Assembly (NCBI GenBank): GCA_937960595.1
Contig: CALGPL010000024.1
Coordinates: 1 to 64,000 of the forward strand
DNA from: an uncultured Anaerolineales bacterium
GTDB taxonomy: Bacteria; Chloroflexota; Anaerolineae; Anaerolineales; Villigracilaceae
Length of the DNA: 64,000 nucleotides
Reading direction: 5' to 3'
The notes under the pieces were generated by a model. That model did not search any database, was not told the origin of the DNA, and saw only the letters and a list, made by a program, of their open reading frames with translations. The position numbers and the translations under genes are program-made. Positions 1-64,000 of this stretch are shown in pieces (the first letter of the stretch is position 1; each line of letters starts with the position of its first letter).

Positions 1-144
1 GCCGGGGCAGTGCTCTTCCCGCCCATCCCGGCCTTCTACGGCGGCCCGCAGACGGTGGACGACCTGGTCACGGCCCTGGCCGGGCGGATGCTGCTGCGGC
101 TGGGAATCGAAAACGACGCCTATCCGCGCTGGGGAGGGGAATAG
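1..144 (+). CDS. ubiX: UbiX-type flavin prenyltransferase, C-terminal end (partial)
   Basis: The open frame enters from the left edge and stops at 142-144. The visible 47 residues contain FPPIPAFYGGPQTVDDLV followed by AGRMLLRLGIEND. This is the characteristic C-terminus of UbiX/Pad1 flavin prenyltransferases (P-x-P-A-F-Y, then TxDDxV, then R-x-L-x-x-LGI). The family makes prenylated FMN for UbiD-type decarboxylases. Only the tail is present, so active-site residues cannot be checked and a ubiD partner would have to lie outside the window. Confidence 0.72.
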   Translation, partial: AGAVLFPPIPAFYGGPQTVDDLVTALAGRMLLRLGIENDAYPRWGGE

Positions 145-286
145 GCGCCGGGGTCGAGATAGGTCTTGCCCGCCACTGGGCCGCGGAGGGCGCGGCCGAT
201 CCTTCGCGGGGCATGTCCTTCAGCGGGTAGCCGTGCGCGCCGGCGCGCAGCAGGCGGACGATGTCGCTCTTGGTGCGGAGGATCAC
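145..286 (-). pseudogene. Frameshifted remnant of a NarL/FixJ-type response regulator receiver domain
   Basis: Reading the minus strand from 286, one frame gives SDIVRLLRAGAHGYPLKDMPRE. This matches the end of receiver domains of LuxR-type regulators (RAGAxGYLLKDxPRE). The frame then degenerates, but a second frame about 40 bases further on gives VAGKTYLDPGA, the next conserved stretch of the same family. Two consecutive pieces of one domain in two frames indicate a decayed gene. Its phosphoacceptor part and DNA-binding domain are missing. The remnant abuts the ubiX stop codon. Confidence 0.6.
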
Positions 287-349
287 GCCTTTATCATATC
301 ACGGACGAGGGCGGTGTCGCCTGCTGCTTGCCATCCTCTTTGGCCTTTC

Positions 350-427
350 CCCATGACAGCCGTCATGGGTGGAAGGCGAAAATCGTGACCGGCGGCACTT
401 CGGCAGTTACAGCCGAAGGAGTAGAAT
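350..427 (+). promoter_or_regulatory. Two short hairpins and a possible -10 upstream of the glycosyltransferase gene
   Basis: The 287-460 gap holds no convincing gene. It contains an 8-bp perfect stem (350-357 with 362-369, 4-base loop) and a 7-bp perfect stem (398-404 with 412-418). TAGAAT at 422-427 follows directly and could be a -10 box for the gene at 461; no good -35 is seen. The first hairpin lacks a T-tract. Confidence 0.3.
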
Positions 428-460
428 GGGAGAAACGAAGAACCTGCAGAGGAACGGCAA

Positions 461-3052
461 ATGACCGATTTGACCTCCACTCAACCTCCTGCCCTGCGAC
501 TCTCCTGGCTCGAACGTCCCCTCTGGAAGCGTCTGACCCCGGCCGGGCTGCTCGTGCTGGCGATCATGCTGCTTTCGGCCTTCCTGCACTTCTACAACAT
601 CACGGCCATCGGCGATTCGAACGCTTACTATACGGCGGCGGTCAAGTCCATGCTGCAATCCTGGCACAACTTCTTCTTCGTCGCCGCCGAGCCGGGCGGG
701 TCGGTGACGGTGGACAAGCCGCCGCTCGGCCTGTGGATCGAGGCGGCCTTCGCTTTCGTGCTGGGCGTGAGCGGATTTTCGGTCAGCCTGCCGAACATCC
801 TGGCCGGCATTTTCAGCATTCCGCTGCTCTATCGCCTGGTCAAAAAGCACCTCGGCGCGCTGGCCGGGCTGATCGCCGCCCTGGTCTTGGCCCTTACCCC
901 GACCGTGATCGGCACCGACCGCAACAGCACCATGGACGGGATGCTGGTCTTCTTCCTCCTGCTGGCGGCTTGGGCTTTCATCCGGGCAACCGAGTCGGGC
1001 GGGTTGCGCTGGCTTCTATTGGGCGCTTTCCTGCTTGGCCTGGGCTTCAATATCAAAATGTTGCAGGCTTTCCTGCCGCTGCCGGCTTTCTATGCCCTGT
1101 ATTTCCTGGGGGCAAAGAGGAAAGGGTGGCAGAAAATCGTCCATCTGGCCGCGGCGACCGTCTTGCTGCTGGTCGTTTCGCTCTCCTGGGCGGTCGCCGT
1201 GGACCTGACGCCGCCCGATGCGCGCCCCTACGTGGGCAGCAGCACCGACAACACGGTCACCGAACTGATCCTCGGCCACAACGGCCTGAACCGTCTCCTC
1301 GGCGGGATGCGCCGCGGCGGGGGCAATGCTCCGGCGATGAATCCACCCCAGGGTCCGCCTCTGCAGGCGCCCCAGGGCGGACCTCCGCCGCAGGCAGTCG
1401 AGGCCTGCCGGGGTCTCTCGGCCGGCGAGGCCTGCGTCATCCGCCTGCCCAACGGGGAAAGCGACTCGGGCGTCTGCACTCAGGTTCAGGGGGCGCTGGC
1501 CTGCGTCACGGCCGGGGCGCCGCAGCCGCGAGGGCCGGTTGCCGCTCAGGCCGATCCACGCGCCGCCCAATTCAGTCCAAACGGCGGGACGCCTTTTTCC
1601 GGCGAAGTTGGCACCCCTTCGGTCATTCGTCTCTTCATCCCGCCGCTGGCAAAGGAGGTCAGTTGGCTGCTGCCCTTTGCCCTGATCAGCCTGCTTTTGC
1701 TGGCGTTTGCCTTCCGCCTGGACTGGCCGCTCGGCGCGGCGCATCAGGCGTTGGTCTTGTGGGGCGGCTGGCTGCTGACCTGCATCGTCTTCTTCAGCGT
1801 GGCCGAGTTCTTTCATGATTACTACATGATCATGCTCGCTGCGCCGCTGGCCGCGGTGGTCGGCGGCGGGGTGAATCTCTTGTGGCAGAGGCGCGCCCAC
1901 GGCTGGAGCGACTGGGTTCTGGCGCTGGCAGCGGGGGTTACGCTGGCCCTGGAATGGTGGCTGGCCGTCCAGTTCGGGCAGGACGCCGGGTGGCTGCGCC
2001 TGGCGGCGGTTCTGCTGGCGGCCGGAACGGCGGCGCTTCTTGCGGCACGGCGCATGACCTGGCGGGTCGTCCGGCCCCTGGCCTATGTCCTGATTCTCGC
2101 CGCGCTGCTGGTCACGCCCCTGGCCTGGTCGGTGCTGACGGTGGCCGAGCAAAGCCCGGATGTCAACCTGCCCGGTGCCTACGGCGGACAAGTCGTCGGC
2201 GCGCCCCGCGCCCCGGCCGGTCGTCCTGGCCCGAACCGCGCCGCTGCCGACGCCGCCTTGCTGGATTATTTGCAGGCCAACACGCAGGGGATCGAATACC
2301 TGGTGGCCGTGCCGAATGCCCAGAGCGGCGCGCCGTTCGTCCTGGCGACCGGCCGCCCGGTGCTGTACCTGGGCGGCTTCAGCGGCGGCGACCCGGTCAT
2401 CGACGCGGCGGGGCTAGAGAGGATGGTGGCGGAGGGCCGTTTGCGCTTCCTTCTCGTTCCTGGCGATCGCGGCCCCAACCAGGACATTGCCCGCTGGGTG
2501 GAAGCGAACTGCGCCGTCGTGCCGCCTTTCAGCCAGGGCGGGCAGGTGTTGTACGATTGTCATAGCGAGAGGCCCTCTTCTCCTGCGGCCGGTGGAAATG
2601 CGCTGTCAGCGGGGGAGGCGAGAAATCCCCCGCCAGAAGCGCTGGCCGCCTGCCAGGGGCTTTCCCTCCGGCAAGCCTGCAGCATGAACCTGCCGAACGG
2701 CGAACGCGTCCATGGGATTTGTCAGGATGTTCAGGGTCAACTGGTCTGTCAGCCAGACGGCCCCGGCCCGCAAGCCCTGGCCGCCTGCGACAGCCTGACG
2801 GTCGGCGCCGCCTGCACCTTCGCCCGCCCGGACGGGACGATCGCCCAGGGCGCCTGCGGCCCGGTCGAAGACCGCTTGGCCTGTCTGGTCGGCGGGCCGC
2901 CGCCGCAGGCGGTCGAGGCCTGCGCCGCCCTGAGCGACAACGCCGCCTGTACGTTTACGGGGCGCGAGGGGAACAAGGTCACCGGCGTCTGCTTGCTGCG
3001 CCAGGACCAACTGGTCTGTGTCCCGCCGGCCGCTCCGGCTGGAACCCCCTGA
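461..3052 (+). CDS. GT39/ArnT-like membrane glycosyltransferase with four-cysteine modules
   Basis: 863 residues, start supported by AGAGGAA upstream. The N-terminal ~270 residues form a polytopic membrane domain resembling YkcB/ArnT/PMT (GT39 clan) enzymes: a first extracytoplasmic loop with GDSNAYYTAAVKSML, then VDKPPLGLWIEAAFAF and TDRNSTMDG. A second membrane block covers about residues 400-560, followed by a soluble domain to about 695. Such enzymes move a sugar from a polyprenyl-phosphate carrier to a protein or envelope glycan outside the membrane. Unusually, a 45-residue module with the exact spacing C-x8-C-x13-C-x8-C occurs once in the loop near residues 310-352 and three times in tandem at about 724-862. 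Acceptor and donor are unknown. The cysteine module could bind substrate or cell-wall material; this is inference. Confidence 0.82.
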   Translation: MTDLTSTQPPALRLSWLERPLWKRLTPAGLLVLAIMLLSAFLHFYNITAIGDSNAYYTAAVKSMLQSWHNFFFVAAEPGGSVTVDKPPLGLWIEAAFAFVLGVSGFSVSLPNILAGIFSIPLLYRLVKKHLGALAGLIAALVLALTPTVIGTDRNSTMDGMLVFFLLLAAWAFIRATESGGLRWLLLGAFLLGLGFNIKMLQAFLPLPAFYALYFLGAKRKGWQKIVHLAAATVLLLVVSLSWAVAVDLTPPDARPYVGSSTDNTVTELILGHNGLNRLLGGMRRGGGNAPAMNPPQGPPLQAPQGGPPPQAVEACRGLSAGEACVIRLPNGESDSGVCTQVQGALACVTAGAPQPRGPVAAQADPRAAQFSPNGGTPFSGEVGTPSVIRLFIPPLAKEVSWLLPFALISLLLLAFAFRLDWPLGAAHQALVLWGGWLLTCIVFFSVAEFFHDYYMIMLAAPLAAVVGGGVNLLWQRRAHGWSDWVLALAAGVTLALEWWLAVQFGQDAGWLRLAAVLLAAGTAALLAARRMTWRVVRPLAYVLILAALLVTPLAWSVLTVAEQSPDVNLPGAYGGQVVGAPRAPAGRPGPNRAAADAALLDYLQANTQGIEYLVAVPNAQSGAPFVLATGRPVLYLGGFSGGDPVIDAAGLERMVAEGRLRFLLVPGDRGPNQDIARWVEANCAVVPPFSQGGQVLYDCHSERPSSPAAGGNALSAGEARNPPPEALAACQGLSLRQACSMNLPNGERVHGICQDVQGQLVCQPDGPGPQALAACDSLTVGAACTFARPDGTIAQGACGPVEDRLACLVGGPPPQAVEACAALSDNAACTFTGREGNKVTGVCLLRQDQLVCVPPAAPAGTP
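2632..3043 (+). repeat. Three tandem four-cysteine modules encoded in the glycosyltransferase C-terminus
   Basis: Each ~45-codon module begins with a Pro-rich stretch and follows C-x8-C-x13-C-x8-C. Common features are an A-C-x-x-L start, a P/R-x-G turn before the third Cys and L-V/A-C at the end. A fourth copy lies at 1388-1516 in the same gene. The DNA of the copies has diverged, so these are protein-level repeats and not a recent duplication. Confidence 0.85.
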
Positions 3053-3060
3053 CTTGTAGA

Positions 3061-3093
3061 AGGACCCGTTTCCGGTCGGAAGCGGGTCCTTTG
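3061..3093 (+). terminator. Rho-independent terminator after the glycosyltransferase gene
   Basis: Stem of 13 bp with one wobble pair (3061-3073 with 3078-3090) and a 4-base loop, followed by TTT. It sits between two convergent genes. Confidence 0.7.
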
Positions 3094-3102
3094 GGGGCTG
3101 AC

Positions 3103-4359
3103 TCAGGTTTTGGCAGCGCCTCGTCTGGGTTTGGGGGGCGGCGAGACGGGGGCAGCCTCGACTACCGTCGGCTGGCGGTTCTCCCGCCAGGCCAGCCAGG
3201 CGGCGCCTGCGCCGGCGGCGGTCGTCAGCACGGCGAGGATCCAGCCGACATAGGGAATGGCCGTCAGCAGGCTGTAGAGCAGCGTCCCGGCCAGCAGGGC
3301 CAGGAGATGTACCCAAAACGCCTTCTTGCGGAAGAGTTTCTCGAAAGCCCAGCCCGAGAAGGCGTAGATGACGATTAGTTTCGTCCCATAGACCAGGAAG
3401 GCCCACAGGGCGGTCAGGAACAGGGCCAACAGGGCCGCCGCGGCGATCCAGATGGCGATGGTCAACTGCCACAGGCCGAGGAAGTTCAGCCCTAGCCCCA
3501 GGGCAAAGACCAGCACAAAGAGCAAGAGGCCGACTCCGAACAGCCCGATGGCCAAGACCAGCGCCAGCAGGCCGATGGCCAGGCTGCGACCGGGACGGGT
3601 CAGCAGCGGTTGGCCCGACCCTTCGGCGGCCCGCGGCGCCCGCCACAGGACGATGACGCCCAGGACGAACAACACGCCCCAGACCCGCAGCCGGTCGAGG
3701 CTCCATTTTGCCCAATCGAATCCCGCTGGGGGTGTTTCCTCCGGCGGCGGGAGCAGGAGCAGGCGTCCGCCTTTCGAGGGCAACTTGCCGTTTCCCTCGG
3801 GCGGCGAGGCGGGGGCATTGAAGTGCAATTCGATGGTCAGTTCTTCGAAACCCAGCAGGCGCATCAGGCCGTTGTACAACTGGATGGGGCCGATGACGGT
3901 GTGCAGGTCACGCCCGACGCGGCTGTTCAGGCCGGCGTCCAGGCCGATGGCGTTCAAGTCGCGGCGGATTTCTGCTCCGGAGGCTGCCGTCAGGCTGACG
4001 GCGATCACGTCCAGGTCGCGGCCGATGACCGCGCCGGGGCCGAGTTCGACCGTCAGGGCGGCGGTGTAGACTGTGCCGGTGACCAGCCCGTCGATCCGCA
4101 CGTTTTGACCGGCCACCACCAGATTGCCGTCCACCACGCCGGTCAGGACGACGCGATTGCCCAGCACGGCGACGTTGCCGTTGACCGTGCCGGCAATGGA
4201 CACCTCTCGCCCGACCAGGAGCAGGTCGCGCTCGATGACCTCGCCTGCCTCGACCGTATCGCCGTAGACCGGTCCGTCGGCGCGGGTGCTGACCGGCAGG
4301 GCAAAGGCCAGGGTCAGGATGAAAAGGAAGGCCAGTAGAAGGCGCGGGGTTCGTTTCAT
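3103..4359 (-). CDS. Secreted bactofilin-like beta-helix protein with C-terminal membrane domain
   Basis: 418 residues, GGAGG 7 bases before the ATG. A signal peptide (residues 1-27, ending near STRADG) is followed by about 120 residues of short repeated turns such as VNGNVAVLGNRVVLTGVVDGN. This is the pattern of polymer-forming cytoskeletal (bactofilin, DUF583-like) beta-helices, here placed outside the membrane. After a Pro-rich linker there are about five hydrophobic segments (residues ~230-390), with FLVYGTKLIVIYAFSGWAFEK between two of them, and a basic tail. The same architecture is known in uncharacterised envelope proteins. Function is unknown; a structural or scaffolding role is inferred. 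Confidence 0.72.
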   Translation of the reverse strand: MKRTPRLLLAFLFILTLAFALPVSTRADGPVYGDTVEAGEVIERDLLLVGREVSIAGTVNGNVAVLGNRVVLTGVVDGNLVVAGQNVRIDGLVTGTVYTAALTVELGPGAVIGRDLDVIAVSLTAASGAEIRRDLNAIGLDAGLNSRVGRDLHTVIGPIQLYNGLMRLLGFEELTIELHFNAPASPPEGNGKLPSKGGRLLLLPPPEETPPAGFDWAKWSLDRLRVWGVLFVLGVIVLWRAPRAAEGSGQPLLTRPGRSLAIGLLALVLAIGLFGVGLLLFVLVFALGLGLNFLGLWQLTIAIWIAAAALLALFLTALWAFLVYGTKLIVIYAFSGWAFEKLFRKKAFWVHLLALLAGTLLYSLLTAIPYVGWILAVLTTAAGAGAAWLAWRENRQPTVVEAAPVSPPPKPRRGAAKT

Positions 4360-4412
4360 GATGTCCTCCGGGTTTCGTTGCTTTTATTTGACTTTATTCG
4401 CGATGATCTTCA

Positions 4413-4522
4413 CCGCCAAGACGCCAAGCGGATTTGGAAGTCGCCAAGGGCTTTTCTTGGCGGATTCAGGAAGATTCTTGGCGGATTCAGGAAGATTCTT
4501 GGCGTTCTCCGCGTCTTGGCGG
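4413..4522. repeat. Intergenic short-word repeat with inverted ends and a 21-bp tandem duplication
   Basis: CCGCCAAGACG at 4413-4423 is inverted at 4512-4522. Between them lie two exact copies of a 21-bp unit (4459-4479 and 4480-4500, starting GGCGGATTCAGG). The word GCCAAG/CTTGGC recurs throughout. This is probably a dispersed intergenic repeat; it would lie in the leader of the gene ending at 3103. Confidence 0.6.
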
Positions 4523-4552
4523 TTATTACGGATAGAGTCTATTGTACAACAT

Positions 4553-5572
4553 TTAGTCAGGCGTTCCCATCAGGTTCAGCACCGCCGCGCCGGTCAGTTG
4601 GCCGCTCCGCAGACGATTCAGGGCCTCGTTTGCCGCCTCGAGGGGAAAAACCTGCACCTCGGCGCGCACCGGCACGCGGGGAGCGATGGCAAAGAATTCC
4701 TCGCCGTCGCGGCGGGTCAGATTGGCCACCGAGCGGACGACGCGCTCCTCCCACAGCAGGGCGTAGGGGAAGGAGGGGATGTCGCTCATGTGGATGCCGC
4801 CGCAGACGACGACCCCGCCCGGGCGGACGCGCTTGAGCGCCTCGACCACCAACGGCCCGACCGGGGCGAAGATCAGGGCGGCGTCGAGCGGTTCGGGCGG
4901 GGCGACGGTCGAATCGCCGGCCCAGTCGGCGCCGTGGCGGCGGGCAAATTCCTGGGCGGCGGCGTCGCCCGGACGGGTGAAGGCAAAGATGCGCTTGCCC
5001 TCGTAACGGGCCACCTGGGCGATCAGATGCGCCGCCGCGCCGAAACCGTAGATGCCCAGCCGTTCGACCTGCTCGCCGGCCATGCGGTAGGTGCGGTAAC
5101 CGATCAGGCCGGCGCATAGCAGGGGTGCGGCCTCCGCGTCCTCATACAAGTCGGGGAGGGGGAAACAAAAACGCTCGTCGGCGACGGTGTATTCAGCGAA
5201 GCCGCCGTCCAGATCATAGCCGGTGAATTTGGCCCGAGGGCACAAATTCTCCTGGCCGCGGCGGCAGGCGGGGCAGTCGCCGTCCACCCAGCCCAGCCAG
5301 GGCACGCCGACCCGCTGCCCCGGCCGGAAATGGACTCCGGCCGAGACGACCGTCCCGACGATTTGGTGGCCCAGGATGAGCGGCAGTTTCGGCTTGGTCA
5401 GTTCGCCGTCCACGATGTGCAGGTCGGTGTGGCAGACGCCGCAGGCGTGGACTTTGATCAGCACTTGGCCCGGGCCGGGCTGCGGCACGGGGACTTCGGC
5501 CAGGCGCAGGGGGGCCTGCGGGGCGTCGAGCAGCATGGCCCGCATGGTGGAAGGAAGAGGTTTGCTGTCCAT
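4553..5572 (-). CDS. Zinc-dependent alcohol dehydrogenase (MDR superfamily)
   Basis: 339 residues from the ATG at 5572 (GGAG 8 bases upstream; a GTG six bases earlier is less well placed). The N-terminal catalytic domain has ACGVCHTDLHIVDGEL for the catalytic Zn, LGHQIVGTV where most relatives have GHE, and the structural-Zn cluster CPACRRGQENLC. The nucleotide-binding part has GIYGFGAAAHL, a glycine-rich turn. It likely oxidises or reduces a small alcohol/aldehyde with NAD(P). The context (M23 peptidase upstream, bactofilin-like protein downstream) gives no substrate clue. Confidence 0.85.
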   Translation of the reverse strand: MDSKPLPSTMRAMLLDAPQAPLRLAEVPVPQPGPGQVLIKVHACGVCHTDLHIVDGELTKPKLPLILGHQIVGTVVSAGVHFRPGQRVGVPWLGWVDGDCPACRRGQENLCPRAKFTGYDLDGGFAEYTVADERFCFPLPDLYEDAEAAPLLCAGLIGYRTYRMAGEQVERLGIYGFGAAAHLIAQVARYEGKRIFAFTRPGDAAAQEFARRHGADWAGDSTVAPPEPLDAALIFAPVGPLVVEALKRVRPGGVVVCGGIHMSDIPSFPYALLWEERVVRSVANLTRRDGEEFFAIAPRVPVRAEVQVFPLEAANEALNRLRSGQLTGAAVLNLMGTPD

Positions 5573-5608
5573 GATCACAACTCCGACCGGTTTGGTTTCT
5601 CTCGGCTC

Positions 5609-6316
5609 TCACGGCGTGGGCGTCAGCACCGACAGGTCGGGGGTGACGTTGCGGCCCGCCAGCCAGAGCAGCAGGTAGGGATAGGGGTTGATCTCGCCGC
5701 GGCGGGTCTGCCAATCTTCGGGGTAGGTGGGGTGCGAGATGCCGAAGTGCAGGTGCGGGAGCGTCCCGGCGGCGTTGCCGCTCATCCCCACCCAGCCCAG
5801 GAATTGACCGGCTGCGACGCGCGCCCCGCGGCGGATGGGGGTGTCGAGGGCGTACAGGTGCGAGCCGTAGTAGCGCACGCCGTCGTCGCCGAGGATGGCT
5901 ACGCTGATGCCGCCGCGCAGGGCGGGGTCATCGTTGAACGGGTCCCACAAGTCTTCGGGCTGGACGAAGTCCACCACGCCGCTTGTCGGGGCGACGAAGC
6001 GGCAGCAGCCCTCGACCTCGGCCTGGATGAAAATGTCGATCGCGCCGTAGGGGTGGCCGCCCTGGCTGAAGCCGGTCAGGGCCGCCGGCTGGACGGGGAA
6101 AACGTAGGTGTAAGGGTTGGGCGTTTCGGTGGGGCTGGGCGTCGGGGAGGGCGTCTCGCTCGGCGGCAAGGGAGGCGGCGTCTCGGAGGGCAGGAGGGGC
6201 GAGGGGGCGGGGGTTGGACTGACGGCTGCGGTCGCGGCGAGGGGCGGCGCGGCAGAGGCGGGCCGGCAGGCGGACAGGCCGATCAGGAGCAGGCCGATCC
6301 AGCCGGCGGCTTTCAT
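5609..6316 (-). CDS. M23 (LytM-like) peptidase lipoprotein
   Basis: 235 residues. A lipobox-like LSAC at residues 14-17 follows a short hydrophobic stretch, then a Pro/Thr/Ser-rich linker to about residue 67. The peptidase domain shows HPYGAIDIF (first His and Asp ligands), GVRYYGSHLYALD, the GARVAAGQFLGWVGMSG segment and PHLHFG (H-x-H ligand). These are the metal ligands of M23 endopeptidases, so an active Zn enzyme acting on peptidoglycan or another glycine-containing envelope peptide is likely. It overlaps the upstream small gene by 4 bases (ATGA), implying co-translation. Confidence 0.85.
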   Translation of the reverse strand: MKAAGWIGLLLIGLSACRPASAAPPLAATAAVSPTPAPSPLLPSETPPPLPPSETPSPTPSPTETPNPYTYVFPVQPAALTGFSQGGHPYGAIDIFIQAEVEGCCRFVAPTSGVVDFVQPEDLWDPFNDDPALRGGISVAILGDDGVRYYGSHLYALDTPIRRGARVAAGQFLGWVGMSGNAAGTLPHLHFGISHPTYPEDWQTRRGEINPYPYLLLWLAGRNVTPDLSVLTPTP

Positions 6317-6561
6317 GGGCGCCTCCGCAGCGCCTCCAGGTCGGGGATTTCCTGGGCGGCGGCGCGCAGAATGTCGAAGGCGCGCTGGATGAGCGGCTCC
6401 AGCCGGGCGGCGGAGATCGGTTCGCCGGCCTCGGCCGCTTCCAGCACTTTGAGCAGGTTGCCGCGCAGACCGCTGGCCCGCCGCGCCCAGCGCGAATCGA
6501 CCGAAAGCCGCTCGAGGCGGGCAGTCAGGCGGCGCAGAAGTTCGAGTTGGGCGGCATGCAC
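6313..6561 (-). CDS. Small helical protein of unknown function
   Basis: 82 residues, rich in Leu, Arg, Ala and Glu, predicted all-helical (LERLSVDSRWARRASGLRGNLL and ISAARLEPLIQRAFDILRAA). No signal peptide, no recognisable motif. It ends in a 4-base overlap with the M23 peptidase gene and starts 34 bases after glmS, so it is probably part of that transcript. The overlap is the best evidence that it is real. Confidence 0.5.
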   Translation of the reverse strand: MHAAQLELLRRLTARLERLSVDSRWARRASGLRGNLLKVLEAAEAGEPISAARLEPLIQRAFDILRAAAQEIPDLEALRRRP

Positions 6562-6595
6562 GTGGATATTATACCGGATGCCGATTCCGGCCGCA

Positions 6596-8383
6596 TCAAT
6601 CTACCGTCAGGGTCTTGGACAGGTTGCGCGGGAAATCCGGATCGTAGCCGCGCAGGACGCTCATGTGGTAGGAGAGCAGTTGCAGCGGCAGGACGGTCAG
6701 GAGGGCCGAGAGCTCCGGGGCGGCGTCGGGGAGGGGAATCACCTCGCTGGCGTTGGCGCGCAGGCGCGGGTCGTCTGGGCCGATGGCGATGGCGCGCGCC
6801 CCGCGGCAGGTCACCTCGTTGATGCCGCTGACGATCAGCGGGACATCCTGGGACGGGACGGCGAACAGGATCGGGTAGTCCTGGGTCACTGCCGAGAGCG
6901 GCCCGTGCTTGAATTCGGTCGAGAGCATTCCCTCGCAGTGGGCGTAGGTGATTTCCTTGAGTTTTAGCGCGCCCTCGAGCGCCATCGGGTAGGTCGCCCC
7001 GTAGCCGAGACAGTACATGTCGTTCCATTCGTTGATTTTCGCGGCCAGCGTCTCCACTGCCGGGGCGGTCATTTCCAGCGTGCGGTCCATCAGGTCGGGG
7101 AGGATTGCCAGGGCGGCGGGGTCGCGTCCGGCCAGGCGATAGGCCAGGTAGAGGAAGGTCAGCACCTGGTTGGTGAAGGTCTTGGTGGCCGGGACGGAGA
7201 TTTCGTAGCCGCAGCAGAGCGGCAGGGTGCAGGCGGCGGCTTTGGTCAGGGTCGAGCCGATCACGTTGGCCAGGCCGAAGCAGGTCATGCCGCGCTTTTC
7301 GGCTGCTTCCAGGGCGTTGAGCACGTCTTTGGTTTCGCCCGACTGGCTGACGAAAATTCCCACGTCCTCGTGGTTGACGGCCGGCGCGTACTGCGGCATG
7401 AACTGCGGAGCGATGACGGGGATGACGGCCCGGCTGGCCAGTTGGGCAAAATAGACCGCCCCGGCCAGACAGGCGTGGTAACTCGTCCCGCAGCCGATGA
7501 AGTAGAGGTGACGCGCCGTGCGCGCCTTTTCGAGCACGGTCTCAACCTGCGGGCTGCTCTCCAGCATGTGGAGCAGTTCGCGCCCCACCTGGCTCTGTTC
7601 GTGGATTTCCTTGAGCATGAAGTGCGGATAGCCGCCCTTCTGGACGGCATCCATGCTCTCGGTGACGGTCTCCGGTTCGCGGGTCAGGAGCGAGCCGTCT
7701 TGGACCGACCGCAGTTCGATGTGATCGGCCCACAGGGTGACGATCTCGCCGTCGTTGAGGCGCACGATGGTGCGGGTCAGCGGGAGGATCGAGGGCAGAT
7801 CGGACGAGACGCAGGTGAAGCCCTCGCCGAGGCCGGCCACCAGGCCGGAGCCTTTCTTGAAGGCGTAGAGTTTGTCGTCGTTGACGCGCCCGATGACGAA
7901 GGCGTAATCGCCCTGCAGGTCGCCGTAGGCCAGGCGGATGGCGTCGATGAAGTCGTAGCCTTTGTTGAGGTAACGTTCGACGGCATGGACGCAGGACTCG
8001 CCGTCGTTCTGCGAGCGGACGGTCAGGCCCTCGGCGATGAATTGCCGGCGCAGTTCGACGTTGTTGACCACGTTGCCGTTGTGGGCGCCGACCAGGTCGC
8101 CGTCCGAGTCGAGATGCGGCTGGGCGTTGACCTGGGAGGGTTCGCCGAAGGTCGCCCAGCGCAGTTGGGTGATGCCGCGCGAGCCGGTCATCTCGGCGAA
8201 GTGGTATTTGGCGGCCACCTCTTCGACCTTGCCGACGTCCTTGCGCAGGTCAATTTTGGAGCCAGAAATGGTCGCCGCGCCGACCGAATCGTAGCCGCGG
8301 TAGGTGAGGCGCTTGGCAGCCTCGATGAGAATCGGGCCGAGGGGTTGTTCGTCTTGGGTCACGATGCCGAAGATGCCGCACAT
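6596..8383 (-). CDS. glmS: Glutamine-fructose-6-phosphate aminotransferase (isomerizing), divergent glutaminase domain
   Basis: 595 residues from the ATG at 8383, chosen because Cys2 of MCGIFGIV must be the N-terminal nucleophile; AGGAG lies upstream. The enzyme makes glucosamine-6-phosphate from fructose-6-phosphate and glutamine, the first step to UDP-GlcNAc. The glutaminase part (1-~240) keeps LTYRGYDS and HNGNVVNN, but RWATFGEP and NAQPH replace the usual WATHG and NAHPH. Two SIS domains follow (GCGTSYHACLAG, SQSGETKD, then LKLKEITYAHCEGMLSTEFKHGPL) and the usual C-terminus DPDFPRNLSKTLTVD. The leader is too short for a glmS ribozyme. Confidence 0.9.
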   Translation of the reverse strand: MCGIFGIVTQDEQPLGPILIEAAKRLTYRGYDSVGAATISGSKIDLRKDVGKVEEVAAKYHFAEMTGSRGITQLRWATFGEPSQVNAQPHLDSDGDLVGAHNGNVVNNVELRRQFIAEGLTVRSQNDGESCVHAVERYLNKGYDFIDAIRLAYGDLQGDYAFVIGRVNDDKLYAFKKGSGLVAGLGEGFTCVSSDLPSILPLTRTIVRLNDGEIVTLWADHIELRSVQDGSLLTREPETVTESMDAVQKGGYPHFMLKEIHEQSQVGRELLHMLESSPQVETVLEKARTARHLYFIGCGTSYHACLAGAVYFAQLASRAVIPVIAPQFMPQYAPAVNHEDVGIFVSQSGETKDVLNALEAAEKRGMTCFGLANVIGSTLTKAAACTLPLCCGYEISVPATKTFTNQVLTFLYLAYRLAGRDPAALAILPDLMDRTLEMTAPAVETLAAKINEWNDMYCLGYGATYPMALEGALKLKEITYAHCEGMLSTEFKHGPLSAVTQDYPILFAVPSQDVPLIVSGINEVTCRGARAIAIGPDDPRLRANASEVIPLPDAAPELSALLTVLPLQLLSYHMSVLRGYDPDFPRNLSKTLTVD

Positions 8384-8479
8384 AGTCGAGAGAGTCTCCT
8401 GTTCGATGGAATGGCAGGCCAAGTTTATCACAGGGGGCGATGAATCGAGGACGATCCTCGAGGCGACTTTTTTCGGCGC

Positions 8480-10459
8480 TTAGGGCGCGGTGAGCCTCTC
8501 TTCCAAGATTTCGAGCAGGTCGCGGGCCTGCATTTGGCCCGCCTGGCAGACGGTTTTGATGCCGTCCTCGAACATGGTCAGGCAGAAGGGGCAGTTGGAG
8601 ACGAGCAGGGGCGCGCCGGTTGCCTGGGCCATCTGGACGCGGGTCACGTTGATGCGGCTGCCGAGTTTCTCCTCGGCCAGGACGCGGCCGCCGCCTGCCC
8701 CGCAGCAGAAGCCGTCGTAGCCGGTCTGCGTCATCTCGCGGATTTGTCCGCCGGCGCGGCGCAGGAGGGTGCGCGGCGGCTCGAGGAGGTCGCAGTAACG
8801 GGCGAGGGTGCAGGAGTCGTGATAGGTGACCTCGAAGGTTTGGGGGCGGAGGGGCAGGCGGCCCTCTTCGGCCAGGCGCGCCAGGAAGGCGGCGGCGTGT
8901 TCGACCGGCAGGTCGAAGCCCAGGTCGCGGTAATCGCGGCTCAGGGTGTAGAAGCAGTGCGGACAGGCGGTCACGACCTGGCGCGCCCCACTGGCCCGAA
9001 TCTGAGCGATGTTCTCGGCCGCTTTGCGTTGGTAAAGGTCTTCGTTGCCCAGTTTGCGCAGCGGCTCGCCGCAGCAGGTCTCGGCGCTGCCGAGGATGGC
9101 CACCTTGAGGCCGGCGGCGCGGCACAGGCGGACGAAGGCGCGCGCCACGGCCTGGTTGCGTTTGTCGAAGGAGGCATAGCAGCCGACGAAGTAGAGCAGG
9201 TCGGCCTCGGCGGGCGGATGGAGTTCGAGGCCGGCGGCCCAGTCGCGGCGCGTGGCGGGGGGCAGGCCAAAGGGATTGCCGCTCGTTTCCAACTGGCGGA
9301 CGGCGGCGACGACCTCCGGCCCGGGGAATTCGCCGCGCATCAAGACCAGGGCGCGGCGCATTTCGAGGATTTTGTTGACATGCTCGATTTCGGCCGGGCA
9401 GATGTCTTGGCAGGCGCGGCAGGCGGTGCAGGCCCACAGCGCTTCGGGCGTGACGGTTTCGATCAGGTCGGCGGGCGAGGCGGCAAAGGCTGCCGCCCCC
9501 ACCTGCTGGACGATGCGCATCGGCGAGAGCGGCTTGCCGGTCGCCCAGGCCGGGCAGCGATCCTGACAGCGCTTGCAGGCCATGCAGGCGTCGGCGTCGT
9601 AGATGTCCTTCCAGGTCAGGTCGCTGACGGCTTCGGCGCCGAAGTGGTCCACGCCTTCGGCCTCCAGGTCGAGGGTGGGGAGGGCGCCTTTGGGGCGCAA
9701 ATCGCCGAGCCATGAGTTGAGCGGGGTGGTCAACAGGTGGCGCAGTTTGGTGAAGGGCAGGGCGGCGATCAGGCCCATGGCCAGGCCGAAGTGAATCCAC
9801 CACAGCCAGCGGTGGAGAGACAGCAGGGCAGGCGTTTCCAGGCCGGTCATCGTCAGGGCGGCCAGCCGCCCGACGGGCGAGAACCAGGCCAGAGCGGGGT
9901 CGGTGCGCAGTTCGGTGGCGGCCAGGCGGGCGCCTTCGATGAAGAAACCGGTCAACAGGATGGTGGCCAGGCCGAAATGGGCCAGGTAGTCATCGGGGAT
10001 GATTTCCAGCCCTTTGGGGCGGTAGACGAAGCGCCGCGCGCCGAGGCCGAAGAGGGTCAGCATGGCGATCAGGCCGCCCAGGTCGAGGGCCAGCGAGAAG
10101 AATTTGTAGAAGACGCCTCGCAGGAAGACGAGGTCGAAGAGCGGGGCGGTGAAATCGGCCTGGATCATGACCAGCAACGTGCCGATGAAGAGCGTCAACA
10201 TGCCCCAGAACAGAAAGGCGTGGGTGACGCCCGGCAGGCGGACGCGCATGACCCGCACCTGGCCGAGGAAGTTGCCAAGCATCCGACCCAGCCGGCGCAG
10301 CGACTGGTCGCGGCGGTCGAGTGGCTTTCCTTGCCGGTAGATGCGCAGCCGCCGGGCAAATCCGTAGAGGACGAGCAGGGCGGTCAGGGCGGCCAGCAGG
10401 TACAGGGGCAGCGCCGCGCCGTGGCCGATGTTCCAGTAGATTTCGCGAGTGGCGTCCAT
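8480..10459 (-). CDS. Membrane-bound FeS oxidoreductase (NarI-like + HdrD-like), probable ETF:menaquinone oxidoreductase
   Basis: 659 residues. The first ~250 contain about five or six membrane spans with histidines suited to b-haems, like nitrate reductase gamma subunits. Then come two ferredoxin clusters, CMACKRCQDRCP and CTACRACQDICP, and two CCG domains of the HdrD/GlpC type: CCGEPLRK with CPHCFYTL, and CCGAGGGR with CPFCLTMF. This architecture is the one described for EMO, the protein that passes electrons from electron-transfer flavoprotein to (methyl)menaquinone during beta-oxidation. etfBA lie 3 kb away on the same strand, which supports the role. It could instead serve a different flavoprotein dehydrogenase. 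Confidence 0.83.
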   Translation of the reverse strand: MDATREIYWNIGHGAALPLYLLAALTALLVLYGFARRLRIYRQGKPLDRRDQSLRRLGRMLGNFLGQVRVMRVRLPGVTHAFLFWGMLTLFIGTLLVMIQADFTAPLFDLVFLRGVFYKFFSLALDLGGLIAMLTLFGLGARRFVYRPKGLEIIPDDYLAHFGLATILLTGFFIEGARLAATELRTDPALAWFSPVGRLAALTMTGLETPALLSLHRWLWWIHFGLAMGLIAALPFTKLRHLLTTPLNSWLGDLRPKGALPTLDLEAEGVDHFGAEAVSDLTWKDIYDADACMACKRCQDRCPAWATGKPLSPMRIVQQVGAAAFAASPADLIETVTPEALWACTACRACQDICPAEIEHVNKILEMRRALVLMRGEFPGPEVVAAVRQLETSGNPFGLPPATRRDWAAGLELHPPAEADLLYFVGCYASFDKRNQAVARAFVRLCRAAGLKVAILGSAETCCGEPLRKLGNEDLYQRKAAENIAQIRASGARQVVTACPHCFYTLSRDYRDLGFDLPVEHAAAFLARLAEEGRLPLRPQTFEVTYHDSCTLARYCDLLEPPRTLLRRAGGQIREMTQTGYDGFCCGAGGGRVLAEEKLGSRINVTRVQMAQATGAPLLVSNCPFCLTMFEDGIKTVCQAGQMQARDLLEILEERLTAP

Positions 10460-10592
10460 GGTGGGAGAACTCCAGGGCTTGCGGGGTTGGGATGGGTTGG
10501 CGTTTCTTCTGCCAGGATTACCTCGATTTTAGCATACTCTCTGAGATGAAAGAGTGCCGGGAAGGCAGGGGACTCGCGGGCCATGTTCTCTC

Positions 10593-10619
10593 TTGACATC
10601 CCTTTCCTTTCGTGATAAT
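10593..10619 (+). promoter_or_regulatory. Sigma-70 type promoter of the cold-shock gene
   Basis: TTGACA at 10593-10598 and GATAAT at 10614-10619 (15-bp spacer), or TAATCT two bases later with a 17-bp spacer. Transcription would begin near 10628, leaving a leader of almost 70 nucleotides before the start codon, as is common for cold-shock mRNAs. Confidence 0.7.
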
Positions 10620-10695
10620 CTTGCCCCCGTTGCACGCGCCGGGTCTGCCGGAAGTTGGCGGGCCGGCGTGAATTATTTTGTAAGGAGAAAGAAAC

Positions 10696-10911
10696 ATGTC
10701 TGAAGAACGGTTCGTCGGTACGGTCAAGTGGTTCAATGCCACCAAAGGCTACGGCTTCATCGGCCGCGAGGACGGCGAGGATGTCTTCGTCCACTTCTCG
10801 GCGCTCCAGATGGAGGGCTACAAGAAGTTGGAGGAGAATCAGAAGGTCGAGTTCTCGATCGAGCAGGGCCCCAAGGGCCTGCAGGCCGCCAACGTCGTCC
10901 TGATCGGTTAA
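10696..10911 (+). CDS. CspA-family cold shock protein
   Basis: 71 residues, AAGGAG 9 bases before the ATG. A single cold-shock OB-fold with both RNA-binding motifs: KGYGFI (RNP1) and VFVHF (RNP2), preceded by [13 protein letters not shown]. It binds single-stranded RNA/DNA and acts as an RNA chaperone. It is transcribed alone, with its own promoter and a strong terminator, and has a leader that may form cold-responsive structure. Confidence 0.95.
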
Positions 10912-10936
10912 GAGATACCCTTCCCTGCCACCGACA

Positions 10937-10975
10937 CATGACTCATCCCGAATAGGATGGGTCATGTTTTTTTTT
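10937..10975 (+). terminator. Strong Rho-independent terminator after the cold-shock gene
   Basis: A 12-bp stem with one wobble (10937-10948 with 10955-10966), 6-base loop, followed by nine T at 10967-10975. Confidence 0.92.
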
Positions 10976-11146
10976 GAGCAGGCCGCCGCCGTAGGACTCG
11001 CGCGCCGGATGATCCGCTTTGTGATTCCAATGGGTTGTGCGAAGGAGCAGGAGGGGGAGGCAAGGAAGACTTCCGAAGTCTCCGTCTCGAATTCGGGATG
11101 AATTATGTTTTTGTTTACCAGAGGTGGTTTGTCTGGCCGGGCGGGG

Positions 11147-12043
11147 CTAAGGCCGAGGGCCGCCCCTGCCCTGACCGCCGGGCGTGCCGCGCGGAGCGGG
11201 TTGGGCGGTCGGATGGGGGGTCTGTTCGGGCTGGCGGGGGCCGCCCGGCGTCTGGGGGGGAACGGGGGTGCGCGCAGGCCCACCTTGACCGTCCTGGTCC
11301 CCGTGGCCGGTGGTCGGCGTGGCTGTTTGTCCCTGCTGGAGTCTCTGTTCTTGGCGAACGGTTTGACGGAAACCCTGGGGATCGGCTTGTCCGCTCTCGA
11401 CCAGGCGCAGGCGCGTCTCGATGGTCTGGCGCGCCTGGATCAGATTGGCCGAGGCGTCGCCGCCCGCCTGGAGCATGATTTGCAGGTCGTTTTGCAGGGC
11501 GGTGTGGATGCGCTGCATGGCTGCCTGCATGGCGGTGTCATCCAGGCCGGCTGCAATCTGCAAGGCCTGGCCGAGATGTGCTTCGAGGCGCACCTGGACC
11601 TCGGCGGGCGGGGTCAGTCCCTGGGCGGTCAGAGCGAGCATCTCTTCGACGCGCCGTTGGGCAAAGTCCATCAGCAGGTCGATTTCCTGTTCGGGGTCGG
11701 CGGTCAGTTGCAGGCGGACGTCCTCGCTCCAGGTCTTGAGGGGGTAGAGGGCCTGACCGGGCAAATCGTCCTGGGCCGCATAGACGGTGGTGGCGCCGCC
11801 GCCAAGCAACAACATAAAGACAATCAGGATGGAAATCAAGGCGTTCATAGCGAGTCTCTCCTTTTGGGGCCGGATATTCCATCCTGTTTGACGGGCTTTT
11901 GCCCGGCCGGATACGGCTTGCAATTCGGCTGCTTCGGTCAAGAAGCGCGCCCGGCCGCGGGCGGCGGCCTGGGGGTCGCGCGCGGGGACTCTTTTCAGGT
12001 CTTCGAAGGCGCGTTCCAGGTTGGGATCGAGTTTGTCGTTCAT
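11147..12043 (-). CDS. DUF5667-type membrane protein, partner of the adjacent ECF sigma factor
   Basis: 298 residues. A cytoplasmic N-terminus (1-~64) starts like anti-sigma-type proteins (LERAFEDLKRVPARDPQ). One membrane span follows (ALISILIVFMLLLGGGATTVYA), then a helical extracytoplasmic domain with LPGQALYPLKTWSEDVRLQLT, the DUF5667 signature, and a Pro/Gly/Gln-rich tail from about residue 240. The start codon overlaps the end of the sigma gene by 4 bases. Function is inferred from this coupling: it probably holds or modulates the sigma factor in response to an envelope signal. A classical zinc anti-sigma motif is absent. Confidence 0.75.
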   Translation of the reverse strand: MNDKLDPNLERAFEDLKRVPARDPQAAARGRARFLTEAAELQAVSGRAKARQTGWNIRPQKERLAMNALISILIVFMLLLGGGATTVYAAQDDLPGQALYPLKTWSEDVRLQLTADPEQEIDLLMDFAQRRVEEMLALTAQGLTPPAEVQVRLEAHLGQALQIAAGLDDTAMQAAMQRIHTALQNDLQIMLQAGGDASANLIQARQTIETRLRLVESGQADPQGFRQTVRQEQRLQQGQTATPTTGHGDQDGQGGPARTPVPPQTPGGPRQPEQTPHPTAQPAPRGTPGGQGRGGPRP

Positions 12044-12579
12044 AGCAGTTCCTCGTTCCGGAGGTCTCGCTGCAAGCGCGCCAGGGCGCGATGCTGCAGC
12101 GATTTGACCGCTCCCACCGGTTTGCGCAGGGCGCGGGCGATTTGTTCGTTTTCCCAGCCCTCCAGGTATTTGAGGGCGATCACCTGCTGCTGGTCTGGGG
12201 TCAGACGTTGCAGCGCCTGACGCAGGCGGGCCTGGCGGATGCGTCGCGCCGCGGCTTCTTCGGGATCGGCAGCGGAATCGGGCTGTTGCTCGTCCAGTTC
12301 GAGCCAGGCCGGCGGCCGGCGGCGGTACTGGTCGGTGATCCAGTTGTGGGCGACGCGGTAGAGGTAGGCCTGCAGATACTCGCGCGGGCCTTTGCCGCCG
12401 CGCAGGGCGTGCAGGAAGCGGCCGAAGGTTTCGGCAACGCAGTCCTCGGCGGCGGAGGCCTCGCCCAATAGACGCAGGGCGTAGCGGTAGAGACCCGGGC
12501 TGTAGAGATCGTAAATCTCGGCCAGGGCCTGGCGGTCAAAAGCGTGGGCGCGTTGCAGCAACTCTGTCTCCGAAGCCAC
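12040..12579 (-). CDS. ECF-family RNA polymerase sigma factor
   Basis: 179 residues from a GTG at 12579. A longer reading from 12666 is possible, but a perfect TATAAT on this strand at 12634-12629 lies inside that extension, so transcription probably begins downstream of it. Region 2 is AFDRQALAEIYDLYSPGLYRYALRLLG with AEDCVAETFGRFLHAL and YLYRVAHNWITDQYRR. Region 4 is LRQALQRLTPDQQQVIALKYLEGWENEQIARAL, with the recognition helix at KPVGAVKSLQHRALARL. It directs transcription of an unknown regulon and is translationally coupled to a DUF5667 protein. Confidence 0.88.
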   Translation of the reverse strand: MASETELLQRAHAFDRQALAEIYDLYSPGLYRYALRLLGEASAAEDCVAETFGRFLHALRGGKGPREYLQAYLYRVAHNWITDQYRRRPPAWLELDEQQPDSAADPEEAAARRIRQARLRQALQRLTPDQQQVIALKYLEGWENEQIARALRKPVGAVKSLQHRALARLQRDLRNEELL

Positions 12580-12628
12580 GGGACGGTCTATCCTCTGAGA
12601 CGCCTGAGTGTCTGTATAGATATGGGGG

Positions 12629-12634
12629 ATTATA
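12629..12634 (-). promoter_or_regulatory. -10 element TATAAT for the sigma/DUF5667 operon
   Basis: Perfect TATAAT on the minus strand, about 50 bases ahead of the GTG at 12579. A weak -35 (TTGTTC, 15-bp spacer) precedes it. It favours the shorter sigma-factor start. Confidence 0.5.
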
Positions 12635-12801
12635 CCCGGCGGCAGAAAAGAACAAAGCGGCGGCAAAGTTTAATCTTTCTTTACTTTTGCTTCATGGAGT
12701 CTTTTTGCTTGTCGGCTATAACTAGAGCAAATCGTCTCACCCGTATCTGTTTGGAGAGAAGAGACGTCATATCAGATAAATCCAGAAGGAAGGAGTTTCG
12801 T

Positions 12802-13227
12802 ATGAAAAAGTATATTGTCGCTTTACTGGTCTTGGTCCTGACCCTGGCGCTGGTTGCGCCGGTCGCGGCGGCAGGCAATGGCCCCGGCAACGGCGGTGGA
12901 GGCAACGGTAACGGCAGCGGCCAGCAGGGACCGCGCGGCACCTTTGCCATCACCGGCACGATTGCGGCCATCGGCCCCAATACGATCACGATCCAGGTAT
13001 ACCGCGGCAACACGCTGGTCCAGCCGTATCTGGGCACGCCCGTGACGGTCACGGTGACGGCCGGCACGCGTTACCTGTTCAAGAGCAGCACGGCGGCCAC
13101 GGCCGCGACGATCACCTTTGCCGACCTGCGGGTGGGCAACCCGGTCAGCGTCAACGGGACGGTGGCGAACAACGTCTGGACGGCCAGCCGCATCACGGTG
13201 GGCGCTACTCTTTCCTGTCTGCCCTAA
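12802..13227 (+). CDS. Small secreted protein with DUF5666/OB-like domain
   Basis: 141 residues; AAGGAAGGAG precedes the ATG at 12802, which is why the longer upstream frame is rejected. A clear signal peptide (MKKYIVALLVLVLTLALVAPVAAA) is followed by a Gly/Asn-rich linker. The beta-rich domain contains GTFAITGTIAAIGPNTITIQV, VTVTVTAGTRYLF and ADLRVGNPVSVNGTV, the pattern of DUF5666 domains. Role unknown, exported. It is divergent from the ECF sigma operon and could be a target of that sigma factor, but no matching promoter pair was found. Confidence 0.78.
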   Translation: MKKYIVALLVLVLTLALVAPVAAAGNGPGNGGGGNGNGSGQQGPRGTFAITGTIAAIGPNTITIQVYRGNTLVQPYLGTPVTVTVTAGTRYLFKSSTAATAATITFADLRVGNPVSVNGTVANNVWTASRITVGATLSCLP

Positions 13228-13251
13228 TCCCCGGGGTTCTCCCCCCCAAGC

Positions 13252-13283
13252 GAACGGGCCGGAGCATTTCCGGCCCGTTCTTT
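13252..13283. terminator. Terminator between two convergent genes
   Basis: 11-bp perfect stem (13252-13262 with 13270-13280) with a 7-base loop, then TTT. It can serve the secreted-protein gene and, on the other strand, etfA. Confidence 0.75.
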
Positions 13284-13290
13284 GTCCGGG

Positions 13291-14274
13291 TCATTGGCGG
13301 CCCAGTCTCTTTTTCAGGGCAGCCGTCAGGGCGGGGACGATCTGGTATAGATCGCCGACCACGCCGTAGCGCGCCACCTGGAAGATGGGCGCTTCGGCAT
13401 CGGTGTTGATGGCCACGATGACTTTGGCGGTGCGCATGCCGGCCAGGTGCTGGATGGCGCCCGAAATGCCGCAGGCAATGTATAGGTCGGGCGAGACCAG
13501 TTTGCCGGTCTGGCCGACCTGCTGGGCGTAGGGGGCGTGTCCGGCGTCGACAACCGCCCGGCTGGCCCCCACCGCGCCGTTCAAGACGGCGGCCAGTTCG
13601 TCGAGCAGGGCGAAGCCCCTGGCGGCGGCGGATTTTTCGTCCAGGCCGGGGAAGACCGTCAGCCCGCGCCCGCCCGAGACGATGACGCCGGCATCGGTCA
13701 GGCTGACGCCTTCGCCGGTGCTGTATCCCTCGACGGTGGTCTGTGCCTCGGCCCGGACCTCGATTCTGGTCACCGGCCCCGACCGGCCGATCTGCTGCTC
13801 CGGTTTGGGGAAAGCGCGTCCCCGCAGGGTGACCAGGGCCGGTTTGACGGCGCAGGTCTCGCGCACCAGCGCCTTGCCGCCATAGACCGGCCGGGTGGCG
13901 ACGACGCGTCCGGCGGCGATTTCGAGGGCGGTGACATCCACCAGCAGGCCGGCGTTCAGGTCGGCGGCAGTCATGGCGGCAATTTCGCGGCCGCGGCTGG
14001 TGGTCGGGAAGAGAAGCAGGTCGGGCGTCTGGGCCGAGGCGGCGGCGCTGAGGGTGGAGGCGAAGGCCTCGGCGCGGTAGTCGGCCAGGGCGGGGTCGTC
14101 GGCCAGCAGGACGGCGTCCGCGCCGAATTCGAAGGCGGCCTGAACCGCTTCTTCCATTGGATGGCCGAGCAGGACGGCGGTGGCGTTCCCCAGCCTCTTG
14201 GCCAAGCCGAGCGCCTCCCACGAGGCGAGCAGGGGAGCGCCCTTGAAATGGTCGATGTAAACCCAGATGTTCAT
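13291..14274 (-). CDS. etfA: Electron transfer flavoprotein alpha subunit
   Basis: 327 residues. The N-terminal Rossmann-like domain ([12 protein letters not shown] to about 190) is followed by the FAD-binding C-terminal domain with [47 protein letters not shown] and [21 protein letters not shown], all diagnostic for EtfA. With EtfB it accepts electrons from acyl-CoA and related dehydrogenases. It overlaps etfB by 4 bases. The likely electron acceptor is the membrane FeS protein at 8480-10459. Confidence 0.96.
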
Positions 14275-15026
14275 AGAATCTTCTCCGCCAGGATTTTTTC
14301 GGCCAGTTTCTCGGCGATTTCTTCAGGGGAAGCGCCGGTGATTATTTCGCACTGCGCCGTCTGGCGCGGCGGCTCGGCAAATTCGCCCCAGGCGACGAGC
14401 GGCGCCGGGGCGGCCAGCGACCAGACGGGGATCTCTGCCCTGTCGGCTTTGCGCTTGCCCATGAAGGTCGGGTAGCGCGGCTCGGCGAAGTCTTTGACGA
14501 CGCTCAAGACGGCCGGCAGGTCGGCAGACACGATCTGGCGGCCCTCCTCGATAGACCGTTCGACGCGGATGCGCCTCCCTTCGATCTTGACGGCCGAGGC
14601 CAGGGTCAGGGCCGGCCAGCCGAGCAGGCGGGCGGTCTGGGCGGGGGTGACGCCCGAGTCGCCGTCGATGGCCTGGCGGCCAAAGCAGACCAGGTCCACG
14701 CCGCCGAGTTTCTGGACGGCGGCGGCCAGCAGGCGGGCCGTGGCGAGGGTGTCGAGGGCGCCCAGGGCCGAGTCGGTGATGCGGATGGCTTCGTCGGCGC
14801 CCATCGCCAGGGCATGTTTGAGGGCCACGTTGGCAGATTCATCACCAATGGAGAGGGCCGTCACCGTCCCGCCAACGGCTTCTTTCTGCTGCAGGGCGGC
14901 TTCGACGGCGTACTCGTCCCAGGGGTTGATGACCGGCGGGGTGTTATCGAAGATGAGTTTCCCGCCCTCGAGGCGGATTTGCGCCTCGGAGGGCAGGGTG
15001 GTTTTGACGCAGACGACGATTTTCAC
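14271..15026 (-). CDS. etfB: Electron transfer flavoprotein beta subunit
   Basis: 251 residues from a GTG at 15026 with AAGGAGGT close upstream. MKIVVCVKTTLPSE, NPWDEYAVEAALQ, GADEAIRITD and the ETF signature region VDLVCFGRQAIDGDSGVTPAQTA are typical of EtfB; the AMP/FAD-binding DGDSGV is intact. The first gene of the etfBA pair. TATAAT on this strand at 15063-15058 may be its -10, although no good -35 is seen. Confidence 0.96.
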   Translation of the reverse strand: MKIVVCVKTTLPSEAQIRLEGGKLIFDNTPPVINPWDEYAVEAALQQKEAVGGTVTALSIGDESANVALKHALAMGADEAIRITDSALGALDTLATARLLAAAVQKLGGVDLVCFGRQAIDGDSGVTPAQTARLLGWPALTLASAVKIEGRRIRVERSIEEGRQIVSADLPAVLSVVKDFAEPRYPTFMGKRKADRAEIPVWSLAAPAPLVAWGEFAEPPRQTAQCEIITGASPEEIAEKLAEKILAEKIL

Positions 15027-15170
15027 GATGACCTCCTTGAGGAATGGATTTATCCCAATTATACGTTAAGTCGGGCGGCCGGCCTCTTGATTGCTGGAAT
15101 GGCAGGATTCGGAGGCTTCGCAGGCGTCTCTGTCGGCGGCCGGCAACCGTTCCCCATCGGTAGATTTACA

Positions 15171-15203
15171 GCCATGAATCTCACGAACGGCACGAAATTT
15201 TCT
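15171..15203. repeat. Short-word intergenic repeat (CACGAA words)
   Basis: Minus-strand reading gives the recurring words TTTCGTGCC and GTTCGTGAG followed by ATTCATGG. It has the same style as the other short-word repeats in this window but is a different family. The rest of the 15064-15250 gap shows no gene. Confidence 0.4.
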
Positions 15204-15249
15204 TTCTCTATAGGTTTCGTAGCAAAGGAGAACGGCTTGGCCCGCAAGG

Positions 15250-15277
15250 TTGACAAAATGGCGGATTCGGATAAAAT
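15250..15277 (+). promoter_or_regulatory. Promoter of the tRNA-Leu gene
   Basis: TTGACA at 15250-15255 and TAAAAT at 15272-15277 with a 16-bp spacer, ending 15 bases before the mature tRNA. Confidence 0.75.
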
Positions 15278-15291
15278 ACAACCCGCACCAC

Positions 15292-15375
15292 GCCGAAGTG
15301 GCGGAATTGGCAGACGCGCTAGGTTCAGGGCTTAGTGGCCGCAAGGCCGTGAGGGTTCAAGTCCCTCCTTCGGCA
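15292..15375 (+). tRNA. tRNA-Leu (anticodon CAG)
   Basis: Acceptor arm GCCGAAG pairs with CTTCGGC, discriminator A at 15375, D-arm GGCGGAATTGGCAGACGC. The anticodon stem-loop is CTAGG-TTCAGGG-CTTAG, giving anticodon CAG. A long variable arm with GGCCGCAAGGCC (class II) and T-arm GGTTCAAGTCC complete it. The 3' CCA is not encoded. Confidence 0.95.
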
Positions 15376-15378
15376 CAG

Positions 15379-15405
15379 ACCCGCCGGAAGGCGGGTTTTG
15401 TTTTT
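15379..15405 (+). terminator. Terminator after tRNA-Leu
   Basis: 7-bp GC-rich stem (15379-15385 with 15390-15396), GGAA tetraloop, followed by a T-rich run to 15405. Confidence 0.85.
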
Positions 15406-15475
15406 AAGCCCCGGGGGAAGGCGGAGACGTGCAGGTGGATTTCATTTTCGCCTGCTTCGTGGTAAAACTGTTTCG

Positions 15476-16771
15476 ATGAAACGTTTGCTCTTGTTCCCCG
15501 ATACGACCCAGATCGAGGGGGATGTCTTGACCATCGCCGGCTGCGATCTGGCGGCCCTGGCCGAGACCTTCGGCACGCCGCTGTATTTGTACGACCGGGC
15601 CACCCTCGACCATGCTGTGGAGGCCTACCGGCAGGCCCTGGCCGCGGCCTATCCCGGGCCGTCTGGTCTGACTTATGCCGGCAAGGCTTTCCTGTGCCGG
15701 GCGCTGGCAGAGTGGATCGGCCAGCGGGGGCTGTGGCTCGATTGCAGCAGCCAGGGCGAGATGGCCATTGCCGTGGCGGGCGGCCTGCCGCCCGATCGGA
15801 TTCTGGTTCATGGCGTCAACAAGTCTGCTGCGGACCTCGAGGCGGCGCGCCGTCACGCCGGCGTGATCGTGGTGGACAACCTGACCGAACTGGCCCGGCT
15901 GGCGGAGCGGCCCGAAATCTGGCTGCGTTTCTGTCCCGATGTGCAAGTGGAGACGCATGCCCACATCCAGACCGGCCGCGCCGGCAGCAAGTTCGGCCTG
16001 GACGAGAAGCAGGTCGAGGAGGCGGGCCGTCTGTGCCGGGAGAAAGGCCTGCCTTTGAAGGGCCTGCATTTTCATCTCGGCTCACAGTTCCGCGAGGCTG
16101 CGCCGGTGACGGCCGCCGTCGAGCGGACGCTGGCCCTGGCTGCCCGGCTCGGCCTGGGCGAGGAGTGGACTCTCTCCCCCGGCGGCGGCTGGGGCGTGGC
16201 CTATCACGAAGACGATTTGCCGCAGCCGGAGGTGGCCGCCTATGTGCAGACGGTGGCGCAGGCGGTTGTGGCAGGCTGTCGTCGCTACGGCCTGCCGTTG
16301 CCGCGCTTGCAATTCGAGCCGGGGCGGAGTCTGGTGGCGCGCGCCGGGGTAGCAGTTTATCGCCTGGGCGCGGTCAAGCAGACGGGGGGTCGGCGTTGGC
16401 TGCTGCTCGACGGCGGCCTGGCCGACAATCCGCGCCCGGCCTTGTACGCTGCCCGTTACAGCGCGCTGCCGGTGAGGGGCGCGGCGCGGCCCGCCGCCGG
16501 GCCGGCCTGGTTCGCCGGGCCGTACTGCGAGAGCGGCGACGTGCTGATTGCCGGGCTGCCCTTCCCCGCAGTGGAAGCCGGGGAATGGGTGGCAGTGCCG
16601 GTCAGCGGGGCGTATCAGTTGAGCATGGCGAGCAATTACAACGGCGCCTGCCGCCCGGCAGTCGTCTGGCTGGAAGAGGGCACGGCCCGTCTCATCCAGC
16701 GGCGCGAAGTTCCCGCAGACTTACTGCGCCGCGATCTGAGCCTGCTTGTCAATCCATCTGAGTCGAGGTAA
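15476..16771 (+). CDS. lysA: Diaminopimelate decarboxylase-like PLP enzyme (fold type III)
   Basis: 431 residues from the ATG at 15476. Motifs in order: FGTPLYLYDRATL, YAGKAFLC (PLP lysine), HGVNKSAADL, GRAGSKFGLD, LHFHLGSQ, SPGGGWGV (glycine loop for the phosphate), EPGRSLVA, then GPYCESGDVL with the catalytic Cys and GAYQLSMASNYN near the end. All match LysA, which makes lysine from meso-diaminopimelate. Relatives that decarboxylate ornithine or arginine derivatives cannot be ruled out without a substrate-loop comparison. The leader is only a few bases after a TAAAAC-like box, so it may be nearly leaderless. Confidence 0.88.
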   Translation: MKRLLLFPDTTQIEGDVLTIAGCDLAALAETFGTPLYLYDRATLDHAVEAYRQALAAAYPGPSGLTYAGKAFLCRALAEWIGQRGLWLDCSSQGEMAIAVAGGLPPDRILVHGVNKSAADLEAARRHAGVIVVDNLTELARLAERPEIWLRFCPDVQVETHAHIQTGRAGSKFGLDEKQVEEAGRLCREKGLPLKGLHFHLGSQFREAAPVTAAVERTLALAARLGLGEEWTLSPGGGWGVAYHEDDLPQPEVAAYVQTVAQAVVAGCRRYGLPLPRLQFEPGRSLVARAGVAVYRLGAVKQTGGRRWLLLDGGLADNPRPALYAARYSALPVRGAARPAAGPAWFAGPYCESGDVLIAGLPFPAVEAGEWVAVPVSGAYQLSMASNYNGACRPAVVWLEEGTARLIQRREVPADLLRRDLSLLVNPSESR

Positions 16772-16780
16772 GATAATTCC

Positions 16781-17161
16781 ATGCGGCGTTTTTCCATCCC
16801 GTGGCGTTCCATCCTGGTCATAGCGGGCCTGTTCCTCTCGATTCTGCTGGTGATGCAATTCAACCAGCAGATGGCCGGGTATCACCGCATGACCAACCAA
16901 CTGGCGACGGTGCGCCTCGAGGGGACGGCAGTGATGCAAACACAGCAGGCGCTGTTGACGCGCGTGGCGTACGCCGAATCCACCGAAGCCGCCGAGGAAT
17001 GGGCTTATGAGGGCAACCGCTGGGTGCGGCCGGGCGAAACGCTGATCGTCCTGGTGCCGGTTGGCGAACCCACTCCCACGCCTCCCTCCGTGCCGTCGCC
17101 TGTTCCCACCGACCTGCCGAATTGGCGGATTTGGTGGGAATTGTTCTTTGGGGATCATTAA
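16781..17161 (+). CDS. DivIC/FtsL-type septum formation initiator family protein
   Basis: 126 residues, 9 bases after lysA. A short basic N-terminus, one membrane span (ILVIAGLFLSILLVMQF), then a coiled-coil-like stretch to about residue 70 and the conserved end of this family: YAESTEAAEEWAYEGNRWVRPGETLIVLVP. A Pro/Thr-rich segment and an aromatic tail (WRIWWELFFGDH) are added. The family bridges the divisome and septal wall synthesis; here the assignment is by architecture. Confidence 0.75.
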   Translation: MRRFSIPWRSILVIAGLFLSILLVMQFNQQMAGYHRMTNQLATVRLEGTAVMQTQQALLTRVAYAESTEAAEEWAYEGNRWVRPGETLIVLVPVGEPTPTPPSVPSPVPTDLPNWRIWWELFFGDH

Positions 17162-17223
17162 TCCTGTCGATGGGAACGCTGCTGAAAGGGCCAAAAATGC
17201 CTGGCGATCTGGAATTTGTGCTG

Positions 17224-17247
17224 CCGCGCCCTTCGGGGGCGCGGTTT
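17224..17247 (+). terminator. Short terminator hairpin before glnA
   Basis: CCGCGCCC (17224-17231) pairs with GGGCGCGG across a TTCGG-type loop, followed by TTT. Confidence 0.55.
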
Positions 17248-17346
17248 CTCGTCTCGCGGTGATGACTGACAGAGCGAACGATGATGATAGACACTTCCGC
17301 CGTTTTCTCCCCTATGCTAAAAAATAGGCACGCGTAAGGAGGCGCC

Positions 17347-18768
17347 ATGTTCAAAACCTTTGATCAAGCCCATCGTTACATCAAAGACTACAACGTCGAG
17401 ATGGTCGATCTCAAATTCTGTGACTTGTGGGGCCGCTGGCACCATCTCACCATCCCCAGCAGTCAATTTCTGCCCGATTTGATGGAGAAGGGCATTGGCT
17501 TCGACGGCTCGGCCGTCGGGCTGAAGTCGGTCAAGGCGGGCGACATGGTGCTCGTCCCCGACCTGGGGACGGCTTTCATGGATCCCTTCTGGGACATGCC
17601 GACGCTGTCGTTCATCTGCACCACCCTCGAGGCCGACACCCATGCCATTTTCGAAAACGATCCGCGCAACATTGCCATCCGGGCCGAGGAGTACCTCAAG
17701 AGCACCGGCATTGCCGACGAGAGCCGCTGGGGGCCGGAATTCGAGTTCTACATCTTCGACAGCGTTTCTTACGAATACGGCGTCAACCGAGCCAGTTACA
17801 GCATCACCTCGAGCGAGGCCGACTGGAACAGCGCCCAGGGCGGCCATGGACATTACATCCCTTTGCACGGCGGCTATCATGCCATCCCGCCCAAGGATCA
17901 ACTCTACAAAATCCGCTCTGAAATGGTCCGCCACCTGGAAAGGATGGGCGTGCCGGTCAAATACCATCATCACGAGGTCGGCGGGCCGGGGCAGTCGGAG
18001 ATCGAGACGCCGATGATGAGTCTGATCCAGGCGGGCGATGCGACCATGATCATCAAGTATGTAACCAAAATGACGGCCCATGCTCATGGGCAGACGGCCA
18101 CGTTCATGCCCAAGCCGCTCTACGGCGAGGCCGGTTCGGGAATGCATTTCCATCAACACCTTTTCAAGAAGGGCAGGAATGTTTTCTACGATCCCAAGGG
18201 CTACGGCTGTCTTTCGCAGGAGGCGCTGTACTATATCGGCGGCCTGCTCCAGCACGGGCCGGCGCTGCTGGCGATCACCAACCCCAGCACGAATTCCTAC
18301 CGCCGGCTGGTGCCGGGATACGAAGCGCCGGTCAACGCCTTCTTCTCGCTCGGCAACCGCAGCGCGGCGGTGCGCATTCCCAAATACGCCAACCAGCCCG
18401 ATTCGGCCCGCATGGAATTCCGCCCGCCGGATGCGACCGGCAACGTCTATCTGATGCTGGCCGCCATGCTGATGGCCGGCCTGGATGGAATCCGCAACCA
18501 GATCGACCCGACCGAGGCCGGCTTCGGGCCGATTGACCAGAACATCTTCGCCTGGAGCGAGGAGCAGCGCGCCGGCATTAAATCCCTGCCCTCCTCGCTC
18601 AACGAGGCCCTGCGGGCGCTGGAAGACGACCACGACTTCCTGACCACCGGCGGCGTCTTCCACGAAGATTTGATTCGGCAATGGATTGACTACAAGCGCA
18701 ATCAGGAATACTTTGCCGTTCGCAACCGGCCGCACCCCTACGAAATGAGCCTGTATTTCGACGCCTGA
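17347..18768 (+). CDS. glnA: Glutamine synthetase, type I, lacking the adenylylation tyrosine
   Basis: 473 residues, preceded by AAGGAGG. It condenses ammonia and glutamate to glutamine with ATP. Seen: DLWGRWHHLTIP, GIGFDGSAVG, GPEFEFYIFD (metal ligands), the ATP/glutamate site HHEVGGPGQSEIE, GSGMHFHQHL, NPSTNSYRRLVPGYEAPV and EFRPPDATGNVYL. Length and sequence are those of GSI-beta enzymes. Where these carry KNLYDLPPEE with the adenylylated Tyr, this protein has QNIFAWSEEQ, so the tyrosine is Phe. Control by GlnE-type adenylylation is therefore unlikely. No nitrogen-regulatory gene is adjacent. Confidence 0.96.
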   Translation: MFKTFDQAHRYIKDYNVEMVDLKFCDLWGRWHHLTIPSSQFLPDLMEKGIGFDGSAVGLKSVKAGDMVLVPDLGTAFMDPFWDMPTLSFICTTLEADTHAIFENDPRNIAIRAEEYLKSTGIADESRWGPEFEFYIFDSVSYEYGVNRASYSITSSEADWNSAQGGHGHYIPLHGGYHAIPPKDQLYKIRSEMVRHLERMGVPVKYHHHEVGGPGQSEIETPMMSLIQAGDATMIIKYVTKMTAHAHGQTATFMPKPLYGEAGSGMHFHQHLFKKGRNVFYDPKGYGCLSQEALYYIGGLLQHGPALLAITNPSTNSYRRLVPGYEAPVNAFFSLGNRSAAVRIPKYANQPDSARMEFRPPDATGNVYLMLAAMLMAGLDGIRNQIDPTEAGFGPIDQNIFAWSEEQRAGIKSLPSSLNEALRALEDDHDFLTTGGVFHEDLIRQWIDYKRNQEYFAVRNRPHPYEMSLYFDA

Positions 18769-18771
18769 CTC

Positions 18772-19314
18772 ATGCCCGTTCCTCGTCTTTGCCTGCCGCT
18801 CGTTGTTCTGAGCGTCGGCCTGGCTGCCTGCGGCGCGCCCGGCCGCCTGGAAGCGGGTCAAAGCCTGCCCCTGGCCTCCCTCAGCCAGAACTACGTCGAG
18901 GTGCGCGTTTCCCTGGAAATCGATTCGGATGCCGAGACCTGGCTAACGGCCACCTACACGCCGCTCGATGCAGGTGCTCATCTGTACGCCCTGGACCTGC
19001 CGCCGGACGGTGTCAACGGAGTCGGGCGGCCAACCCGACTCGAATTGCCGCCCGGTTCCCCCTTGCAGGCTCTCGGTCCGCCGACCGCCTCGGTTGAGGC
19101 GACGGCGCAGGACTCCTTCTTCCCCGACCTGCGCGTCTATCCGCCCGGCCCGGTGACGTTGCGCCTGCCGGTGATCCTGCCGCCGGGCGCGGCCTGGGTC
19201 GAGACGCAAGTCTCTGTGACGTATATGGCTTGCAAGGGCAATGCTTGTCGTCCGCCCGTGATCCATGGGTTGATCCCGGTGCGCGTGCCCGGCGCGGACC
19301 TGATCGGGCCTTGA
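18772..19314 (+). CDS. Lipoprotein with DsbD-alpha-like domain
   Basis: 180 residues, starting 3 bases after the glnA stop. LAAC at residues 17-20 is a lipobox. The body is beta-rich and ends with VSVTYMACKGNACRPPV, which corresponds to the N-terminal periplasmic domain of DsbD (VTYxxC...CxPP), including both cysteines. It probably shuttles thiol electrons outside the membrane. The next gene encodes a thioredoxin-like lipoprotein, so the pair would represent the outer domains of DsbD on separate polypeptides. The membrane DsbD/CcdA part is not in the window. Confidence 0.7.
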   Translation: MPVPRLCLPLVVLSVGLAACGAPGRLEAGQSLPLASLSQNYVEVRVSLEIDSDAETWLTATYTPLDAGAHLYALDLPPDGVNGVGRPTRLELPPGSPLQALGPPTASVEATAQDSFFPDLRVYPPGPVTLRLPVILPPGAAWVETQVSVTYMACKGNACRPPVIHGLIPVRVPGADLIGP

Positions 19315-19358
19315 TTCTCCGCCGATTCTTTGTGAGATGGACTTCGCGAGGTGAAATT

Positions 19359-19901
19359 TTGAAGAGAACGTTTCTCCTGTTCCTGGCTGCAACGTTGTTA
19401 TTTGCCTGCACATTGACCCCTGTGCCGCTGCCGCCGACCCAGACCCCCGTGCCGACCGCAACGGCCTTGCCGACTGCAACGGTTGCTCCTCTGCTGACGG
19501 AGATGGGAGGCTACACGCTGGTTTATATTCATCTCTACGAGGGCGCGTTCAATGACCTGCTGGCCGAGCATGCTCGCCGGGCGGCGGCCCTGGGTCAGCA
19601 GCCGATTGCCTATTTCACCGCTCATTGGTGCCCGTCCTGCAGGGTTCTATCAGACGGCCTCTCTGAGCAACACCCGGCCTTGGTGGAAGCCTTCGAGGGC
19701 GTTTACCTCATTTGTATCAATGTGGATGAATGGGGCTGGGGCGTGCCCGGCTCGGATTTCCCCCGCGTGGAAGCCATTCCCGCTTTCTATCGGCTGGACA
19801 ACAACGGCCGTTACACCGGCGACTCGATCGATGGCTCTGCCTGGGAAGCCGATACGCCCGAAAACATCGCCCGCGTGATGGGACCCTGGCTGCATCGTTG
19901 A
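19359..19901 (+). CDS. Thioredoxin-like lipoprotein (DsbD-gamma type)
   Basis: 180 residues from a TTG at 19359, chosen because it gives KRTFLLFLAATLLFAC, a signal peptide with lipobox, and AGGTG lies before it. The upstream frame has no such signal. A Thr/Pro-rich linker leads to a thioredoxin fold: QQPIAYFTAHWCPSCRVLSD has the CxxC motif, and VEAIPAFYRLDNNGRY has the conserved cis-Pro region. Its likely role is extracytoplasmic disulfide reduction with the preceding DsbD-alpha-like lipoprotein. Confidence 0.8.
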   Translation: MKRTFLLFLAATLLFACTLTPVPLPPTQTPVPTATALPTATVAPLLTEMGGYTLVYIHLYEGAFNDLLAEHARRAAALGQQPIAYFTAHWCPSCRVLSDGLSEQHPALVEAFEGVYLICINVDEWGWGVPGSDFPRVEAIPAFYRLDNNGRYTGDSIDGSAWEADTPENIARVMGPWLHR

Positions 19902-19998
19902 GCGGCCTCTTCCGCGGGCCGCGGAAAGGCTTGGGCTGACATTTGTCCATCGGCGCAGACGGTTGGCGCCTCGATGGCCTGGATTGGAAAGGAATGCA

Positions 19999-21870
19999 AT
20001 GACTCTAGACATGTGGTTGACTCTGGCGATCCTGGCATTTGCCATTCTGTTCTTCGTCACCGAATGGCTGCGCGTAGATGTGGTGGCATTGATCGTGGTC
20101 GTGGCCTTGATGATGAGCGGCGTGCTCACGGCGCAGCAGGCCATCGCCGGTTTTTCCAACCCGGTCGTGATCACGATTGCTTCGCTCTTCGTCATCGGCG
20201 GCGGCATCTTGCAGACCGGCCTGGCGGAGGCAATCGGCAACCGCGTCTTGAAGATTGCCGGCGGCCACCCCACCCGCCTGATGGTCATGATCATGATCGC
20301 AGTGTCGCTCCTGTCTGCTTTCATGAGCGATACCGGGACGGTGGCGGTGCTGCTGCCGGCGGTGATGGCGCTGGCGGCTGGCGCCCGCATCAGCCCGTCG
20401 CGCCTGTTGATTCCCCTCTCCTTCGGCTCGCTGCTGGGAGGCGCCGCTACCCTGATCGGCACGCCGCCCAACCTGATCGTCAGCGACCTGCTGCGTCAGC
20501 ATGGCTATCCGCCTTTCCGCTTCTTCGACTATACCCCCATCGGATTGGCTCTGATCGCGGCCGGCATTCTGTTCATGTTGCTGTTCGGCAGGCGGCTGCT
20601 GCCCGACCGCAGCCCGGTTCAGGAAGTCCAGCGGATCGAAACGCTCAGCGACCTGGTCAACCGTTACCGGCTGCCCCACAACCTGTTCCGCCTGCGCGTG
20701 CGCGGCGCCTCCCGCCTGGTCGGCAAGACGATTGCCGAGGCGGCCTTCGGGCGCGATTTTCATGTCAACATCATCGAGTTGCGCCGCCAACCCGAAGCGC
20801 GTCCGCTGATTGGGCTGGGAGATGGCTTCCTGGTCTGGAAGGCGGGCAAGGCAAGAGGCATGAAGCCCTCCGTAGAGACGACCTTTCAGCCGGAGGACGT
20901 GATCATCGTCCAGGGCGAACCGGCCAATGTGGCCCACCTGGCGGCTTCGTGGGACCTGGGGGTGCAGCCGGCCAATGCCGAGGACGAGCAGGCATTGATG
21001 AACCAGGAGGTCGGTCTGGCCGAGGTGATTCTTCCCCAGGAGTCGCGTCTGATCGGCAAGACGCTGGTCGAGTTGCATTTCGGGAGCGCCTACCGCCTTT
21101 CGGTTTTGGATATCCAGCGGCCAGGGCATGCTCAAAAATTATCGTTGAAAGAGACTCCGCTGCGTTTCGGCGACACCCTGCTGGTGCAGGGGTCTTGGGA
21201 GAACATCCTGGCGCTTCGCAAACAGCGGCGCGATTTCGTGGTCATCGGCGAGCCGGAAAGGAAACTGGGCGAGGTCAAACGTTCCAGGGCGCCCCTGGCA
21301 GCCCTGATCCTGGTCGGCATGCTGGTGGCCATGGTGGGCGAGTTCGTGCCGCTGGCGACGGCCAGCATGGCCGGCGCCTTGCTGATGATCCTGAGCGGAT
21401 GCGTCAAGATCGACGAGGCCTATGGTTTCATTGACTGGAAGAGCATCGTCCTGGTGGCCGGAATGCTGCCGATGAGCACGGCGCTGGAAAAGGTCGGTTT
21501 GATCAGCCTGGTCTCCGAAAAGTTGACAGGCAGCCTGGGACTGCTGGGACCGGTCTGGATGCTGGCGGGATTGTTCCTGCTGACCTCCCTCTTCACCCAG
21601 GTACTTTCCAACACGGCGACGGCGGTGCTGCTGGCGCCGTTGGCTTTGGCCAGCGCGCAGAATCTGGGGGTCCAGCCGCAGGCTTTTCTGATGGGGGTGG
21701 CGATTGCGGCCTCGATGGCGTTTGCCTCGCCGGTGGCTTCGCCGGTCAACACACTGGTGATGGCGGCAGGCAGTTACCGTTTCGGCGATTATCTCAAGAT
21801 CGGTCTGCCGCTGATTCTGCTGATGACGCTCGTGGCCGTCTTGTTTTTGCCTCTCCTTTGGCCGTTCTAG
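19999..21870 (+). CDS. DASS/SLC13-type anion transporter with two TrkA-C (RCK_C) domains
   Basis: 623 residues from the ATG at 19999 (GGAAAGGA upstream). Two membrane halves of about five to six segments each surround a cytoplasmic insert (residues ~200-430) holding two RCK_C domains: FRLRVRGASRLVGKTIAEA and VILPQESRLIGKTLVEL. The first half has SFGSLLGGAATLIGTPPNLIVS and the second SPVASPVNTLVM, the paired helix-break motifs of the divalent anion:Na+ symporter family. Likely substrates are sulfate, dicarboxylates or similar anions. RCK_C domains usually sense a nucleotide or anion. Confidence 0.88.
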   Translation: MTLDMWLTLAILAFAILFFVTEWLRVDVVALIVVVALMMSGVLTAQQAIAGFSNPVVITIASLFVIGGGILQTGLAEAIGNRVLKIAGGHPTRLMVMIMIAVSLLSAFMSDTGTVAVLLPAVMALAAGARISPSRLLIPLSFGSLLGGAATLIGTPPNLIVSDLLRQHGYPPFRFFDYTPIGLALIAAGILFMLLFGRRLLPDRSPVQEVQRIETLSDLVNRYRLPHNLFRLRVRGASRLVGKTIAEAAFGRDFHVNIIELRRQPEARPLIGLGDGFLVWKAGKARGMKPSVETTFQPEDVIIVQGEPANVAHLAASWDLGVQPANAEDEQALMNQEVGLAEVILPQESRLIGKTLVELHFGSAYRLSVLDIQRPGHAQKLSLKETPLRFGDTLLVQGSWENILALRKQRRDFVVIGEPERKLGEVKRSRAPLAALILVGMLVAMVGEFVPLATASMAGALLMILSGCVKIDEAYGFIDWKSIVLVAGMLPMSTALEKVGLISLVSEKLTGSLGLLGPVWMLAGLFLLTSLFTQVLSNTATAVLLAPLALASAQNLGVQPQAFLMGVAIAASMAFASPVASPVNTLVMAAGSYRFGDYLKIGLPLILLMTLVAVLFLPLLWPF

Positions 21871-21901
21871 GGTAGAGGCGCGGTTTGAGGCGGCGGGACG
21901 A

Positions 21902-24247
21902 TCATGCCTGCCGCCAGAGGATCAGCCGCGTCCACCACAGACGGCGGCGCAGCCCGAGCCAGGCGCGCACTGCCCGGCGGATCTCTGGGCGGGAGGGGGC
22001 GCGCCCGGCGTACAGACTGCGCACGTATAGGCCGGTCAGCCAGTCCAGGTCGCGGCGGATGGCGGCGGCCATTTTGGATACTCCCTTCAGGCCGCTGAAT
22101 TTGTCCAGACGGAGAGCGAGAGCCGCAGCAAACTCGTGCGGCGTCAGCGCCCCGGCCCCGGGCAGGGACCAGCCTCTCCCTTGCCGGTACAGCCGCCGGT
22201 AGATGACGCGGATGGCAGCCTCGCCGGGCTGCAAACGCAGCAGCCAGCCTTCCATGGGAATTGCCAGCCCCAAAAGGAGCACAACCAGGCCGATCCCCAG
22301 CCAGACCGGAGGAAGGGTCGCTCTTTGTTGCTCTGCGGCAGCCTGCTCCTGTTCCTGCTGGCGGGCGGCGGCCAGTTCGGCCGCGCTGACCAGGGGCAGA
22401 TCGCGCGGCCGAAAAATGCGCGGCTGGTTGGAAGTCGGCTCGAACTCGATCCAGCCGATGCCCGGAAAATAGATTTCTACCCAGGCGTGGGCGTGGTTTT
22501 CGCGCACCACAAAGCGCCGATTGCCCTCTTCGTAGAAGCCGCGCGAATAGCCGAGGACCAGCCGGGCCGGGATTCCGACCGACCGCGCCAGTACCGCCAT
22601 CGAGGCGGCATAGTAATCGCAATATCCCTCTTGCAGGTCGAACAAAAAGAAATCAACGGCGTCGCGCCCGAGCGGGGGGGCAGGAACATCGAGGTTGTAG
22701 GGAAAGCGACGCAGATAGGCCTCGAGGGCGGCGGCCTGATCGTAAGGCGTCGGCTGGCCGGCGGTGACCTCGAAGGCCAGGCTGCGCACCCGCGCCGGTA
22801 GGTTGTCGGGCAGTTGCAGGTAGCGGGCGCGAATCTCCTCGGGGTAGTCGGTTCCCGCTGCTTGCAGCCGCTCGACAGAGACGACTGCCACCCGCGAGAC
22901 GGCCGTATAGCGCTCGGCGCTGCTCTCGGCGCCGGCGAAGTCGCCGGGCGCATGCCAGGCCAGGCGGGCAGGCTGATCGAGCGCGAGCAGTTCGCCGGTC
23001 ACCAGAATGGCCGTTCCGCGGTTGGCCCGCTGGACGTGCTGGCTGATGGTCAGGTAGAGTTCGGGCCGGAGGTCTAGGTCGGGCTGGATCGGCTGGTTGG
23101 CGGGCCATTCTTGTGGGCGGCCGGTGGAGGCGCTCCAGCCGCGGCCGGTGTACAGGTCGAAGGTCTGGCTGCGCCAGTAGTAGCGGATCGGGTCTTCGGG
23201 CACCTCGCCGTGCAGGCGGGCAGTCTCGGGGACCGGTTCGTAGCCTTCGACGATCACATACATGACTGCCTCGCTCGACAAGCGCGGCCCTGCCCCGATC
23301 AGGTGGCTGCCGGAGATGAAACTGCCGGCCCCGCGCTCGCCCGCTTCGGGCGTCTGCTGGAGGCCGAGCGATTCGGCCAGGCGTTCGTCGCGCTGTTCGA
23401 AGATCTGGTCGACGCGTTCGACGATCTTGGGGATGGAAATGGAGGGGAAAAGGGCGGCGAAGACCACCAACCCCAGCGTCAGGGCGAAGACCGAGGCGGC
23501 CAGCGAGGGTTCGACCTCGGCCTGATCGAGACGGTCGGCCTGCCAGCGGCGGCGGGCGCCGGCAAAACTCTGCACGGCTTGCAGGGCAACGATGGAGGCC
23601 CCCAGCAGGAGCACCCAAACCAGCCCGGTCCGTGAATTGGTGTAGTAGACATTGAAGACCAGCAGGGCGGCCCCCGGCAGAAGACCGATCAGGACGGCCT
23701 CGCGCCGGCGCGTCAGCCAGGCGGCCCACAGGGCAGTCAGCCACAAGACCGCGCCCCAGAACAGGCCGACCGCCAGCGGGTCGGTGGCGACCACCTCGCC
23801 GCCGACCAGACGCGACCAGTTGAGCAGACGGCTCCAGAGGGTTGTCAGGCTGCTGGCCAGGGCGTTCCAGGCCTCGGCCAGGGCGGGGAGGTCGAGCGGC
23901 TGGCGGCGCAGAAAGCGGAAGGCCGTCAGCAGGGCGGCAGAGAGCAGAGTCCAGAGCGGGGTGGCCAGGCCGCCGGTCGTCAGCAGGAGGACGGGAATGC
24001 CCGTCGGGACGGCGATCAGGGCAGCCCAGGCCGTCTTGAGGGGCGAGCGCGCCAGTTGCCAGGCCAGCAGCGCGCCGCACAGGACGGTCAGCAGGGCGGC
24101 CTGGGGGGAAATGTCGCCCATCAGGCTGGACAGTCCGACCGCCATGCTGCCCAGGCTCAGGCTGAGCAGAGAAATATAGACGAGATTCAAACCGCCCAGG
24201 CGGCGGATCAGCCAGCGCAGGAGGGCGGCCATCCAATCGAGCATCAT
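21902..24247 (-). CDS. TgpA-like membrane transglutaminase-fold protein (DUF3488/DUF4129)
   Basis: 781 residues from the ATG at 24247; the open frame continues upstream but that part is the shadow of the DUF58 gene. About eight membrane spans in the first ~330 residues are followed by an extracytoplasmic domain with a transglutaminase core: DLQEGYCDYYAASMAVLARSVG (catalytic Cys), NHAHAWVEIYFPG (His) and WIEFEPTSNQP (acidic residue, Glu in place of the common Asp). One more membrane span and a DUF4129-like cytoplasmic tail close the protein. Start and stop overlap with the DUF58 gene (ATGATGA). Such pairs occur in MoxR-linked clusters; substrate unknown. Confidence 0.83.
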   Translation of the reverse strand: MMLDWMAALLRWLIRRLGGLNLVYISLLSLSLGSMAVGLSSLMGDISPQAALLTVLCGALLAWQLARSPLKTAWAALIAVPTGIPVLLLTTGGLATPLWTLLSAALLTAFRFLRRQPLDLPALAEAWNALASSLTTLWSRLLNWSRLVGGEVVATDPLAVGLFWGAVLWLTALWAAWLTRRREAVLIGLLPGAALLVFNVYYTNSRTGLVWVLLLGASIVALQAVQSFAGARRRWQADRLDQAEVEPSLAASVFALTLGLVVFAALFPSISIPKIVERVDQIFEQRDERLAESLGLQQTPEAGERGAGSFISGSHLIGAGPRLSSEAVMYVIVEGYEPVPETARLHGEVPEDPIRYYWRSQTFDLYTGRGWSASTGRPQEWPANQPIQPDLDLRPELYLTISQHVQRANRGTAILVTGELLALDQPARLAWHAPGDFAGAESSAERYTAVSRVAVVSVERLQAAGTDYPEEIRARYLQLPDNLPARVRSLAFEVTAGQPTPYDQAAALEAYLRRFPYNLDVPAPPLGRDAVDFFLFDLQEGYCDYYAASMAVLARSVGIPARLVLGYSRGFYEEGNRRFVVRENHAHAWVEIYFPGIGWIEFEPTSNQPRIFRPRDLPLVSAAELAAARQQEQEQAAAEQQRATLPPVWLGIGLVVLLLGLAIPMEGWLLRLQPGEAAIRVIYRRLYRQGRGWSLPGAGALTPHEFAAALALRLDKFSGLKGVSKMAAAIRRDLDWLTGLYVRSLYAGRAPSRPEIRRAVRAWLGLRRRLWWTRLILWRQA

Positions 24248-25545
24248 CGCACCCGCCTCCATTCGACCTGCAGCGGACGGCGCACCGGCACGGCTTTGCC
24301 CGGCCCGGTGATGCGCCATTCCCATTCGCCTTCGTGGCCGCGCCTTTCGGGCCGGTCGAGCAGGTCGGCGGTGACGATCGTGTGGCTGAGGCCGTGTCTC
24401 TGGAAGAGATCCGCCAGGCCGCGGGCGTTTCCCTGCCCGCCAAAACTGGCCGGATCGAAGAGCAGGACGGTCGGGATGATTCCCAGACGGGAAAGTTGCA
24501 GCAAGGCCCCGACCCAGTCGGGTCGCAGGTCGGGGGTGATCAGTACCAGGCTGGCCCCGGCGCGGATCGATTGGCGCGCCTGTTCGAGCAGGTCCTCCAG
24601 CGGACGGCTGCCGCGGGTGGCCAGCGCCAGGGCGCGCAGGATGTCCATCAACTGGGTCGGCGAGCGGCGCGGCGGCATCCAGGTCAAGTCCGGGCCGCAC
24701 GTCACCAGCCCGACGGCGTGGCCCTGACGCAGGCCGCGGTCGGCCAGCGAGGCGGCCAGCACCACGCCGTGCTCCTCGGTCGAGCGCTCGCCCTCGCCGA
24801 TCTGGACGCCGGCGTGCAGGTCGAGCAAGATCCACCAGTCGCTGGAGGGCATTTGTTCGAACTGGCGGATGTAGAGGTGGTCGCGGCGGGCGGAGGTGGG
24901 CCAGTGGATGGCCTTGAGCGGGTCGCCCTCGAGGTATTCGCGCACCGTCTGGGCAGAGACGGTGTGTTCGAGCGCCGAACGGCGGTGACGGCGGCCTTCG
25001 CCGGCCCGCCCGCCGGAGGCGACCTCGATGGCCGGCAGAGGCAGCACCGGCGGCAGGACGAGCAGAATGGCCGAATCGGGCAGATGGGTTTCGAGGCTGT
25101 AGAGGCCGATCGGGTCGCCGCAGTGCAGGGTGGTCGGACCGAGGGTGTAGAGTCCGCGCCGGGTGCAGACGCCCTCGGTGCGCCACTGGGTGATGTCCTC
25201 GGCGCCGACGGCGGTCACCCGGCTGGCGGTGTAGTGGGGCAGGTTGGAGTGGTCGCGCACCTCCAGCCAGACGGCCGGCGCCCAGCCGGTGTTCGAGACG
25301 GTGAAGCGCTCCTCCAGTCGGTCGCCGACCTGCGTCCAGCCGTAGCGCATCTCACGTTCGATGGACAGGTGACGCGCTAGGCTGCGTACCCACAGCCAGG
25401 CCAGCAGCCAGCCGCCGCCCAGGATGGCCAGCAGGGCCGTCCAGGTCTTGTCGGGCCACAGAACCTGCAGGACGAACAGGAGAATGGCCAGGGCAGGCCA
25501 GAGGCGCGAACGCAGACGAATCTTGGCAGGCGGCAGATTTTCCAT
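24244..25545 (-). CDS. DUF58 domain protein
   Basis: 433 residues from the ATG at 25545. Two adjacent hydrophobic spans near residues 12-50 are followed by a beta-rich segment and the DUF58 core: REYLEGDPLKAIHWPTSARRDHLYIRQFEQ is the signature, then WWILLDLHAG begins a von Willebrand A-like fold. Membrane-bound DUF58 proteins generally work with a MoxR AAA+ ATPase and a transglutaminase-like protein; the latter is the next gene, while MoxR is not in the window. Role unknown. A TTG 51 bases upstream would lengthen it but lies within the divergent promoter region. Confidence 0.82.
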   Translation of the reverse strand: MENLPPAKIRLRSRLWPALAILLFVLQVLWPDKTWTALLAILGGGWLLAWLWVRSLARHLSIEREMRYGWTQVGDRLEERFTVSNTGWAPAVWLEVRDHSNLPHYTASRVTAVGAEDITQWRTEGVCTRRGLYTLGPTTLHCGDPIGLYSLETHLPDSAILLVLPPVLPLPAIEVASGGRAGEGRRHRRSALEHTVSAQTVREYLEGDPLKAIHWPTSARRDHLYIRQFEQMPSSDWWILLDLHAGVQIGEGERSTEEHGVVLAASLADRGLRQGHAVGLVTCGPDLTWMPPRRSPTQLMDILRALALATRGSRPLEDLLEQARQSIRAGASLVLITPDLRPDWVGALLQLSRLGIIPTVLLFDPASFGGQGNARGLADLFQRHGLSHTIVTADLLDRPERRGHEGEWEWRITGPGKAVPVRRPLQVEWRRVR

Positions 25546-25566
25546 CTCGAATCGGCCGGAGCGTGC

Positions 25567-25572
25567 TACAAT
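25567..25572 (+). promoter_or_regulatory. Probable -10 (TACAAT) of the beta-glucosidase gene
   Basis: TACAATCG lies 68 bases before the ATG. The same hexamer stands before several other genes in the window. No matching -35 is visible. Confidence 0.4.
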
Positions 25573-25640
25573 CGAGCCTTGACTCCGGCTCGACAATCTT
25601 ACATGAGAGCCGAGATCCAGTCAATGAAAACGAGGATGCC

Positions 25641-28073
25641 ATGAAAACGAAGAAACAGATCGAACAACAGGTCGAGTCCTTGCTGGCCCAGATGACCCTG
25701 GCCGAGAAGGTCGCCCTGCTTTCCGGGCGCGACCTCTGGCACACCGTCTCGATCGAACGGCTGGGGATTCCGTCCATCGCCATGACCGACGGCCCGCACG
25801 GCGTGCGCGCCGCCGACCCCGCCACCGGACGCAAGATCGGCCCGGCGACGGCCTTCCCGACCGGAGTCTCGATGGGCGCTTGCTGGAATCCGGACCTGGT
25901 CGAGGAAGTCGGCCGCGCCCTGGGCGAGGAGACGCGCGGTATGGATTGCGACATCCTGCTCGGGCCATGCGTCAACCTCGTGCGCGATCCGCGCGGCGGC
26001 CGCAACTTCGAGACCTATGCCGAAGACCCCTACCTGGCCGGGCGGACGGCGGCGGCCTACATCCGCGGCGTCCAGAGTCAGGGTGTCGGGACTTCGCTCA
26101 AACATTACGCCGTCAACAACTACGAGATCGAACGCTTGCGGGCCTCGTCGGAAGTGGATGAACGCACGCTGCGCGAACTCTATCTGGCGCAGTTCGAGAT
26201 GGCGGTCAAGGAGAGTCAGCCCTGGACGGTGATGTGCGCCTACAACCGCGTCAACGGCGTCTATGCCAGCCAGCACGACACCCTGCTGAACCGAATTTTG
26301 CGCCAGGAATGGGGCTTCGAGGGCGCGGTCATCTCGGACTGGGGTGCCAATCACACCATCTTCGAGTCGATCGCCGGCGGGCTGGACCTGGAAATGCCCG
26401 GCCCGGCGCGCTACTACAAACTGCTGGCCGAGGCCGTCCAGAACTGGCAGATTCCGGCCGAGGCGGTGGACGCGGCCGCCCGACGCGTGCTCGGCCTGAT
26501 CGTCCGTTCGGGGCGCATGGACGGGAAACGGCCCACGGGGGCGGTCAACACCCCGGCCCATCAGGCGCTGGCGCGCCGGCTGGCCGAGGAGGCCATCACC
26601 CTGCTCAAGAACGACGGGGGTATTCTGCCGCTGGAGGACATCCGCTCGTTGGCGGTCATCGGGCCGAACGCGGCCGAGGCGGTCATCCAGGGCGGCGGCA
26701 GTTCGCGCGTCCCGGCGCCCTACCGCGTCAGCCCGCTGGAGGCGCTGCAGAGGAAACTGGGCAAGCAGGTGCGCATCGAGTACGAGCAGGGCTGCGACAA
26801 CTTCGACGAGCCGCACGACGTCCCCTCTGCCTGGCTGGGCAGTCTGCGCCTGCGCGCCTATGCCGCCGACGATTTCAGCGGCCAGCCGATGATAGAGCAG
26901 GAGGGCGTCCCGGCCGAAATGTGGCTCCACACCGGCTGGTCGGATGAGCCGGTCAAACCGCAGGCCTTCGTTTGGGAGGGCGCCCTGAGCCTGCCCGCCG
27001 ACGGCCTCTACCGCTTCTCCCTGCGCCATTCGGGCCGCGCCCGTCTCTTGCTGGACGGTCAGCCTGTGCTGGAAGGTCGGCCTTCCGCGCCGGAGCGCGG
27101 CAACGCGGCCACGGAGACGGTCTCCTTGAAAGCCGGCCAGCACGCCCTGCGCCTCGAACTCGTCCGCCCGCTGAACGAAGAGATCGTCTCCTTCAAACTC
27201 GGCCTGGCGCGCGCCTTCGAATCGGGCCGCGACCCGCGCCGGCAGCGCGCCCTCGAACTGGCCTCCCGCTGCGAGGCGGTGCTGTTCTTCGGCGGCTACC
27301 CCGAGGCTTTCGAGTCGGAAGGCTGGGACCGTGAGCACATCCGCCTGCTCGGCGGCCAGGACGAGTTGATCACCGCCCTGGCGGAGGCCAACCCGCGCCT
27401 GGCGGTGGTGCTCAACGTCGGCGCGCCGGTGGCCATGCCCTGGATCGAACAGGTTCCGGCGGTGGTGCTGGCCTACTACCCCGGCCAGGAGAACGGCAAC
27501 GCTGTGGCGTCTGTCCTGCTCGGCGAGGTCAACCCATCGGGCAAACTGCCGGTCACCTTCCCGAAGCGTCTGGAGGATACACCGGCTTTCCTCAACGCCG
27601 CCTACCCCGGCTGCCGCGAAGTGCGCTACGGCGAGGGCATTTTCGTCGGTTACCGCTATTACGATGCCCGTCAGGTGGAACCGCTCTTCCCCTTTGGACA
27701 CGGCCTGTCGTACACATCCTTCGAGTACGGCGGGTTGAAACTGCCCAGGAAAGTCCGACGCGGCCAACCGGTCACCGTGACGCTGACGGTGACGAACCGC
27801 GGCCCGCGGGCGGGCAAGGAGGTCGTCCAGTTGTATCTGGCCGACCCGCAGGCCAGCCTGCCGCGCCCGCCTAAGGAACTGAAGGGCTTTGTCAAAGTGG
27901 CGCTCGAACCGGGTCAATCGCAGACGGTGACCTTCACGCTCGATGAGCGCGCGCTGTCTTTCTACGATCCGGCGCAAAAGCGCTGGGTGGCCGAAGCCGG
28001 CGAGTTCGAGGCGCTGATCGGCAGTTCGTCGCGCGACATCCGCCTGCGCGGGCGGTTCGTTCTGAGCGATTGA
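25641..28073 (+). CDS. bglX: GH3 beta-glucosidase with PA14 domain
   Basis: 810 residues from the ATG at 25641 (CGAGGA upstream). The GH3 N-terminal barrel has DGPHGVR, GRNFETYAEDPYLAG, TSLKHYAVNNYEIER (substrate-binding KH) and EGAVISDWGANH, whose Asp is the nucleophile. The second domain (EEAITLLKNDGGILPL onwards) is interrupted by a PA14 module at about residues 415-510, then VGAPVAMPWIEQVPAVVLAYYPGQENGNA. A fibronectin III-like domain (RRGQPVTVTLTVTNRGPRAGKEVVQLYL) ends it. No signal peptide, so probably cytoplasmic; it would hydrolyse cellobiose-like or other beta-glucosides. Confidence 0.93.
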   Translation: MKTKKQIEQQVESLLAQMTLAEKVALLSGRDLWHTVSIERLGIPSIAMTDGPHGVRAADPATGRKIGPATAFPTGVSMGACWNPDLVEEVGRALGEETRGMDCDILLGPCVNLVRDPRGGRNFETYAEDPYLAGRTAAAYIRGVQSQGVGTSLKHYAVNNYEIERLRASSEVDERTLRELYLAQFEMAVKESQPWTVMCAYNRVNGVYASQHDTLLNRILRQEWGFEGAVISDWGANHTIFESIAGGLDLEMPGPARYYKLLAEAVQNWQIPAEAVDAAARRVLGLIVRSGRMDGKRPTGAVNTPAHQALARRLAEEAITLLKNDGGILPLEDIRSLAVIGPNAAEAVIQGGGSSRVPAPYRVSPLEALQRKLGKQVRIEYEQGCDNFDEPHDVPSAWLGSLRLRAYAADDFSGQPMIEQEGVPAEMWLHTGWSDEPVKPQAFVWEGALSLPADGLYRFSLRHSGRARLLLDGQPVLEGRPSAPERGNAATETVSLKAGQHALRLELVRPLNEEIVSFKLGLARAFESGRDPRRQRALELASRCEAVLFFGGYPEAFESEGWDREHIRLLGGQDELITALAEANPRLAVVLNVGAPVAMPWIEQVPAVVLAYYPGQENGNAVASVLLGEVNPSGKLPVTFPKRLEDTPAFLNAAYPGCREVRYGEGIFVGYRYYDARQVEPLFPFGHGLSYTSFEYGGLKLPRKVRRGQPVTVTLTVTNRGPRAGKEVVQLYLADPQASLPRPPKELKGFVKVALEPGQSQTVTFTLDERALSFYDPAQKRWVAEAGEFEALIGSSSRDIRLRGRFVLSD

Positions 28074-28113
28074 GCAGGCGCCGGCCAGCATCGGGGTTCC
28101 ATCCCCGGCTGAA

Positions 28114-28165
28114 AACGCGCGAGCCGCCCACCTGTACCTACAGGGCGAAGGCGGCTCGACGCGTT
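28114..28165 (+). terminator. Large hairpin after the beta-glucosidase gene
   Basis: Outer stem 28114-28128 with 28150-28165 pairs over 15 bp with one bulged A. Inside is a second small hairpin (CCTGTA with TACAGG). The run of T after it is weak. The rest of the 28166-28282 gap is AT-rich towards its end and shows no gene. Confidence 0.5.
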
Positions 28166-28282
28166 CCTCGGCCCGCCGGAACGCGCTTTTGCCTGGGAAC
28201 ACGATGCCGGCGTCATCCGTGGGGGGCGTGACCCGCCTTGCAAGCGAACCCTTTTATTTTGTGATAAATTATGCTAAAATTA

Positions 28283-28311
28283 TTGATATACTATGTAATA
28301 TACAGTATAAT
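28283..28311 (+). promoter_or_regulatory. Promoter with PadR-type operator between -35 and -10
   Basis: TTGATA (28283-28288) and TATAAT (28306-28311) with a 17-bp spacer form a near-consensus promoter. An inverted repeat TATACT-N11-AGTATA at 28287-28309 overlaps both boxes. This ATACT...AGTAT form is the known PadR-family operator type, so the adjacent padR gene is very likely autorepressed. Confidence 0.8.
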
Positions 28312-28328
28312 GTGACTAAAGGTGAGAG

Positions 28329-28658
28329 ATGAACAGAGACGAACTACTCGAAAACACCATCCTTGAACTGCGCCGCGGCCTGATCGTCCTGGTCGTTCTG
28401 AGTCAATTGGACGAGCCGCAGTACGGCTACTCGCTCATCAAGCGCCTGGCCGAGGGGGGGCTGGAGATCGACCAGGGCACGCTCTATCCCCTCCTGCGCC
28501 GCCTGGAATCCCAGGGCCTGTTGACCTCCGATTGGCGCATCGAGGGCGAGCGGCCGCGGCGCTATTATGTGCTCAGCGAGGAGGGCAGACAACTGTTGCC
28601 CAGGCTGAAAGAGGAATGGAACGGCATCGTGTCCACGATGACGCGCATGCTTTCATAA
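28329..28658 (+). CDS. PadR-family transcriptional regulator
   Basis: 109 residues. The winged-helix PadR core is complete: LRRGLIVLVVLSQLDEPQYGYSLIKRL, then EIDQGTLYPLLRRLESQGLL (recognition helix) and GERPRRYYVLSEEGRQLL (wing). This is the short PadR-s1 type without a long C-terminal dimer helix. The start lies only about 18 bases after the -10, with a GGTGAG ribosome site. It probably represses its own operon, which includes the downstream membrane protein. Confidence 0.93.
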   Translation: MNRDELLENTILELRRGLIVLVVLSQLDEPQYGYSLIKRLAEGGLEIDQGTLYPLLRRLESQGLLTSDWRIEGERPRRYYVLSEEGRQLLPRLKEEWNGIVSTMTRMLS

Positions 28659-28678
28659 TCATTTTAAGGAGAACTGAA

Positions 28679-29743
28679 ATGAACCTGATTGACATTTATC
28701 TCTCTGAAGTGGAGCGTTACTTGCCCTGGAAGGGCCGCGCGGACATTCAGGCCGAACTACGCTCGACGCTGGAAGACCTCGTCGAGGAGCGCGCCCGCCA
28801 GAGCGGCCAGGCCGCCGACAATGAAGACCTCGTCCTGCAGGTGCTGGAGGAGTACGGTGATCCGGAAAAGGTGGCGCGTTCCTATCGGGGCGAGCAATAC
28901 CTGATCGGGCCGCGTCTCTATCCGGTCTTCGAGAAGATCGTTTGGATCGTCCTGCCCATCATGCTTGTCCTCTCGCTGATCGGCGCGGTTGTCTCGCTGA
29001 CCGGCCTGCAAGTCGAGGCCCGCGAACTGCCGGCGGTGATTGGCGCTGTGTTGGGCAATCTCATCGGAGCGGTGATTACCACGGTGGGGAGCATTGCGGT
29101 CATCTTCGCCATCCTCGAGCGTTTTGTGCCGGAGTTCCGGTCGAAGCCCACGGAGAAGACCTGGGAGGCGCGTTCCCTGTTGAAGGTTTCGCCGCCCGAC
29201 CGCGTCAAGCCGGTCGAATTGATCGTGGAAATCCTCCTGATCATCGTTGGATTGGTGATCTTCAACTTCTTCCCCCAACTCATCAACATCGGGTATTCCA
29301 ACAATGGCAGTTGGTGGATCGGGCTGGTTGCGGTGAATGCCGCTCATGCCTGGGAACGGAGTCTGCTCTCGGAGGTCTTCTTCCGCTATCTCCCCTACCT
29401 GAATCTCTTGTGGGGGGCGACCATTGTCTTCGATATCCTCCTGCTTCAACGCGGCCGCTGGGAGGTCTGGAGCCGCTGGAGCCTGATCGGCCTCAAGGCG
29501 CTGGGCATTGTCCTGGCGGCGGTCATGCTGGCCGGTCCCTCGCTGATTGGCGTCACGGTCGAGTCGCTGCAGGCGGCGGGTTTCCCGGCGGACGAGGAAG
29601 CGATCCGCAGTCTGGTGATCATCCTGAATCAGGGCGTGCGCCTGGCGCTGATTTTGGCCATCCTCTTCAACGGCCTGGACGCGGTGAAGGCGATGCTCCG
29701 CCTCTTTCGCGACCGGAAGCCGGCCGCGGTGCCCCGAGCCTGA
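28679..29743 (+). CDS. Membrane protein with HAAS-type N-terminal domain, PadR partner
   Basis: 354 residues from the ATG at 28679 (AAGGAG upstream), 20 bases after padR. The N-terminus has IYLSEVERYLPWKGRADIQAELRSTLEDLVEERA and VLQVLEEYGDPEKVARSY. This is the HAAS/DUF1700 pattern of proteins regularly encoded next to PadR regulators. About seven membrane spans follow (first IVWIVLPIMLVLSLIGAVVSL). Function unknown; the pairing suggests an envelope-stress or toxic-compound response. Confidence 0.8.
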   Translation: MNLIDIYLSEVERYLPWKGRADIQAELRSTLEDLVEERARQSGQAADNEDLVLQVLEEYGDPEKVARSYRGEQYLIGPRLYPVFEKIVWIVLPIMLVLSLIGAVVSLTGLQVEARELPAVIGAVLGNLIGAVITTVGSIAVIFAILERFVPEFRSKPTEKTWEARSLLKVSPPDRVKPVELIVEILLIIVGLVIFNFFPQLINIGYSNNGSWWIGLVAVNAAHAWERSLLSEVFFRYLPYLNLLWGATIVFDILLLQRGRWEVWSRWSLIGLKALGIVLAAVMLAGPSLIGVTVESLQAAGFPADEEAIRSLVIILNQGVRLALILAILFNGLDAVKAMLRLFRDRKPAAVPRA

Positions 29744-29763
29744 GCGTCCCGCTCGAACTTCAT

Positions 29764-29792
29764 CCGTCCTCCCTGGCTGCCGGGGAGGACGG
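29764..29792 (+). terminator. Perfect 10-bp hairpin after the PadR operon
   Basis: 29764-29773 pairs with 29783-29792. There is no T-tract, so it may be a Rho-dependent end or an mRNA-stabilising structure. TACAAT at 29812-29817 follows and may be the -10 of the next gene. Confidence 0.4.
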
Positions 29793-29859
29793 CGGCCCTG
29801 GGAGAGCATGATACAATAAAGCCTTGTTGTCATCCACCATCCCCTCCGCTGGAGGAGAC

Positions 29860-32289
29860 ATGCCGAAATTTCTCCGTCTTTCGCCGAAAAAACCGTCGGC
29901 GCCCCGTCCTCGAACGGACGCGCCAGGACGGCGTCTGATCCTCTTCTCGGCCCTTTTTCTGATTTCCGGTATTGCTGCTCTGATCTATCAGGTCATCTGG
30001 GTCAGGGTGCTGGAACAGTATTTTGGCGTCACCATGGTTGCCGTGACGCTGATTGTGGCGGCTTTCATGGCCGGCCTGGGGTTGGGGTCGCTGGTCGGCG
30101 GGCGGATTGCGCGGCGGGTCCGGTCGGCGCTGGCCGCTTTCGGGCTGGTGGAATTGGGCATCGGCCTTTTTGGCGTCTTCAGTCTGGCGTTGATTACGCG
30201 GGTGGGAATCGCCACGGCAGGCCGTCCTTATGGGGTCGTATTCATCTTTAGTTTCCTGTTGCTGCTTGTTCCCACCTTTCTGATGGGGATGACGCTGCCG
30301 CTGCTCTCGCAGGGGCTGATCGACCGCACCGAAATCTCCGGGCAAGTCATTGGGCTGCTCTACGGCATCAACACCTTGGGATCGGCCTTGGGTTCGCTCC
30401 TGGCGGCCTATTTCCTGATCGGCCAATTTGGCCTGGATGGAAGCGCGCGGGCAGCCTGTTTGCTCAACCTGAGCGTAGCCGCCTGCGCCCTGGCGCTGAC
30501 AGGCTGGGAGCGCGGTCTGCGCCGGGCGGAGGAGGAACCGCCGGCTCGTCCGGCCGCCCAGGCCGTTCGTTGGGGGTACACCCGTATCCTGTTCGCCTCT
30601 TTTCTGGTCGGATTCATCGGGCTGGGATACGAAATGTTGTGGGTGCGGCTGCTAGGGGTGGTCAATAAGAACACCGTCTATGGTTACCCAAGTATGTTGG
30701 CCGTCTTTCTCTTTGGGTTGGCCATCGGCGGTTATTTGTGGGGGCGCAAAGCCGACCAGGCCTCCGATCCGATTCGTCTGTTCGTCAAAATCGAGTTGGG
30801 TTTGGCGCTGACCGCCGCCTTTACCTTCTTGCTGTTGAGCGCCCTCCTGTTGAACGAACCGGGTGCCTCGTGGCTGCGCAACGGCTTCGAGACCATTCAG
30901 CGGCCGCCGCCCCCCTTGATCTACACAGACGAGGGCCGTTTGAGCATCTATGCTGGCCGTTTGCTGCGCGGCCTGTTCGAATATTTTGCGCCCATTCTGT
31001 TGCTCGTCTTGCCTGCCTGCTTGGTGATGGGCGGGGGACTGCCGGTGCTCGACCGGATTGCCATCGAAAGCCCGCAGGTCGCCGGTCGGCGGGTTGGGGA
31101 TATTCACCTGGCCAACATTCTCGGTTCGGTCTTCGGGACTCTGGTGACCAGTTTCGTGCTGCTCGAATTCCTGGGCAGCGAACTGACCTTCAAGGTGCTG
31201 GTGGGGCTGAGCCTGGTCTTTTTGCTGCTCTACCTGACCAGCCTCAAATCTGCCCCTCGGACCCGTGGCGCGGACTTGGCGCTGCTGGCTGCCCTGGCGA
31301 TCGCCGCGCTGCTGATTCTCCCCGCTCGGGGGGCTTTCTACACCTCGCTCTACGAGACCGGCACGGGGGCGCGCGCCATCGTGCGCGAATCGGGCGATAG
31401 CGTGCTGGCGATCTCGATGCACGGTCAAAGCGACGCCCCCGCCTGGCTCTGGATCGGCGGGCAGACCAACAGCATGTTCCCCAGCGCCGGCCGTTACGAG
31501 AATAATGCCCTGGTCTGTGCTGGAGCCAGTCGTCCCGAGCGCATCCTGGTCATTGGCTTCGGCGGCGGACACACTGCCGCTCTGCTGGCCAGCATTCCCG
31601 AAGCGCACCAGATCGTGGTCGTTGAGTTGATGGAGGATCTGGCTCCTTTCCTCCGGGAAAACATCCCGATGGTTGAGGCCTTGCTCCAGGATGAGCGTGT
31701 ACTCTATTTGGTAGACGATGGCCGCCGTTATCTCTACGCTGATCCGCAGTCCAGATTCGACCTCATCTCGATTGACCCTCTACGGCGCTTTACTGCTGGC
31801 CACAATAGTCTGTATTCCAGCGAGGCGCTCAGGCTCTATCAATCGCATCTGAGCGAAAACGGCGTCTTGTGCCTGTGGCAGGATGAACAACATGTCATTC
31901 CTCATACGGTAGCGCAGGTTTTCCCCTATGTGGATAGTTTTCGAGACGTGACCGTCGCCAGCAATGCTCCCTTGCGTTACGATTATGCCTACATGGATGC
32001 CGTAGCCCGCGCCTACCTGACCCATCCGCTCAATGCCGGTATCCCTGAGTTGCAAGAATGGGTCTCGCCGCTCAATATCTTGCCCACTTTTGTGCGCGGC
32101 CGGGAGACGATTCTGGGGGAGGAGAACGGCGGGCCGGTGCTCACTGACATGCGGCCCTGGCTCGAATACTATTATTTTCATCCCCCCGAAATGCCGCCTC
32201 CTGCTCGTAACGAGGCCGATTTCCGGGATTTCCTGACGCGGCTGGAAGGGTGCGGGGACTCCTGTCGCCAGGCGATTCTGAGCAGATAG
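29860..32289 (+). CDS. Polytopic membrane protein fused to a spermidine-synthase-like domain
   Basis: 809 residues from the ATG at 29860 (GGAGGAG upstream). About fourteen hydrophobic segments, starting with LFLISGIAALIYQVIWVRVLEQYFG, the typical opening of the membrane-anchored spermidine synthase family. A Rossmann domain at about 560-690 has PERILVIGFGGGHTAALLAS (SAM-like site) and FDLISIDPLRRFTAGHNSLYSSE. The family is widespread and mostly uncharacterised; true polyamine synthesis is doubtful, since the product lacks polyamine-gene neighbours. A related but distinct protein is encoded at 54441. Confidence 0.8.
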   Translation: MPKFLRLSPKKPSAPRPRTDAPGRRLILFSALFLISGIAALIYQVIWVRVLEQYFGVTMVAVTLIVAAFMAGLGLGSLVGGRIARRVRSALAAFGLVELGIGLFGVFSLALITRVGIATAGRPYGVVFIFSFLLLLVPTFLMGMTLPLLSQGLIDRTEISGQVIGLLYGINTLGSALGSLLAAYFLIGQFGLDGSARAACLLNLSVAACALALTGWERGLRRAEEEPPARPAAQAVRWGYTRILFASFLVGFIGLGYEMLWVRLLGVVNKNTVYGYPSMLAVFLFGLAIGGYLWGRKADQASDPIRLFVKIELGLALTAAFTFLLLSALLLNEPGASWLRNGFETIQRPPPPLIYTDEGRLSIYAGRLLRGLFEYFAPILLLVLPACLVMGGGLPVLDRIAIESPQVAGRRVGDIHLANILGSVFGTLVTSFVLLEFLGSELTFKVLVGLSLVFLLLYLTSLKSAPRTRGADLALLAALAIAALLILPARGAFYTSLYETGTGARAIVRESGDSVLAISMHGQSDAPAWLWIGGQTNSMFPSAGRYENNALVCAGASRPERILVIGFGGGHTAALLASIPEAHQIVVVELMEDLAPFLRENIPMVEALLQDERVLYLVDDGRRYLYADPQSRFDLISIDPLRRFTAGHNSLYSSEALRLYQSHLSENGVLCLWQDEQHVIPHTVAQVFPYVDSFRDVTVASNAPLRYDYAYMDAVARAYLTHPLNAGIPELQEWVSPLNILPTFVRGRETILGEENGGPVLTDMRPWLEYYYFHPPEMPPPARNEADFRDFLTRLEGCGDSCRQAILSR

Positions 32290-32488
32290 AACGGGTCCCC
32301 CGACGCTTTTGAGAAAGGCGCATTCCTGCCACCCACGCCGGCGACTCCAGCCTCCGGCGGTTGCGGCCGCGGGAACTGTTGGCTTCCTCAAGGGGACACA
32401 CTTTCACAAAATTTGTGACGGTCTTTATCAAACCTTTACATTCATCTGATATCCTATGGTCAACAAATTCACTTGAGGAGCATGTGAC

Positions 32489-32947
32489 ATGAAAAAGACT
32501 CTCATTGTGGTCGCTTTACTGGCTGTTTTATTGACCGGCGTTGGTGTGGGCCAGGTTGCTGCCCAGGGCGAACAGCCCCCGCGCGCCGGCGGCGGTGTGC
32601 TGCATCCCTACATGGTCGCTGCATTTGCCGCCCGCTTGAATCTGAGCGTCGAGCAGGTTGAATCTGCTCTTGCGGCAGGCCAGACGCTCTATCAAATTGC
32701 CCTCGCCAACGGCGTCTCGGCGGCTGACTTTCCGGCTCTGATGACCGAGGTCCGGCAGGCGGCTATTCGGGCTGCCCTGGCGGATGGCGTCATCACCCAG
32801 GCCCAGGCCGACTGGATGCTGGCTCGCGGTCAGGGGCGGGGTCGCGGCGGCATGATGGGCGGCGCCGGCCGGGGAGCCTGCGGCGGGACGGGCGTTCCCA
32901 TCGGCTCTGGCTTCCGAGGCGGACGCTGGCAAACCAACAACCCGTAA
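32489..32947 (+). CDS. Small secreted protein of unknown function
   Basis: 152 residues with a clear signal peptide (MKKTLIVVALLAVLLTGVGVGQVAAQG). The mature part has a helical segment, ARLNLSVEQVESALAAGQTLYQIALANGVS, resembling short repeats found in DUF2680/YckD-like exported proteins. The C-terminus is Gly/Arg-rich with one Cys. GAGGAG precedes the ATG. It is a single-gene unit with a strong terminator. The 32290-32480 gap upstream shows an AT-rich stretch but no convincing promoter pair. Confidence 0.7.
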   Translation: MKKTLIVVALLAVLLTGVGVGQVAAQGEQPPRAGGGVLHPYMVAAFAARLNLSVEQVESALAAGQTLYQIALANGVSAADFPALMTEVRQAAIRAALADGVITQAQADWMLARGQGRGRGGMMGGAGRGACGGTGVPIGSGFRGGRWQTNNP

Positions 32948-32954
32948 CCGTTTG

Positions 32955-32990
32955 CTCGGGGCGGATGACGAATCCGCCCCGAGTCATTTT
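32955..32990 (+). terminator. Rho-independent terminator
   Basis: 12-bp perfect stem (32955-32966 with 32972-32983), 5-base loop, then TCATTTT. Confidence 0.88.
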
Positions 32991-33026
32991 CTGGCGTGAT
33001 GATCATCACGTCTTTGTTTTAATTTA

Positions 33027-33055
33027 TTGACCAGACAAGCCTGGCAGGGTAGAAT
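33027..33055 (+). promoter_or_regulatory. Promoter of the purine operon
   Basis: TTGACC (33027-33032) and TAGAAT (33050-33055) with a 17-bp spacer, start near 33062. It excludes a longer purL reading from 33027. The leader is only about 20 nucleotides, too short for a purine riboswitch, and no PurR-like palindrome was seen. Confidence 0.75.
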
Positions 33056-33083
33056 TGGGGCGACCTTTCCCCAGGAACTGTCC

Positions 33084-36000
33084 ATGCCTGTCTATCGTTT
33101 CATTGTTCGTTTCCAGCGCGCCGACGATCCGCGTTCCGTCGGCCTGCTTGCCGATGCCCGTGCCCTGGGCTTGACTGCTCTGGCGTGTATCCAATGCCAG
33201 GACCTCTTCTTCATCGAGGGCCAACTGTCGCCGGACGAATGTCAGCAGTTGGCCCGCTCGCTTTTAATTGACCCGCTGACTCAATCGTTTGATTGGCGCG
33301 AACTCCCCGCCTCTCCTGCCGACCCGCCGCCTGGCGCGCTCATAGTCGAGGTGGCCCTGCGCCCCGGCGTCACCGACCCGGTGGCTGATGAAATCGTCCG
33401 CGCCGCTCACCAACTCGGTCTGACCGGCGTCCGCCGCGCCGCCACCGGCCTCCGTTATCTTTTCTTCTTTGCCCCCTCCGCCTCCATCCGCGAATCCGTG
33501 ACCCAATCCGTTCCCGTCCGCGCTTCCGCGACAGAGTCCGTGACAAACTCCGTGACCCAATCCGTTTCCGTCCGTGAATCCGTGACAAAGTCCGTGACAG
33601 AGTCCGTTATCGAATCCGTGATCAACCCCGTCATCCACCGCTGGGCGCTGGGCGAAATCGAACCGTCCTTCCCGGTCGAGGCCGAATCGAGCGGCGCGGT
33701 CGAGACCCTCCGCCTGCGCGGGCTGACAGATGAAGCCTTGTTGGCCCTTTCTGCCCAACGCCGCGCTGCCCTCGACCTGGCCGAGATGCAGGCCCTCCGC
33801 GCCTACTGCGAGCGCGAAGGCCGCGACCTGACCGATGTCGAGTTCGAGACCATCGCCCAGACCTGGTCCGAGCATTGTGTCCACAAGACCTTCAAAGCCC
33901 TGATCGAGATTGAAAATTCCCTCGACGGCGGTCTGCCGTCCGTCGTCAACGGTCCGTCATCCACCGTCAACGGCCTCTTCAACACCTACATCCGCGCCGC
34001 CACCGAAAAGATTGCCGCTCCCTGGGTACTCTCTGCGTTTGTGGACAACGCCGGCGTCATTGACCTGGACGGCGAAAACGAAATCTCCTTCAAAGTCGAG
34101 ACCCACAACCACCCCTCGGCCATCGAACCCTTCGGCGGGGCCAACACCGGCGTCGGCGGGGTGATTCGTGATGTGCTGGGCGTTTCGCACAAGCCGATCG
34201 CCAACACCGATGTCCTGTGCTTCGGCATGCAGGATACCCCCTTCGATGAACTTCCCCCCGGCGTGCTGCACCCGCGCCGGATTTTTTCGGGCGTCGTGGC
34301 CGGGGTGCAGGATTACGGCAACAAGATGGGCATCCCGACCGTCAACGGCGCGATTCTCTTCGACCCCGGCTATGCTGCCAATCCGCTCGTCTTCTGCGGG
34401 ACGGTCGGCATCGCGCCGCGCCGACGGAGCGGGAGCGGCCCGCGTCCCGGCGACCGGGTGGTCGTCCTCGGCGGCGGCACCGGACGCGATGGCCTGCGCG
34501 GGGCGACCTTCTCCTCGATGACGATGGACGCCCAGACGGGCCAGGTCTCCGGCGCCTCGGTGCAGATCGGCAATCCCATCGTCGAAAAAGGCCTGGTGGA
34601 CGTCATCCTGCCGGCGCGTGAGCGCGGCCTCTACACCGCCATCACCGATTGCGGCGCGGGCGGCCTCTCCTCGGCGGTCGGCGAAATGGCCTCGCGCACC
34701 GGCTGCGAGGTCGAACTGGCGCAGGTGCGGCTCAAGTACCCCGGCCTGGCGCCCTGGGAAATCTGGCTCTCGGAGGCCCAGGAGCGGATGGTACTGGCCG
34801 TCCCGCCCGAAGCCCTGCCTGCCTTGCAGGAATTGTGCAACTTGCATGATGTGACTTTGATGGACATCGGCGAGTTCACCGCCTCCGGCCGCCTGGTCGT
34901 CCGGTACGGCGGGCGGGTCGTCCTCGACCTCGACAACGAATTCCTGCACCACGGCATCCCTCAACGCAAATTGAAGGCGACTCTTCCGGCAGCAGCATCC
35001 GGCGATTCGCTCGACCATTCATCTTCTACCGTCCACCGTCCCCCGTCCATTGTCCCCCGTCCCCCGTCCCCTGTCCATTCCCCGCTGCCCCACGTTGACC
35101 CCGCCCAGACTCTCCTGCGCCTCCTCGCCCACCCCAACATTGTCTCCAAGGCCGAGGTCATCCGCATCTACGACCACGAGGTGCAGGGCGGGACGGCGGT
35201 CAAGCCGCTGACCGGCGCGCAGATGGACGCGCCCTCCGACGCCTGCGTCCTGCGTCCGCTTGGGGCGCGGGGACGGGCCGGGATCGCCCTCGCCAACGGA
35301 ATCAACCCCGAGTACGGCAAGCGCGATCCCTACCGCATGGCCATGGCCGTCGTGGACGAGGCGGTGCGCAACCTGGTCGCCGTCGGCGCCGACCCGGCCC
35401 GCATCGCCCTGCTCGACAACTTCTGTTGGGGCGACCCGCTGCGCCCGGAGACGCTCGGCGCCCTGGTCGAGGCGGCGCGCGGCTGTCACGATGCCGCCCT
35501 CCTTTTCGGCGCGCCGTTCATTTCGGGCAAAGATTCGCTCAACAACGAATACCTCGGCGCCGACGGCCAGCGTCACGCCATCCCCCCGACCCTGCTCATC
35601 TCGTCCATCGGCGTCATGGCCGACGTGACCCGGGCAATCACAATGGACTTGAAAGAGGCCGGCAACCTGCTCTACCTGATCGGCGACTTTGCCCCCACCT
35701 TTGGCGGCAGCCACTTCCACCTGGCGGCCTCCGGCCTTTGTCCGCCGGCCACGCTCAACGAACCCGTGCCGTCGGTCTCCGCAAGGACCCCCGGCGTGTA
35801 CGCCGCCCTGCACCGCGCCATCGCCTCGGGCCTTGTCCGCGCCGCGCACGATCTTTCGGAGGGCGGACTGGCCGTCGCCGCGGCGGAAATGTGCATCGGC
35901 GGACGCCTCGGCCTCGACCTCGACCTGCCGCCCGGCGACCCTCTGCGCCTCCTCTTCGGCGAGACGACCGGCTGCCTGCTCGTCGAAGTCGCCCCGCTGC

Positions 36001-36179
36001 AGGCCGCGGCCTTCGAGGCCGGCTTCCGCGATCTGCCCCTGCGCAGGCTGGGGCGGGTCGCCGAAACGCCCGCCCTGACCGTTTCGGCAGGCGGCAGCCT
36101 CCTCTTCCGTCTGCCCGTCTCGGCCCTTCTCGAAGCCTGGAATACCTCTCTCCACGAACAACTACTGACTGACGACTAG
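33084..36179 (+). CDS. purL: PurS-PurL fusion: phosphoribosylformylglycinamidine synthase with in-frame repeat inserts
   Basis: 1031 residues from the ATG at 33084. It makes FGAM from FGAR with ammonia from PurQ. Residues 1-~75 and ~80-131 look like two PurS-type units (the second contains VEVALRPGVTDPVADEIVRAA). Residues 134-183 are an ESV/KSV repeat with no counterpart in PurL. The synthetase then starts at LRLRGLTDEALLAL, with WSEHCVHKTFKALI, the ATP/metal site THNHPSAIEPFGGANTGVGG, DCGAGGLSSAVGEMA, GTAVKPLTGAQMD, ISGKDSLNNEY and AHDLSEGGLAVAAAEM. Two more low-complexity inserts occur at about residues 280-297 and 645-668. These lie in loops, so activity is plausibly kept. It is the first gene of the pur operon. 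Confidence 0.93.
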   Translation: MPVYRFIVRFQRADDPRSVGLLADARALGLTALACIQCQDLFFIEGQLSPDECQQLARSLLIDPLTQSFDWRELPASPADPPPGALIVEVALRPGVTDPVADEIVRAAHQLGLTGVRRAATGLRYLFFFAPSASIRESVTQSVPVRASATESVTNSVTQSVSVRESVTKSVTESVIESVINPVIHRWALGEIEPSFPVEAESSGAVETLRLRGLTDEALLALSAQRRAALDLAEMQALRAYCEREGRDLTDVEFETIAQTWSEHCVHKTFKALIEIENSLDGGLPSVVNGPSSTVNGLFNTYIRAATEKIAAPWVLSAFVDNAGVIDLDGENEISFKVETHNHPSAIEPFGGANTGVGGVIRDVLGVSHKPIANTDVLCFGMQDTPFDELPPGVLHPRRIFSGVVAGVQDYGNKMGIPTVNGAILFDPGYAANPLVFCGTVGIAPRRRSGSGPRPGDRVVVLGGGTGRDGLRGATFSSMTMDAQTGQVSGASVQIGNPIVEKGLVDVILPARERGLYTAITDCGAGGLSSAVGEMASRTGCEVELAQVRLKYPGLAPWEIWLSEAQERMVLAVPPEALPALQELCNLHDVTLMDIGEFTASGRLVVRYGGRVVLDLDNEFLHHGIPQRKLKATLPAAASGDSLDHSSSTVHRPPSIVPRPPSPVHSPLPHVDPAQTLLRLLAHPNIVSKAEVIRIYDHEVQGGTAVKPLTGAQMDAPSDACVLRPLGARGRAGIALANGINPEYGKRDPYRMAMAVVDEAVRNLVAVGADPARIALLDNFCWGDPLRPETLGALVEAARGCHDAALLFGAPFISGKDSLNNEYLGADGQRHAIPPTLLISSIGVMADVTRAITMDLKEAGNLLYLIGDFAPTFGGSHFHLAASGLCPPATLNEPVPSVSARTPGVYAALHRAIASGLVRAAHDLSEGGLAVAAAEMCIGGRLGLDLDLPPGDPLRLLFGETTGCLLVEVAPLQAAAFEAGFRDLPLRRLGRVAETPALTVSAGGSLLFRLPVSALLEAWNTSLHEQLLTDD
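33485..33633 (+). repeat. In-frame ATCCGTG-type repeat array inside purL
   Basis: About 150 bases built from TCCGTGAC, AATCCGTT, CCCGTCCGCG and CAAAGTCCGTG words. It encodes alternating E/T-S-V and K-S-V peptides with no stop codon. It has the same words and orientation as the array at 42064-42273 in the purM fusion and is the reverse complement of the array at 41269-41480. It lies exactly between the PurS-like and PurL parts. Confidence 0.85.
33922..33975 (+). repeat. In-frame CCGTC/GTCAACGG low-complexity insert in purL
   Basis: Words GCCGTCCGTCGTC, CAACGG and CCACCGTC encode LPSVVNGPSSTVNG, placed between IEIENS and LFNTYIRAAT, where other PurL proteins run without this segment. Confidence 0.6.
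35017..35088 (+). repeat. In-frame CCGTCC-type low-complexity insert in purL
   Basis: Repeats of ACCGTCC, CCCCCGTCC and CATTGTC words encode a Ser/Pro/His-rich linker (STVHRPPSIVPRPPSPVHS). It lies between the first synthetase half and the segment starting HVDPAQTLLRLLAHPNI. Confidence 0.65.
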
Positions 36180-36185
36180 CGACTC

Positions 36186-36944
36186 ATGACGACGAAACCC
36201 AAAGCCCTGCTCCTGCTTGCCCACGGCACCAACCGCGACCGGGACGCCGCCGAAGCCCTGACTCTGGCCGGCGCCGACCCCGAAGTCATCCCCCTGAATC
36301 TCTTGCGGCAAGCCAGACGGCGTTTCGATGAGTACCAGATGCTGGTCTTGCCCGGCGGCTTTTCCTACGCCGACGCCCTGGGAGCCGGCAAACTGCTGGC
36401 CATTGACCTGCAAACCTATTTTGCCGACCAAATTCGAGCCTTTGTCGCCTCCGGCAAGCCGGTCATCGGCATTTGCAACGGCTTCCAGGCGCTGGTCAAG
36501 GCCGGGATTCTGCCCGGCGACGGGGTCGAAGCCACGCTGACCTTCAACGCCCGCGGCCGCTTCGAATGCCGCTGGGTGACGCTCCGCCCCGTCTCCTCGA
36601 CCTGCGTTTGGACGCGCGGGCTGGACGACCTGATCGCCTGCCCGGTGGCGCACGGCGAGGGCAACTTTCAGGCTGCCGCCCCCGACCGGCTGACCGGCCA
36701 GATCGCCCTCACCTACGTCCTGCCCGACGGTTCGCCCGCCGGGGGCGCCTATCCGGCCAATCCCAACGGTTCGGTGTTGGACATCGCCGGCCTGTGCAAC
36801 CCGGCCGGCAACGTCCTCGGCCTGATGCCTCATCCCGAGAATCACATCCACCCCTGGCAACATCCGCTCTGGACGCGCCGCGCCGGCGGGCGCAGCGGGT
36901 TACCGTTATTTGAAAATGGCGTGCGCTACGCCGTTCAGCTCTGA
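36186..36944 (+). CDS. purQ: FGAM synthase glutaminase subunit
   Basis: 252 residues, 6 bases after purL. Class I glutamine amidotransferase: LVLPGGFSYADALGAGK, the nucleophile elbow GICNGFQAL (Cys97) and the His/Glu dyad in GLMPHPENHIHPW near residue 215. It supplies ammonia to the PurL subunit. Longer at both ends than the smallest PurQ proteins (about 225). There is no obvious ribosome site; the purL stop lies in a GACTGACGACTAGCGACT short-word stretch that abuts the purQ start, so translation may be coupled. Confidence 0.95.
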   Translation: MTTKPKALLLLAHGTNRDRDAAEALTLAGADPEVIPLNLLRQARRRFDEYQMLVLPGGFSYADALGAGKLLAIDLQTYFADQIRAFVASGKPVIGICNGFQALVKAGILPGDGVEATLTFNARGRFECRWVTLRPVSSTCVWTRGLDDLIACPVAHGEGNFQAAAPDRLTGQIALTYVLPDGSPAGGAYPANPNGSVLDIAGLCNPAGNVLGLMPHPENHIHPWQHPLWTRRAGGRSGLPLFENGVRYAVQL

Positions 36945-36991
36945 CTGCGGTGAAGGGGCGCTGCTTTGCCCAACTTATCCGCATAGAGTAA

Positions 36992-37041
36992 GCAGATGAC
37001 GCAGATTTTTCTCTCCTCTCTTCGTAATCTGCAACCTCTGC
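36992..37041. repeat. Intergenic GCAGAT-word repeat/hairpin before purC
   Basis: GCAGATGACGCAGATT is answered by AATCTGCAACCTCTGC, giving paired blocks 36992-36996 with 37037-37041 and 37001-37007 with 37026-37032. It is a short-word intergenic repeat and the only sizeable gap (36945-37081) in the first half of the operon. It could also attenuate transcription, but no T-tract follows. Confidence 0.5.
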
Positions 37042-37081
37042 AGATGAAGAGGAAGACAGTTACGATCCGAAAAGGAGGCTC

Positions 37082-38053
37082 ATGATTGCCCAAGAAGACC
37101 TTTTGCGCCTGCTTCCGCTGGCCTTCGATTCGACCGACCTGCCGCTGCCCGACAAGGCCAGCGGCAAAGTGCGTGACTGGTACACTTTAGAGGGAGAGAG
37201 GCGGCTGATCGTCACCACCGACCGGCTCTCGGCTTTCGACCGCGTCCTGGCGCGCGTCCCGTACAAGGGTCAGGTGCTGAATCAACTCTCGGCCTGGTGG
37301 TTCGAGCAGACCGGCGGCATCATTTCTAACCACCTCCTGTCCGTCCCCGACCCGAACGCGGCGGTGGTGGTTGCCGCCCGGCCGTTCCCGGTGGAGGTCA
37401 TCGTGCGCGGCTACATCACCGGCGTCACCTCGACCGCGCTGTGGTATCGCTACTCGCTTGGCGAGCGCGAGATTTACGGCTACCGCTTCCCTGAAGGCCT
37501 GCGCAAGAACGAAGCCCTGCCCGAGCCGATCATCACGCCGACCACCAAGGGCGTCGGCGGGGCGCACGATGAGCGCCTGACCTGCGCCGAAGTGGTGCAA
37601 AAGGGTCTGCTCGACGCGGCAGCCTGGGACGAGGTCCAGGCGGCTGCGCTGGCGGTTTTCCGGCGCGGCCAGGAGGTTGCCCGGCGCGCCGGCCTGATTC
37701 TGGTGGACACCAAGTACGAGTTCGGCCGCGCCCCCGATGGGCGCATTTTGTTGATTGATGAAGTCCACACCCCCGACTCGTCCCGCTTCTGGAAGGCCGA
37801 GAGTTACGCGGCGCGCCTGGCGGCCGGGGAGGAGCCGGAAAACTTCGACAAGGAATTTGTCCGCATCGCCTACGCCGAGCAGGGCTATCGCGGCGACGGC
37901 GAGCCGCCGGTGATGCCGGCCGAGTTGTGGGCCGCCGCGGCTCAGCGCTACATTGCCATCTATGAGATGCTGACCGGCGATCGGTTTGCGCCGGGGGCGT
38001 ATCCGGTGGCGCCGCGGCTGCTGGGCAATTTGCGTGTAGCCAAAATAATCTAG
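37082..38053 (+). CDS. purC: Phosphoribosylaminoimidazole-succinocarboxamide synthase
   Basis: 323 residues, AAAAGGAGG upstream. SAICAR synthetase joins CAIR and aspartate with ATP. Seen: GKVRDWYTLEGERRLIVTTDRLSAFDRVL (ATP site), RPFPVEVIVRGYITG, ITPTTKGVGGAHDERL, ILVDTKYEFGR and LIDEVHTPDSSRFW. It is the longer eukaryote/actinobacteria-like form of PurC compared with the ~240-residue enzyme of many bacteria. Confidence 0.96.
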   Translation: MIAQEDLLRLLPLAFDSTDLPLPDKASGKVRDWYTLEGERRLIVTTDRLSAFDRVLARVPYKGQVLNQLSAWWFEQTGGIISNHLLSVPDPNAAVVVAARPFPVEVIVRGYITGVTSTALWYRYSLGEREIYGYRFPEGLRKNEALPEPIITPTTKGVGGAHDERLTCAEVVQKGLLDAAAWDEVQAAALAVFRRGQEVARRAGLILVDTKYEFGRAPDGRILLIDEVHTPDSSRFWKAESYAARLAAGEEPENFDKEFVRIAYAEQGYRGDGEPPVMPAELWAAAAQRYIAIYEMLTGDRFAPGAYPVAPRLLGNLRVAKII

Positions 38054-38107
38054 AAGTCGTCTCAAAAACGGTCAACAGAGTGAAACTGGCGGAGAAAGGG
38101 ATTTTCG

Positions 38108-38587
38108 ATGGACAGACCCCTTGTTGTCGTTCTCATGGGATCGAAAGCCGATCTGGAACATGGCCAGAAGATCGCCGAGGCCTGTCGGGGCTACGGGCTG
38201 GAGACTGTGCTGCGGGTCGGTTCTGCGCACAAGACGCCGGAACATGTCGCCCGTCTGCTGGCGGAGTATGAAGCCGATCCGCGCCCGAAGGTGTACATCA
38301 CCGTCGCCGGGCGGAGCAACGCCCTGAGCGGTTTTGCCGACGGGGCGGTGGACGCGCCGGTCATCGCCTGTCCGCCGCTCTCGGAGGCCTTCGGCGGGGC
38401 CGACATCTTCTCGTCGCTGCGCATGCCGTCGGGGATTGCCCCGGCGGTCGTCCTCGAGCCGGTCAACGCGGCGCGGTTGGCGGCGAAAATCCTGGGGTTG
38501 GCCGACGCGCGGGTGCGGGAGGCAGTTGCCGGGTCCCGCAAGCGGGCGGCCGAGAAAATTTTGGAGGATGACGCATCCGTAAGATGA
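38108..38587 (+). CDS. purE: Class II PurE: AIR carboxylase using CO2 directly
   Basis: 159 residues. The fold is PurE (LMGSKADLEHGQKIAEAC, GSAHKTPEHVARLLAEY). The key motifs are those of animal-type class II enzymes: VAGRSNALSGF instead of the bacterial AGAAHLPG, CPPLSEAFGGADIFSSLRMPSG and LEPVNAARLAAKILGL. Class II PurE converts AIR and CO2 directly to CAIR, without ATP or PurK. No purK is present in this otherwise dense operon, which fits. The stop overlaps the purF start (ATGA). Confidence 0.9.
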   Translation: MDRPLVVVLMGSKADLEHGQKIAEACRGYGLETVLRVGSAHKTPEHVARLLAEYEADPRPKVYITVAGRSNALSGFADGAVDAPVIACPPLSEAFGGADIFSSLRMPSGIAPAVVLEPVNAARLAAKILGLADARVREAVAGSRKRAAEKILEDDASVR

Positions 38588-40005
38588 GCGAATTCTACAA
38601 GCAAGATTCTCCCCGCGAAGCCTGCGGCATCATCGGCGTCTTTGCTCCCCGTGAAGAGGTGGCGCGCATGGCTTTCTTTGGCCTGTTCGCTCTCCAGCAT
38701 CGGGGTCAGGAAGCGGCCGGCATCGCCGTCTCGGACGGGACGGTCATGCGCCTGCACAAGGATGTCGGCCTGGTTTCGCAGGTCTTTCACCCGCGCAACC
38801 TGGCCGAGTTGCAGGGATTGTATGCGATCGGCCACACGCGCTATTCGACGACCGGCTCCTCGTCCATCCGCAATGCCCAGCCGTTCATGATCGAGACGAT
38901 CCACGGGCCGGTGGCGCTGGCGCACAACGGCAACCTGGTCAACTCGGCGGCACTGCGGGCGGAATTGATGGCGGCCGGGGTGGGATTTTCGTCCTCGTCC
39001 GATAGCGAAGTGATGACGATGATGCTGGCGCGCAACGGCGGCGGCGATTGGGTGGAGCGCATCCAACATGCCATGCGGCGCTGGCAGGGGGCTTACTCGC
39101 TGGTGGTGTTGACGCGCGAGAGCGTCTACGCGGCGCGCGACCCCTGGGGCTTCCGTCCGCTCAGCATTGGGCTGCTGCCCTCGGGCGGCTACGCGGCGGC
39201 CTCCGAGACCGGCGCGCTGCGTACCCTCGGCTGCCGCGCTATCCGCGAGGTGCGGCCGGGCGAAATCGTCACCCTCTCGGACAAGGCGCTGGTGGTGACG
39301 CAGGCGATCCCGCCGGTCAGCCCGCTGGCGCGCTGTGTTTTCGAGATGATTTACTTTTCCCGCCCGGATGCCGTTTGGGACGGCAAGAGTGTCCATCAGG
39401 TGCGGCAGAACCTGGGGCGGCAACTGGCGCGCGAATGTCCGACCGAGGCCGATGTGGTCATCCCGGTGCCGGATTCGGCCATCCCGGCAGCGATTGGCTA
39501 CGCTCTGGAGGCGGGCATTCCCTACAATGACGGCTTCATCAAGAACCGTTATGTGGGCCGGACGTTCATCGAGCCGACCGACTCGCTACGCAAGCGCGGC
39601 GTGGCGCTGAAATTCAACGTCATCAACGAGAATGTGCTGGACAAGCGCGTCGTCATGATTGACGATTCGATTGTGCGCGGCAACACCACCGGGCCGATTG
39701 TGCGGCTGCTCTACGAGTCCGGCGCGGCGCAGGTGCATGTGCGCGTCACCTGTCCGCCGGTCACTCATCCCTGCTTTATGGGGGTGGACATGGGCGAGCG
39801 CGAAGAGTTGATTGCGCACAAGCGAACGGTCGAGGAGATCCGCAAGCACATCGGCGCCGATTCGCTGTATTATCTGTCGCGGGAGGGAATGAGGCAGGCG
39901 GTTGGGTACACGGAGGGGTATTGCGAGGCCTGTTTTACGGGCGAGTATCCCGTGCCGGTGGACTGGAAGTTGGTCAAGACCGGGTTCGAGCGGGGGATCA
40001 ATTGA
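38584..40005 (+). CDS. purF: Amidophosphoribosyltransferase
   Basis: 473 residues. It commits PRPP to purine synthesis, giving phosphoribosylamine. A short propeptide precedes Cys14 of ACGIIGVF, the glutaminase nucleophile after processing. GHTRYSTTG, LAHNGNLVNS and RDPWGFRPLSIG mark the glutaminase; the PRPP loop is VVMIDDSIVRGNTT. Cysteines in SPLARCVFEMIYF, THPCFMGVDM and YCEACFTGEY are placed as in the Bacillus-type enzyme with a structural 4Fe-4S cluster. Confidence 0.96.
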   Translation: MSEFYKQDSPREACGIIGVFAPREEVARMAFFGLFALQHRGQEAAGIAVSDGTVMRLHKDVGLVSQVFHPRNLAELQGLYAIGHTRYSTTGSSSIRNAQPFMIETIHGPVALAHNGNLVNSAALRAELMAAGVGFSSSSDSEVMTMMLARNGGGDWVERIQHAMRRWQGAYSLVVLTRESVYAARDPWGFRPLSIGLLPSGGYAAASETGALRTLGCRAIREVRPGEIVTLSDKALVVTQAIPPVSPLARCVFEMIYFSRPDAVWDGKSVHQVRQNLGRQLARECPTEADVVIPVPDSAIPAAIGYALEAGIPYNDGFIKNRYVGRTFIEPTDSLRKRGVALKFNVINENVLDKRVVMIDDSIVRGNTTGPIVRLLYESGAAQVHVRVTCPPVTHPCFMGVDMGEREELIAHKRTVEEIRKHIGADSLYYLSREGMRQAVGYTEGYCEACFTGEYPVPVDWKLVKTGFERGIN

Positions 40006-40024
40006 GCAGCGAGGAGCGGAAAAA

Positions 40025-41344
40025 ATGAAAGTATTGCTGATTGGGTCAGGCGGGCGGGAACATGCGATGGCCTGGAAGGCGGCGCAGTCGCCGAAGTTGA
40101 CCCGTCTCTACGCTGCGCCGGGCAATCCGGGGATGGCGGGGCTGGCGGAATGTGTTCCGCTGCGGCCGGAGGACCACGGCGCAGTGGTCGGCTTCTGCCG
40201 CGAAAAGGGAATTGACCTTGTCCTCATCGGTCCGGAGGCGCCGCTGGCGGCGGGTCTCGCGGACGATCTGCGGGCAGCCGGATTTCGGGTCTTCGGCCCG
40301 TCGAAGGACGCGGCGCAAATCGAGGCTTCCAAGGTCTTCGCCAAGCACTTCATGGCGCGGCACGGCATCCCGACGGCGCGCTATGCGGTCTTTCAGCGGT
40401 ATGCCGAGGCGGCCAGGTTTGTCGAGGCGGTGGATTATCCCTTCGTCGTCAAGGCCTCCGGATTGGCGGCGGGCAAGGGCGTGATTCTGCCCGTCACAAA
40501 AGAGGAAGCCCTGGCCGCGCTGGAGGCGGTCATGGTGCGGCGCGAGTTCGGCGCGGCCGGTGGAGAAGTGGTCATCGAGGAACGTTTGAGCGGGCCGGAG
40601 GTCTCGCTGATGGCGTTCTGTGACGGGCGGCGGGTGGCGCCGATGCCGCCGGCGCAGGATCACAAACGTCTGCTGGACGGCGACCAGGGGCCGAACACGG
40701 GCGGGATGGGCGCGTACGCCCCGGCGCCGATGTGTCCGCCGGAGATGGTGGATGAAATCGTCGAGACGGTTCTCCGGCCGGCAGTCAGCGGTCTGCGGCT
40801 GGAGAGGAGGCCGTTCGTCGGCGTGCTGTATGCCGGGCTGATGTTGACCGAACGCGGTCCGCAGGTGCTGGAGTTCAACTGCCGTTTCGGCGACCCGGAG
40901 ACGCAGGCGGTTCTGCCTCTGCTGGAGGCGGATTTGCTCGAAGTTACGCTGGCTTGTGCCGAGGGGCGCCTCGACGAGGTCGAGATTCGCTGGCAGGGCG
41001 GCGCGGCGGTCTGCGTGGTGCTGGCGTCGGCGGGCTATCCTGCCGCGCCGGAGACGGGCAGGCCGATCCGCGGCTTGGAGGCGCTGCCCGAGGATGTGCT
41101 GTGCTTCCATGCCGGGACAAAGTCTGTGGACGGGCAAATTGTCACGGCGGGCGGGCGCGTCCTGGGCCTGGCGGCGCAGGCAAAGACGCTGGGCAAGGCA
41201 GTCGAGAAGGTGTATCAGGCGGTGGAAAGGGTGGAGTTCGAGGGGAGGCAGTATCGGCGGGACATTGCTTTTAGCGGACTTGTCACGGAATCACGGATTG
41301 AAACGGATTTCTTTAGCGGACCTGGTCACGGAATCGCGGATTGA
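40025..41344 (+). CDS. purD: Phosphoribosylamine-glycine ligase with a repeat-derived C-terminal tail
   Basis: 439 residues from the ATG at 40025. ATP-grasp enzyme making GAR: MKVLLIGSGGREHAMAWKA, VLIGPEAPLAAGLADDL, YPFVVKASGLAAGKGV, DHKRLLDGDQGPNTGGMGAYAP and EFNCRFGDPETQAVLP. The normal family end is near YRRDIAFSGL. The frame then continues into the 43-bp repeat array and adds about 20 residues (TESRIETDFFSGPGHGIAD) before stopping inside the second repeat unit. The tail is therefore encoded by invading repeat DNA. Confidence 0.95.
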   Translation: MKVLLIGSGGREHAMAWKAAQSPKLTRLYAAPGNPGMAGLAECVPLRPEDHGAVVGFCREKGIDLVLIGPEAPLAAGLADDLRAAGFRVFGPSKDAAQIEASKVFAKHFMARHGIPTARYAVFQRYAEAARFVEAVDYPFVVKASGLAAGKGVILPVTKEEALAALEAVMVRREFGAAGGEVVIEERLSGPEVSLMAFCDGRRVAPMPPAQDHKRLLDGDQGPNTGGMGAYAPAPMCPPEMVDEIVETVLRPAVSGLRLERRPFVGVLYAGLMLTERGPQVLEFNCRFGDPETQAVLPLLEADLLEVTLACAEGRLDEVEIRWQGGAAVCVVLASAGYPAAPETGRPIRGLEALPEDVLCFHAGTKSVDGQIVTAGGRVLGLAAQAKTLGKAVEKVYQAVERVEFEGRQYRRDIAFSGLVTESRIETDFFSGPGHGIAD

Positions 41345-41480
41345 AACGGATTTCTTTAGCGGACCTGGTCACGGAATCACGGATTGGAACGGATTTCTTT
41401 AGCGGACTTGTCACGGAATCACGGATTGGAACGGATTAGAGTCACGGATTACGAATCACGGATCACGAATCACGGATTTT
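41269..41480 (-). repeat. Array of 42-43 bp repeats between purD and the purM fusion (inverted left arm)
   Basis: Four units start near 41269, 41309, 41352 and 41395. Each reads TTCTTTAGCGGAC, then GGTCACGGAATCACGG, then ATTGAAACGGAT. A decayed end of CACGGATTACGAATCACGG words runs to about 41480. Reverse complement of a unit matches the 42-bp units at 42064-42273 along their length (ATCCGTTCC, TCCGTGATTCCGTGAC, AAGTCCG). Confidence 0.9.
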
Positions 41481-41499
41481 TGGCCAGAGAGGAGGACTC

Positions 41500-43281
41500 G
41501 TGAAGAACAGACCTGGTTTGGTAAAGACGCCTTTGGATGAACTGACGTACAAGGTCAATGGCTTGGCGATGCAGGTTCACCGGGAGTTGAAAGCAGGACA
41601 CAGGGAGGTCTTTTATCAACGCCGGCTCGCGGAACTGTGCCGGCAAGCCGAACTGCAAGTTGAAATGGAAAAGCGCGTCGAGGTTTGGGTTGGTGAGCAG
41701 TTGGTGGGATATCTCTACATTGACCTGTGGATCGAGGACTGTTTGGTGGTCGAGTGCAAGGCACTCAACCACGATTTGACAGATGATGAACTCAGTCAGG
41801 TGCTGGTATATCTGGCCGCGACCGGCGCGCCGGTGGGGATGCTTTACAATTTTGGCCAGCCCAGTTTGGAATTCCGCCGCGTCCTGCGTCCGCAGCCGGT
41901 TCAGGATTGGCAAAAATATCTGTTTCGCTTTGTCTGGACGCCGCGGCCTGCTCCTTCGTTTCCCGCCTCCGACGAAACCTCGCAGCCCATCCGCTTTTCG
42001 GTGGTCAGTCCGTTTGCTTTGCAATCGCCTGTCATCCAATCCGTCCCCGCCTCTGAAACGCAATCCGTTCCCGTCCGCGAATCCGTGAAAAAATCCGAGG
42101 AAAAATCCGCTCCCCTCCGTGAATCCGCGAACAAATCCGAGGAGAAATCCGTTCCCGTCCGCGAATCCGCGAACAAATCCGAGGAGAAATCCGCTCCCCT
42201 CCGTGAATCCGTGACAGAGTCCGTGAATCCATCCGCTCCCCTCCGTGAATCCGCGAAAAAGTCCGTTAACCGCTACGCTGCCTCCGGCGTCTCCATTGAC
42301 GCCGGCAACCGCGCCGTTGAACTGATGTGGGATGCCGTCCGGTCCACCTACGGCCCGGAGGTGCTGGCCGGGATCGGGGCTTTTGGCGGCTTGTACGACG
42401 CCGCGGCGCTCAAAGGGATGCAGTCGCCGGTGCTGGTCGCCTCGACCGACGGCGTCGGGACGAAAGTCAAACTGGCCGCCGCGGCGGGCCGCTATCGTTC
42501 CATCGGTCACGACATTGTCAATCATTGTATTGACGACATTCTGGTTCAGGGCGCCCGCCCGTTGTTCTTTCTGGATTACTTCGCGACCGCCAAACTGGAG
42601 CCGCAGATCGTCGCCGAGGTGGTGACCGGCATCTCGGAAGCCTGCCGCGCGGCAGGCATGGCCCTGCTCGGCGGCGAGACCGCCGAGATGCCCGGCGTCT
42701 ATGCCGAGGGTGAGTTCGACCTGGCCGGGACGATCGTCGGCGTGTTGGAGCGCGAGTTTGCTTTGCCGCGCCCCGACCTCCGCCCCGGCGACCTCCTGGT
42801 TGGCCTCCGTTCGTCCGGCCCGCACACCAACGGCTACTCGCTCATCCGCCGCGTCTTCGATGGGCTTCCGCTCGAGACGGTCTTTCCCGAACTGGGCATT
42901 TCCCTGGCCGACGCCCTGCTCGAACCGCATCGTTCCTATCTCAGCCTTTTATGGCCCATTCTCAGCAGTCCATCCTCCCCGGTGAAAGCCCTTGCCCATC
43001 TGACCGGCGGAGGCTTTGTCGAGAATATTCCGCGCCTTCTGCCCAAGGGCCTCGGCGCGGTCATCCGCCGCGGGTCCTGGCCGGTGCCGCCGCTGTTCGA
43101 CCTGATTCGGGAACGTGGCGGCGTGGACTGGTATGAGATGCATCGCGTCTTCAACATGGGCATCGGCATGGTTGCGATGATGGCACCGGATAAAGTGGAC
43201 GATTTCCGGGCTGCTCTTGGCGAATCGGCCTGGATCATTGGAGAACTTGTCCCCGGCGAATGTAAAGTCATTTTGGAATAA
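41500..43281 (+). CDS. purM: GxxExxY protein fused through a repeat linker to AIR synthetase (PurM)
   Basis: 593 residues from a GTG at 41500 (GGAGGA upstream). Residues 1-~150 are a GxxExxY-family domain: G33-E36-Y39 in AGHREVFYQRRL, then IDLWIEDCLVVECKAL with D75 and E85-x-K87, the PD-(D/E)XK nuclease-like signature. Residues 189-257 are five 14-residue repeats of the form S-V/A-P-V/L-R-E-S-x-x-K-S-E-E-K. PurM starts at about 263 (ASGVSIDAGNRAVELM) with VASTDGVGTKVKLA, HCIDDILVQGARPLFFLDY, LGGETAEMPGVY, RSSGPHTNGYSLIRR and HLTGGGFVENIPRLLP. It makes AIR from FGAM. The fusion is unusual; an internal start before PurM is not obvious, so the long protein may be real. Confidence 0.88.
   Translation: MKNRPGLVKTPLDELTYKVNGLAMQVHRELKAGHREVFYQRRLAELCRQAELQVEMEKRVEVWVGEQLVGYLYIDLWIEDCLVVECKALNHDLTDDELSQVLVYLAATGAPVGMLYNFGQPSLEFRRVLRPQPVQDWQKYLFRFVWTPRPAPSFPASDETSQPIRFSVVSPFALQSPVIQSVPASETQSVPVRESVKKSEEKSAPLRESANKSEEKSVPVRESANKSEEKSAPLRESVTESVNPSAPLRESAKKSVNRYAASGVSIDAGNRAVELMWDAVRSTYGPEVLAGIGAFGGLYDAAALKGMQSPVLVASTDGVGTKVKLAAAAGRYRSIGHDIVNHCIDDILVQGARPLFFLDYFATAKLEPQIVAEVVTGISEACRAAGMALLGGETAEMPGVYAEGEFDLAGTIVGVLEREFALPRPDLRPGDLLVGLRSSGPHTNGYSLIRRVFDGLPLETVFPELGISLADALLEPHRSYLSLLWPILSSPSSPVKALAHLTGGGFVENIPRLLPKGLGAVIRRGSWPVPPLFDLIRERGGVDWYEMHRVFNMGIGMVAMMAPDKVDDFRAALGESAWIIGELVPGECKVILE
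42064..42273 (+). repeat. Five exact-period 42-bp repeats inside the purM fusion (right arm)
   Basis: Units start at 42064, 42106, 42148, 42190 and 42232. The period is exactly 42, that is 14 codons, so the frame is preserved. Two alternating variants differ by TCCGTTCCCGTCC and TCCGCTCCCCTCC. An irregular lead-in with the same words starts near 42030. Confidence 0.95.
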
Positions 43282-43290
43282 GGAGATCGT

Positions 43291-44463
43291 ATGCCCCGTG
43301 AACTTCCCCTGCGCTACGGCGCGAACCCGCACCAGACCCCGGCGCGGGTCACCATGAATTCTGGCGACCTGCCCATCACCGTCCTGAACGGCGCGCCCGG
43401 CTACATCAACCTGCTCGACGCCCTCAACGGCTGGCAGTTGGTGCGCGAATTGCGGGCCGCGCTCAACCTGCCGGCGGCGGCTTCGTTCAAGCACGTCAGC
43501 CCGAGCGGCGCGGCGGTTGCCGTCCCGCTCTCGACTGCCCTGAAGCGGGCCTGTTTTGTGGACGACATGGACCTCTCGCCCCTGGCGACCGCCTACGCCC
43601 GCGCCCGCGGCGCCGACCGGATGTCCTCCTTTGGCGATTTCGTCGCCCTCTCCGACCCGGTGGATGTGCCGACCGCCCGTCTGCTGGGGCGCGAGGTCTC
43701 GGATGGCGTCATCGCCCCGGGCTGTGAGCCGGAAGCGCTCGAAATCCTGAAGAGCAAAAAGGGCGGCAAATACGTCGTCCTCCAGATCGACCCGGATTAC
43801 ACCCCCGGTGAAATGGAGACGCGTCAGGTCTTCGGCGTGACCTTCGAGCAGCGCCGCAACGACCGCCTGGTGACGCCCGACGATTTCAGCAACATCGTCA
43901 CGGCCAAGAAAGACCTGCCGGAGAACGCCCGGCGCGACATGATGGTGGCCTGGATCACGCTCAAGTACACCCAATCCAACTCGGTCTGCTACGCGCTGAA
44001 CGGACAGGTCATCGGCGTCGGAGCGGGACAGCAGTCGCGCGTCCACTGCACCCGCTTGGCCGGTCTGAAAGCCGACCTGTGGTGGCTGCGCCAGCATCCG
44101 GCCGTGCTGGGGCTGAAGTTCCGGCCCGAGGTCAAGCGCCCGGATCGCGACAACGCCATTGACCAGTACCTCCAGCCGGATGTGACCGCCGCCGAAAAGG
44201 CCAACTGGGGCGCAGTCTTCGAGGAAGTCCCCGAACCGCTCTCCCCGGCCGAACGCCGCGCCTGGCTGGATCAGTTGACCGGCGTCACCCTCGGCTCGGA
44301 CGCCTTCTTCCCCTTCCGCGATTCGATTGACCGGGCGGCGCTTTCGGGCGTGAAGTATGTCCTCCAGCCCGGCGGCTCGACCCGCGACGAGGAGGTCATC
44401 CGCGCCTGCGATGAGTACGGCATGGTCATGGTCTTCTCCGGCGTGCGGTTGTTCCACCACTAG
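43291..44463 (+). CDS. purH: AICAR formyltransferase (stand-alone PurH transformylase, animal-like)
   Basis: 390 residues, ATAAGGAG upstream. It corresponds only to the C-terminal half of ordinary Pur[37 protein letters not shown] and [13 protein letters not shown] (catalytic Lys-His) are followed by [48 protein letters not shown] and [14 protein letters not shown], ending LFHH. These stretches are nearly word for word those of the vertebrate ATIC transformylase and differ from the shorter E. coli-type domain. It converts AICAR with 10-formyl-THF to FAICAR. The cyclohydrolase half is a separate gene at 45061. Confidence 0.94.
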
Positions 44464-44466
44464 CCT

Positions 44467-45060
44467 ATGACTGCCCGCCTGGTGGTTCTCCTCTCCGGCA
44501 ACGGCTCGAATCTGCAGGCCATCCTGGATGCCTGCGCCGACGGTACGCTGCCGGCGCGCGTGGCGGCTGTGTTCTCGAACAAGCCCGAAGCCTTCGGCCT
44601 GGAACGGGCGCGGCGGGCCGGCGTGCAGGCGGTTGCCTTCCCCAAGCAGGAGGGCGAGTCTCGTCAGGAGTATGACCGCCGTCTGGCGGAGGCGGTGGCG
44701 GCCTACGCCCCGGACTACGTGATCCTGGCCGGATGGATGCGCCTGTTGACGATGGCCTTCCTCGGGCGCTTCCCGCAGCGGGTCATCAACCTGCACCCGG
44801 CCCTGCCCGGCGCCTTCCCCGGCACGCACGCTATCGAGCGCGCCTACGCGGCCTGGCAGCGCGGCGAGATTGACCGCTCCGGCGTGATGGTTCACCTGGT
44901 CCCCGACGAGGGCGTGGACGCCGGCCCCGTGCTGGGGATGGAGCAAATCCGCTTTCGGCCAGGCGAGACGCTGGAGGCCTTCGAGGCGCGGGTGCATGCT
45001 GTCGAACACCGCCTGCTGGTCGCGACCATCCAAACCCTTTTGTTTTCTGGAGAAACTTAA
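44467..45060 (+). CDS. purN: Phosphoribosylglycinamide formyltransferase
   Basis: 197 residues, 3 bases after the transformylase gene. LVVLLSGNGSNLQAIL (GAR phosphate site), AGWMRLLTMAFL, INLHPALPGAFPGTHAIERA with the catalytic His, and VHLVPDEGVDAGPVL with the catalytic Asp. It transfers formyl from 10-formyl-THF to GAR. It sits between the two halves of purH, and its stop codon is followed immediately by the next start. Confidence 0.96.
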   Translation: MTARLVVLLSGNGSNLQAILDACADGTLPARVAAVFSNKPEAFGLERARRAGVQAVAFPKQEGESRQEYDRRLAEAVAAYAPDYVILAGWMRLLTMAFLGRFPQRVINLHPALPGAFPGTHAIERAYAAWQRGEIDRSGVMVHLVPDEGVDAGPVLGMEQIRFRPGETLEAFEARVHAVEHRLLVATIQTLLFSGET

Positions 45061-45633
45061 ATGCCCAAAGCCATCCTTTCGGTTCATGACAAGACCGGCG
45101 TGGTCGAATTTGCCCGCGGCCTGACCGGCCTCGGCTGGACGCTGCTCGCCTCGGGCGGGACGGCGCGTCTGCTGCGCGAGAACGGCCTGCCGGTGACAGA
45201 AGTGTCCGATTATACCGGCTCGCCCGAAATCCTCGGCGGGCGGGTCAAGACTCTGCATCCGGCCATCCACGGCGGCCTGCTGGCCCGCCCGACCGAATCC
45301 GACCGTCGGCAGTTGCTCGACCTCGGCTGGGATTACATTGACCTGGTGGCCGTCAATCTGTACCCCTTCGAGCAGACGATTGCCCGCCCCGGCGTCACCT
45401 ACGCCGAGGCCATCGAGAACATCGACATCGGCGGCGTGACCCTCATCCGCGCCGCGGCCAAGAACCACGAACGCGTCACCCTGGTCTGCGACCCGGCGGA
45501 CTATCGCCTCGTTTTAGCGGAAGCAGGCTCGGGGGGAGTCCGAGCCGAGACGCGCAAACGCCTGGCCGTGAAGGGGTTTCAGGTCACCGCCCGTTACGAT
45601 GCCAGGATTGCGGAGTATCTCTCGGCTCATTGA
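45061..45633 (+). CDS. purH: IMP cyclohydrolase (stand-alone PurH N-terminal domain)
   Basis: 190 residues, MGS-like fold: [62 protein letters not shown] and [20 protein letters not shown]. It closes FAICAR to IMP, the last step. In most bacteria it is the N-terminal half of bifunctional PurH. Here it is separate, encoded after the transformylase, with purN between. It is the last recognisable gene of the operon. Confidence 0.95.
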
Positions 45634-45737
45634 CCGGAGAGTCCAAGGCGCTTCCCACCTGTGCCGGACTTCATCCGATAAGGGGAGTCATGATAAACTT
45701 GAACAGCCGATCCCATTCCCCTTTTCAGGAGTTTCGT

Positions 45738-46715
45738 ATGGTCAAGGTTGTTGGTTCCCCGCTCCCCAATCTCCCCTGGGAGGAACGTCCCGCCGGCTCA
45801 GCAGACGTTGTCTGGCGGTATAGCAAAAATCCGATCATCCCGCGGGATCTGATTCCTTCCTCGAACAGTATTTTCAACAGCGCGGTGGTCCCGTTCAACG
45901 GTGCCTTCGCCGGCGTTTTCCGCTGCGATGACAAAAGACGCCACATGGACATTCACCGCGGTTTCAGCCAGGATGGATTTTCTTGGAAGATTGACCATGC
46001 TCCGATCGAATGGCTGTGCGACGACCCCGAGGCGGCTTTTACCTTTTACCGCTATGATCCGCGCGTCTGCTGGATCGAAGACCGCTATTACATTCTGTGG
46101 TGCAACGGTTACCATGGCCCCACGATTGGTGTTGGGTACACCTTCGATTTCGAGAAGTTCTATTTCTTGGAAAATGCTCTCCTGCCCTACAATCGCAACG
46201 GCGTGCCTTTTCCCCGCAAAATCAACGGCAAGTATGTCATGCTCAACCGTCCCTCCGACAACGGTCACACGCCCTTTGGCGACATCTACCTGAGCCAGAG
46301 TCCCGACATGATTCACTGGGGCGAGCATCGCTTTGTGATGGGGACGGCTGGCGGTTGGCAGAGCACCAAGGTCGGCGCCGGCCCGGTTCCGATCGAGACC
46401 GACGAAGGCTGGCTGCTTTTCTATCATGGTGTGTTGACTTCGTGCAACGGTTTCGTCTATTCGTTCAGCGCTGCTTTGCTCGACCTGGATCGGCCCTGGA
46501 AAGTCATCCGCCGTGCCGCGCCTTATCTGCTCTCGCCGCAGACGCTCTACGAATGCGTCGGCGACGTGCCGAACGTGGCCTTTCCCTGCGCCGCGCTGGT
46601 CGACGCGCCGACCGGCCGCGTCGCCATCTACTACGGCGGCGCCGATACGGTCACGGCGCTGGCTTTCTGCCGCGTCGACGAGGTGCTCGATTTTCTCAAA
46701 GCCAACGCTCTTTGA
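45738..46715 (+). CDS. GH130-family glycoside phosphorylase/hydrolase
   Basis: 325 residues from the ATG at 45738 (CAGGAG upstream); a longer upstream frame is less likely. Five-bladed propeller features: [77 protein letters not shown] and [13 protein letters not shown] at the end. This matches GH130 enzymes that phosphorolyse beta-mannosides (mannosyl-glucose or mannosyl-GlcNAc). The first Asp in [12 protein letters not shown] and the YYGGAD motif support it. Exact substrate unknown. Transcribed in the same direction as the pur operon but probably separate. Confidence 0.85.
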
Positions 46716-46719
46716 GAAC

Positions 46720-46757
46720 AAAGAACCCGGTCTTTCCAGCGACCGGGTTCTTTCTTT
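46720..46757. terminator. Terminator between convergent GH130 and ABC genes
   Basis: 13-bp perfect stem (46720-46732 with 46741-46753), 8-base loop, followed by a T-rich stretch. It serves both strands. Confidence 0.88.
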
Positions 46758-46758
46758 A

Positions 46759-48633
46759 TTATGCTGCTCTGCCCTCGAACTGACTGTTGTACAGTTCGGC
46801 GTAGAAGCCTCCCTTGGCGAGCAGTTTCTCGTGTTTCCCCTGCTCGACGATGTCGCCGTTGTTCATAACCAGAATCCAGTCGGCGTCGCGGATGGTGGAG
46901 AGGCGATGGGCGATGATGAAGGAAGTGCGTCCTTGCATCAGGGCTTGCATGGCTTTTTGAATCAAGACCTCGGTGTGCGTGTCCACCGAACTGGTCGCCT
47001 CATCGAGGATGAGAATGTTGGGATCGGTCAGGATAGCGCGGGCAATGGTCAAGAGTTGTTTCTGACCGGCGGAGATATTGGTCGTCTCTTCATTGAGGAC
47101 AAAGTCGTAGCCGCCCGGCAGAGCGCGGATGAAGTGATCGGCGTGAGCAGCCTTTGCAGCCGCGATTACCTCTTCATCGGTGGCCGTAATGCGTCCGTAG
47201 CGGATGTTTTCCATGATTGTGCCGTTGAACAGCCAGGTGTCCTGCAAGACCATACCGAACATGCAGCGCAGGTCGCCGCGCTTGAAGTGGCGGAGATCGT
47301 GTCCATCGAGCAGAATGGCCCCGCCGTTGACGTCGTAGAAGCGCATCAGCAGTTTGACCATCGTTGTCTTGCCGGCGCCGGTCGGCCCGACGATGGCAAT
47401 TCGCTGGCCCGGCTCGGCATAGAAGGTGAAGTCATGGATGATGATCTTGTCGGGGCTGTAGCCAAAGCGGACGTTCTTGAAGTCCACGCGGCCCTTGAAC
47501 TCGCTCAATTGCACCGGCTCGGCCGGGTCGGGGATCTCTTCTTCTTCCGCCAGGAACTCGAACACCCGCTCGGCGGCCGCGGCAGTCTGCTGGAGGACGT
47601 TGGAGACGTTGGCGATTTGCATCATCGGCTGCGTGAAGGAGCGGACGTATTGGATGAAAGCCTGAATGTCGCCGACCGTGATGGTTCTCTTGATGGCCAG
47701 ATAGCCGCCCAGGATGCTGACGGCTACGTAGCCCAGGTTGCCGATGAAGGTCATCAGGGGCATCATCAGGCCGGAAAGGAATTGCGATTTCCAGGCCGAG
47801 GCGTAGAGGGTGTCGTTGAGATCGTCGAAGCGGGCGATGCTTTTTGCCTCGCCGTTGAAGGCCTTGACCACCACATGCCCACCGTACATCTCCTCGACAT
47901 GGCCGTTGACATGTCCCAGGTAGTCTTGTTGCTGTTTGAAATATTTCTGGGAATGTTTGACGACTATGTTGATGAGAATGAGCGAGAGAGGGATGATCAA
48001 AAGGGCGACCAGGGTCATCAGCCAACTGATGGAGAACATCATCACCAGCACGCCGATGACCGTGGTCACCGAGGTGATGATTTGGGTCAGGCTTTGACTG
48101 AGGGTCTGGTTGACTGTGTCCACATCGTTCGTGACGCGCGAGAGCACCTCGCCGTGATTCGTCCCGTCGAAGTAGCGCAACGGCATGCGGTTGATTTTCT
48201 CGGCAATGTCGCGGCGGAAGCGATAGGCGATGTTGGCCGAGATATTGGCCATGATCCAGCCTTGAACGTAACTCAGCAAGGAGGAGAAGACGTAGAGGAC
48301 GAGGACGGTGAGGAGAATGTTGCCGATGTATTCGAAGTCAATGCCCGTGCCCGTGCCGGTGATCTGCCCAAGCACGCCCTCGAACAGTTTGGTGGTGGCT
48401 CGGCCCAGAATTTTCGGGCCGATGATCGAGAAGACGGTCGAGGCGACCGCGATGAGCATGGACGCCAGAATCGCCAGGCGATACCTGCCCAGATATTCGA
48501 TGAGTTTGCGCATCGTGCCGCGAAAATCGCGGGCTTTTTCGCCTTTCATCATTGCCCGCGGGCCGCCATGCCCAAAGGGGCCGGCCGGACGAGGCGGGGA
48601 GGCGGGCCGGAGGGAAGTGTTTTGTTGACTCAT
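46759..48633 (-). CDS. ABC exporter half-transporter, subunit 2
   Basis: 624 residues. A six-span permease (from about residue 50) with NRMPLRYFDGTNHGEVLSRVTNDVDTV is fused to an ATPase domain: GPTGAGKTT (Walker A), MVLQDTWLFNGT (Q-loop), NISAGQKQLLTIARAIL (signature variant) and ILILDEATSSVD with the catalytic Glu, plus the IAHRLST switch His. It overlaps the partner gene by 4 bases. Together they should form a heterodimeric multidrug/lipid exporter in which this subunit provides the competent Walker B. Confidence 0.92.
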   Translation of the reverse strand: MSQQNTSLRPASPPRPAGPFGHGGPRAMMKGEKARDFRGTMRKLIEYLGRYRLAILASMLIAVASTVFSIIGPKILGRATTKLFEGVLGQITGTGTGIDFEYIGNILLTVLVLYVFSSLLSYVQGWIMANISANIAYRFRRDIAEKINRMPLRYFDGTNHGEVLSRVTNDVDTVNQTLSQSLTQIITSVTTVIGVLVMMFSISWLMTLVALLIIPLSLILINIVVKHSQKYFKQQQDYLGHVNGHVEEMYGGHVVVKAFNGEAKSIARFDDLNDTLYASAWKSQFLSGLMMPLMTFIGNLGYVAVSILGGYLAIKRTITVGDIQAFIQYVRSFTQPMMQIANVSNVLQQTAAAAERVFEFLAEEEEIPDPAEPVQLSEFKGRVDFKNVRFGYSPDKIIIHDFTFYAEPGQRIAIVGPTGAGKTTMVKLLMRFYDVNGGAILLDGHDLRHFKRGDLRCMFGMVLQDTWLFNGTIMENIRYGRITATDEEVIAAAKAAHADHFIRALPGGYDFVLNEETTNISAGQKQLLTIARAILTDPNILILDEATSSVDTHTEVLIQKAMQALMQGRTSFIIAHRLSTIRDADWILVMNNGDIVEQGKHEKLLAKGGFYAELYNSQFEGRAA

Positions 48634-50870
48634 TTCAACGCCTCCTGACCGATTTGAGAGAGGGCAATGTCACGGTACACCTCACAGGTCTCCATTAATT
48701 CTCGATGCTTTCCCTTCCCGACGATCTTTCCCTCGTGAAGGACGAGGATCTGTTCGGCATTCATGATGGTGGCGACGCGCTGGCTGACGATGAAGACCGT
48801 GCTGTTTTTGGTCTTGGCGTGCAGGGCCCGGCGCAGGGCCGCGTCCGTTTTGAAGTCCAGCGCCGAGAAACTGTCGTCGAAGATGTAAATCGGCGCTTTC
48901 TTGACCAGGGCGCGGGCAATCGCCAGGCGCTGTTTCTGCCCGCCCGAGACGTTTGCGCCGCCCTGCGAAATTTCGGCCTGCAGGCCCTCCTCTCTGGAAA
49001 AGATGAATTCGCTGGCCTGGGCGATGTCGGCGGCCTCTTTCAATTCATCGGCGCCGGCGTTTTCGTCGGCGTATTTCAGATTGCTTTCGATCGTGCCCGA
49101 GAACAGCATGCCTTTCTGCGGGATGTAGCCGATTTTGGAGCGCAATTCATGTTGGGCCACCTGGCGGATATCCACCCCGCTCACCAGAACAGCGCCCTCG
49201 GTCACATCATAGAAGCGCGGAATCAGGCTCACGATTGTGGATTTGCCCGATCCGGTCGAGCCGATGATGCCGACCGTTTCGCCGGGTCGGGCAGTGAAAT
49301 TGATGTTGTGAAGAACGTCTTCCTGCGCGCCGGGGTAACGGAAGGATACATTACGGAATTCCACCTGCGGGAAGAATCCTTCGCCAAAAGGAACCGGCTT
49401 CTCCGGGTCCTTGATGGAAATCTCCGTTTCGAGCACGTCGGCGATGCGCCCGGCCGAGACGGAAGCGCGCGGCAGCATGATGAACATGAACGACATCATC
49501 AGGAAGGCGAAGACGATTTGCATGGCGTATTGCAGGAATGCCATCATGTCGCCGACCTGCATTTGGGATTGAGCCACCTGATGGGCGCCCACCCAGATGA
49601 TTACCAGGGAGAGACCGTTCATGATGAGCATCATGATCGGCATCATCACTACCATGACGCGGTTGATGAACAGACTGATACCGGTCAGGTCTTCGTTGGC
49701 CTGGTCGAAGCGCTTTTCTTCGTACTCCTGCATGTTGAAGGCGCGGATGACCATCATGCCCGAAAGGTTTTCGCGCATCACCAGGTTGAGGCGGTCCACC
49801 AGGTTTTGGATGGCCTTGAACTTTGGCAGGGCGATCGAGAAAACCGTCAGGACGAGGCCGAGCAGGACGATGACCGCCAGGGCGATGATCCACCACATGG
49901 AGGTGCTCTTGCCGAGGGCGCGGATGATGCCTCCCACGCCGATGATCGGCGCGTAGATGACCATGCGCATCATCATGATCACCACCATCTGGACTTGGGT
50001 GACATCGTTGGTCGAGCGGGTGATGAGCGAGGCGGTCGAGAATTGATCGAACTCGGCGCTGGAGAAACTTTCTACTTTGCGGAAGACCTCGCGGCGCAGA
50101 TCGCGCGCCAGGCCGGCGGCGGTGCGGGCAGAGAGGAAGCCGACTGCGATCGTACAGGTAATGGACAGGAGCGTCAGCAGGAGCATGGCGCCGCCAATCC
50201 GCAGGATGTAGCCGGTTTGCAGTTTCTCGGTGTCCATGCCGAGGGCAAGGTATTCTTGTTTGACCGCGCCGACTGCCATCTGGGTGATCATGCTATCTCC
50301 CAGGGCGGCGAATCGTCCTTGGATCATGGCGGTTATCCGGGCGCGCTGCGCCGGCGGAAGGTTGGCCAGGGCGGAGAAAACGTCTGCGCCGGGGGGCGGG
50401 GCGCCCGCTTCCAGGCCGAGCATCGGCCCCAGGGCTGCCGCCGCTTGCGGGTCGGCTGCGATCCGCTCGAGGCCGGCGACTGCCAGCCAGGCTTTGCCCA
50501 GGATGGGATTCATCTGTTCGATGACCGTCCGGTCAACGGGGGTCAGCACGTAAACGGCTTGGTCGGCCAGGGCGGGATATTTTTGGGCCAGCGCGGCGTA
50601 ATCGGCGGCGTTGGCGTCCACCAACCTGTAATGGTCGAGGACGAGTGCTCTTTCCTCGTCGCTCATGAAGAGAATCAGTTTCTCCATCTCGGCCTGGCGG
50701 ATGGCCTCGGGGACGGCATTTTCGATGCCGCCTTGCTGGATGCCGTTGTTGACAATTTTCGACATGTAATCGGGCAGGGCCAGGTCGGCGTTGGCTTGCA
50801 CGAACAACAGGCCGATGGCCAGGAGAATCAGAAGAGTGTAAGGTTTGAGGTATTTGAAGATACGCAGCAT
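48630..50870 (-). CDS. ABC exporter half-transporter, subunit 1, with degenerate ATP site and extracytoplasmic insert
   Basis: 746 residues. Permease plus ATPase: GSTGSGKST (Walker A), NVSGGQKQRLAIARALV (signature), and IYIFDDSFSALD, where the catalytic Glu is Asp, and IVSQRVAT instead of AHRLS. This is the degenerate site of heterodimeric exporters. Between the first two membrane spans lies about 150 residues of mostly helical, probably extracytoplasmic sequence (residues ~45-195). It is first in the operon after the MarR gene, which probably controls it. Confidence 0.92.
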   Translation of the reverse strand: MLRIFKYLKPYTLLILLAIGLLFVQANADLALPDYMSKIVNNGIQQGGIENAVPEAIRQAEMEKLILFMSDEERALVLDHYRLVDANAADYAALAQKYPALADQAVYVLTPVDRTVIEQMNPILGKAWLAVAGLERIAADPQAAAALGPMLGLEAGAPPPGADVFSALANLPPAQRARITAMIQGRFAALGDSMITQMAVGAVKQEYLALGMDTEKLQTGYILRIGGAMLLLTLLSITCTIAVGFLSARTAAGLARDLRREVFRKVESFSSAEFDQFSTASLITRSTNDVTQVQMVVIMMMRMVIYAPIIGVGGIIRALGKSTSMWWIIALAVIVLLGLVLTVFSIALPKFKAIQNLVDRLNLVMRENLSGMMVIRAFNMQEYEEKRFDQANEDLTGISLFINRVMVVMMPIMMLIMNGLSLVIIWVGAHQVAQSQMQVGDMMAFLQYAMQIVFAFLMMSFMFIMLPRASVSAGRIADVLETEISIKDPEKPVPFGEGFFPQVEFRNVSFRYPGAQEDVLHNINFTARPGETVGIIGSTGSGKSTIVSLIPRFYDVTEGAVLVSGVDIRQVAQHELRSKIGYIPQKGMLFSGTIESNLKYADENAGADELKEAADIAQASEFIFSREEGLQAEISQGGANVSGGQKQRLAIARALVKKAPIYIFDDSFSALDFKTDAALRRALHAKTKNSTVFIVSQRVATIMNAEQILVLHEGKIVGKGKHRELMETCEVYRDIALSQIGQEALK

Positions 50871-50937
50871 AGAAGGGAGGAACTCCTGAATGGGAAGGAT
50901 GAGCCGTCACCGGGAGAGATCAGGAACGGCGCTTCTG

Positions 50938-51381
50938 TCAATCTTCCATTTGGCGGGCGGCGTCGGTGAGCAGCGTCAGGGCGCGGATGACCATCTCTTG
51001 CTGGTCGGCGGTCAGGGATTGGGTGATGTTTTCGATCCAGCGGCTGCGCGCCTCGATGCCCTTTTTGATCAGCGCCTGGCCGTCGGGCGTCAATTTGAGC
51101 CGTTTGGCGCGCCGGTCTTGGGGGTCTTCGGTGCGCTCGACCAGGCCCATTTGGACCAAGCGGTCGACTGCCTGACTGGCGGCGGCGTTGGTGATGCCCA
51201 TCTTTTCGCCAATCTCTGAGACCCCGATACAGTCTTCGTGCATCATGCGCATCAGGATATTGATTTGCGAAAACGACAGGCCGGTGGCGTCCATGAACCG
51301 CTTGAAATCGCGGCCCGAGCGGTGCATGAAGACTTTGGCCCACTCGCGCACCACTTCGGAAAATAGTTTATCGGTCTGCAT
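50938..51381 (-). CDS. MarR-family transcriptional regulator
   Basis: 147 residues from the ATG at 51381; GAGGAT lies just upstream, and overlaps the alternative TTG start five codons earlier. The winged helix-turn-helix is complete: LSFSQINILMRMMHEDCIGVSEIGEKMGITNAAASQAVDRLVQMGLVERTEDPQDRRAKRLKL contains the DxRxxR-like wing. It is encoded directly upstream of the two ABC exporter genes, so a drug-responsive repressor of that operon is the natural inference. The spacer to the right is AT-rich and may hold its operator. Confidence 0.9.
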   Translation of the reverse strand: MQTDKLFSEVVREWAKVFMHRSGRDFKRFMDATGLSFSQINILMRMMHEDCIGVSEIGEKMGITNAAASQAVDRLVQMGLVERTEDPQDRRAKRLKLTPDGQALIKKGIEARSRWIENITQSLTADQQEMVIRALTLLTDAARQMED

Positions 51382-51477
51382 AATTAATATCCTCAATTAG
51401 TTAAGCGGGATTGAATATATCGCTCTCCGGCGGCGGTGTCAAGGGGCGGGAATCTAAAAAAGTCTATAAGAAATGCA

Positions 51478-51512
51478 GCGCCCCCGCTGTGGCGAGGGCG
51501 CATTTTCCAAAT
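51478..51512 (-). terminator. Probable terminator of the aldo/keto reductase gene
   Basis: On the minus strand a GCGCCC...GGGCGC stem with an inner loop is followed by a T-rich stretch. The stem has an imperfect centre. Confidence 0.45.
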
Positions 51513-51536
51513 TTTCATGGAAGGCGTGCGAGAGAT

Positions 51537-52523
51537 TTATTCGTCTTCCTCTGCTCTCTTGCCGGTGATTTCGTCCACCCGCGCCAGGATTTCGGGCGTC
51601 AGTTTGGGCAGGACTTCTAGGGCCTGCATGTTTTCCTGCACCTGCGACACGCGGCTGGCGCCGGTGATGACGGTGCTGACGTTGGGGTTTTTGGCCGCCC
51701 AGGCGATGGCAAACTGCGCCAGCGTGCAGCCCAGTTCATCGGCCAGCGGCTGGAGTTTTCTGACGATTGCCAACTTTTGTTCGTCGGTCAGGTGGCCGCG
51801 CAGCCACTCGTACCCTTTCAGCGCGCCGCGGCTGTCGGCGGGGATGCCGTGGTTGTACTTGCCGGTCAGCAGGCCGGAGGCGAGCGGGCTCCAGGTCGTC
51901 AGACCCAGCCCGAGGTCGGTGTAGAGGCGGGCGTATTCGCGCTCGACGCGCTCGCGGTGCAGGAGGTTGTACTGCGGCTGTTCGACGACCGGTTTGTGCC
52001 AGCCGTAGCGGTCGGCGATGTGCCAGGCGGCGCGGATTTCGTCGGCGCTCCATTCGGAGGTGCCCCAGTAGAGGGCTTTGCCCTGCACAATGATGTCGTT
52101 CATCGCCCGCACGGTTTCCTCGATGGGCGTTTCGGGATCGGGGCGATGCGCATAGACAAGGTCCACGTACTCCAGGCCGAAGCGGCGCAGCGAGCCGTCG
52201 ATGGCCTCCATCAGCCGCTTGCGGTTGAGGGTGTTGCGTTCGTTGACGCCGTCATGCAGTCCCCAGAAGAATTTGGTCGAGACCAGGTAACTGCCGCGCC
52301 GCCAGCCGAGTTTCTTCAGCGCCGCCCCCATGATTTCCTCTGCCTTGCCGCCCGCGTAGACCTCGGCGTTGTCGAAAAAGTTGACGCCTGCTTCATAAGC
52401 GGCAGCCATCGCTTCGACGGCCGACTCGAGGCCAACCTGATGACTAAACGTGACCCACGAGCCGAGCGACAGGACGCTGACCTTGAGACCGGTGCGGCCC
52501 AAACGACGATATTGCATTTCCAT
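51537..52523 (-). CDS. Aldo/keto reductase, Kv-beta-like
   Basis: 328 residues, GGAG upstream. [21 protein letters not shown] starts the barrel. The catalytic tetrad is visible as [15 protein letters not shown] (Asp, Tyr), VSTKFFW (Lys) and [14 protein letters not shown] (His). The cofactor side has [12 protein letters not shown] and [13 protein letters not shown], then [17 protein letters not shown] for NADPH phosphate. It is closest in pattern to voltage-gated potassium channel beta-subunit-like reductases (AKR6/YghZ-type); physiological substrate unknown. Confidence 0.9.
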
Positions 52524-52553
52524 AAAATTTTCTCCTCTCTTGGGTTCGGTAAA

Positions 52554-53369
52554 TTATCCCAGCGCGACGTCCAGGAGCATCATCACGGCAAAGCCAAGCA
52601 TCGCGCCGAAGGTCGAAAAGTGAGTGTCTTTGCCCGACTGGGCTTCGGGGATCAGTTCCTCGACGACGACGTAAATCATCGCCCCGGCGGCAAAGGCCAG
52701 CGCGTAGGGCAGGAGCGGACGCATCCACAGCACCGCCGCCGCACCGAGGACGCCGGCAATCGGCTCGACAATGCCCGAAGCCTGTCCGTAGAGGAAACTC
52801 TTCAGGTGGCTGAATCCCTCGCGCCGCAAGGGGATGGACACCGCCGCGCCTTCGGGAAAGTTCTGCAGGCCGATGCCGAGCGCCAGCGCCAGCGCGCCGG
52901 CCAGCGCTGCCGACGGGATGCCGGCTGCAACCGCCCCAAAGGCGACCCCAACGGCCAGTCCCTCCGGGAAGTTGTGCAAGGTAATGGCCAAGACGAGCAG
53001 GATGCTGCGCTGCCAGGAGGTCTTGACGCCCTCGGCCTCTTCGGTCGGCAAACCGATGTGCAGGTGCGGCAGGATTTTATCCACCCCCCATAGGAACAGC
53101 CCGCCGAGCAGGAAGCCGACGACGGCCGGCAGCCAGGCGGGAACGTCCGTCTCCGAGGCCATCTCGATGGCCGGGGCCAGCAGCGACCAGAAACTGGCCG
53201 CAATCATCACCCCGGCGGCGAAGCCGAGCATGCTGTCCAGCACTTTGCGCTCGATGCTCTTGAAGAAAAAGACCATTGCTGCGCCCAGGGCAGTTACCCC
53301 CCAGGTAAACAGAGTTCCCAGCAGGGCCTGGATGACAGGGTTGAGTTGCGAGAACCATTCGATGGCCAT
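52554..53369 (-). CDS. ZIP-family divalent metal transporter
   Basis: 271 residues from the ATG at 53369 (GGAGA upstream). About eight membrane spans. Binding motifs: [18 protein letters not shown] in span IV and [18 protein letters not shown] in span V, then VVEELIPEA. These are the metal-site helices of GufA/ZupT-like ZIP proteins, which import Zn or Fe. A His/Glu-containing loop ([15 protein letters not shown]) lies before span IV. Divergent from the ATP-grasp gene and sharing a 14-bp mirrored promoter core. Confidence 0.92.
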
Positions 53370-53382
53370 CTCTTTTCTCCAA

Positions 53383-53396
53383 ATTATAGGTATAAT
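53383..53396. promoter_or_regulatory. Mirrored -10 elements / inverted repeat in a divergent promoter
   Basis: ATTATAGGTATAAT is a perfect 6-2-6 inverted repeat. It gives a TATAAT on each strand, one facing the ZIP gene and one facing the ATP-grasp gene. It may be two back-to-back -10 boxes, an operator (for example for a metal regulator) or both. Confidence 0.55.
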
Positions 53397-53427
53397 GCCT
53401 CTCATTCTAAGCCAATTCGGATAGAAC

Positions 53428-54387
53428 GTGAAGATTTATATCCTCGAAGACCCCGATCCCAACTATCCTTTTCTCCCGGAAGTTTATCTCGAGGGATACG
53501 AGTGGGAATGGATTCCCGTCTCCAAGGAGACGGCTGTGCAGACTGTGCATAGGCTGGCCGAAGGTGAGTTCGGTGTGGTGCTCAATTTGTGCGATGGGTC
53601 GCGCTACGAGCCGACTTTTCCCGGGGTAGAAGTCATCGAAGCCCTCGAGGCGCTCAATTTGCCTTTCACCGGGGCCGACTCTTCTTTCTACGAGCCGACG
53701 CGTGAGAGCATGAAGGACGTCTGCCGCGAACAAGGGATCGGCACGCCGGCGGGCGTTTTCCTGTGGGATCATGCCGACCTGGGCGCGGCGGTGAACGGCC
53801 TGCGCTATCCGCTGCTGGTCAAACATCCCAACAGTTACGCCAGTGTCGGCCTGCTGCCCGAGTCGCGGGTGGAGGCGTTCGACAGCCTCAAGACTCAGGT
53901 GCAGCGGATGATGGACGCTTACGGCGGCGCGCTGGTCGAGGAGTTTATCGTCGGCCGCGAATTTTCCGCCCTGGCGGTCGAAAATCCCGACGCGCCCGCC
54001 GAGCCGATCGTTTATCCGCCGGTCGAGTTCATTTTTCCGCCTGGCGAGTCGTTCAAACACGAACGGCTGAAGTGGGAAACGTTCCAGAACATGCAGTGCG
54101 TTCCGCTGGCCGACCCCGACCTGGCGGACCGGGTGCGCGAGGGGACGCGTCGGATGTTTGTCGGCATGCACGGCTCGGGCTACGGCCGCTGCGATTTTCG
54201 CATGAATGCCGCCGGCGAATTGTTCCTGCTGGAAATCAACCCCAATTGCGGCGTTTTCTATCCGCCCGAAACGCCCGGCACGGCCGACAGCATCCTGAGC
54301 CTCGAACCCGGCGGCCATGCCGGTTTTGTCGATCTGATCGTGCGCGGCGCGCTGAAGCGTTACGAGCGCAGGCGCGGCTGCGTCTAA
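53428..54387 (+). CDS. ATP-grasp protein, D-alanine-D-alanine ligase-like
   Basis: 319 residues from a GTG at 53428 with a short leader and no strong ribosome site. [45 protein letters not shown] resembles the N-terminal and central domains of Ddl. Then come [15 protein letters not shown] (ATP-binding Lys and loop), [17 protein letters not shown], and the metal-binding end [24 protein letters not shown]. It joins an acid to an amine via an acyl phosphate; whether it is a true Ddl is uncertain because the omega-loop and the Ddl Tyr are not evident. Confidence 0.8.
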
Positions 54388-54440
54388 ACCTTCCGTTTTT
54401 TATGGTTGATGGGTCTTGCGCGTAACCAAAAGGAGAGAAG

Positions 54441-56534
54441 ATGGCTTATTTTGCGGTTTCTATTTTTCTGTCTGCGTTTTTGCTCTTTCAGGTTCAGCCG
54501 ATGATCGGGCGCTACATCCTGCCCTGGTTTGGCGGGACTCCGGCAGTCTGGTCAACGGTGATGCTGTTCTTCCAGGTGCTTCTGACGGGCGGCTATGCGT
54601 ATGCCAACTGGCTGATTCGCCCCGGCCGGCGGCGGGAAATCGTCCACCTTGCCCTGCTCGGACTCTCGGCGGCGCTGATGGTCGCCCTGGGCCTGACCTG
54701 GAAATCGCCCATCACCCCCAGCGCGGCGTGGAAACCTGCTGTGGACGTTTTCCCGGTTTGGGAAATTTTCAAGTTGCTGGTCATCTCGGTCGGGCTGCCG
54801 TACTTTCTGCTCTCGTCCAACAGCCCGCTGATGCAGGCCTGGTTTCATCGCCGCTTCCCGGCAAAGACTGCCTATCGGTTATACGCCTTGTCCAATGTTG
54901 GCTCTTTTCTGGCCTTGATCAGTTACCCGGTGCTGGTCGAGCCTAATCTGACTCTTTCCGGCCAGGGCTGGATGTGGTCGTTGATGTACCTGGTCTACGC
55001 CGGCCTGGCCGCCTACGGGGCGTTGCGCGCCCTGCGGCGCCAGCCGGCTGTGGGTCCGGACGCCGCAGCGGAGGCCGCGGCCGAGGCGGCGGCGCGCCCC
55101 GGATGGTCCTCCTACGCGCTGTGGATTCTGCTGGCGGCGGCCGCCTCGATCCTGCTTCTTGCCGTCACCAGTCACATCACCCAGGAGGTGGCAGTGATCC
55201 CGTTCCTGTGGGTCCTGCCGCTGACGATTTACCTGTTGACTTTCATCCTGGCTTTTTCGGGCGAGGGCTGGTATTCGCGTCAGTGGTTTTTGGTGGCCTT
55301 GTTCGCGGCGACGATCTTGTACGGCTGGACGCTGGTCCGTTCGGACACGCTCAACATCGTTATTCAGATTGCCATCTATGCCTTCATTCTGTTCTCTGCA
55401 TGTATGGTCTGTCATGGCGAATTGTATCGTCTGCGTCCGCATCCGGCTCACCTGACGACCTTTTACCTGATGGTCTCGATTGGCGGCGCGCTGGGAGGCA
55501 TTTTCATCAATTTCGTCGCCCCCTTCGTGTTCAAAGGGTACTGGGAGATGCCGCTCGGCTTTGTGCTGTGCTGGCTGCTCTTCCTGACGGTGACCGTGAT
55601 TCGCCGCGAGCCGGCCCGCCGGCGGCTGGTTTTCATGCTCAATCAGGTCATGCTGCTCAGCGCCTTGTTGATTGCCCTTGCCCTGGCCTTTCAGTACATT
55701 CGCGCCGATTTGAGCGGATCGCTCTATGCGGAACGCAATTTCTACGGCGTGGTGCGGGTGCGTCTGGCGGGCGAGAGGCAGGGTGTCCCCGATCGAACCA
55801 TCCTGGTACACGGCATCACCATTCACGGAGCCCAGTTCCTGGACACCGAACGGCGCGCCCAGCCGACCATGTATTTCAGCGAGACATCGGGGGCAGGGGT
55901 GGCGCTGCTCAATTACCCGCGCTCAAACGAGGGGCTGCGGGTAGGGGTGCTCGGCCTGGGCGTCGGCACGCTGGCGGCCTATGGACAGCCCGGCGATGTG
56001 TTTCGCTTCTACGAGATCAACCCGGCGGTCATTTCGCTGGCGGAAGGCCAAGGCGGCTACTTTACTTTTCTGCAGGACAGCCCGGCGGCGATCGAGATCG
56101 TTCCGGGCGACGCCCGCCTCTCGCTGGAGGCCGAACTTGCCGGCGGCGGTTCGCAACAGTATGATTTGCTCATTCTGGATGTCTTCTCCAGCGATTCCAT
56201 CCCCGTCCATCTGCTGGATGTGGAAGCCTTCGAACTGTATTTGCGCCATTTGCAGCCCGACGGGATGCTGGTCCTGCACATCACCAACCGCCACCTCGAC
56301 CTCGTGCCGGTCGTCTGGACCCTGGCGCGGCACTTCGACCTGTCGTTCGCGCTGATTGACGATCCGGGCGGCGGCCCGGCCATTTCGCGTTCGATCTGGG
56401 TCCTCCTGGCCCGCGACCCGGCGCGGCTCGCCGCGTCCCCCATCCAGGCCCGCGCCACGCCCATGGACGGTTTCTCCACCGACATCCGTCTGTGGACCGA
56501 CGATTACAGCAACCTGTTCCAGATTTTGAAATAG
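54441..56534 (+). CDS. Membrane protein fused to a spermidine-synthase-like domain (second type)
   Basis: 697 residues, AAGGAG upstream. About ten to twelve membrane spans, opening with FAVSIFLSAFLLFQVQPMIGRYILPWFGGTPAVWS. This opening is the typical start of the fused MFS/spermidine synthase group. The C-terminal Rossmann part has LRVGVLGLGVGTLAAYGQPGD (SAM-type site), FRFYEINPAVISLA (acidic ribose ligand), YDLLILDVFSSDSIPVHLL and WTDDYSNLFQIL at the end. Function of the family is not established. It differs in length and motif detail from the protein encoded at 29860. Confidence 0.82.
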   Translation: MAYFAVSIFLSAFLLFQVQPMIGRYILPWFGGTPAVWSTVMLFFQVLLTGGYAYANWLIRPGRRREIVHLALLGLSAALMVALGLTWKSPITPSAAWKPAVDVFPVWEIFKLLVISVGLPYFLLSSNSPLMQAWFHRRFPAKTAYRLYALSNVGSFLALISYPVLVEPNLTLSGQGWMWSLMYLVYAGLAAYGALRALRRQPAVGPDAAAEAAAEAAARPGWSSYALWILLAAAASILLLAVTSHITQEVAVIPFLWVLPLTIYLLTFILAFSGEGWYSRQWFLVALFAATILYGWTLVRSDTLNIVIQIAIYAFILFSACMVCHGELYRLRPHPAHLTTFYLMVSIGGALGGIFINFVAPFVFKGYWEMPLGFVLCWLLFLTVTVIRREPARRRLVFMLNQVMLLSALLIALALAFQYIRADLSGSLYAERNFYGVVRVRLAGERQGVPDRTILVHGITIHGAQFLDTERRAQPTMYFSETSGAGVALLNYPRSNEGLRVGVLGLGVGTLAAYGQPGDVFRFYEINPAVISLAEGQGGYFTFLQDSPAAIEIVPGDARLSLEAELAGGGSQQYDLLILDVFSSDSIPVHLLDVEAFELYLRHLQPDGMLVLHITNRHLDLVPVVWTLARHFDLSFALIDDPGGGPAISRSIWVLLARDPARLAASPIQARATPMDGFSTDIRLWTDDYSNLFQILK

Positions 56535-56557
56535 GGGATTCGCCAGAGCCTTATGAA

Positions 56558-56598
56558 ACCCAGAGCCGTTCCCTGCGAGGAAACGGCTCTGGGTCTTT
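56558..56598. terminator. Terminator between convergent genes
   Basis: 13-bp perfect stem (56558-56570 with 56582-56594), 11-base loop, then TCTTT. Confidence 0.85.
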
Positions 56599-56604
56599 GA
56601 ACGG

Positions 56605-57540
56605 TCATTTCATGATCTTGTCGCTGGCCTCGTCCAGCGCCCGAATCTGTTCGGGCGTCAGCCGCCAGCCGAGCGCTCCCGCGTTCTGAGCGGCCTGGGC
56701 GGCGTTTTTGGCGCCGGGGATGGGCAGGGTCCCTTTGCAGATCGTCCAGTTGAGGGCCACCTGGGCGGGGGTCTTGCCGCCGTGTTCCTGGCCGATCTCG
56801 GTCATCAGGGCCAGCAGCGGCGGCAGGTCTTTGAGCACCCGGCCGTACTCCCCGGCCCGCAAGCCGGGCGGGGGATTTTCGGGGCCGTATTTGCCGGTCA
56901 ACATGCCCTTGGCGAGGGGACTGTAGGCAATCAGGCGCACGCCGAGTTCCTGACAGCGTTCCAGCAGGCCGTTCTTCTCCACCCGCCGGTCGAGCAGATG
57001 ATATTCCACCTGATTGGAGGCCAACGGGATGTCGTATTTGGCAAGGGTGCTGTAGGCTTCCTGCATCTGCTGTTTATTGTAGTTCGAGACGCCCACGGCT
57101 CTCGTCAGCCCGGCCTGGACGGCCAGCGCCAGCCCCTCCACGTGGGTTTCGACTGCCACGAAGGGCGACGGCCAGTGAATCTGATAGAGATCCACTTTGT
57201 CCAACCCCAGGCGCTCCAGGCTGTGGCGCAGGGCGCGTACCACGCTGTGCTTCGTCAGCCGCCAGGGGAAGGGCAGGAACTTGGTGGCTACCAGGACGGG
57301 TTTTCCCGTCTCGCGGATGAATTTTCCCAGATAGCGCTCCGAGCGGCCGTTGCCGTAGATTTCGGCTGTGTCGACCAGGGTAACGCCCGCCTCCAGCGAG
57401 ACGCGGAAGGCGGCGGCGATCTCCTCCTCCCCGTAATCGCGGCCGTAATTCCAGAAGGTCCGGTCGCCCCACGCCCAGGCTCCCAGTCCCATTTCGGCTT
57501 CGTGCAGGAATTTTATCGAATCAGGAATCGTGACGTTCAT
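56605..57540 (-). CDS. Aldo/keto reductase
   Basis: 311 residues, CAGGAG upstream. AKR barrel with LVDTAEIYGNGRSERYLG (Asp and Tyr of the tetrad), VLVATKFLPFPWR (Lys), DLYQIHWPSPF (His), AVGVSNYNKQQMQEA, SNQVEYHLLDR, AYSPLAKGMLTGKYG and LPIPGAKNAAQAAQNAGALGW (NADP site). Only distantly similar to the reductase at 51537. Similar to plant-type pyridoxal reductases and bacterial general AKRs; the substrate cannot be deduced. Confidence 0.9.
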   Translation of the reverse strand: MNVTIPDSIKFLHEAEMGLGAWAWGDRTFWNYGRDYGEEEIAAAFRVSLEAGVTLVDTAEIYGNGRSERYLGKFIRETGKPVLVATKFLPFPWRLTKHSVVRALRHSLERLGLDKVDLYQIHWPSPFVAVETHVEGLALAVQAGLTRAVGVSNYNKQQMQEAYSTLAKYDIPLASNQVEYHLLDRRVEKNGLLERCQELGVRLIAYSPLAKGMLTGKYGPENPPPGLRAGEYGRVLKDLPPLLALMTEIGQEHGGKTPAQVALNWTICKGTLPIPGAKNAAQAAQNAGALGWRLTPEQIRALDEASDKIMK

Positions 57541-57591
57541 GGCAATCTCCTGTCGAGGATTGTGCTCGGAAAAATGGGCAGATGAATGACG

Positions 57592-57651
57592 CCGATTGTA
57601 TCACATTCCATCTGCAGGGTAGTCATCCGAATTGAATCCGGTTACAATCGG
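57592..57651. promoter_or_regulatory. Divergent pair of TACAATCGG elements
   Basis: CCGATTGTA (57592-57600) and TACAATCGG (57643-57651) form a perfect 9-bp inverted repeat. Each reads as a TACAAT -10: one towards the aldo/keto reductase, one towards rnc (with TAGTCA at 57620-57625 as a possible -35, 17-bp spacer). Confidence 0.5.
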
Positions 57652-57738
57652 CACGCGTAGAAATTAGGAACGCAGGGATCGCGAGCCCCCGTCCTCTTCC
57701 GGCTGGGTCTGGCGTTCCCTGGGTTCCGGGAGGCATTC

Positions 57739-58467
57739 ATGGATGTTCACCCGGAAGGGGAAGTTGAGGAATCCCCATCTGCCCTGGCCCGCCGCCTGGG
57801 ACTGCCCTTTGCCGATGTTTTTCTCCTGACGCGGGCGCTGACTCACCGCTCGTATGTCAACGAACACCCCGACACGCTCGAGGACAACGAGCGGCTCGAG
57901 TTCCTCGGCGATGCCGTGCTCGATTTTGTTGTCGGCGCGTGGCTGTACAATCATTTCCCCGAGATGGCCGAAGGCGAACTGACCCGCATGCGCTCGGCGC
58001 TGGTCTGCACCGACCAACTGGCCGACTTCGCCCGTCAACTGAATCTGGGGATGGCCATGCGCCTCGGGCGGGGCGAGGTGCAGGCCGGCGGGCGCGAGCG
58101 TCCGGTTCTGCTGTGCGCCACGTTCGAGGCCCTCATCGGCGCCCTCTATTTACAGACCGACATTGAAACGGTCCGGCGTTTTATGGAGCCGCTTCTCGAT
58201 CAGGCCAGCGAACGCTTCCTGCTGCGGCCCGACCTGTACGATCCGAAGAGCCGCTTGCAGGAGTGGTCTCAATCCTGCCGCCTGGGAATTCCCTCCTACG
58301 TCACGGTTCAGGTGCGGGGGCCAGACCACGAGCGCGTCTTCGAAGTCGAGGCGCGCATCGGGGACAAGGTCTATGGCCGCGGCCGGGGCCGCAGCAAGCA
58401 AGAGGCCGCCCGCAACGCGGCCCAGCAGGCGCTCGATCTCCTGGAAAAGTCCGGTGAACTCGTCTGA
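57739..58467 (+). CDS. rnc: Ribonuclease III
   Basis: 242 residues, GGGAGG upstream. The endonuclease domain has the signature NERLEFLGDAVLDFVVGAWL with the catalytic Glu/Asp cluster and CATFEALIGALYLQTDIE. A double-stranded RNA-binding domain follows from about residue 170 (DPKSRLQEWSQS to GRGRSKQEAARNAAQQALDLL). It processes rRNA precursors and structured RNAs. Its leader (57666-57718) contains an imperfect long stem-loop that could be a self-cleavage site. Followed by smc after 30 bases. Confidence 0.96.
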   Translation: MDVHPEGEVEESPSALARRLGLPFADVFLLTRALTHRSYVNEHPDTLEDNERLEFLGDAVLDFVVGAWLYNHFPEMAEGELTRMRSALVCTDQLADFARQLNLGMAMRLGRGEVQAGGRERPVLLCATFEALIGALYLQTDIETVRRFMEPLLDQASERFLLRPDLYDPKSRLQEWSQSCRLGIPSYVTVQVRGPDHERVFEVEARIGDKVYGRGRGRSKQEAARNAAQQALDLLEKSGELV

Positions 58468-58497
58468 ATCTCTTGGTTCTAGAATCCTTTCCCTCTC

Positions 58498-61400
58498 ATG
58501 CCTCTTTGCCTTAAATCCCTCGAACTTCACGGATACAAAACCTTCGCCGGAAAGACCATTTTCGAATTTTCCGGCGGGGTGACGGCCATCGTCGGACCGA
58601 ACGGTTCGGGCAAATCGAACATCGCCGACGCCTTGCGCTGGGTGCTGGGCGAGCAGTCTTACAGTCTGCTGCGGGCCAAGAAGACGGAGGATATGATCTT
58701 CTCCGGTTCGGATCAGCGGCCGCGGGCCGGCATGGCCTCTGCCACCATCGTCTTCGACAACAGCAACGGCTGGCTGCCGGTGGACTTCTCCGAGGTGGCC
58801 CTGACCCGCCGCGCCTACCGCGACGGACGCAACGAATACCTGCTCAACGGCCAGCAAGTGCGCCTGCGCGACATCAACGAACTGCTGGCCCAATCGGGCC
58901 TGTCCGAGCGAACTTACACCATCCTCGGCCAGGGGCTGGTGGACGCCTCCCTGGCCCTCAAAGCCGACGAGCGCCGCCGCCTGTTCGAGGAAGCCGCCGG
59001 CATCGGCCTCTACCGGACGCGGCGCGAAGAGGCCCTGCGCCGTCTGGAGACCACCCGCCGCAACCTGGACCGGGTGCTCGACATCCTGGCCGAACTGGAG
59101 CCGCGCCTGCACAGCCTGGAACGGCAGGCCAAGCGCGCCCAGGAGTTCGCTCAACTCCAGGCCGATCTGCGCCTGCTCCTGCTCGACTGGTACGGTTTTC
59201 ACTGGCACCGCGCCCAAAAGGAACTGACCGAGGTGCGCGCCCTCTCGATCGAGCACGAGGCAAAACTGCAGGAGGCGCGCGAGGCCCATCAGGGAGTGCG
59301 CGCCAGCGTCGCCGCTTTCCGCGACCGGCTGCAGGGGCTGCGCGCCCGCCTCAATTCCTGGCACCGTCAGTCGGCTCAATTGCACAATCAGCGCGAGACG
59401 ATCAGCCGCGACCTGGCCGTGTTGGACGAACGCCGCCGCGCCCTGCTCGACAACCGCGAACGGGTGCGCGCGGAACGCGCCCGTCTAGAGGAAGAACTGC
59501 GCCTGAGCAGCGAGCGTCTGGCCGAGGCCGCCGCCGAAGCCGACCGTCTGCAGGCCGAGGCCGACGAGGCCGGCGCGCAGGTGGCCGCTGCCCAGCAGGC
59601 GCTGGAGGCCCGCCAGGCCGAAATGGCGGGCAAACAGGCGGAACTCGAGTCGGAACGCCGACGCCTGGACGATCTGACGGCCCGACAGGCCCAGTTGCAG
59701 GCTCGTATCGATGAACTGACCCGTCGGCTGGCCGATCAGACGGAAAAATGGTCGGCAGCCGAGGCTGCCCTGGCCGAGGCCGAGGCCGAAGTGCAGGATG
59801 CCCAGGCGGCGCACGCCGCCGCCCAGACGGGCCTTGCCGGGGCGGAGGCGGATTTGCAGCAGGCGCTGGCCGCTCTGCGGGTTGCAGAGCAGGAAGTGGC
59901 CGAACTGGAAACCGCCTTTCGTCAGCAGGAAGCCGCCCGCGCTGCGGCGGTCGCCGAGCAGAGCCGTCTGCAGGCGCAGTTGCAGGTGCTGGAGCAGGTG
60001 GAGCAATCCCTGGCCGGCTACGCCGAGGGCACCCGGCTGCTGCTCGAAGCGGCGCGCCAGTCCAGGCTGGAGGGGGCGCGCGGTGCCCTGTCGGCTGCAC
60101 TGGAGGTGCCCGCCGAACTGGAGCAGGCCATGGCTGCCCTGCTGGGCGAGTATGTGGACGCCGTTCTGCTCCAATCGGGTCAAAACGCCGAACAGGCCCT
60201 GGCGCTCTTCGAGACGGGCGAATCGGGCCGGGCGGCGATTTTGCCCCTCGAGTGGCTCTCGCCTGCCGAACCGCTGGCGGCGCCGAGCGACCCCGATTGT
60301 CTGGGCGTGGCGGCCGATCTGGTGCGGGCGCCGGCCGAATTGCGCCCCGCCCTGGACTTGCTGCTGGGGCAGGCGCTGGTGGTGCGCGACCGCCGCGCCG
60401 CCCGCCGACTGCTGGCCGGTTTGCCCGCCGGTGCCCGGACGGTGACGCTGCGCGGCGAGGTCTTCAGCGCCGGCGGCCCGGTCATTGCCGGAAAACCGGC
60501 CCGGGCGGCGATCCTGGCCCGGCCGCGTCAACGCCGCGAACTGCAAGAGGCCCTCGCCTCTGCCGAACGCCGCCTGACAGACCTGGGCCGCGTTCTGGCC
60601 GACCTCCAGGCGCAGATCGAAACGGCCCGCCAGACAGTCGCAGAGCGCAGCCGGCAGGCGCAGGAAAAACGTCTCGCTCTGGAGAAGGCCCAGGCCGATG
60701 AACAGCAGGCCCGCCTGCGCCAGGAAGCGGCCCGGCGGCAACGCGCTTGGCAGGAGAATCAGCGTTTGCAGTTGCGCCAGGAGATCGAGGCGCTCGAGGA
60801 GGAGCGCCGCGGCGCGGCGGAGTCTCTCTCGGTCAGTGCGGCCGAGGCGGCGCAGGTTCGCCGGGCCATTCAGTCTGCTGGCCAAGCGCTGGCGGCTTTG
60901 AGCCTGGATGAATTCCAAACCCAGGTCGTCCATTGGCGCACGCGAGCGGCGGTGGCCGAGCGCGCCCTGGCCGATGCCCGCGCCCGTCGGGCCGAGCGCG
61001 TTCAGACGGCGAATCGGCTGGGTGAGCAGGCGGCTGCTCAAGAGGCCGATCTGCTCGAATTCGAGACGGCCCTGATCGAATTGGAGAAGCGCCGCGAGGA
61101 ACTGCGCCTCCAGGAGGCGGGCCTCCAGACCCAGTTGGAAGACCTGCGGGCGCTGATCGAGCCGGCCGAAAAAGACCTGGAGACGGCCGAGGCCCAGGAA
61201 ATCGAATTCCAGAATCAAGAGGCCGAGAGTCAGCAAAATCTCGCGCGCGTCGAGCGCCAGTACACGCAAATTCAACTCGATCTGAGCCGCCGCCAGGAGG
61301 CGCTGGAGAATTTACGCCAGAAGATCGAGGACGATTTTGGCCTGGTGGAATTTGCCTACACGGCTTCGGTGGAGGGGCCGGTGCCGCTCCCCTTCGAGGG

Positions 61401-62103
61401 AATGGTGCGCCAGTTGCCCGTCCTGACCGAGTTGCCGCCCGACCTGGAGGAGCAGATGTCTCGCCAGAAGGCGCTGTTGCGCCGGATGGGGGCGGTCAAC
61501 CCGGAGGCGCAGGCCGAATATGATTCGGTCAAAGAGCGGTTCGACTTTCTCCATGCCCAGTTGGACGATTTGCGCAAGGCCGAGGCCGACCTGCATCAGG
61601 TGATCGCCGAACTGGACGACCTCACCCGCCGCGAATTCCAGAAGACGTTCGAGGCGGTGGCCGCCGAGTTTCATACGATCTTCCACCGTCTTTTCGGCGG
61701 CGGCTCGGCCCGGCTGGTCTTGACCGACCCCGACAATCTGAGCGAGACCGGCATCGACATCGAGGCGCGTCTGCCGGGACGGCGCGAACAAGGTCTCTCG
61801 CTCCTCTCGGGCGGCGAACGCAGCCTGACGGCGATTGCGCTGGTCTTTGCCCTGCTCAAGGTCTCGCCCACCCCCGTCTGCGTCATGGACGAGGTGGATG
61901 CCATGCTCGACGAGGCCAACGTCGGCCGTTTCCGCGACCTGCTGCTCGAACTGAGCCGGGATACGCAGTTCGTCATCATCACGCACAATCGCAATACGGT
62001 TCAGGCGGCGGAGATCATCTACGGCGTGACGATGGGCCGCGATTCGGTCAGCCAGGTGATCAGCCTGCGGCTGGACGAGGTCTCGGACGATTACTATCGC
62101 TAA
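58498..62103 (+). CDS. smc: Chromosome partition protein SMC
   Basis: 1201 residues. KSLELHGYKTFAGKTIFEF and IVGPNGSGKSNIADALRWVLGE (Walker A) begin the ATPase head. Two long coiled coils rich in Ala, Glu, Gln and Arg flank a hinge at about residues 510-680, where GYAEGTRLLLEAARQSRLEG to LRGEVFSAGGPVIAGKP is typical. The C-terminal head has LLSGGERSLTAIALVFALL (signature) and VCVMDEVDAMLDEANVGRF (Walker B). It condenses and segregates the chromosome with ScpAB. Very high Ala/Arg content reflects the GC-rich genome. Confidence 0.97.
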   Translation: MPLCLKSLELHGYKTFAGKTIFEFSGGVTAIVGPNGSGKSNIADALRWVLGEQSYSLLRAKKTEDMIFSGSDQRPRAGMASATIVFDNSNGWLPVDFSEVALTRRAYRDGRNEYLLNGQQVRLRDINELLAQSGLSERTYTILGQGLVDASLALKADERRRLFEEAAGIGLYRTRREEALRRLETTRRNLDRVLDILAELEPRLHSLERQAKRAQEFAQLQADLRLLLLDWYGFHWHRAQKELTEVRALSIEHEAKLQEAREAHQGVRASVAAFRDRLQGLRARLNSWHRQSAQLHNQRETISRDLAVLDERRRALLDNRERVRAERARLEEELRLSSERLAEAAAEADRLQAEADEAGAQVAAAQQALEARQAEMAGKQAELESERRRLDDLTARQAQLQARIDELTRRLADQTEKWSAAEAALAEAEAEVQDAQAAHAAAQTGLAGAEADLQQALAALRVAEQEVAELETAFRQQEAARAAAVAEQSRLQAQLQVLEQVEQSLAGYAEGTRLLLEAARQSRLEGARGALSAALEVPAELEQAMAALLGEYVDAVLLQSGQNAEQALALFETGESGRAAILPLEWLSPAEPLAAPSDPDCLGVAADLVRAPAELRPALDLLLGQALVVRDRRAARRLLAGLPAGARTVTLRGEVFSAGGPVIAGKPARAAILARPRQRRELQEALASAERRLTDLGRVLADLQAQIETARQTVAERSRQAQEKRLALEKAQADEQQARLRQEAARRQRAWQENQRLQLRQEIEALEEERRGAAESLSVSAAEAAQVRRAIQSAGQALAALSLDEFQTQVVHWRTRAAVAERALADARARRAERVQTANRLGEQAAAQEADLLEFETALIELEKRREELRLQEAGLQTQLEDLRALIEPAEKDLETAEAQEIEFQNQEAESQQNLARVERQYTQIQLDLSRRQEALENLRQKIEDDFGLVEFAYTASVEGPVPLPFEGMVRQLPVLTELPPDLEEQMSRQKALLRRMGAVNPEAQAEYDSVKERFDFLHAQLDDLRKAEADLHQVIAELDDLTRREFQKTFEAVAAEFHTIFHRLFGGGSARLVLTDPDNLSETGIDIEARLPGRREQGLSLLSGGERSLTAIALVFALLKVSPTPVCVMDEVDAMLDEANVGRFRDLLLELSRDTQFVIITHNRNTVQAAEIIYGVTMGRDSVSQVISLRLDEVSDDYYR

Positions 62104-62120
62104 CCGCCAGGAAACGAAAA

Positions 62121-62154
62121 AACGCACGGCCAGCGAACAGGCTGACCGTGCGTT
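62121..62154. terminator. Terminator between smc and the foldase gene
   Basis: 9-bp perfect outer stem (62121-62129 with 62146-62154) extended inside by CAGC/GCTG. A-rich on the left and T-poor on the right, so it works better for the minus-strand gene. Confidence 0.6.
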
Positions 62155-62174
62155 CGATTCTCGAAGGGGGACGC

Positions 62175-63518
62175 TCAGGGAGCGCTCAGGCCGGAGAGGG
62201 CCTTTTGCAGTTCCGTTTCCAGGCTGGGCTCTTGAGGAACCAGTTCCCACAGTTGGCGCGAATTGGCCGATACATCAATGTAGTAATAAATATCCGCCTG
62301 TTCTTTTTGTTCCTTCAGCCAGTTCTCGAAGTACTGGTCGCGGGCCTGGCGGTATTCGTCTTCGGTGAGCGGCCGGTTCTGGCGGGCAAGCACCTGGATG
62401 ATGTGATAGCCGTACTGACTCTGCACCGGCTGGCTGATTTCACCCGGTTGCAGCGAGAAGGCGGCCTGCTCGAATTCGGCTACCATCCTGCCGCGGCCGA
62501 ACCAGCCCAAATCGCCGCCCGAGGGGGCGCTGCCGGTGTCGAGCGAATACTCGGCGACCACCTCGGCAAAGTCGGCGCCCTGCAAAAGCATGTTGCGGAC
62601 GGTCAGGGCAGTCTCCTCGTCCGCGACCAGGATGTGTCGCGCCCAGACCTGCTCCTGCTCGCGCGGCACGTCGGCGGTGATGAGGTCATAGACCTGCTGG
62701 CGGTAGAGTGCGTCCTCGTGGAAGATGCGGCGGAAGTCGGCTTCCGAGAGGCCGATCCCCGACCGGTAGTAGGCGACGGCTTCCTGGTAGTTGCTCTGAT
62801 AACTCTCGAAGGTGTATTCGGTCGGCGTGGGGGTGACCGTCGGCGTGGCGGCCGGCGTCGCGGTGGCCGTGGGGACGGGGGTGGGGGTGGCGTTGGGGTC
62901 CGGGGTGGCCGTCGGGATGCGGGTGGGCGTGAAGGTGGGGGTCACAATGGCCAGTTCGGTCGCCGAGAGGGTGGGATAGACCGGCGGCGTCACCGTCGGC
63001 GAGGGGGTGGGCGTCCCGGCCGGGTAGTAGTTGAACGATTCCTGAATGCGTCTCTCGACATCCTCCTCCGTCACGCGGATGCCGTGAGCAGCAGCGTATT
63101 GGCGGATCAGGACGGCATGGATGCATTCGTCCAGCGTTTCCGGCCCCAGGTTGACGGCGGTCATGCGGGAGCGCAGTTCCAGGAACGTGCTGCTCAGGGA
63201 GGGGTCGGTCTCGGGGTTGGCGATGCCGAACATCAGAGCAAACTGGTAGTACTGGATGTAATAGTTGATCAGTTCCAGTTTGCGGATGCGGGCGCGCGCC
63301 TGGAATTCGCCGACCAGGATTTTTTCGCCGTTGACGCGGGCGATCGGCCGCCGGACCTGGAAGTAGGTTTTGTCCAGGACGCCGTAGACGATCATGCCGA
63401 TCACGGCGACCAGGATGACGACCGCGCTGATGACGATGGCCCTAGCCTGGCGGCGTTCGCGTTCCAGGCGCGCCAGGTGTTTCTTCGAGATGACGCGGGC
63501 GGATTTGGTTTTTGCCAT
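62175..63518 (-). CDS. Membrane-anchored PpiC/SurA-like peptidyl-prolyl isomerase
   Basis: 447 residues. A basic cytoplasmic start, one membrane span (AIVISAVVILVAVIGMIVYGV), a SurA-N-like helical part (ARVNGEKILVGEFQARARIRKLEL onward), a Thr/Pro-rich stretch at about residues 170-232, and a parvulin domain: QVWARHILVADEETALTVRNMLLQGADFAEVVAEYS, GGDLGWFGRGRMVAEFEQAAF and VQSQYGYHIIQVL. It folds exported proteins outside the membrane. The Thr/Pro insert is unusual between the N-domain and the catalytic domain and may be flexible or glycosylated. Confidence 0.9.
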   Translation of the reverse strand: MAKTKSARVISKKHLARLERERRQARAIVISAVVILVAVIGMIVYGVLDKTYFQVRRPIARVNGEKILVGEFQARARIRKLELINYYIQYYQFALMFGIANPETDPSLSSTFLELRSRMTAVNLGPETLDECIHAVLIRQYAAAHGIRVTEEDVERRIQESFNYYPAGTPTPSPTVTPPVYPTLSATELAIVTPTFTPTRIPTATPDPNATPTPVPTATATPAATPTVTPTPTEYTFESYQSNYQEAVAYYRSGIGLSEADFRRIFHEDALYRQQVYDLITADVPREQEQVWARHILVADEETALTVRNMLLQGADFAEVVAEYSLDTGSAPSGGDLGWFGRGRMVAEFEQAAFSLQPGEISQPVQSQYGYHIIQVLARQNRPLTEDEYRQARDQYFENWLKEQKEQADIYYYIDVSANSRQLWELVPQEPSLETELQKALSGLSAP

Positions 63519-63626
63519 ACGACCTCACAGAGAATGCGCCCGGCCAGCCTCTTGCCGGCCTGTTGCGGCGCAGGAATAGCCGGGCATGGGCAGATCACCC
63601 ATGCCCAGGCGGGATGGCAGGGGGAA

Positions 63627-63902
63627 TCAGCGTTCCTGTTCCCAGTCCTTGCCGGTGAACGGAAGCAGGCCGATGTGGCGGGCGCGCTTGATGGCGTTGG
63701 CCAGTTGACGCTGATGCTTGGCGCAGGTGCCGGTCTGGCGGCGGGGGCGAATCTTGCCCTCCTCGGTGATGAAGCGTTGCAAAATGTCCACCTGTTTGTA
63801 GTCGATGGCCAGATGTTTGTCAGCGCAGAACTGGCAGATTTTGGGCCGGGCGAAGTAACGACGTTCCTGCCCGGCTTCCATTTCAATTTCGGTGCGATCC
63901 AT
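63627..63902 (-). CDS. rpsR: 30S ribosomal protein S18
   Basis: 91 residues, GGAG 9 bases upstream. [40 protein letters not shown] and [23 protein letters not shown] are typical S18. Two cysteines in CQFC suggest the zinc-binding (C+) form. It lies 22 bases after the end of ssb, matching the common rpsF-ssb-rpsR order. Confidence 0.97.
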
Positions 63903-63924
63903 AATTCATGACTCCATTGCGGGC

Positions 63925-64000
63925 CTAGAAGGGGAATTCGTCTCCGCCTTCGGCCTGGTTTTCGATTTCATCCTCGGCGCCGACGATCTCGCCCGCCTGG
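63925..64000 (-). CDS. ssb: Single-stranded DNA-binding protein, C-terminal end (partial)
   Basis: The last 24 residues are visible: acidic, ending EGGDEFPF before the TAG. This is the conserved SSB tail (D-D-I/F-P-F) that binds partner proteins. The gene enters from the right edge and precedes rpsR, the standard ribosomal/ssb operon order. Confidence 0.85.
   Translation of the reverse strand, partial: QAGEIVGAEDEIENQAEGGDEFPF

Follow-up and report, generated by a model that had tools for sequence, protein, structure and literature searches.

What is a four-cysteine segment, present in four copies, doing in a membrane glycosyltransferase of an uncultured Anaerolineales bacterium? The question arises in the first few kilobases of a 64-kb stretch of DNA (64,000 nucleotides, the whole of which is referred to here as the window), where a single gene encodes all four copies (Table 1). 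The product matches PMT_2 (PF13231; residues 85 to 243, E = 1.2e-30, 107.3 bits against a Pfam cut-off of 26.1) and YkcB_C (PF24878; residues 600 to 683, E = 1.4e-24, 86.2 bits against a cut-off of 27), and because both matches exceed the cut-offs, the protein is classified as a YkcB-type GT-C glycosyltransferase, in agreement with an earlier note on this DNA, which had proposed a GT39-type membrane enzyme.

Table 1. Positions of the enzyme gene, its modules and domains, and the upstream remnants in the window
Feature	Positions	Strand	Details and basis
Remnants of NarL-type response regulator and histidine kinase	1..400	-	blastn to sister genome L051
YkcB-type GT39/GT-C glycosyltransferase gene	461..3052	+	open frame, 863 aa, no internal stops
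Large loop, residues 248-399 (152 residues), predicted outside, carries module 1	1202..1657	+	hydropathy scan, alignment with relatives
Module 1	1385..1522	+	cysteines 1406-1504; from residue 316; pattern match, profile match
YkcB_C domain, with the tail of modules 2 to 4 downstream	2258..2509	+	Pfam PF24878
Module 2	2636..2764	+	cysteines 2651-2749; from residue 731; pattern match, profile match
Module 3	2771..2899	+	cysteines 2786-2884; from residue 776; pattern match, profile match
Module 4	2906..3037	+	cysteines 2921-3019; from residue 821; pattern match, profile match

The four copies of C-x8-C-x13-C-x8-C that had been described, one in a loop and three in tandem at the C-terminus, are all present, with no extra cysteine inside any of them. 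They account for 16 of the 19 cysteines of the enzyme, and a six-frame search of the window found no further match to this pattern. When the enzyme sequence was shuffled, a single match appeared in 2 of 20,000 trials and more than one in none of 20,000. The tail modules follow each other at exactly 135 bp; nevertheless, the other copies share only 38 to 52% identity with the first, and the repeats are therefore considered diverged rather than products of a recent DNA duplication.

The hydropathy scan of the enzyme returned 12 segments and missed at least one; a weak hydrophobic segment near residues 204 to 218 was counted by eye as an additional helix, and with this helix included, the large loop comes after the seventh transmembrane segment. 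Enzymes of this class are expected to have 8 to 13 transmembrane helices and a catalytic acid in an outer loop; acidic residues are present in the loop at residues 44 to 95. The basic loop at residues 219 to 228 would lie inside, so that, by the positive-inside rule, the loop with module 1 and the YkcB_C domain with its three-module tail should both be outside. The extracytoplasmic position of the modules claimed in the earlier note is thus backed by this reasoning and, furthermore, by the occurrence of the identical module type on exported proteins, many of which have a lipobox-like motif. Module 1 itself is embedded in a Pro/Gln/Gly-rich part of the large loop, and in three module-less relatives (L063, L155, and L158), the loop consists of low-complexity sequence only.

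Strict spacing, which had been taken as a property of the module, turned out to be exact only in the window's protein. Across 87 modules, including the four of the window, the gaps between the cysteines vary: (8,13,10) in 34 modules, (8,12,10) in 22, (8,13,8) and (8,12,8) in 10 each, (8,8,10) in 6, and other combinations in 5. The spacing follows the host protein, with mostly 8-13-10 in the glycosyltransferases, 8-12-10 or 8-8-10 in YHYH proteins, and mostly 8-12-8 in LTXXQ proteins. Apart from the cysteines, the modules share a glycine two residues before C3 (87/87), a leucine two residues before C4 (81/87), and a proline two residues after C4 (82/87); a phenylalanine, valine, or isoleucine two residues after C2 and P-N-G ahead of C3 are also mostly kept.

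Neither a single module nor the tail matched any entry of Pfam, NCBIfam, or PHROGs over the cut-off. The best match among all catalogued domains, to the Paramecium surface antigen domain (PF01508), was taken as chance: it was obtained with the tail (E = 0.0052), scored 17.6 bits against a cut-off of 21.2, and covers 50 residues that span two modules. A sequence search of the PDB with the module produced nothing convincing, the best hit (E = 0.0046) being to RecA fusions and taken as a match of composition, and a search of the open-licence literature with a few terms found no description of the module. A model of one module, built by AlphaFold2 from the alignment of the window's four copies, reached a mean pLDDT of 88.6 and a pTM of 0.62 and consists of one helix and three strands. 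The tail, predicted from its single sequence, repeats this helix-and-strand pattern three times (pLDDT 81.5).

Of 152 genomes from the window's family, 76 contain the module according to a search with a 31-row alignment, and a profile made from the window's four copies (E ≤ 0.01) matched 29 of 101 genomes comprising the window's own genome and relatives, with two of these 29 matches (G021 and G052) doubtful. Among 400 genomes sampled across the phylum, 12 carry the module, and 11 of the 12 belong to the window's family. Outside the phylum, one small module protein each was found on Rhodobacterales plasmids of Paracoccus seriniphilus, Antarctobacter heliothermus, and Pacificitalea manganoxidans. 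The sole stretch detected by a DNA-pattern scan of genome contigs (L050) appears to fall within a long, unrelated frame of opposite sense and was counted as chance; therefore, the reach of the module beyond the window's phylum consists of the three plasmid records only. Phage origin was considered and rejected: tblastn found no match in phage records, scans of viral contigs with the enzyme and with a YHYH host found no relative, a viral structure library gave no E value below 0.08, and PHROGs gave no match.

To characterize the host proteins, 60 stretches were surveyed, with ORFs called by a simple script and module-free seeds used for the classes; module genes were recovered in 59 of them, and L167, where the ORF caller missed the module, was left out. 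The hosts in these 59 loci are YkcB-type glycosyltransferases (38), YHYH proteins (18), Lcl_C proteins (10), and LTXXQ proteins (6), along with two animal-type haem peroxidases, one arylsulfotransferase (ASST), and one FGE-sulfatase-like protein. Representatives of the classes were checked in Pfam, the LTXXQ representative scoring 22.5 bits, slightly below the cut-off of 24.3. The position of the module differs among the hosts. It is located at the C-end of all YHYH (18/18), Lcl_C (10/10), and peroxidase (2/2) proteins and within the first 120 residues of 4 of the 6 LTXXQ proteins and of the FGE protein, whereas among the 43 copies in glycosyltransferases other than that of the window, 42 lie internally and the remaining one at the C-end. 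Of the 40 non-glycosyltransferase module proteins, 30 have a lipobox-like motif, loosely defined and dependent on start codons assigned by script, close to the N-terminus, namely, YHYH (17/18), Lcl_C (6/10), LTXXQ (5/6), and peroxidase (2/2), with none in the ASST (0/1), FGE (0/1), and Rhodobacterales (0/2) proteins.

Several of these hosts have module-free counterparts. The two peroxidases (L150:6631-8565 and L151:3910-5859), with the module at the C-end, are bacterial proteins of the animal haem type (An_peroxidase, E ~1e-162), and akin peroxidases free of the module occur in the YHYH loci L132, L143, and L148. Similarly, a paralogous pair of LTXXQ/Metal_resist-like genes (L061:4662-6242 and 7929-9509) carries the module on one member only. 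In YHYH hosts, the module falls outside the Pfam match (PF14240), and in the window's family, 24 of the 25 genomes with an over-cut-off YHYH protein also have the module somewhere.

The suggestion of the earlier note that this might be a new extracellular domain, to be checked by its occurrence outside the glycosyltransferase family, is borne out to the extent that at least six other protein families (YHYH, Lcl_C, LTXXQ, peroxidase, arylsulfotransferase, and FGE-like) carry a module that has no catalogued match. We conclude that the module is a real, apparently uncatalogued, portable domain that is probably extracytoplasmic and probably stabilized by disulfides.

The genomic company of the module genes provides some indication of its role. 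A glycosyltransferase and a second module-bearing protein are encoded in one stretch in 12 of the 59 loci (with YHYH in 8, Lcl_C in 3, and LTXXQ in 1), and in 26 of the 38 YkcB-type module loci, the stretch shows no module gene besides that of the enzyme. YkcB_C is present in 63 of 76 module genomes versus 16 of 76 module-free genomes, a comparison that is partly circular given that most modules ride on the YkcB_C enzyme. Genomes with modules on non-glycosyltransferase proteins only still have YkcB_C in 11 of 20 cases versus the same 16 of 76 (P = 0.005, with no kinship correction); this list of 20 was made by hand, with G533 and G542 included and G497, G513, G547, and G554, which might contain truncated enzymes, left out. 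In 4 of these 11 genomes (e.g., L063, L155, and L158), the YkcB_C match lies 1.4 to 2.1 kb from the module, and in the other 9 of the 20, no YkcB_C gene was detected. GtrA-type genes adjoin several module glycosyltransferases, which fits a lipid-linked sugar pathway. Other PMT-type membrane enzymes (570 to 600 aa, with weak PMT_2 matches) are encoded near the module-bearing YkcB-type gene in L069:3831-7294 and 12 further loci, often in pairs. On the Antarctobacter plasmid (L071:2452-9220), genes for a kinase, a regulator, the small module protein, a di-haem oxidoreductase, a YHYH protein, and a patatin-like protein are consecutive.

We infer that the module, a portable domain of about 43 residues with two probable disulfides and a probable location outside the cell, most likely serves as a docking module around the YkcB-type glycosyltransferase; the docking role is put forward tentatively, at slightly below even confidence. 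Under this proposal, each module would fold independently into a short helix and a three-stranded sheet pinned by disulfides C1-C3 and C2-C4, and would act as a plug-in attached via Pro/Gln/Gly-rich linkers to the C-end, the N-terminal part, or an outer loop of exported proteins. The enzyme of the window would have one copy in an outer loop and three hanging from the C-terminal domain. The modules would dock the exported proteins of one envelope program together, or onto a shared partner, around the YkcB-type enzyme, and additional copies would increase avidity. The strongest hints are of two kinds. First, the module is fused to YHYH in the window's family, whereas in Antarctobacter, it is a separate small gene two genes away from the YHYH gene, a Rosetta-stone pattern that hints at association. 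Second, glycosyltransferases and module proteins are unfused neighbors in L063, L155, and L158. Conversely, the many YkcB-type loci that lack a second module gene, the nine genomes without YkcB_C, and the lack of detectable coevolution argue against docking. Specifically, the modules of glycosyltransferases and neighboring YHYH proteins in the same locus did not resemble each other more closely than re-paired modules do (P = 0.37; 9 loci, in one of which the "glycosyltransferase" module is that of a peroxidase), and hence no coevolution was seen; in the module identity and charge tests, peroxidases L150 and L151 and two Rhodobacterales proteins were still labeled GT39. The differences in spacing between host classes could also point to different jobs, which would count against docking.

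The rival readings rank in the order of glycan binding, acceptor function, a signaling role, and a passive spacer. Glycan binding, the idea of the earlier note, would have the module tether the enzyme and the other hosts to the polymer that the enzyme decorates. Its presence on a glycosyltransferase and on Lcl_C proteins, and the tandem repeats typical of binding modules, are consistent with such a function, but the usual aromatic platform for sugars is absent, with only 2 tryptophans and 4 tyrosines in the 87 flanked modules, and no connection with glycans is evident for the peroxidase, YHYH, and LTXXQ hosts. Among the structures compared, sugar-binding ficolin domains gave weak matches only (Z = 2.1 to 2.5), which speak neither for nor against glycan binding, and no known sugar-binding fold exceeded Z = 2.7, a result that excludes none of them. 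On balance, glycan binding appears unlikely.

Some eukaryotic O-glycosyltransferases glycosylate small disulfide domains, and the module could likewise be a folded acceptor to which the YkcB-type enzyme attaches sugar. Serine or threonine is common four residues after C1 (67/87) and one residue after C2 (73/87), and the excess of YkcB_C in genomes with modules only on other proteins points in the same direction. Nevertheless, this reading is quite doubtful: the enzyme carries the module itself, module 1 of the window lacks the serine or threonine after C2, and no YkcB_C gene was detected in 9 of the 20 genomes with modules on non-glycosyltransferase proteins only. A combined acceptor and docking domain, whereby carrying the module would tag exported proteins for sugar transfer by YkcB-type enzymes and the enzyme's own copies would regulate or present it, is an improbable extension, for which the EGF and TSR domains that tag eukaryotic proteins for sugar transfer provide the precedent. 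Few acceptors of YkcB-type enzymes are known.

Exported module proteins might, alternatively, be ligands or co-sensors of a neighboring kinase. In 39 of the 59 loci (30 of the 38 glycosyltransferase loci), the module gene has a kinase or regulator gene no more than three genes away, and such genes make up 55 of the 229 genes within two positions versus 14 of the 257 genes four or more positions away (odds ratio of 5.5, P = 3e-9, with no kinship correction). The module proteins in all three Rhodobacterales loci are also each encoded beside a kinase/regulator pair. However, two kinds of kinase are involved: most glycosyltransferase genes adjoin a HisKA_3 kinase and a LuxR-type regulator, and many of the other module genes adjoin a HisKA kinase and a second group of regulators, assigned by similarity only. 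Plain coregulation accounts for the neighborhood equally well. Moreover, most of the pair in the window has been lost, yet all four modules are retained. In the sister genome L051, an intact pair is located beside the enzyme gene (regulator at 4932-5573 and kinase at 5570-6862), and by blastn, positions 1-148 of the window correspond to 4767-4912 of L051, 146-250 to 5192-5297, and 237-699 to 6813-7279, leaving two gaps of ~280 bp and 1.5 kb relative to this pair. The contig starts at base 1 of the window, and misassembly may be the source of the fragmented pair. Taken together, these observations make a signaling role improbable.

The weakest reading, a passive spacer or protease-resistant cap with no specific partner, draws on the consistent placement of the module in low-complexity linkers or at protein ends and on the variation of tail copy number within the window's genus (none in L051, one in L052, and three in the window), but is highly improbable in view of the conserved noncysteine residues and the retention of the module on many unrelated hosts.

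It is mainly in eukaryotes that small disulfide domains shuffled among many exported proteins are familiar. A bacterial counterpart on glycosyltransferases, peroxidases, and lipoproteins of a single proposed envelope program offers a handle on surface organization in this lineage, and the module profile is a seed for annotating many otherwise nameless protein tails. Should the docking or the acceptor role be true, the module would provide a testable partner or substrate for YkcB-type enzymes.

Among solved structures, the closest to the module model is NFAP2, an antifungal protein of Neosartorya fischeri (PDB 8rp9), with Z = 6.0 and an rmsd of 1.7 over 42 of 47 residues, the next structure reaching Z = 2.7; the tail model also ranks NFAP2 first (Z = 5.5, rmsd of 2.4 over 43 residues, next 3.1), and both scores are in the range below 8, where Z may reflect a common arrangement only. 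Foldseek assigned the module-NFAP2 match a probability of 0.95 with a nonsignificant E value of 0.17. At the sequence level, the tie is weak: hhalign gave a probability of 7.9 over 17 columns, and 36 of 2,000 free shuffles and 53 of 2,000 shuffles with fixed cysteines scored as well as NFAP2. For this reason, the label "NFAP2-like predicted fold" is preferred over "NFAP2 family."

According to one published report, the disulfides of NFAP2 are Cys9-Cys40, Cys23-Cys49, and Cys11-Cys15, and the gamma-core is defined as GXC-X3-9-C (PMC10273333). All four modules of the window end in G-x-C-x8-C and thus share the gamma-core with NFAP2. The order of the four shared cysteines is also alike, such that C1-C3 and C2-C4 would match Cys9-Cys40 and Cys23-Cys49; by analogy with the NFAP2 fold, the model suggests this pairing, and two disulfides per module, as assumed in the earlier note, are plausible. 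There are also differences: the module has four cysteines versus six in three disulfides, is neutral to acidic (net charge of -2 to 0 from the first to the last cysteine in the window's copies) versus +5.2, and is part of large proteins, whereas NFAP2 is a free peptide. The charge and the large hosts led to the rejection of an antimicrobial peptide function despite the similar predicted fold. The enzyme, in turn, resembles the YkcB-type GT-C enzymes in its combination of PMT_2 and YkcB_C and in the GtrA-type neighbors of several relatives. Among 14 control genomes, YkcB_C was matched only in Bacillus subtilis, where YkcB is described as a predicted GT-C enzyme from an operon controlled by two-component regulators (PMC5836110).

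Follow-up and report, generated by a model that had tools for sequence, protein, structure and literature searches.

We asked what kind of genetic element lies between purD and purM in an uncultured Anaerolineales bacterium, where a small open reading frame of the GxxExxY family is bordered by inverted repeat arrays and runs without interruption into the PurM coding sequence. GxxExxY proteins form a widespread, often multi-copy family whose function is unknown. The window, that is, the whole stretch of DNA analysed, is 64,000 nucleotides long. An earlier note had read the open reading frame and its arms as a mobile unit that inserts without breaking host frames. The features of the locus, together with a related array upstream, are as follows.

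33487..33621, + strand: array of the window's words lacking a GxxExxY gene, read in frame within the PurS-PurL linker (word and tandem-repeat scans)
41270..41437, + strand: left arm, four 42-43-bp units (TRF period 43, 4.0 copies, 94% matches; spacing 43, 43, 42)
41270..41437, + strand: left-arm words TCACGGA / CACGGATT / AACGGATT / TAGCGGAC, non-coding except for the purD tail
41438..41478, + strand: degenerate inner end of the left arm, with partial words of ACGGATTACGAATC type (period 14 / 7)
41490..41502, + strand: AGGAGG ribosome-binding sequence, then GTG start at 41500 (sequence reading and ORF start)
41500..43281, + strand: GxxExxY-linker-PurM fusion gene, 593 aa, in a single frame with profile matches to both domains
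41539..41883, + strand: GxxExxY / PDDEXK_3 domain (PF13366 80.8 bits, TIGR04256 86 bits) with G33, E36, Y39, D75, E85-x-K87 and Q100xxxY104
42062..42265, + strand: right arm, 4.9 units of 42 bp (14 codons), in frame, reverse complement of the left-arm words
42274..43281, + strand: PurM (AIR synthetase) domain (TIGR00878 338 bits, residues 259-583)

This anatomy bears out most of what the earlier note had described: the four units on the left, the GxxExxY motif and core residues, and a frame that stays open into PurM. The two arms are indeed mutually inverted, being 72-84% complementary with about 620-870 bp between them. Its five exact units on the right hold for length, which is exactly 42 bp, but not for sequence, with 84% matches. 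The right arm encodes the ESV-rich linker of the fusion protein. The product belongs to the GxxExxY family (TIGR04256 / PF13366) and to PurM, with scores above the respective cut-offs of 35, 22 and 236 bits, the last at equivalog level. AATCCGYGA is found 15 times in the window (expectation 1.6), with 14 copies inside arrays at 33.5, 41.3-41.5 and 42.1-42.3 kb. The purD frame continues into the left array and stops at 41344. The earlier note had missed this extension, the PurS-PurL array, four other GxxExxY genes of the genome and the conservation of the fusion.

An AF2 model of the GxxExxY domain (pLDDT 92.6) matched structure 4ic1 in Foldseek with a probability of 1.00 (E 7.8e-5), and comparison of the two gave a VIA Z of 10.7 and an rmsd of 4.1 over 110 residues. 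As modelled, the domain has the restriction-endonuclease-like fold of the Cas4/RecB-like subgroup of PD-(D/E)XK proteins. Metal-dependent DNA cleavage is predicted, the catalytic residues being in place, and D, E, K and QxxxY are invariant in alignments of 8 fused and 26 canonical proteins (GxxExxY motif, D / E-x-K core). No sequence relatives were found among PDB structures, and a defence-system library gave no convincing match. Comparison with phage proteins returned just one weak match, to a family without assigned function; phage records gave none, and 8 plasmid records matched. The literature searched contained passing mentions of GxxExxY only, PF13366 in an unrelated context only, no account of word arrays at the flanks, of mobility or of fusion to PurM for this family, and none of the window's repeat words.

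We then considered whether the insertion is recent. Eight genomes of the window's family carry the GxxExxY-linker-PurM fusion, as do 3 from two further families of the same class, and the fused state clusters on the PurM tree (3 changes versus 9.3 shuffled). Since the fusion is conserved in these 11 genomes of three families, a recent insertion at purM is rejected. Its spread nearly reaches the class-wide conservation that the earlier note had named as evidence against a mobile unit, yet PurM is unfused in most of the class's families. The GxxExxY domain is strongly constrained (dN/dS versus G001 of 0.043, compared with 0.087 for PurM) and, to judge by these rates, is still under selection in its fused form. 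Linker length and repeats differ between genera, and the linkers of G305 and G004 are repeat-free, so the repeats are dispensable.

Conservation of the fusion and these repeat-free linkers are what one would expect if GxxExxY were simply a normal PurM domain in these bacteria and the repeats were low-complexity linkers expanded by slippage, with no mobile history. We regard this as very improbable. The mostly non-coding left arm has the linker's words inverted, an arrangement that slippage within a linker cannot produce, the window's words also occur in unrelated genes, and the inverted architecture recurs, in more than 15 phyla, at GxxExxY genes that are not fused. A linker made by slippage alone was rejected: the inversion of the left arm and the association across phyla largely refute it. 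The best explanation is instead that an old GxxExxY element was domesticated here, leaving a copy permanently joined to an essential purine enzyme.

The association with inverted flanks extends well beyond this locus. Measured against shifted-window controls, inverted flanks exceeded the 99th percentile at 52/77 GxxExxY genes of Chloroflexota relatives (P 3e-17) and at 64/80 measurable genes of a set spanning more than 15 phyla (P 2e-29). All four further GxxExxY genes in the window's genome have inverted word flanks. In an ORF-by-ORF scan the threshold was reached by 51% of GxxExxY genes versus 0.9% of other ORFs; leaving out ORFs on GxxExxY genes, the best other hits were three Y1_Tnp transposases, a known repeat-associated class. 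A detectable inverted flank was missing in about 20% of the cross-phylum copies, including the Sphingomonas copy. Arms are weak or absent at the Sphingomonas fabD-fabG and Treponema plasmid copies, and the architecture is therefore not universal.

Each GxxExxY copy has its own 9-10-bp words, and arms match each other better within one locus than between loci. Example word types, present as triples, are CGCCAAG, CACAGATT and CACGGATT. Across phyla the word type follows the GxxExxY protein tree (3 changes versus 22.7 shuffled), as a Mantel test also indicated; this coupling could come from physical linkage alone. The arms lie close to the GxxExxY domain (median distance about 48 bp on the upstream and 50 bp on the downstream side), and 18/76 upstream arms, versus 8/755 controls, begin no more than 8 bp past the upstream stop codon. 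Such proximity, and the repetition of words at about one helical turn, might indicate that the words are operators to which GxxExxY or a partner binds, thereby controlling cassette expression, with duplication accounting for their presence on both sides. This would leave the inverted downstream arms, the gene-free palindromes at junctions and the arrays in other coding regions unexplained, and we consider it highly unlikely.

Comparison of orthologous junctions demonstrated that the unit of gene and inverted arrays occupies and vacates them, in agreement with the earlier note. At the pdhB-E2 slot, GxxExxY cassettes, geneless palindromes, four-helix-bundle cassettes and empty alleles of 12 bp interchange across one genus, with 14 changes of occupant among 29 genomes. 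The earlier note had asked whether purD-purM junctions without the cassette exist: the window's lineage keeps the fusion, but in another family an unfused cassette in G444 contrasts with a geneless array in the congener G396, the flanks of the two being 88-90% identical. Genomes G000 and G001 carry, at one slot, different word types and diverged GxxExxY proteins. When filled and empty alleles are compared, the ends of the element lie at or near the stop codon; a clear target-site duplication, as in a classical IS or MITE, was not seen, the border being blurred by cassette-specific stop codons. Turnover at slots could stem from homologous recombination between the flanks rather than from mobility of the element itself.

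Since four-helix-bundle cassettes with different words occupy these slots too, the small protein could be a passenger, with all the cassettes moved by another factor. The word arrays would then be MITE- or REP-like ends mobilised in trans by another enzyme or by host recombination, and GxxExxY and four-helix-bundle proteins would be cargo that gains from where it sits, perhaps as a regulator or an accessory factor. We consider this rather unlikely. It would account for two unrelated proteins in equivalent inverted-word cassettes at one slot and for the large number of geneless palindromes; it sits poorly with a word type that tracks the GxxExxY clade across phyla, with the different word classes of the two families (period 9-10 for GxxExxY, 7 for four-helix-bundle cassettes), and with the complete predicted nuclease active site that GxxExxY retains under strong constraint.

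Words are also dispersed through the window's genome. Reading about 1.19 Mb in stretches (48% of the genome) gave 43 word triples, versus 0 in a shuffle, many of the 43 away from any GxxExxY gene. A search of the whole genome for the repeat unit, suggested by the earlier note, located exact paired AATCCGYGA at the window locus only, because the words vary; arrays elsewhere came to light through protein matches and scans for tandem repeats. Genes for PurS-PurL, an IMPase-like enzyme (PF00459) and an MtnA-like protein (PF01008) contain in-frame arrays of the window's words, which supports the proposal of insertion without frame breakage. These coding arrays are direct tandem units in a single orientation, with no palindromic hairpin unit, and the PurS-PurL linker is short or repeat-poor in several relatives.

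Folding of the geneless palindromes gives strong hairpins (about -20 to -49 kcal/mol), and the four-helix-bundle family that shares the cassettes is the S23/IVS protein family; PMC4990558 describes the Coxiella IVS, with its S23p ORF, as a selfish element. The arms might accordingly act in RNA, pairing in the transcript with the ORF in the loop, so that the stem is processed or stabilises the operon mRNA and mobility is incidental. Arm mismatches in gene-bearing elements, however, have no G-U-compatible bias (218 compatible versus 311 incompatible), and this wobble test gave no support to an RNA stem as the selected feature. Conservation lies in word positions rather than in pairing, stems are broken at the variable letter of each word, and in the window the right arm is coding whereas the left is mostly non-coding. 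We therefore judge a role in RNA improbable.

Taken together, we lean slightly towards reading the window copy as the domesticated descendant of an undescribed, REPtron-like class of mobile element, the GxxExxY element, built around a PD-(D/E)XK nuclease. Such an element pairs a gene encoding a Cas4/RecB-like nuclease of some 125 aa with inverted arms on either side; an arm typically has three 9-10-bp words of CRCNRAK type, one word to about one helical turn, and is in some cases expanded into tandem units made of three words and a spacer (about 36-43 bp). It sits at gene junctions, often beginning at the upstream stop codon; geneless palindromes of the same words lie elsewhere in the genome and interchange with cassettes at fixed slots. 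The data show this anatomy, the association with inverted arms, the coupling of words to protein, presence or absence at slots and the conserved fusion. We infer that GxxExxY recognises the words and drives movement, and the reaction chemistry is likewise our proposal: the nuclease would bind the words of its own copy and cut there, and through repair or recombination the element, or its arrays, would be copied to new places, either word-like sites or junctions. The nuclease is thus a plausible driver of spread. In an ancestor of the window's lineage, a purD-purM element would have lost its stop codon and become an N-terminal domain of PurM; its arms would have gone on evolving together, with words spreading in frame to PurS-PurL, the IMPase-like enzyme and MtnA. 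For the full proposal we see the balance as even: that GxxExxY genes across phyla are autonomous members of this class, whose nuclease recognises copy-specific arrays and moves or copies them, with geneless derivatives, into junctions and, as whole-codon units, into coding genes, and that here one such nuclease became a lasting domain of PurM with its arrays still spreading.

The association ties a widespread protein family to much unexplained short-repeat DNA and offers it a function that can be tested. Should the nuclease recognise its own words, many natural matched protein-word pairs are available from which a DNA-recognition code could be read. The slot data reveal that small cassettes come and go by exchange in core operons of a single genus; the arrays provide a route from repeat DNA to new protein linkers and fusions, as in GxxExxY-PurM and PurS-PurL, with frames intact.

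Among known systems, Cas4 / RecB-like nucleases (SSO0001, AdnA, LHK-Exo, MGME1) share with GxxExxY the core fold, D-E-x-K and QxxxY, but GxxExxY is much smaller and no Fe-S cluster domain was seen in it. REPtrons (REPIN-RAYT systems) comprise a Y1 HUH transposase, flanking inverted REPs and dispersed non-autonomous REPINs. GxxExxY elements likewise place a small nuclease-type gene between inverted short repeats and have geneless palindromes elsewhere in the genome, so that inverted gene flanks and dispersed gene-free copies are found in both; Y1 transposases were also the other positive class in our unbiased flank scan. They differ in the protein, which is PD-(D/E)XK rather than HUH Y1 and matches PF13366 and TIGR04256, not PF01797, and in the repeats, which are tandem 9-10-bp words rather than imperfect hairpins, are copy-specific in type and also form arrays in frame in coding genes.

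The intervening sequences (IVS) of 23S rRNA are located in rRNA genes and removed from the RNA. Those with S23 resemble GxxExxY cassettes in having a small ORF within inverted repeats, and the S23 family shares the pdhB-E2 slot with them. GxxExxY is, however, a PD-(D/E)XK protein and not an S23 four-helix bundle, the latter coming from separate cassettes in the same slot, and its cassettes lie at protein-gene junctions with no sense-RNA pairing signature. Rickettsia palindromic elements also place short repeats in frame in essential protein genes; the arrays here differ in being tandem 42-bp (14-codon) units of the same words as those beside GxxExxY-PurM, and their coding copies are not palindromic.

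We found both arrays of the window's cassette, in opposite orientation, together with the long open frame described in the earlier note:

41270-41437, left array (TRF: period 43, 4.0 copies, 94% matches)
41500-43281, GxxExxY-PurM open reading frame, GTG start with AGGAGG before it
ORF residues 14-128, GxxExxY/PDDEXK_3 domain (profile match)
ORF residues 259-583, PurM domain (profile match)
42062-42265, right array (TRF: period 42, 4.9 copies, 84% matches)

In inverted orientation the left and right arms pair at 72-84%. The five right units, previously called exact, are indeed equal in length (42 bp) but differ in sequence. Spacing is 43, 43 and 42 bp on the left and uniformly 42 bp (14 codons) on the right, as expected if the right arm alone is protein-coding. 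The purD frame has no stop where the PurD domain ends and continues for ~25 codons into the left array (41270-41344), stopping at 41344. The window contains 15 copies of the word AATCCGYGA, compared to 1.6 expected from shuffles.

To determine whether GxxExxY ORFs regularly lie between inverted arrays, the 300 bp upstream of each gene were aligned with the reverse-complemented 300 bp downstream, with the 99th percentile of shifted-window controls as threshold. It is exceeded by 52 of 77 genes in relatives (P 3e-17) and by 64/80 in named genomes, some of them from cultured organisms, that span over 15 phyla (P 2e-29). When every ORF of 80-260 aa was scanned, the pass rate was 51% for GxxExxY genes, in comparison to 0.9% of 2154 other ORFs. 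Most of the top non-GxxExxY matches overlie GxxExxY genes; the remainder are Y1_Tnp (IS200-like) transposases, three in number; this family is known for flanking repeats and so provides an internal positive control. The own genome (G000) holds four other GxxExxY genes, each between inverted arrays with words of its own (CACAGATT/CACGGATT; CGCGGATT; GCAGATG; CGCCAAG). The arms share a plan: an outer end resembling AACC is followed, typically, by three CRCNRAK-type words spaced 8-11 bp apart, with the mirror image opposite. Either side can be expanded into a tandem array with units of roughly 36-43 bp, as happened with the 42-43-bp units of the window. Upstream arms start within 8 bp of the upstream stop codon in 18 of 76 cases, against 8 of 755 control points.

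Words were assigned to two groups by final letter (..RAG or ..RAT) and placed on a tree of 91 GxxExxY domains. Word group needs 3 changes, compared to 22.7 on average after shuffling (none of 500 shuffles as low), and Mantel tests agree that words follow the protein. Few columns underlie the tree and many of its forks are open, which the coupling test withstands and branch-level statements do not. One CGCCAAG clade joins two Chloroflexota proteins and one from Planctomycetota; a CRCAGATT clade holds Planctomycetota, Acidobacteriota and Verrucomicrobiota proteins with one own-genome copy. At one slot shared by G000 and its relative G001, the GxxExxY copies differ in word type and their proteins have diverged.

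Within one genus, the content of the pdhB-E2 junction differs between genomes. Some have a GxxExxY cassette, whose words are CRCAGAG, and some a palindrome without a gene, whose words are of the CACAAAG/CGCCAAG type; others have a four-helix-bundle (TIGR02436) gene accompanied by 7-bp words of either of two kinds, a further palindromic repeat, or a bare 12 bp. Across 29 genomes placed on a pdhB tree, slot content changes 14 times, compared to 17.0 when shuffled. Each cassette type supplies its own stop codon to the upstream gene: TAA with GxxExxY and geneless contents, mostly GTTGA or AGTGA/AGTAA with the two four-helix-bundle kinds. Inverted 7-bp arrays (CAGTTAT, GTTGATA) surround TIGR02436/S23 genes at five such loci (L207, L209, L213, L217, L223), and three others (L225, L348, L358) carry a third kind of content, palindromes with ends GTCATTCT...AGAATGACA. 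The four-helix-bundle cassettes apparently form a parallel element class with no earlier description known to us. Since these genes occupy equivalent cassettes, the main rival explanation is that GxxExxY is likewise cargo. The word-protein coupling, together with the concerted arms and conserved catalytic residues described below, leads us to infer instead that the GxxExxY nuclease would recognise its words and drive their movement.

Words of the window's family also occur inside host genes. Over about 1.19 Mb (48%) of the own genome, TCACGGA-word arrays were found in both purM arms, two other places and the following:

window 33487-33621, in-frame array in the linker of the PurS-PurL fusion
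L296 (own-genome locus) 7249-7443, array in the IMPase-like gene (PF00459)
L333 (own-genome locus) 533-601, array in mtnA (PF01008)

Coding arrays keep a single orientation and frame throughout, and the G001 IMPase-like gene has its array in the same position. The in-frame ESV-type insertions in these conserved enzymes (IMPase-like, L252/L296; MtnA-like, L333; G001 IMPase-like, L253) span 40-70 residues. The PurS-PurL linker is short and repeat-poor in several relatives. General-type word triples number 43 in the same sequence, compared to 0 in the shuffle, and many are intergenic geneless palindromes. PurL has two more in-frame insertions (window 35028-35077 and 33929-33973) built of the 7-bp word ACCGTCC and others related to it, a distinct class resembling those at four-helix-bundle genes elsewhere. 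In G001 purL (L256), a tandem duplication spans host sequence (VIHRWALGEIEPSFPVEAESS) plus array, which suggests recombination between repeats. Several G000 contig ends (L267, L295, L297, L312, L314) share nearly the same sequence (GAACTGATTTAACCTTTTCC...), which includes triples of CACAGAT words; this is a multi-copy element breaking the assembly.

The earlier note read the window's purM cassette as a mobile unit that inserts without breaking host frames; a recent insertion here is not supported, as the fusion is old. A profile search placed other GxxExxY domains in open frames of 531-571 aa, and GxxExxY-linker-PurM was read in seven relatives, with an ESV-repeat linker in G001, G103 and G029, as in G000, and a short, repeat-poor one in G275, G006, G305 and G004. 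Among 298 genomes of the class, full-length fusions also occur in two further families (G451, G469, G462), and PurM is unfused in most others. The fused state requires 3 changes on the PurM tree, compared to 9.3 when shuffled, and may have a single origin. Between G000 and G001, dN/dS of the GxxExxY domain is 0.043, below that of PurM (0.087), and all catalytic residues of fused domains are invariant. Together with conservation of the fusion, these data argue that GxxExxY here is a domesticated, functional domain of PurM rather than a fresh insertion. At the purD-purM junction of a different family, G444 has a GxxExxY cassette with CAGAG words that is not fused to PurM, and its congener G396 has in this place an array of 95 bp with no gene, with 88-90% identity on both sides. 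The unfused G444-type state is most likely the origin of the window's fusion. In another genome, G610 (L178), an open frame of 799 aa contains PurM, and PurD-like sequence immediately precedes it, which suggests another repeat-linked fusion at this junction.

Across eleven fused loci, left arms score higher with their own right arm (mean 55.8) than with those of other loci (30.3), so the arms of a locus evolve together even with the gene inherited vertically. The alternative that inverted arms act as an RNA stem is not supported by the arm mismatches, of which 218 are G-U-compatible and 311 incompatible. AF2 models of the window domain and a canonical copy are confident (pLDDT 92.6 and 92.1). 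The solved fold nearest to the window model is the Cas4-family nuclease SSO0001 (Foldseek probability 1.00; VIA Z 10.7, rmsd 4.1, 110 residues), followed by AdnA, LHK-Exo and MGME1, with the Holliday-junction resolvase Hjc at Z 7.6. Q100 and Y104 are invariant, in keeping with the QxxxY motif found in RecB/Cas4 nucleases.

In conclusion, the best-supported reading is a REPtron-like element with a PD-(D/E)XK nuclease as its protein. The class appears new; the open-licence papers searched yielded no description of the word arrays or the GxxExxY-PurM fusion, and an earlier account may exist elsewhere. By definition it is none of the three systems that its building plan parallels: its protein is no Y1 transposase and it is thus not a REPtron, nor is it an IVS or RPE.
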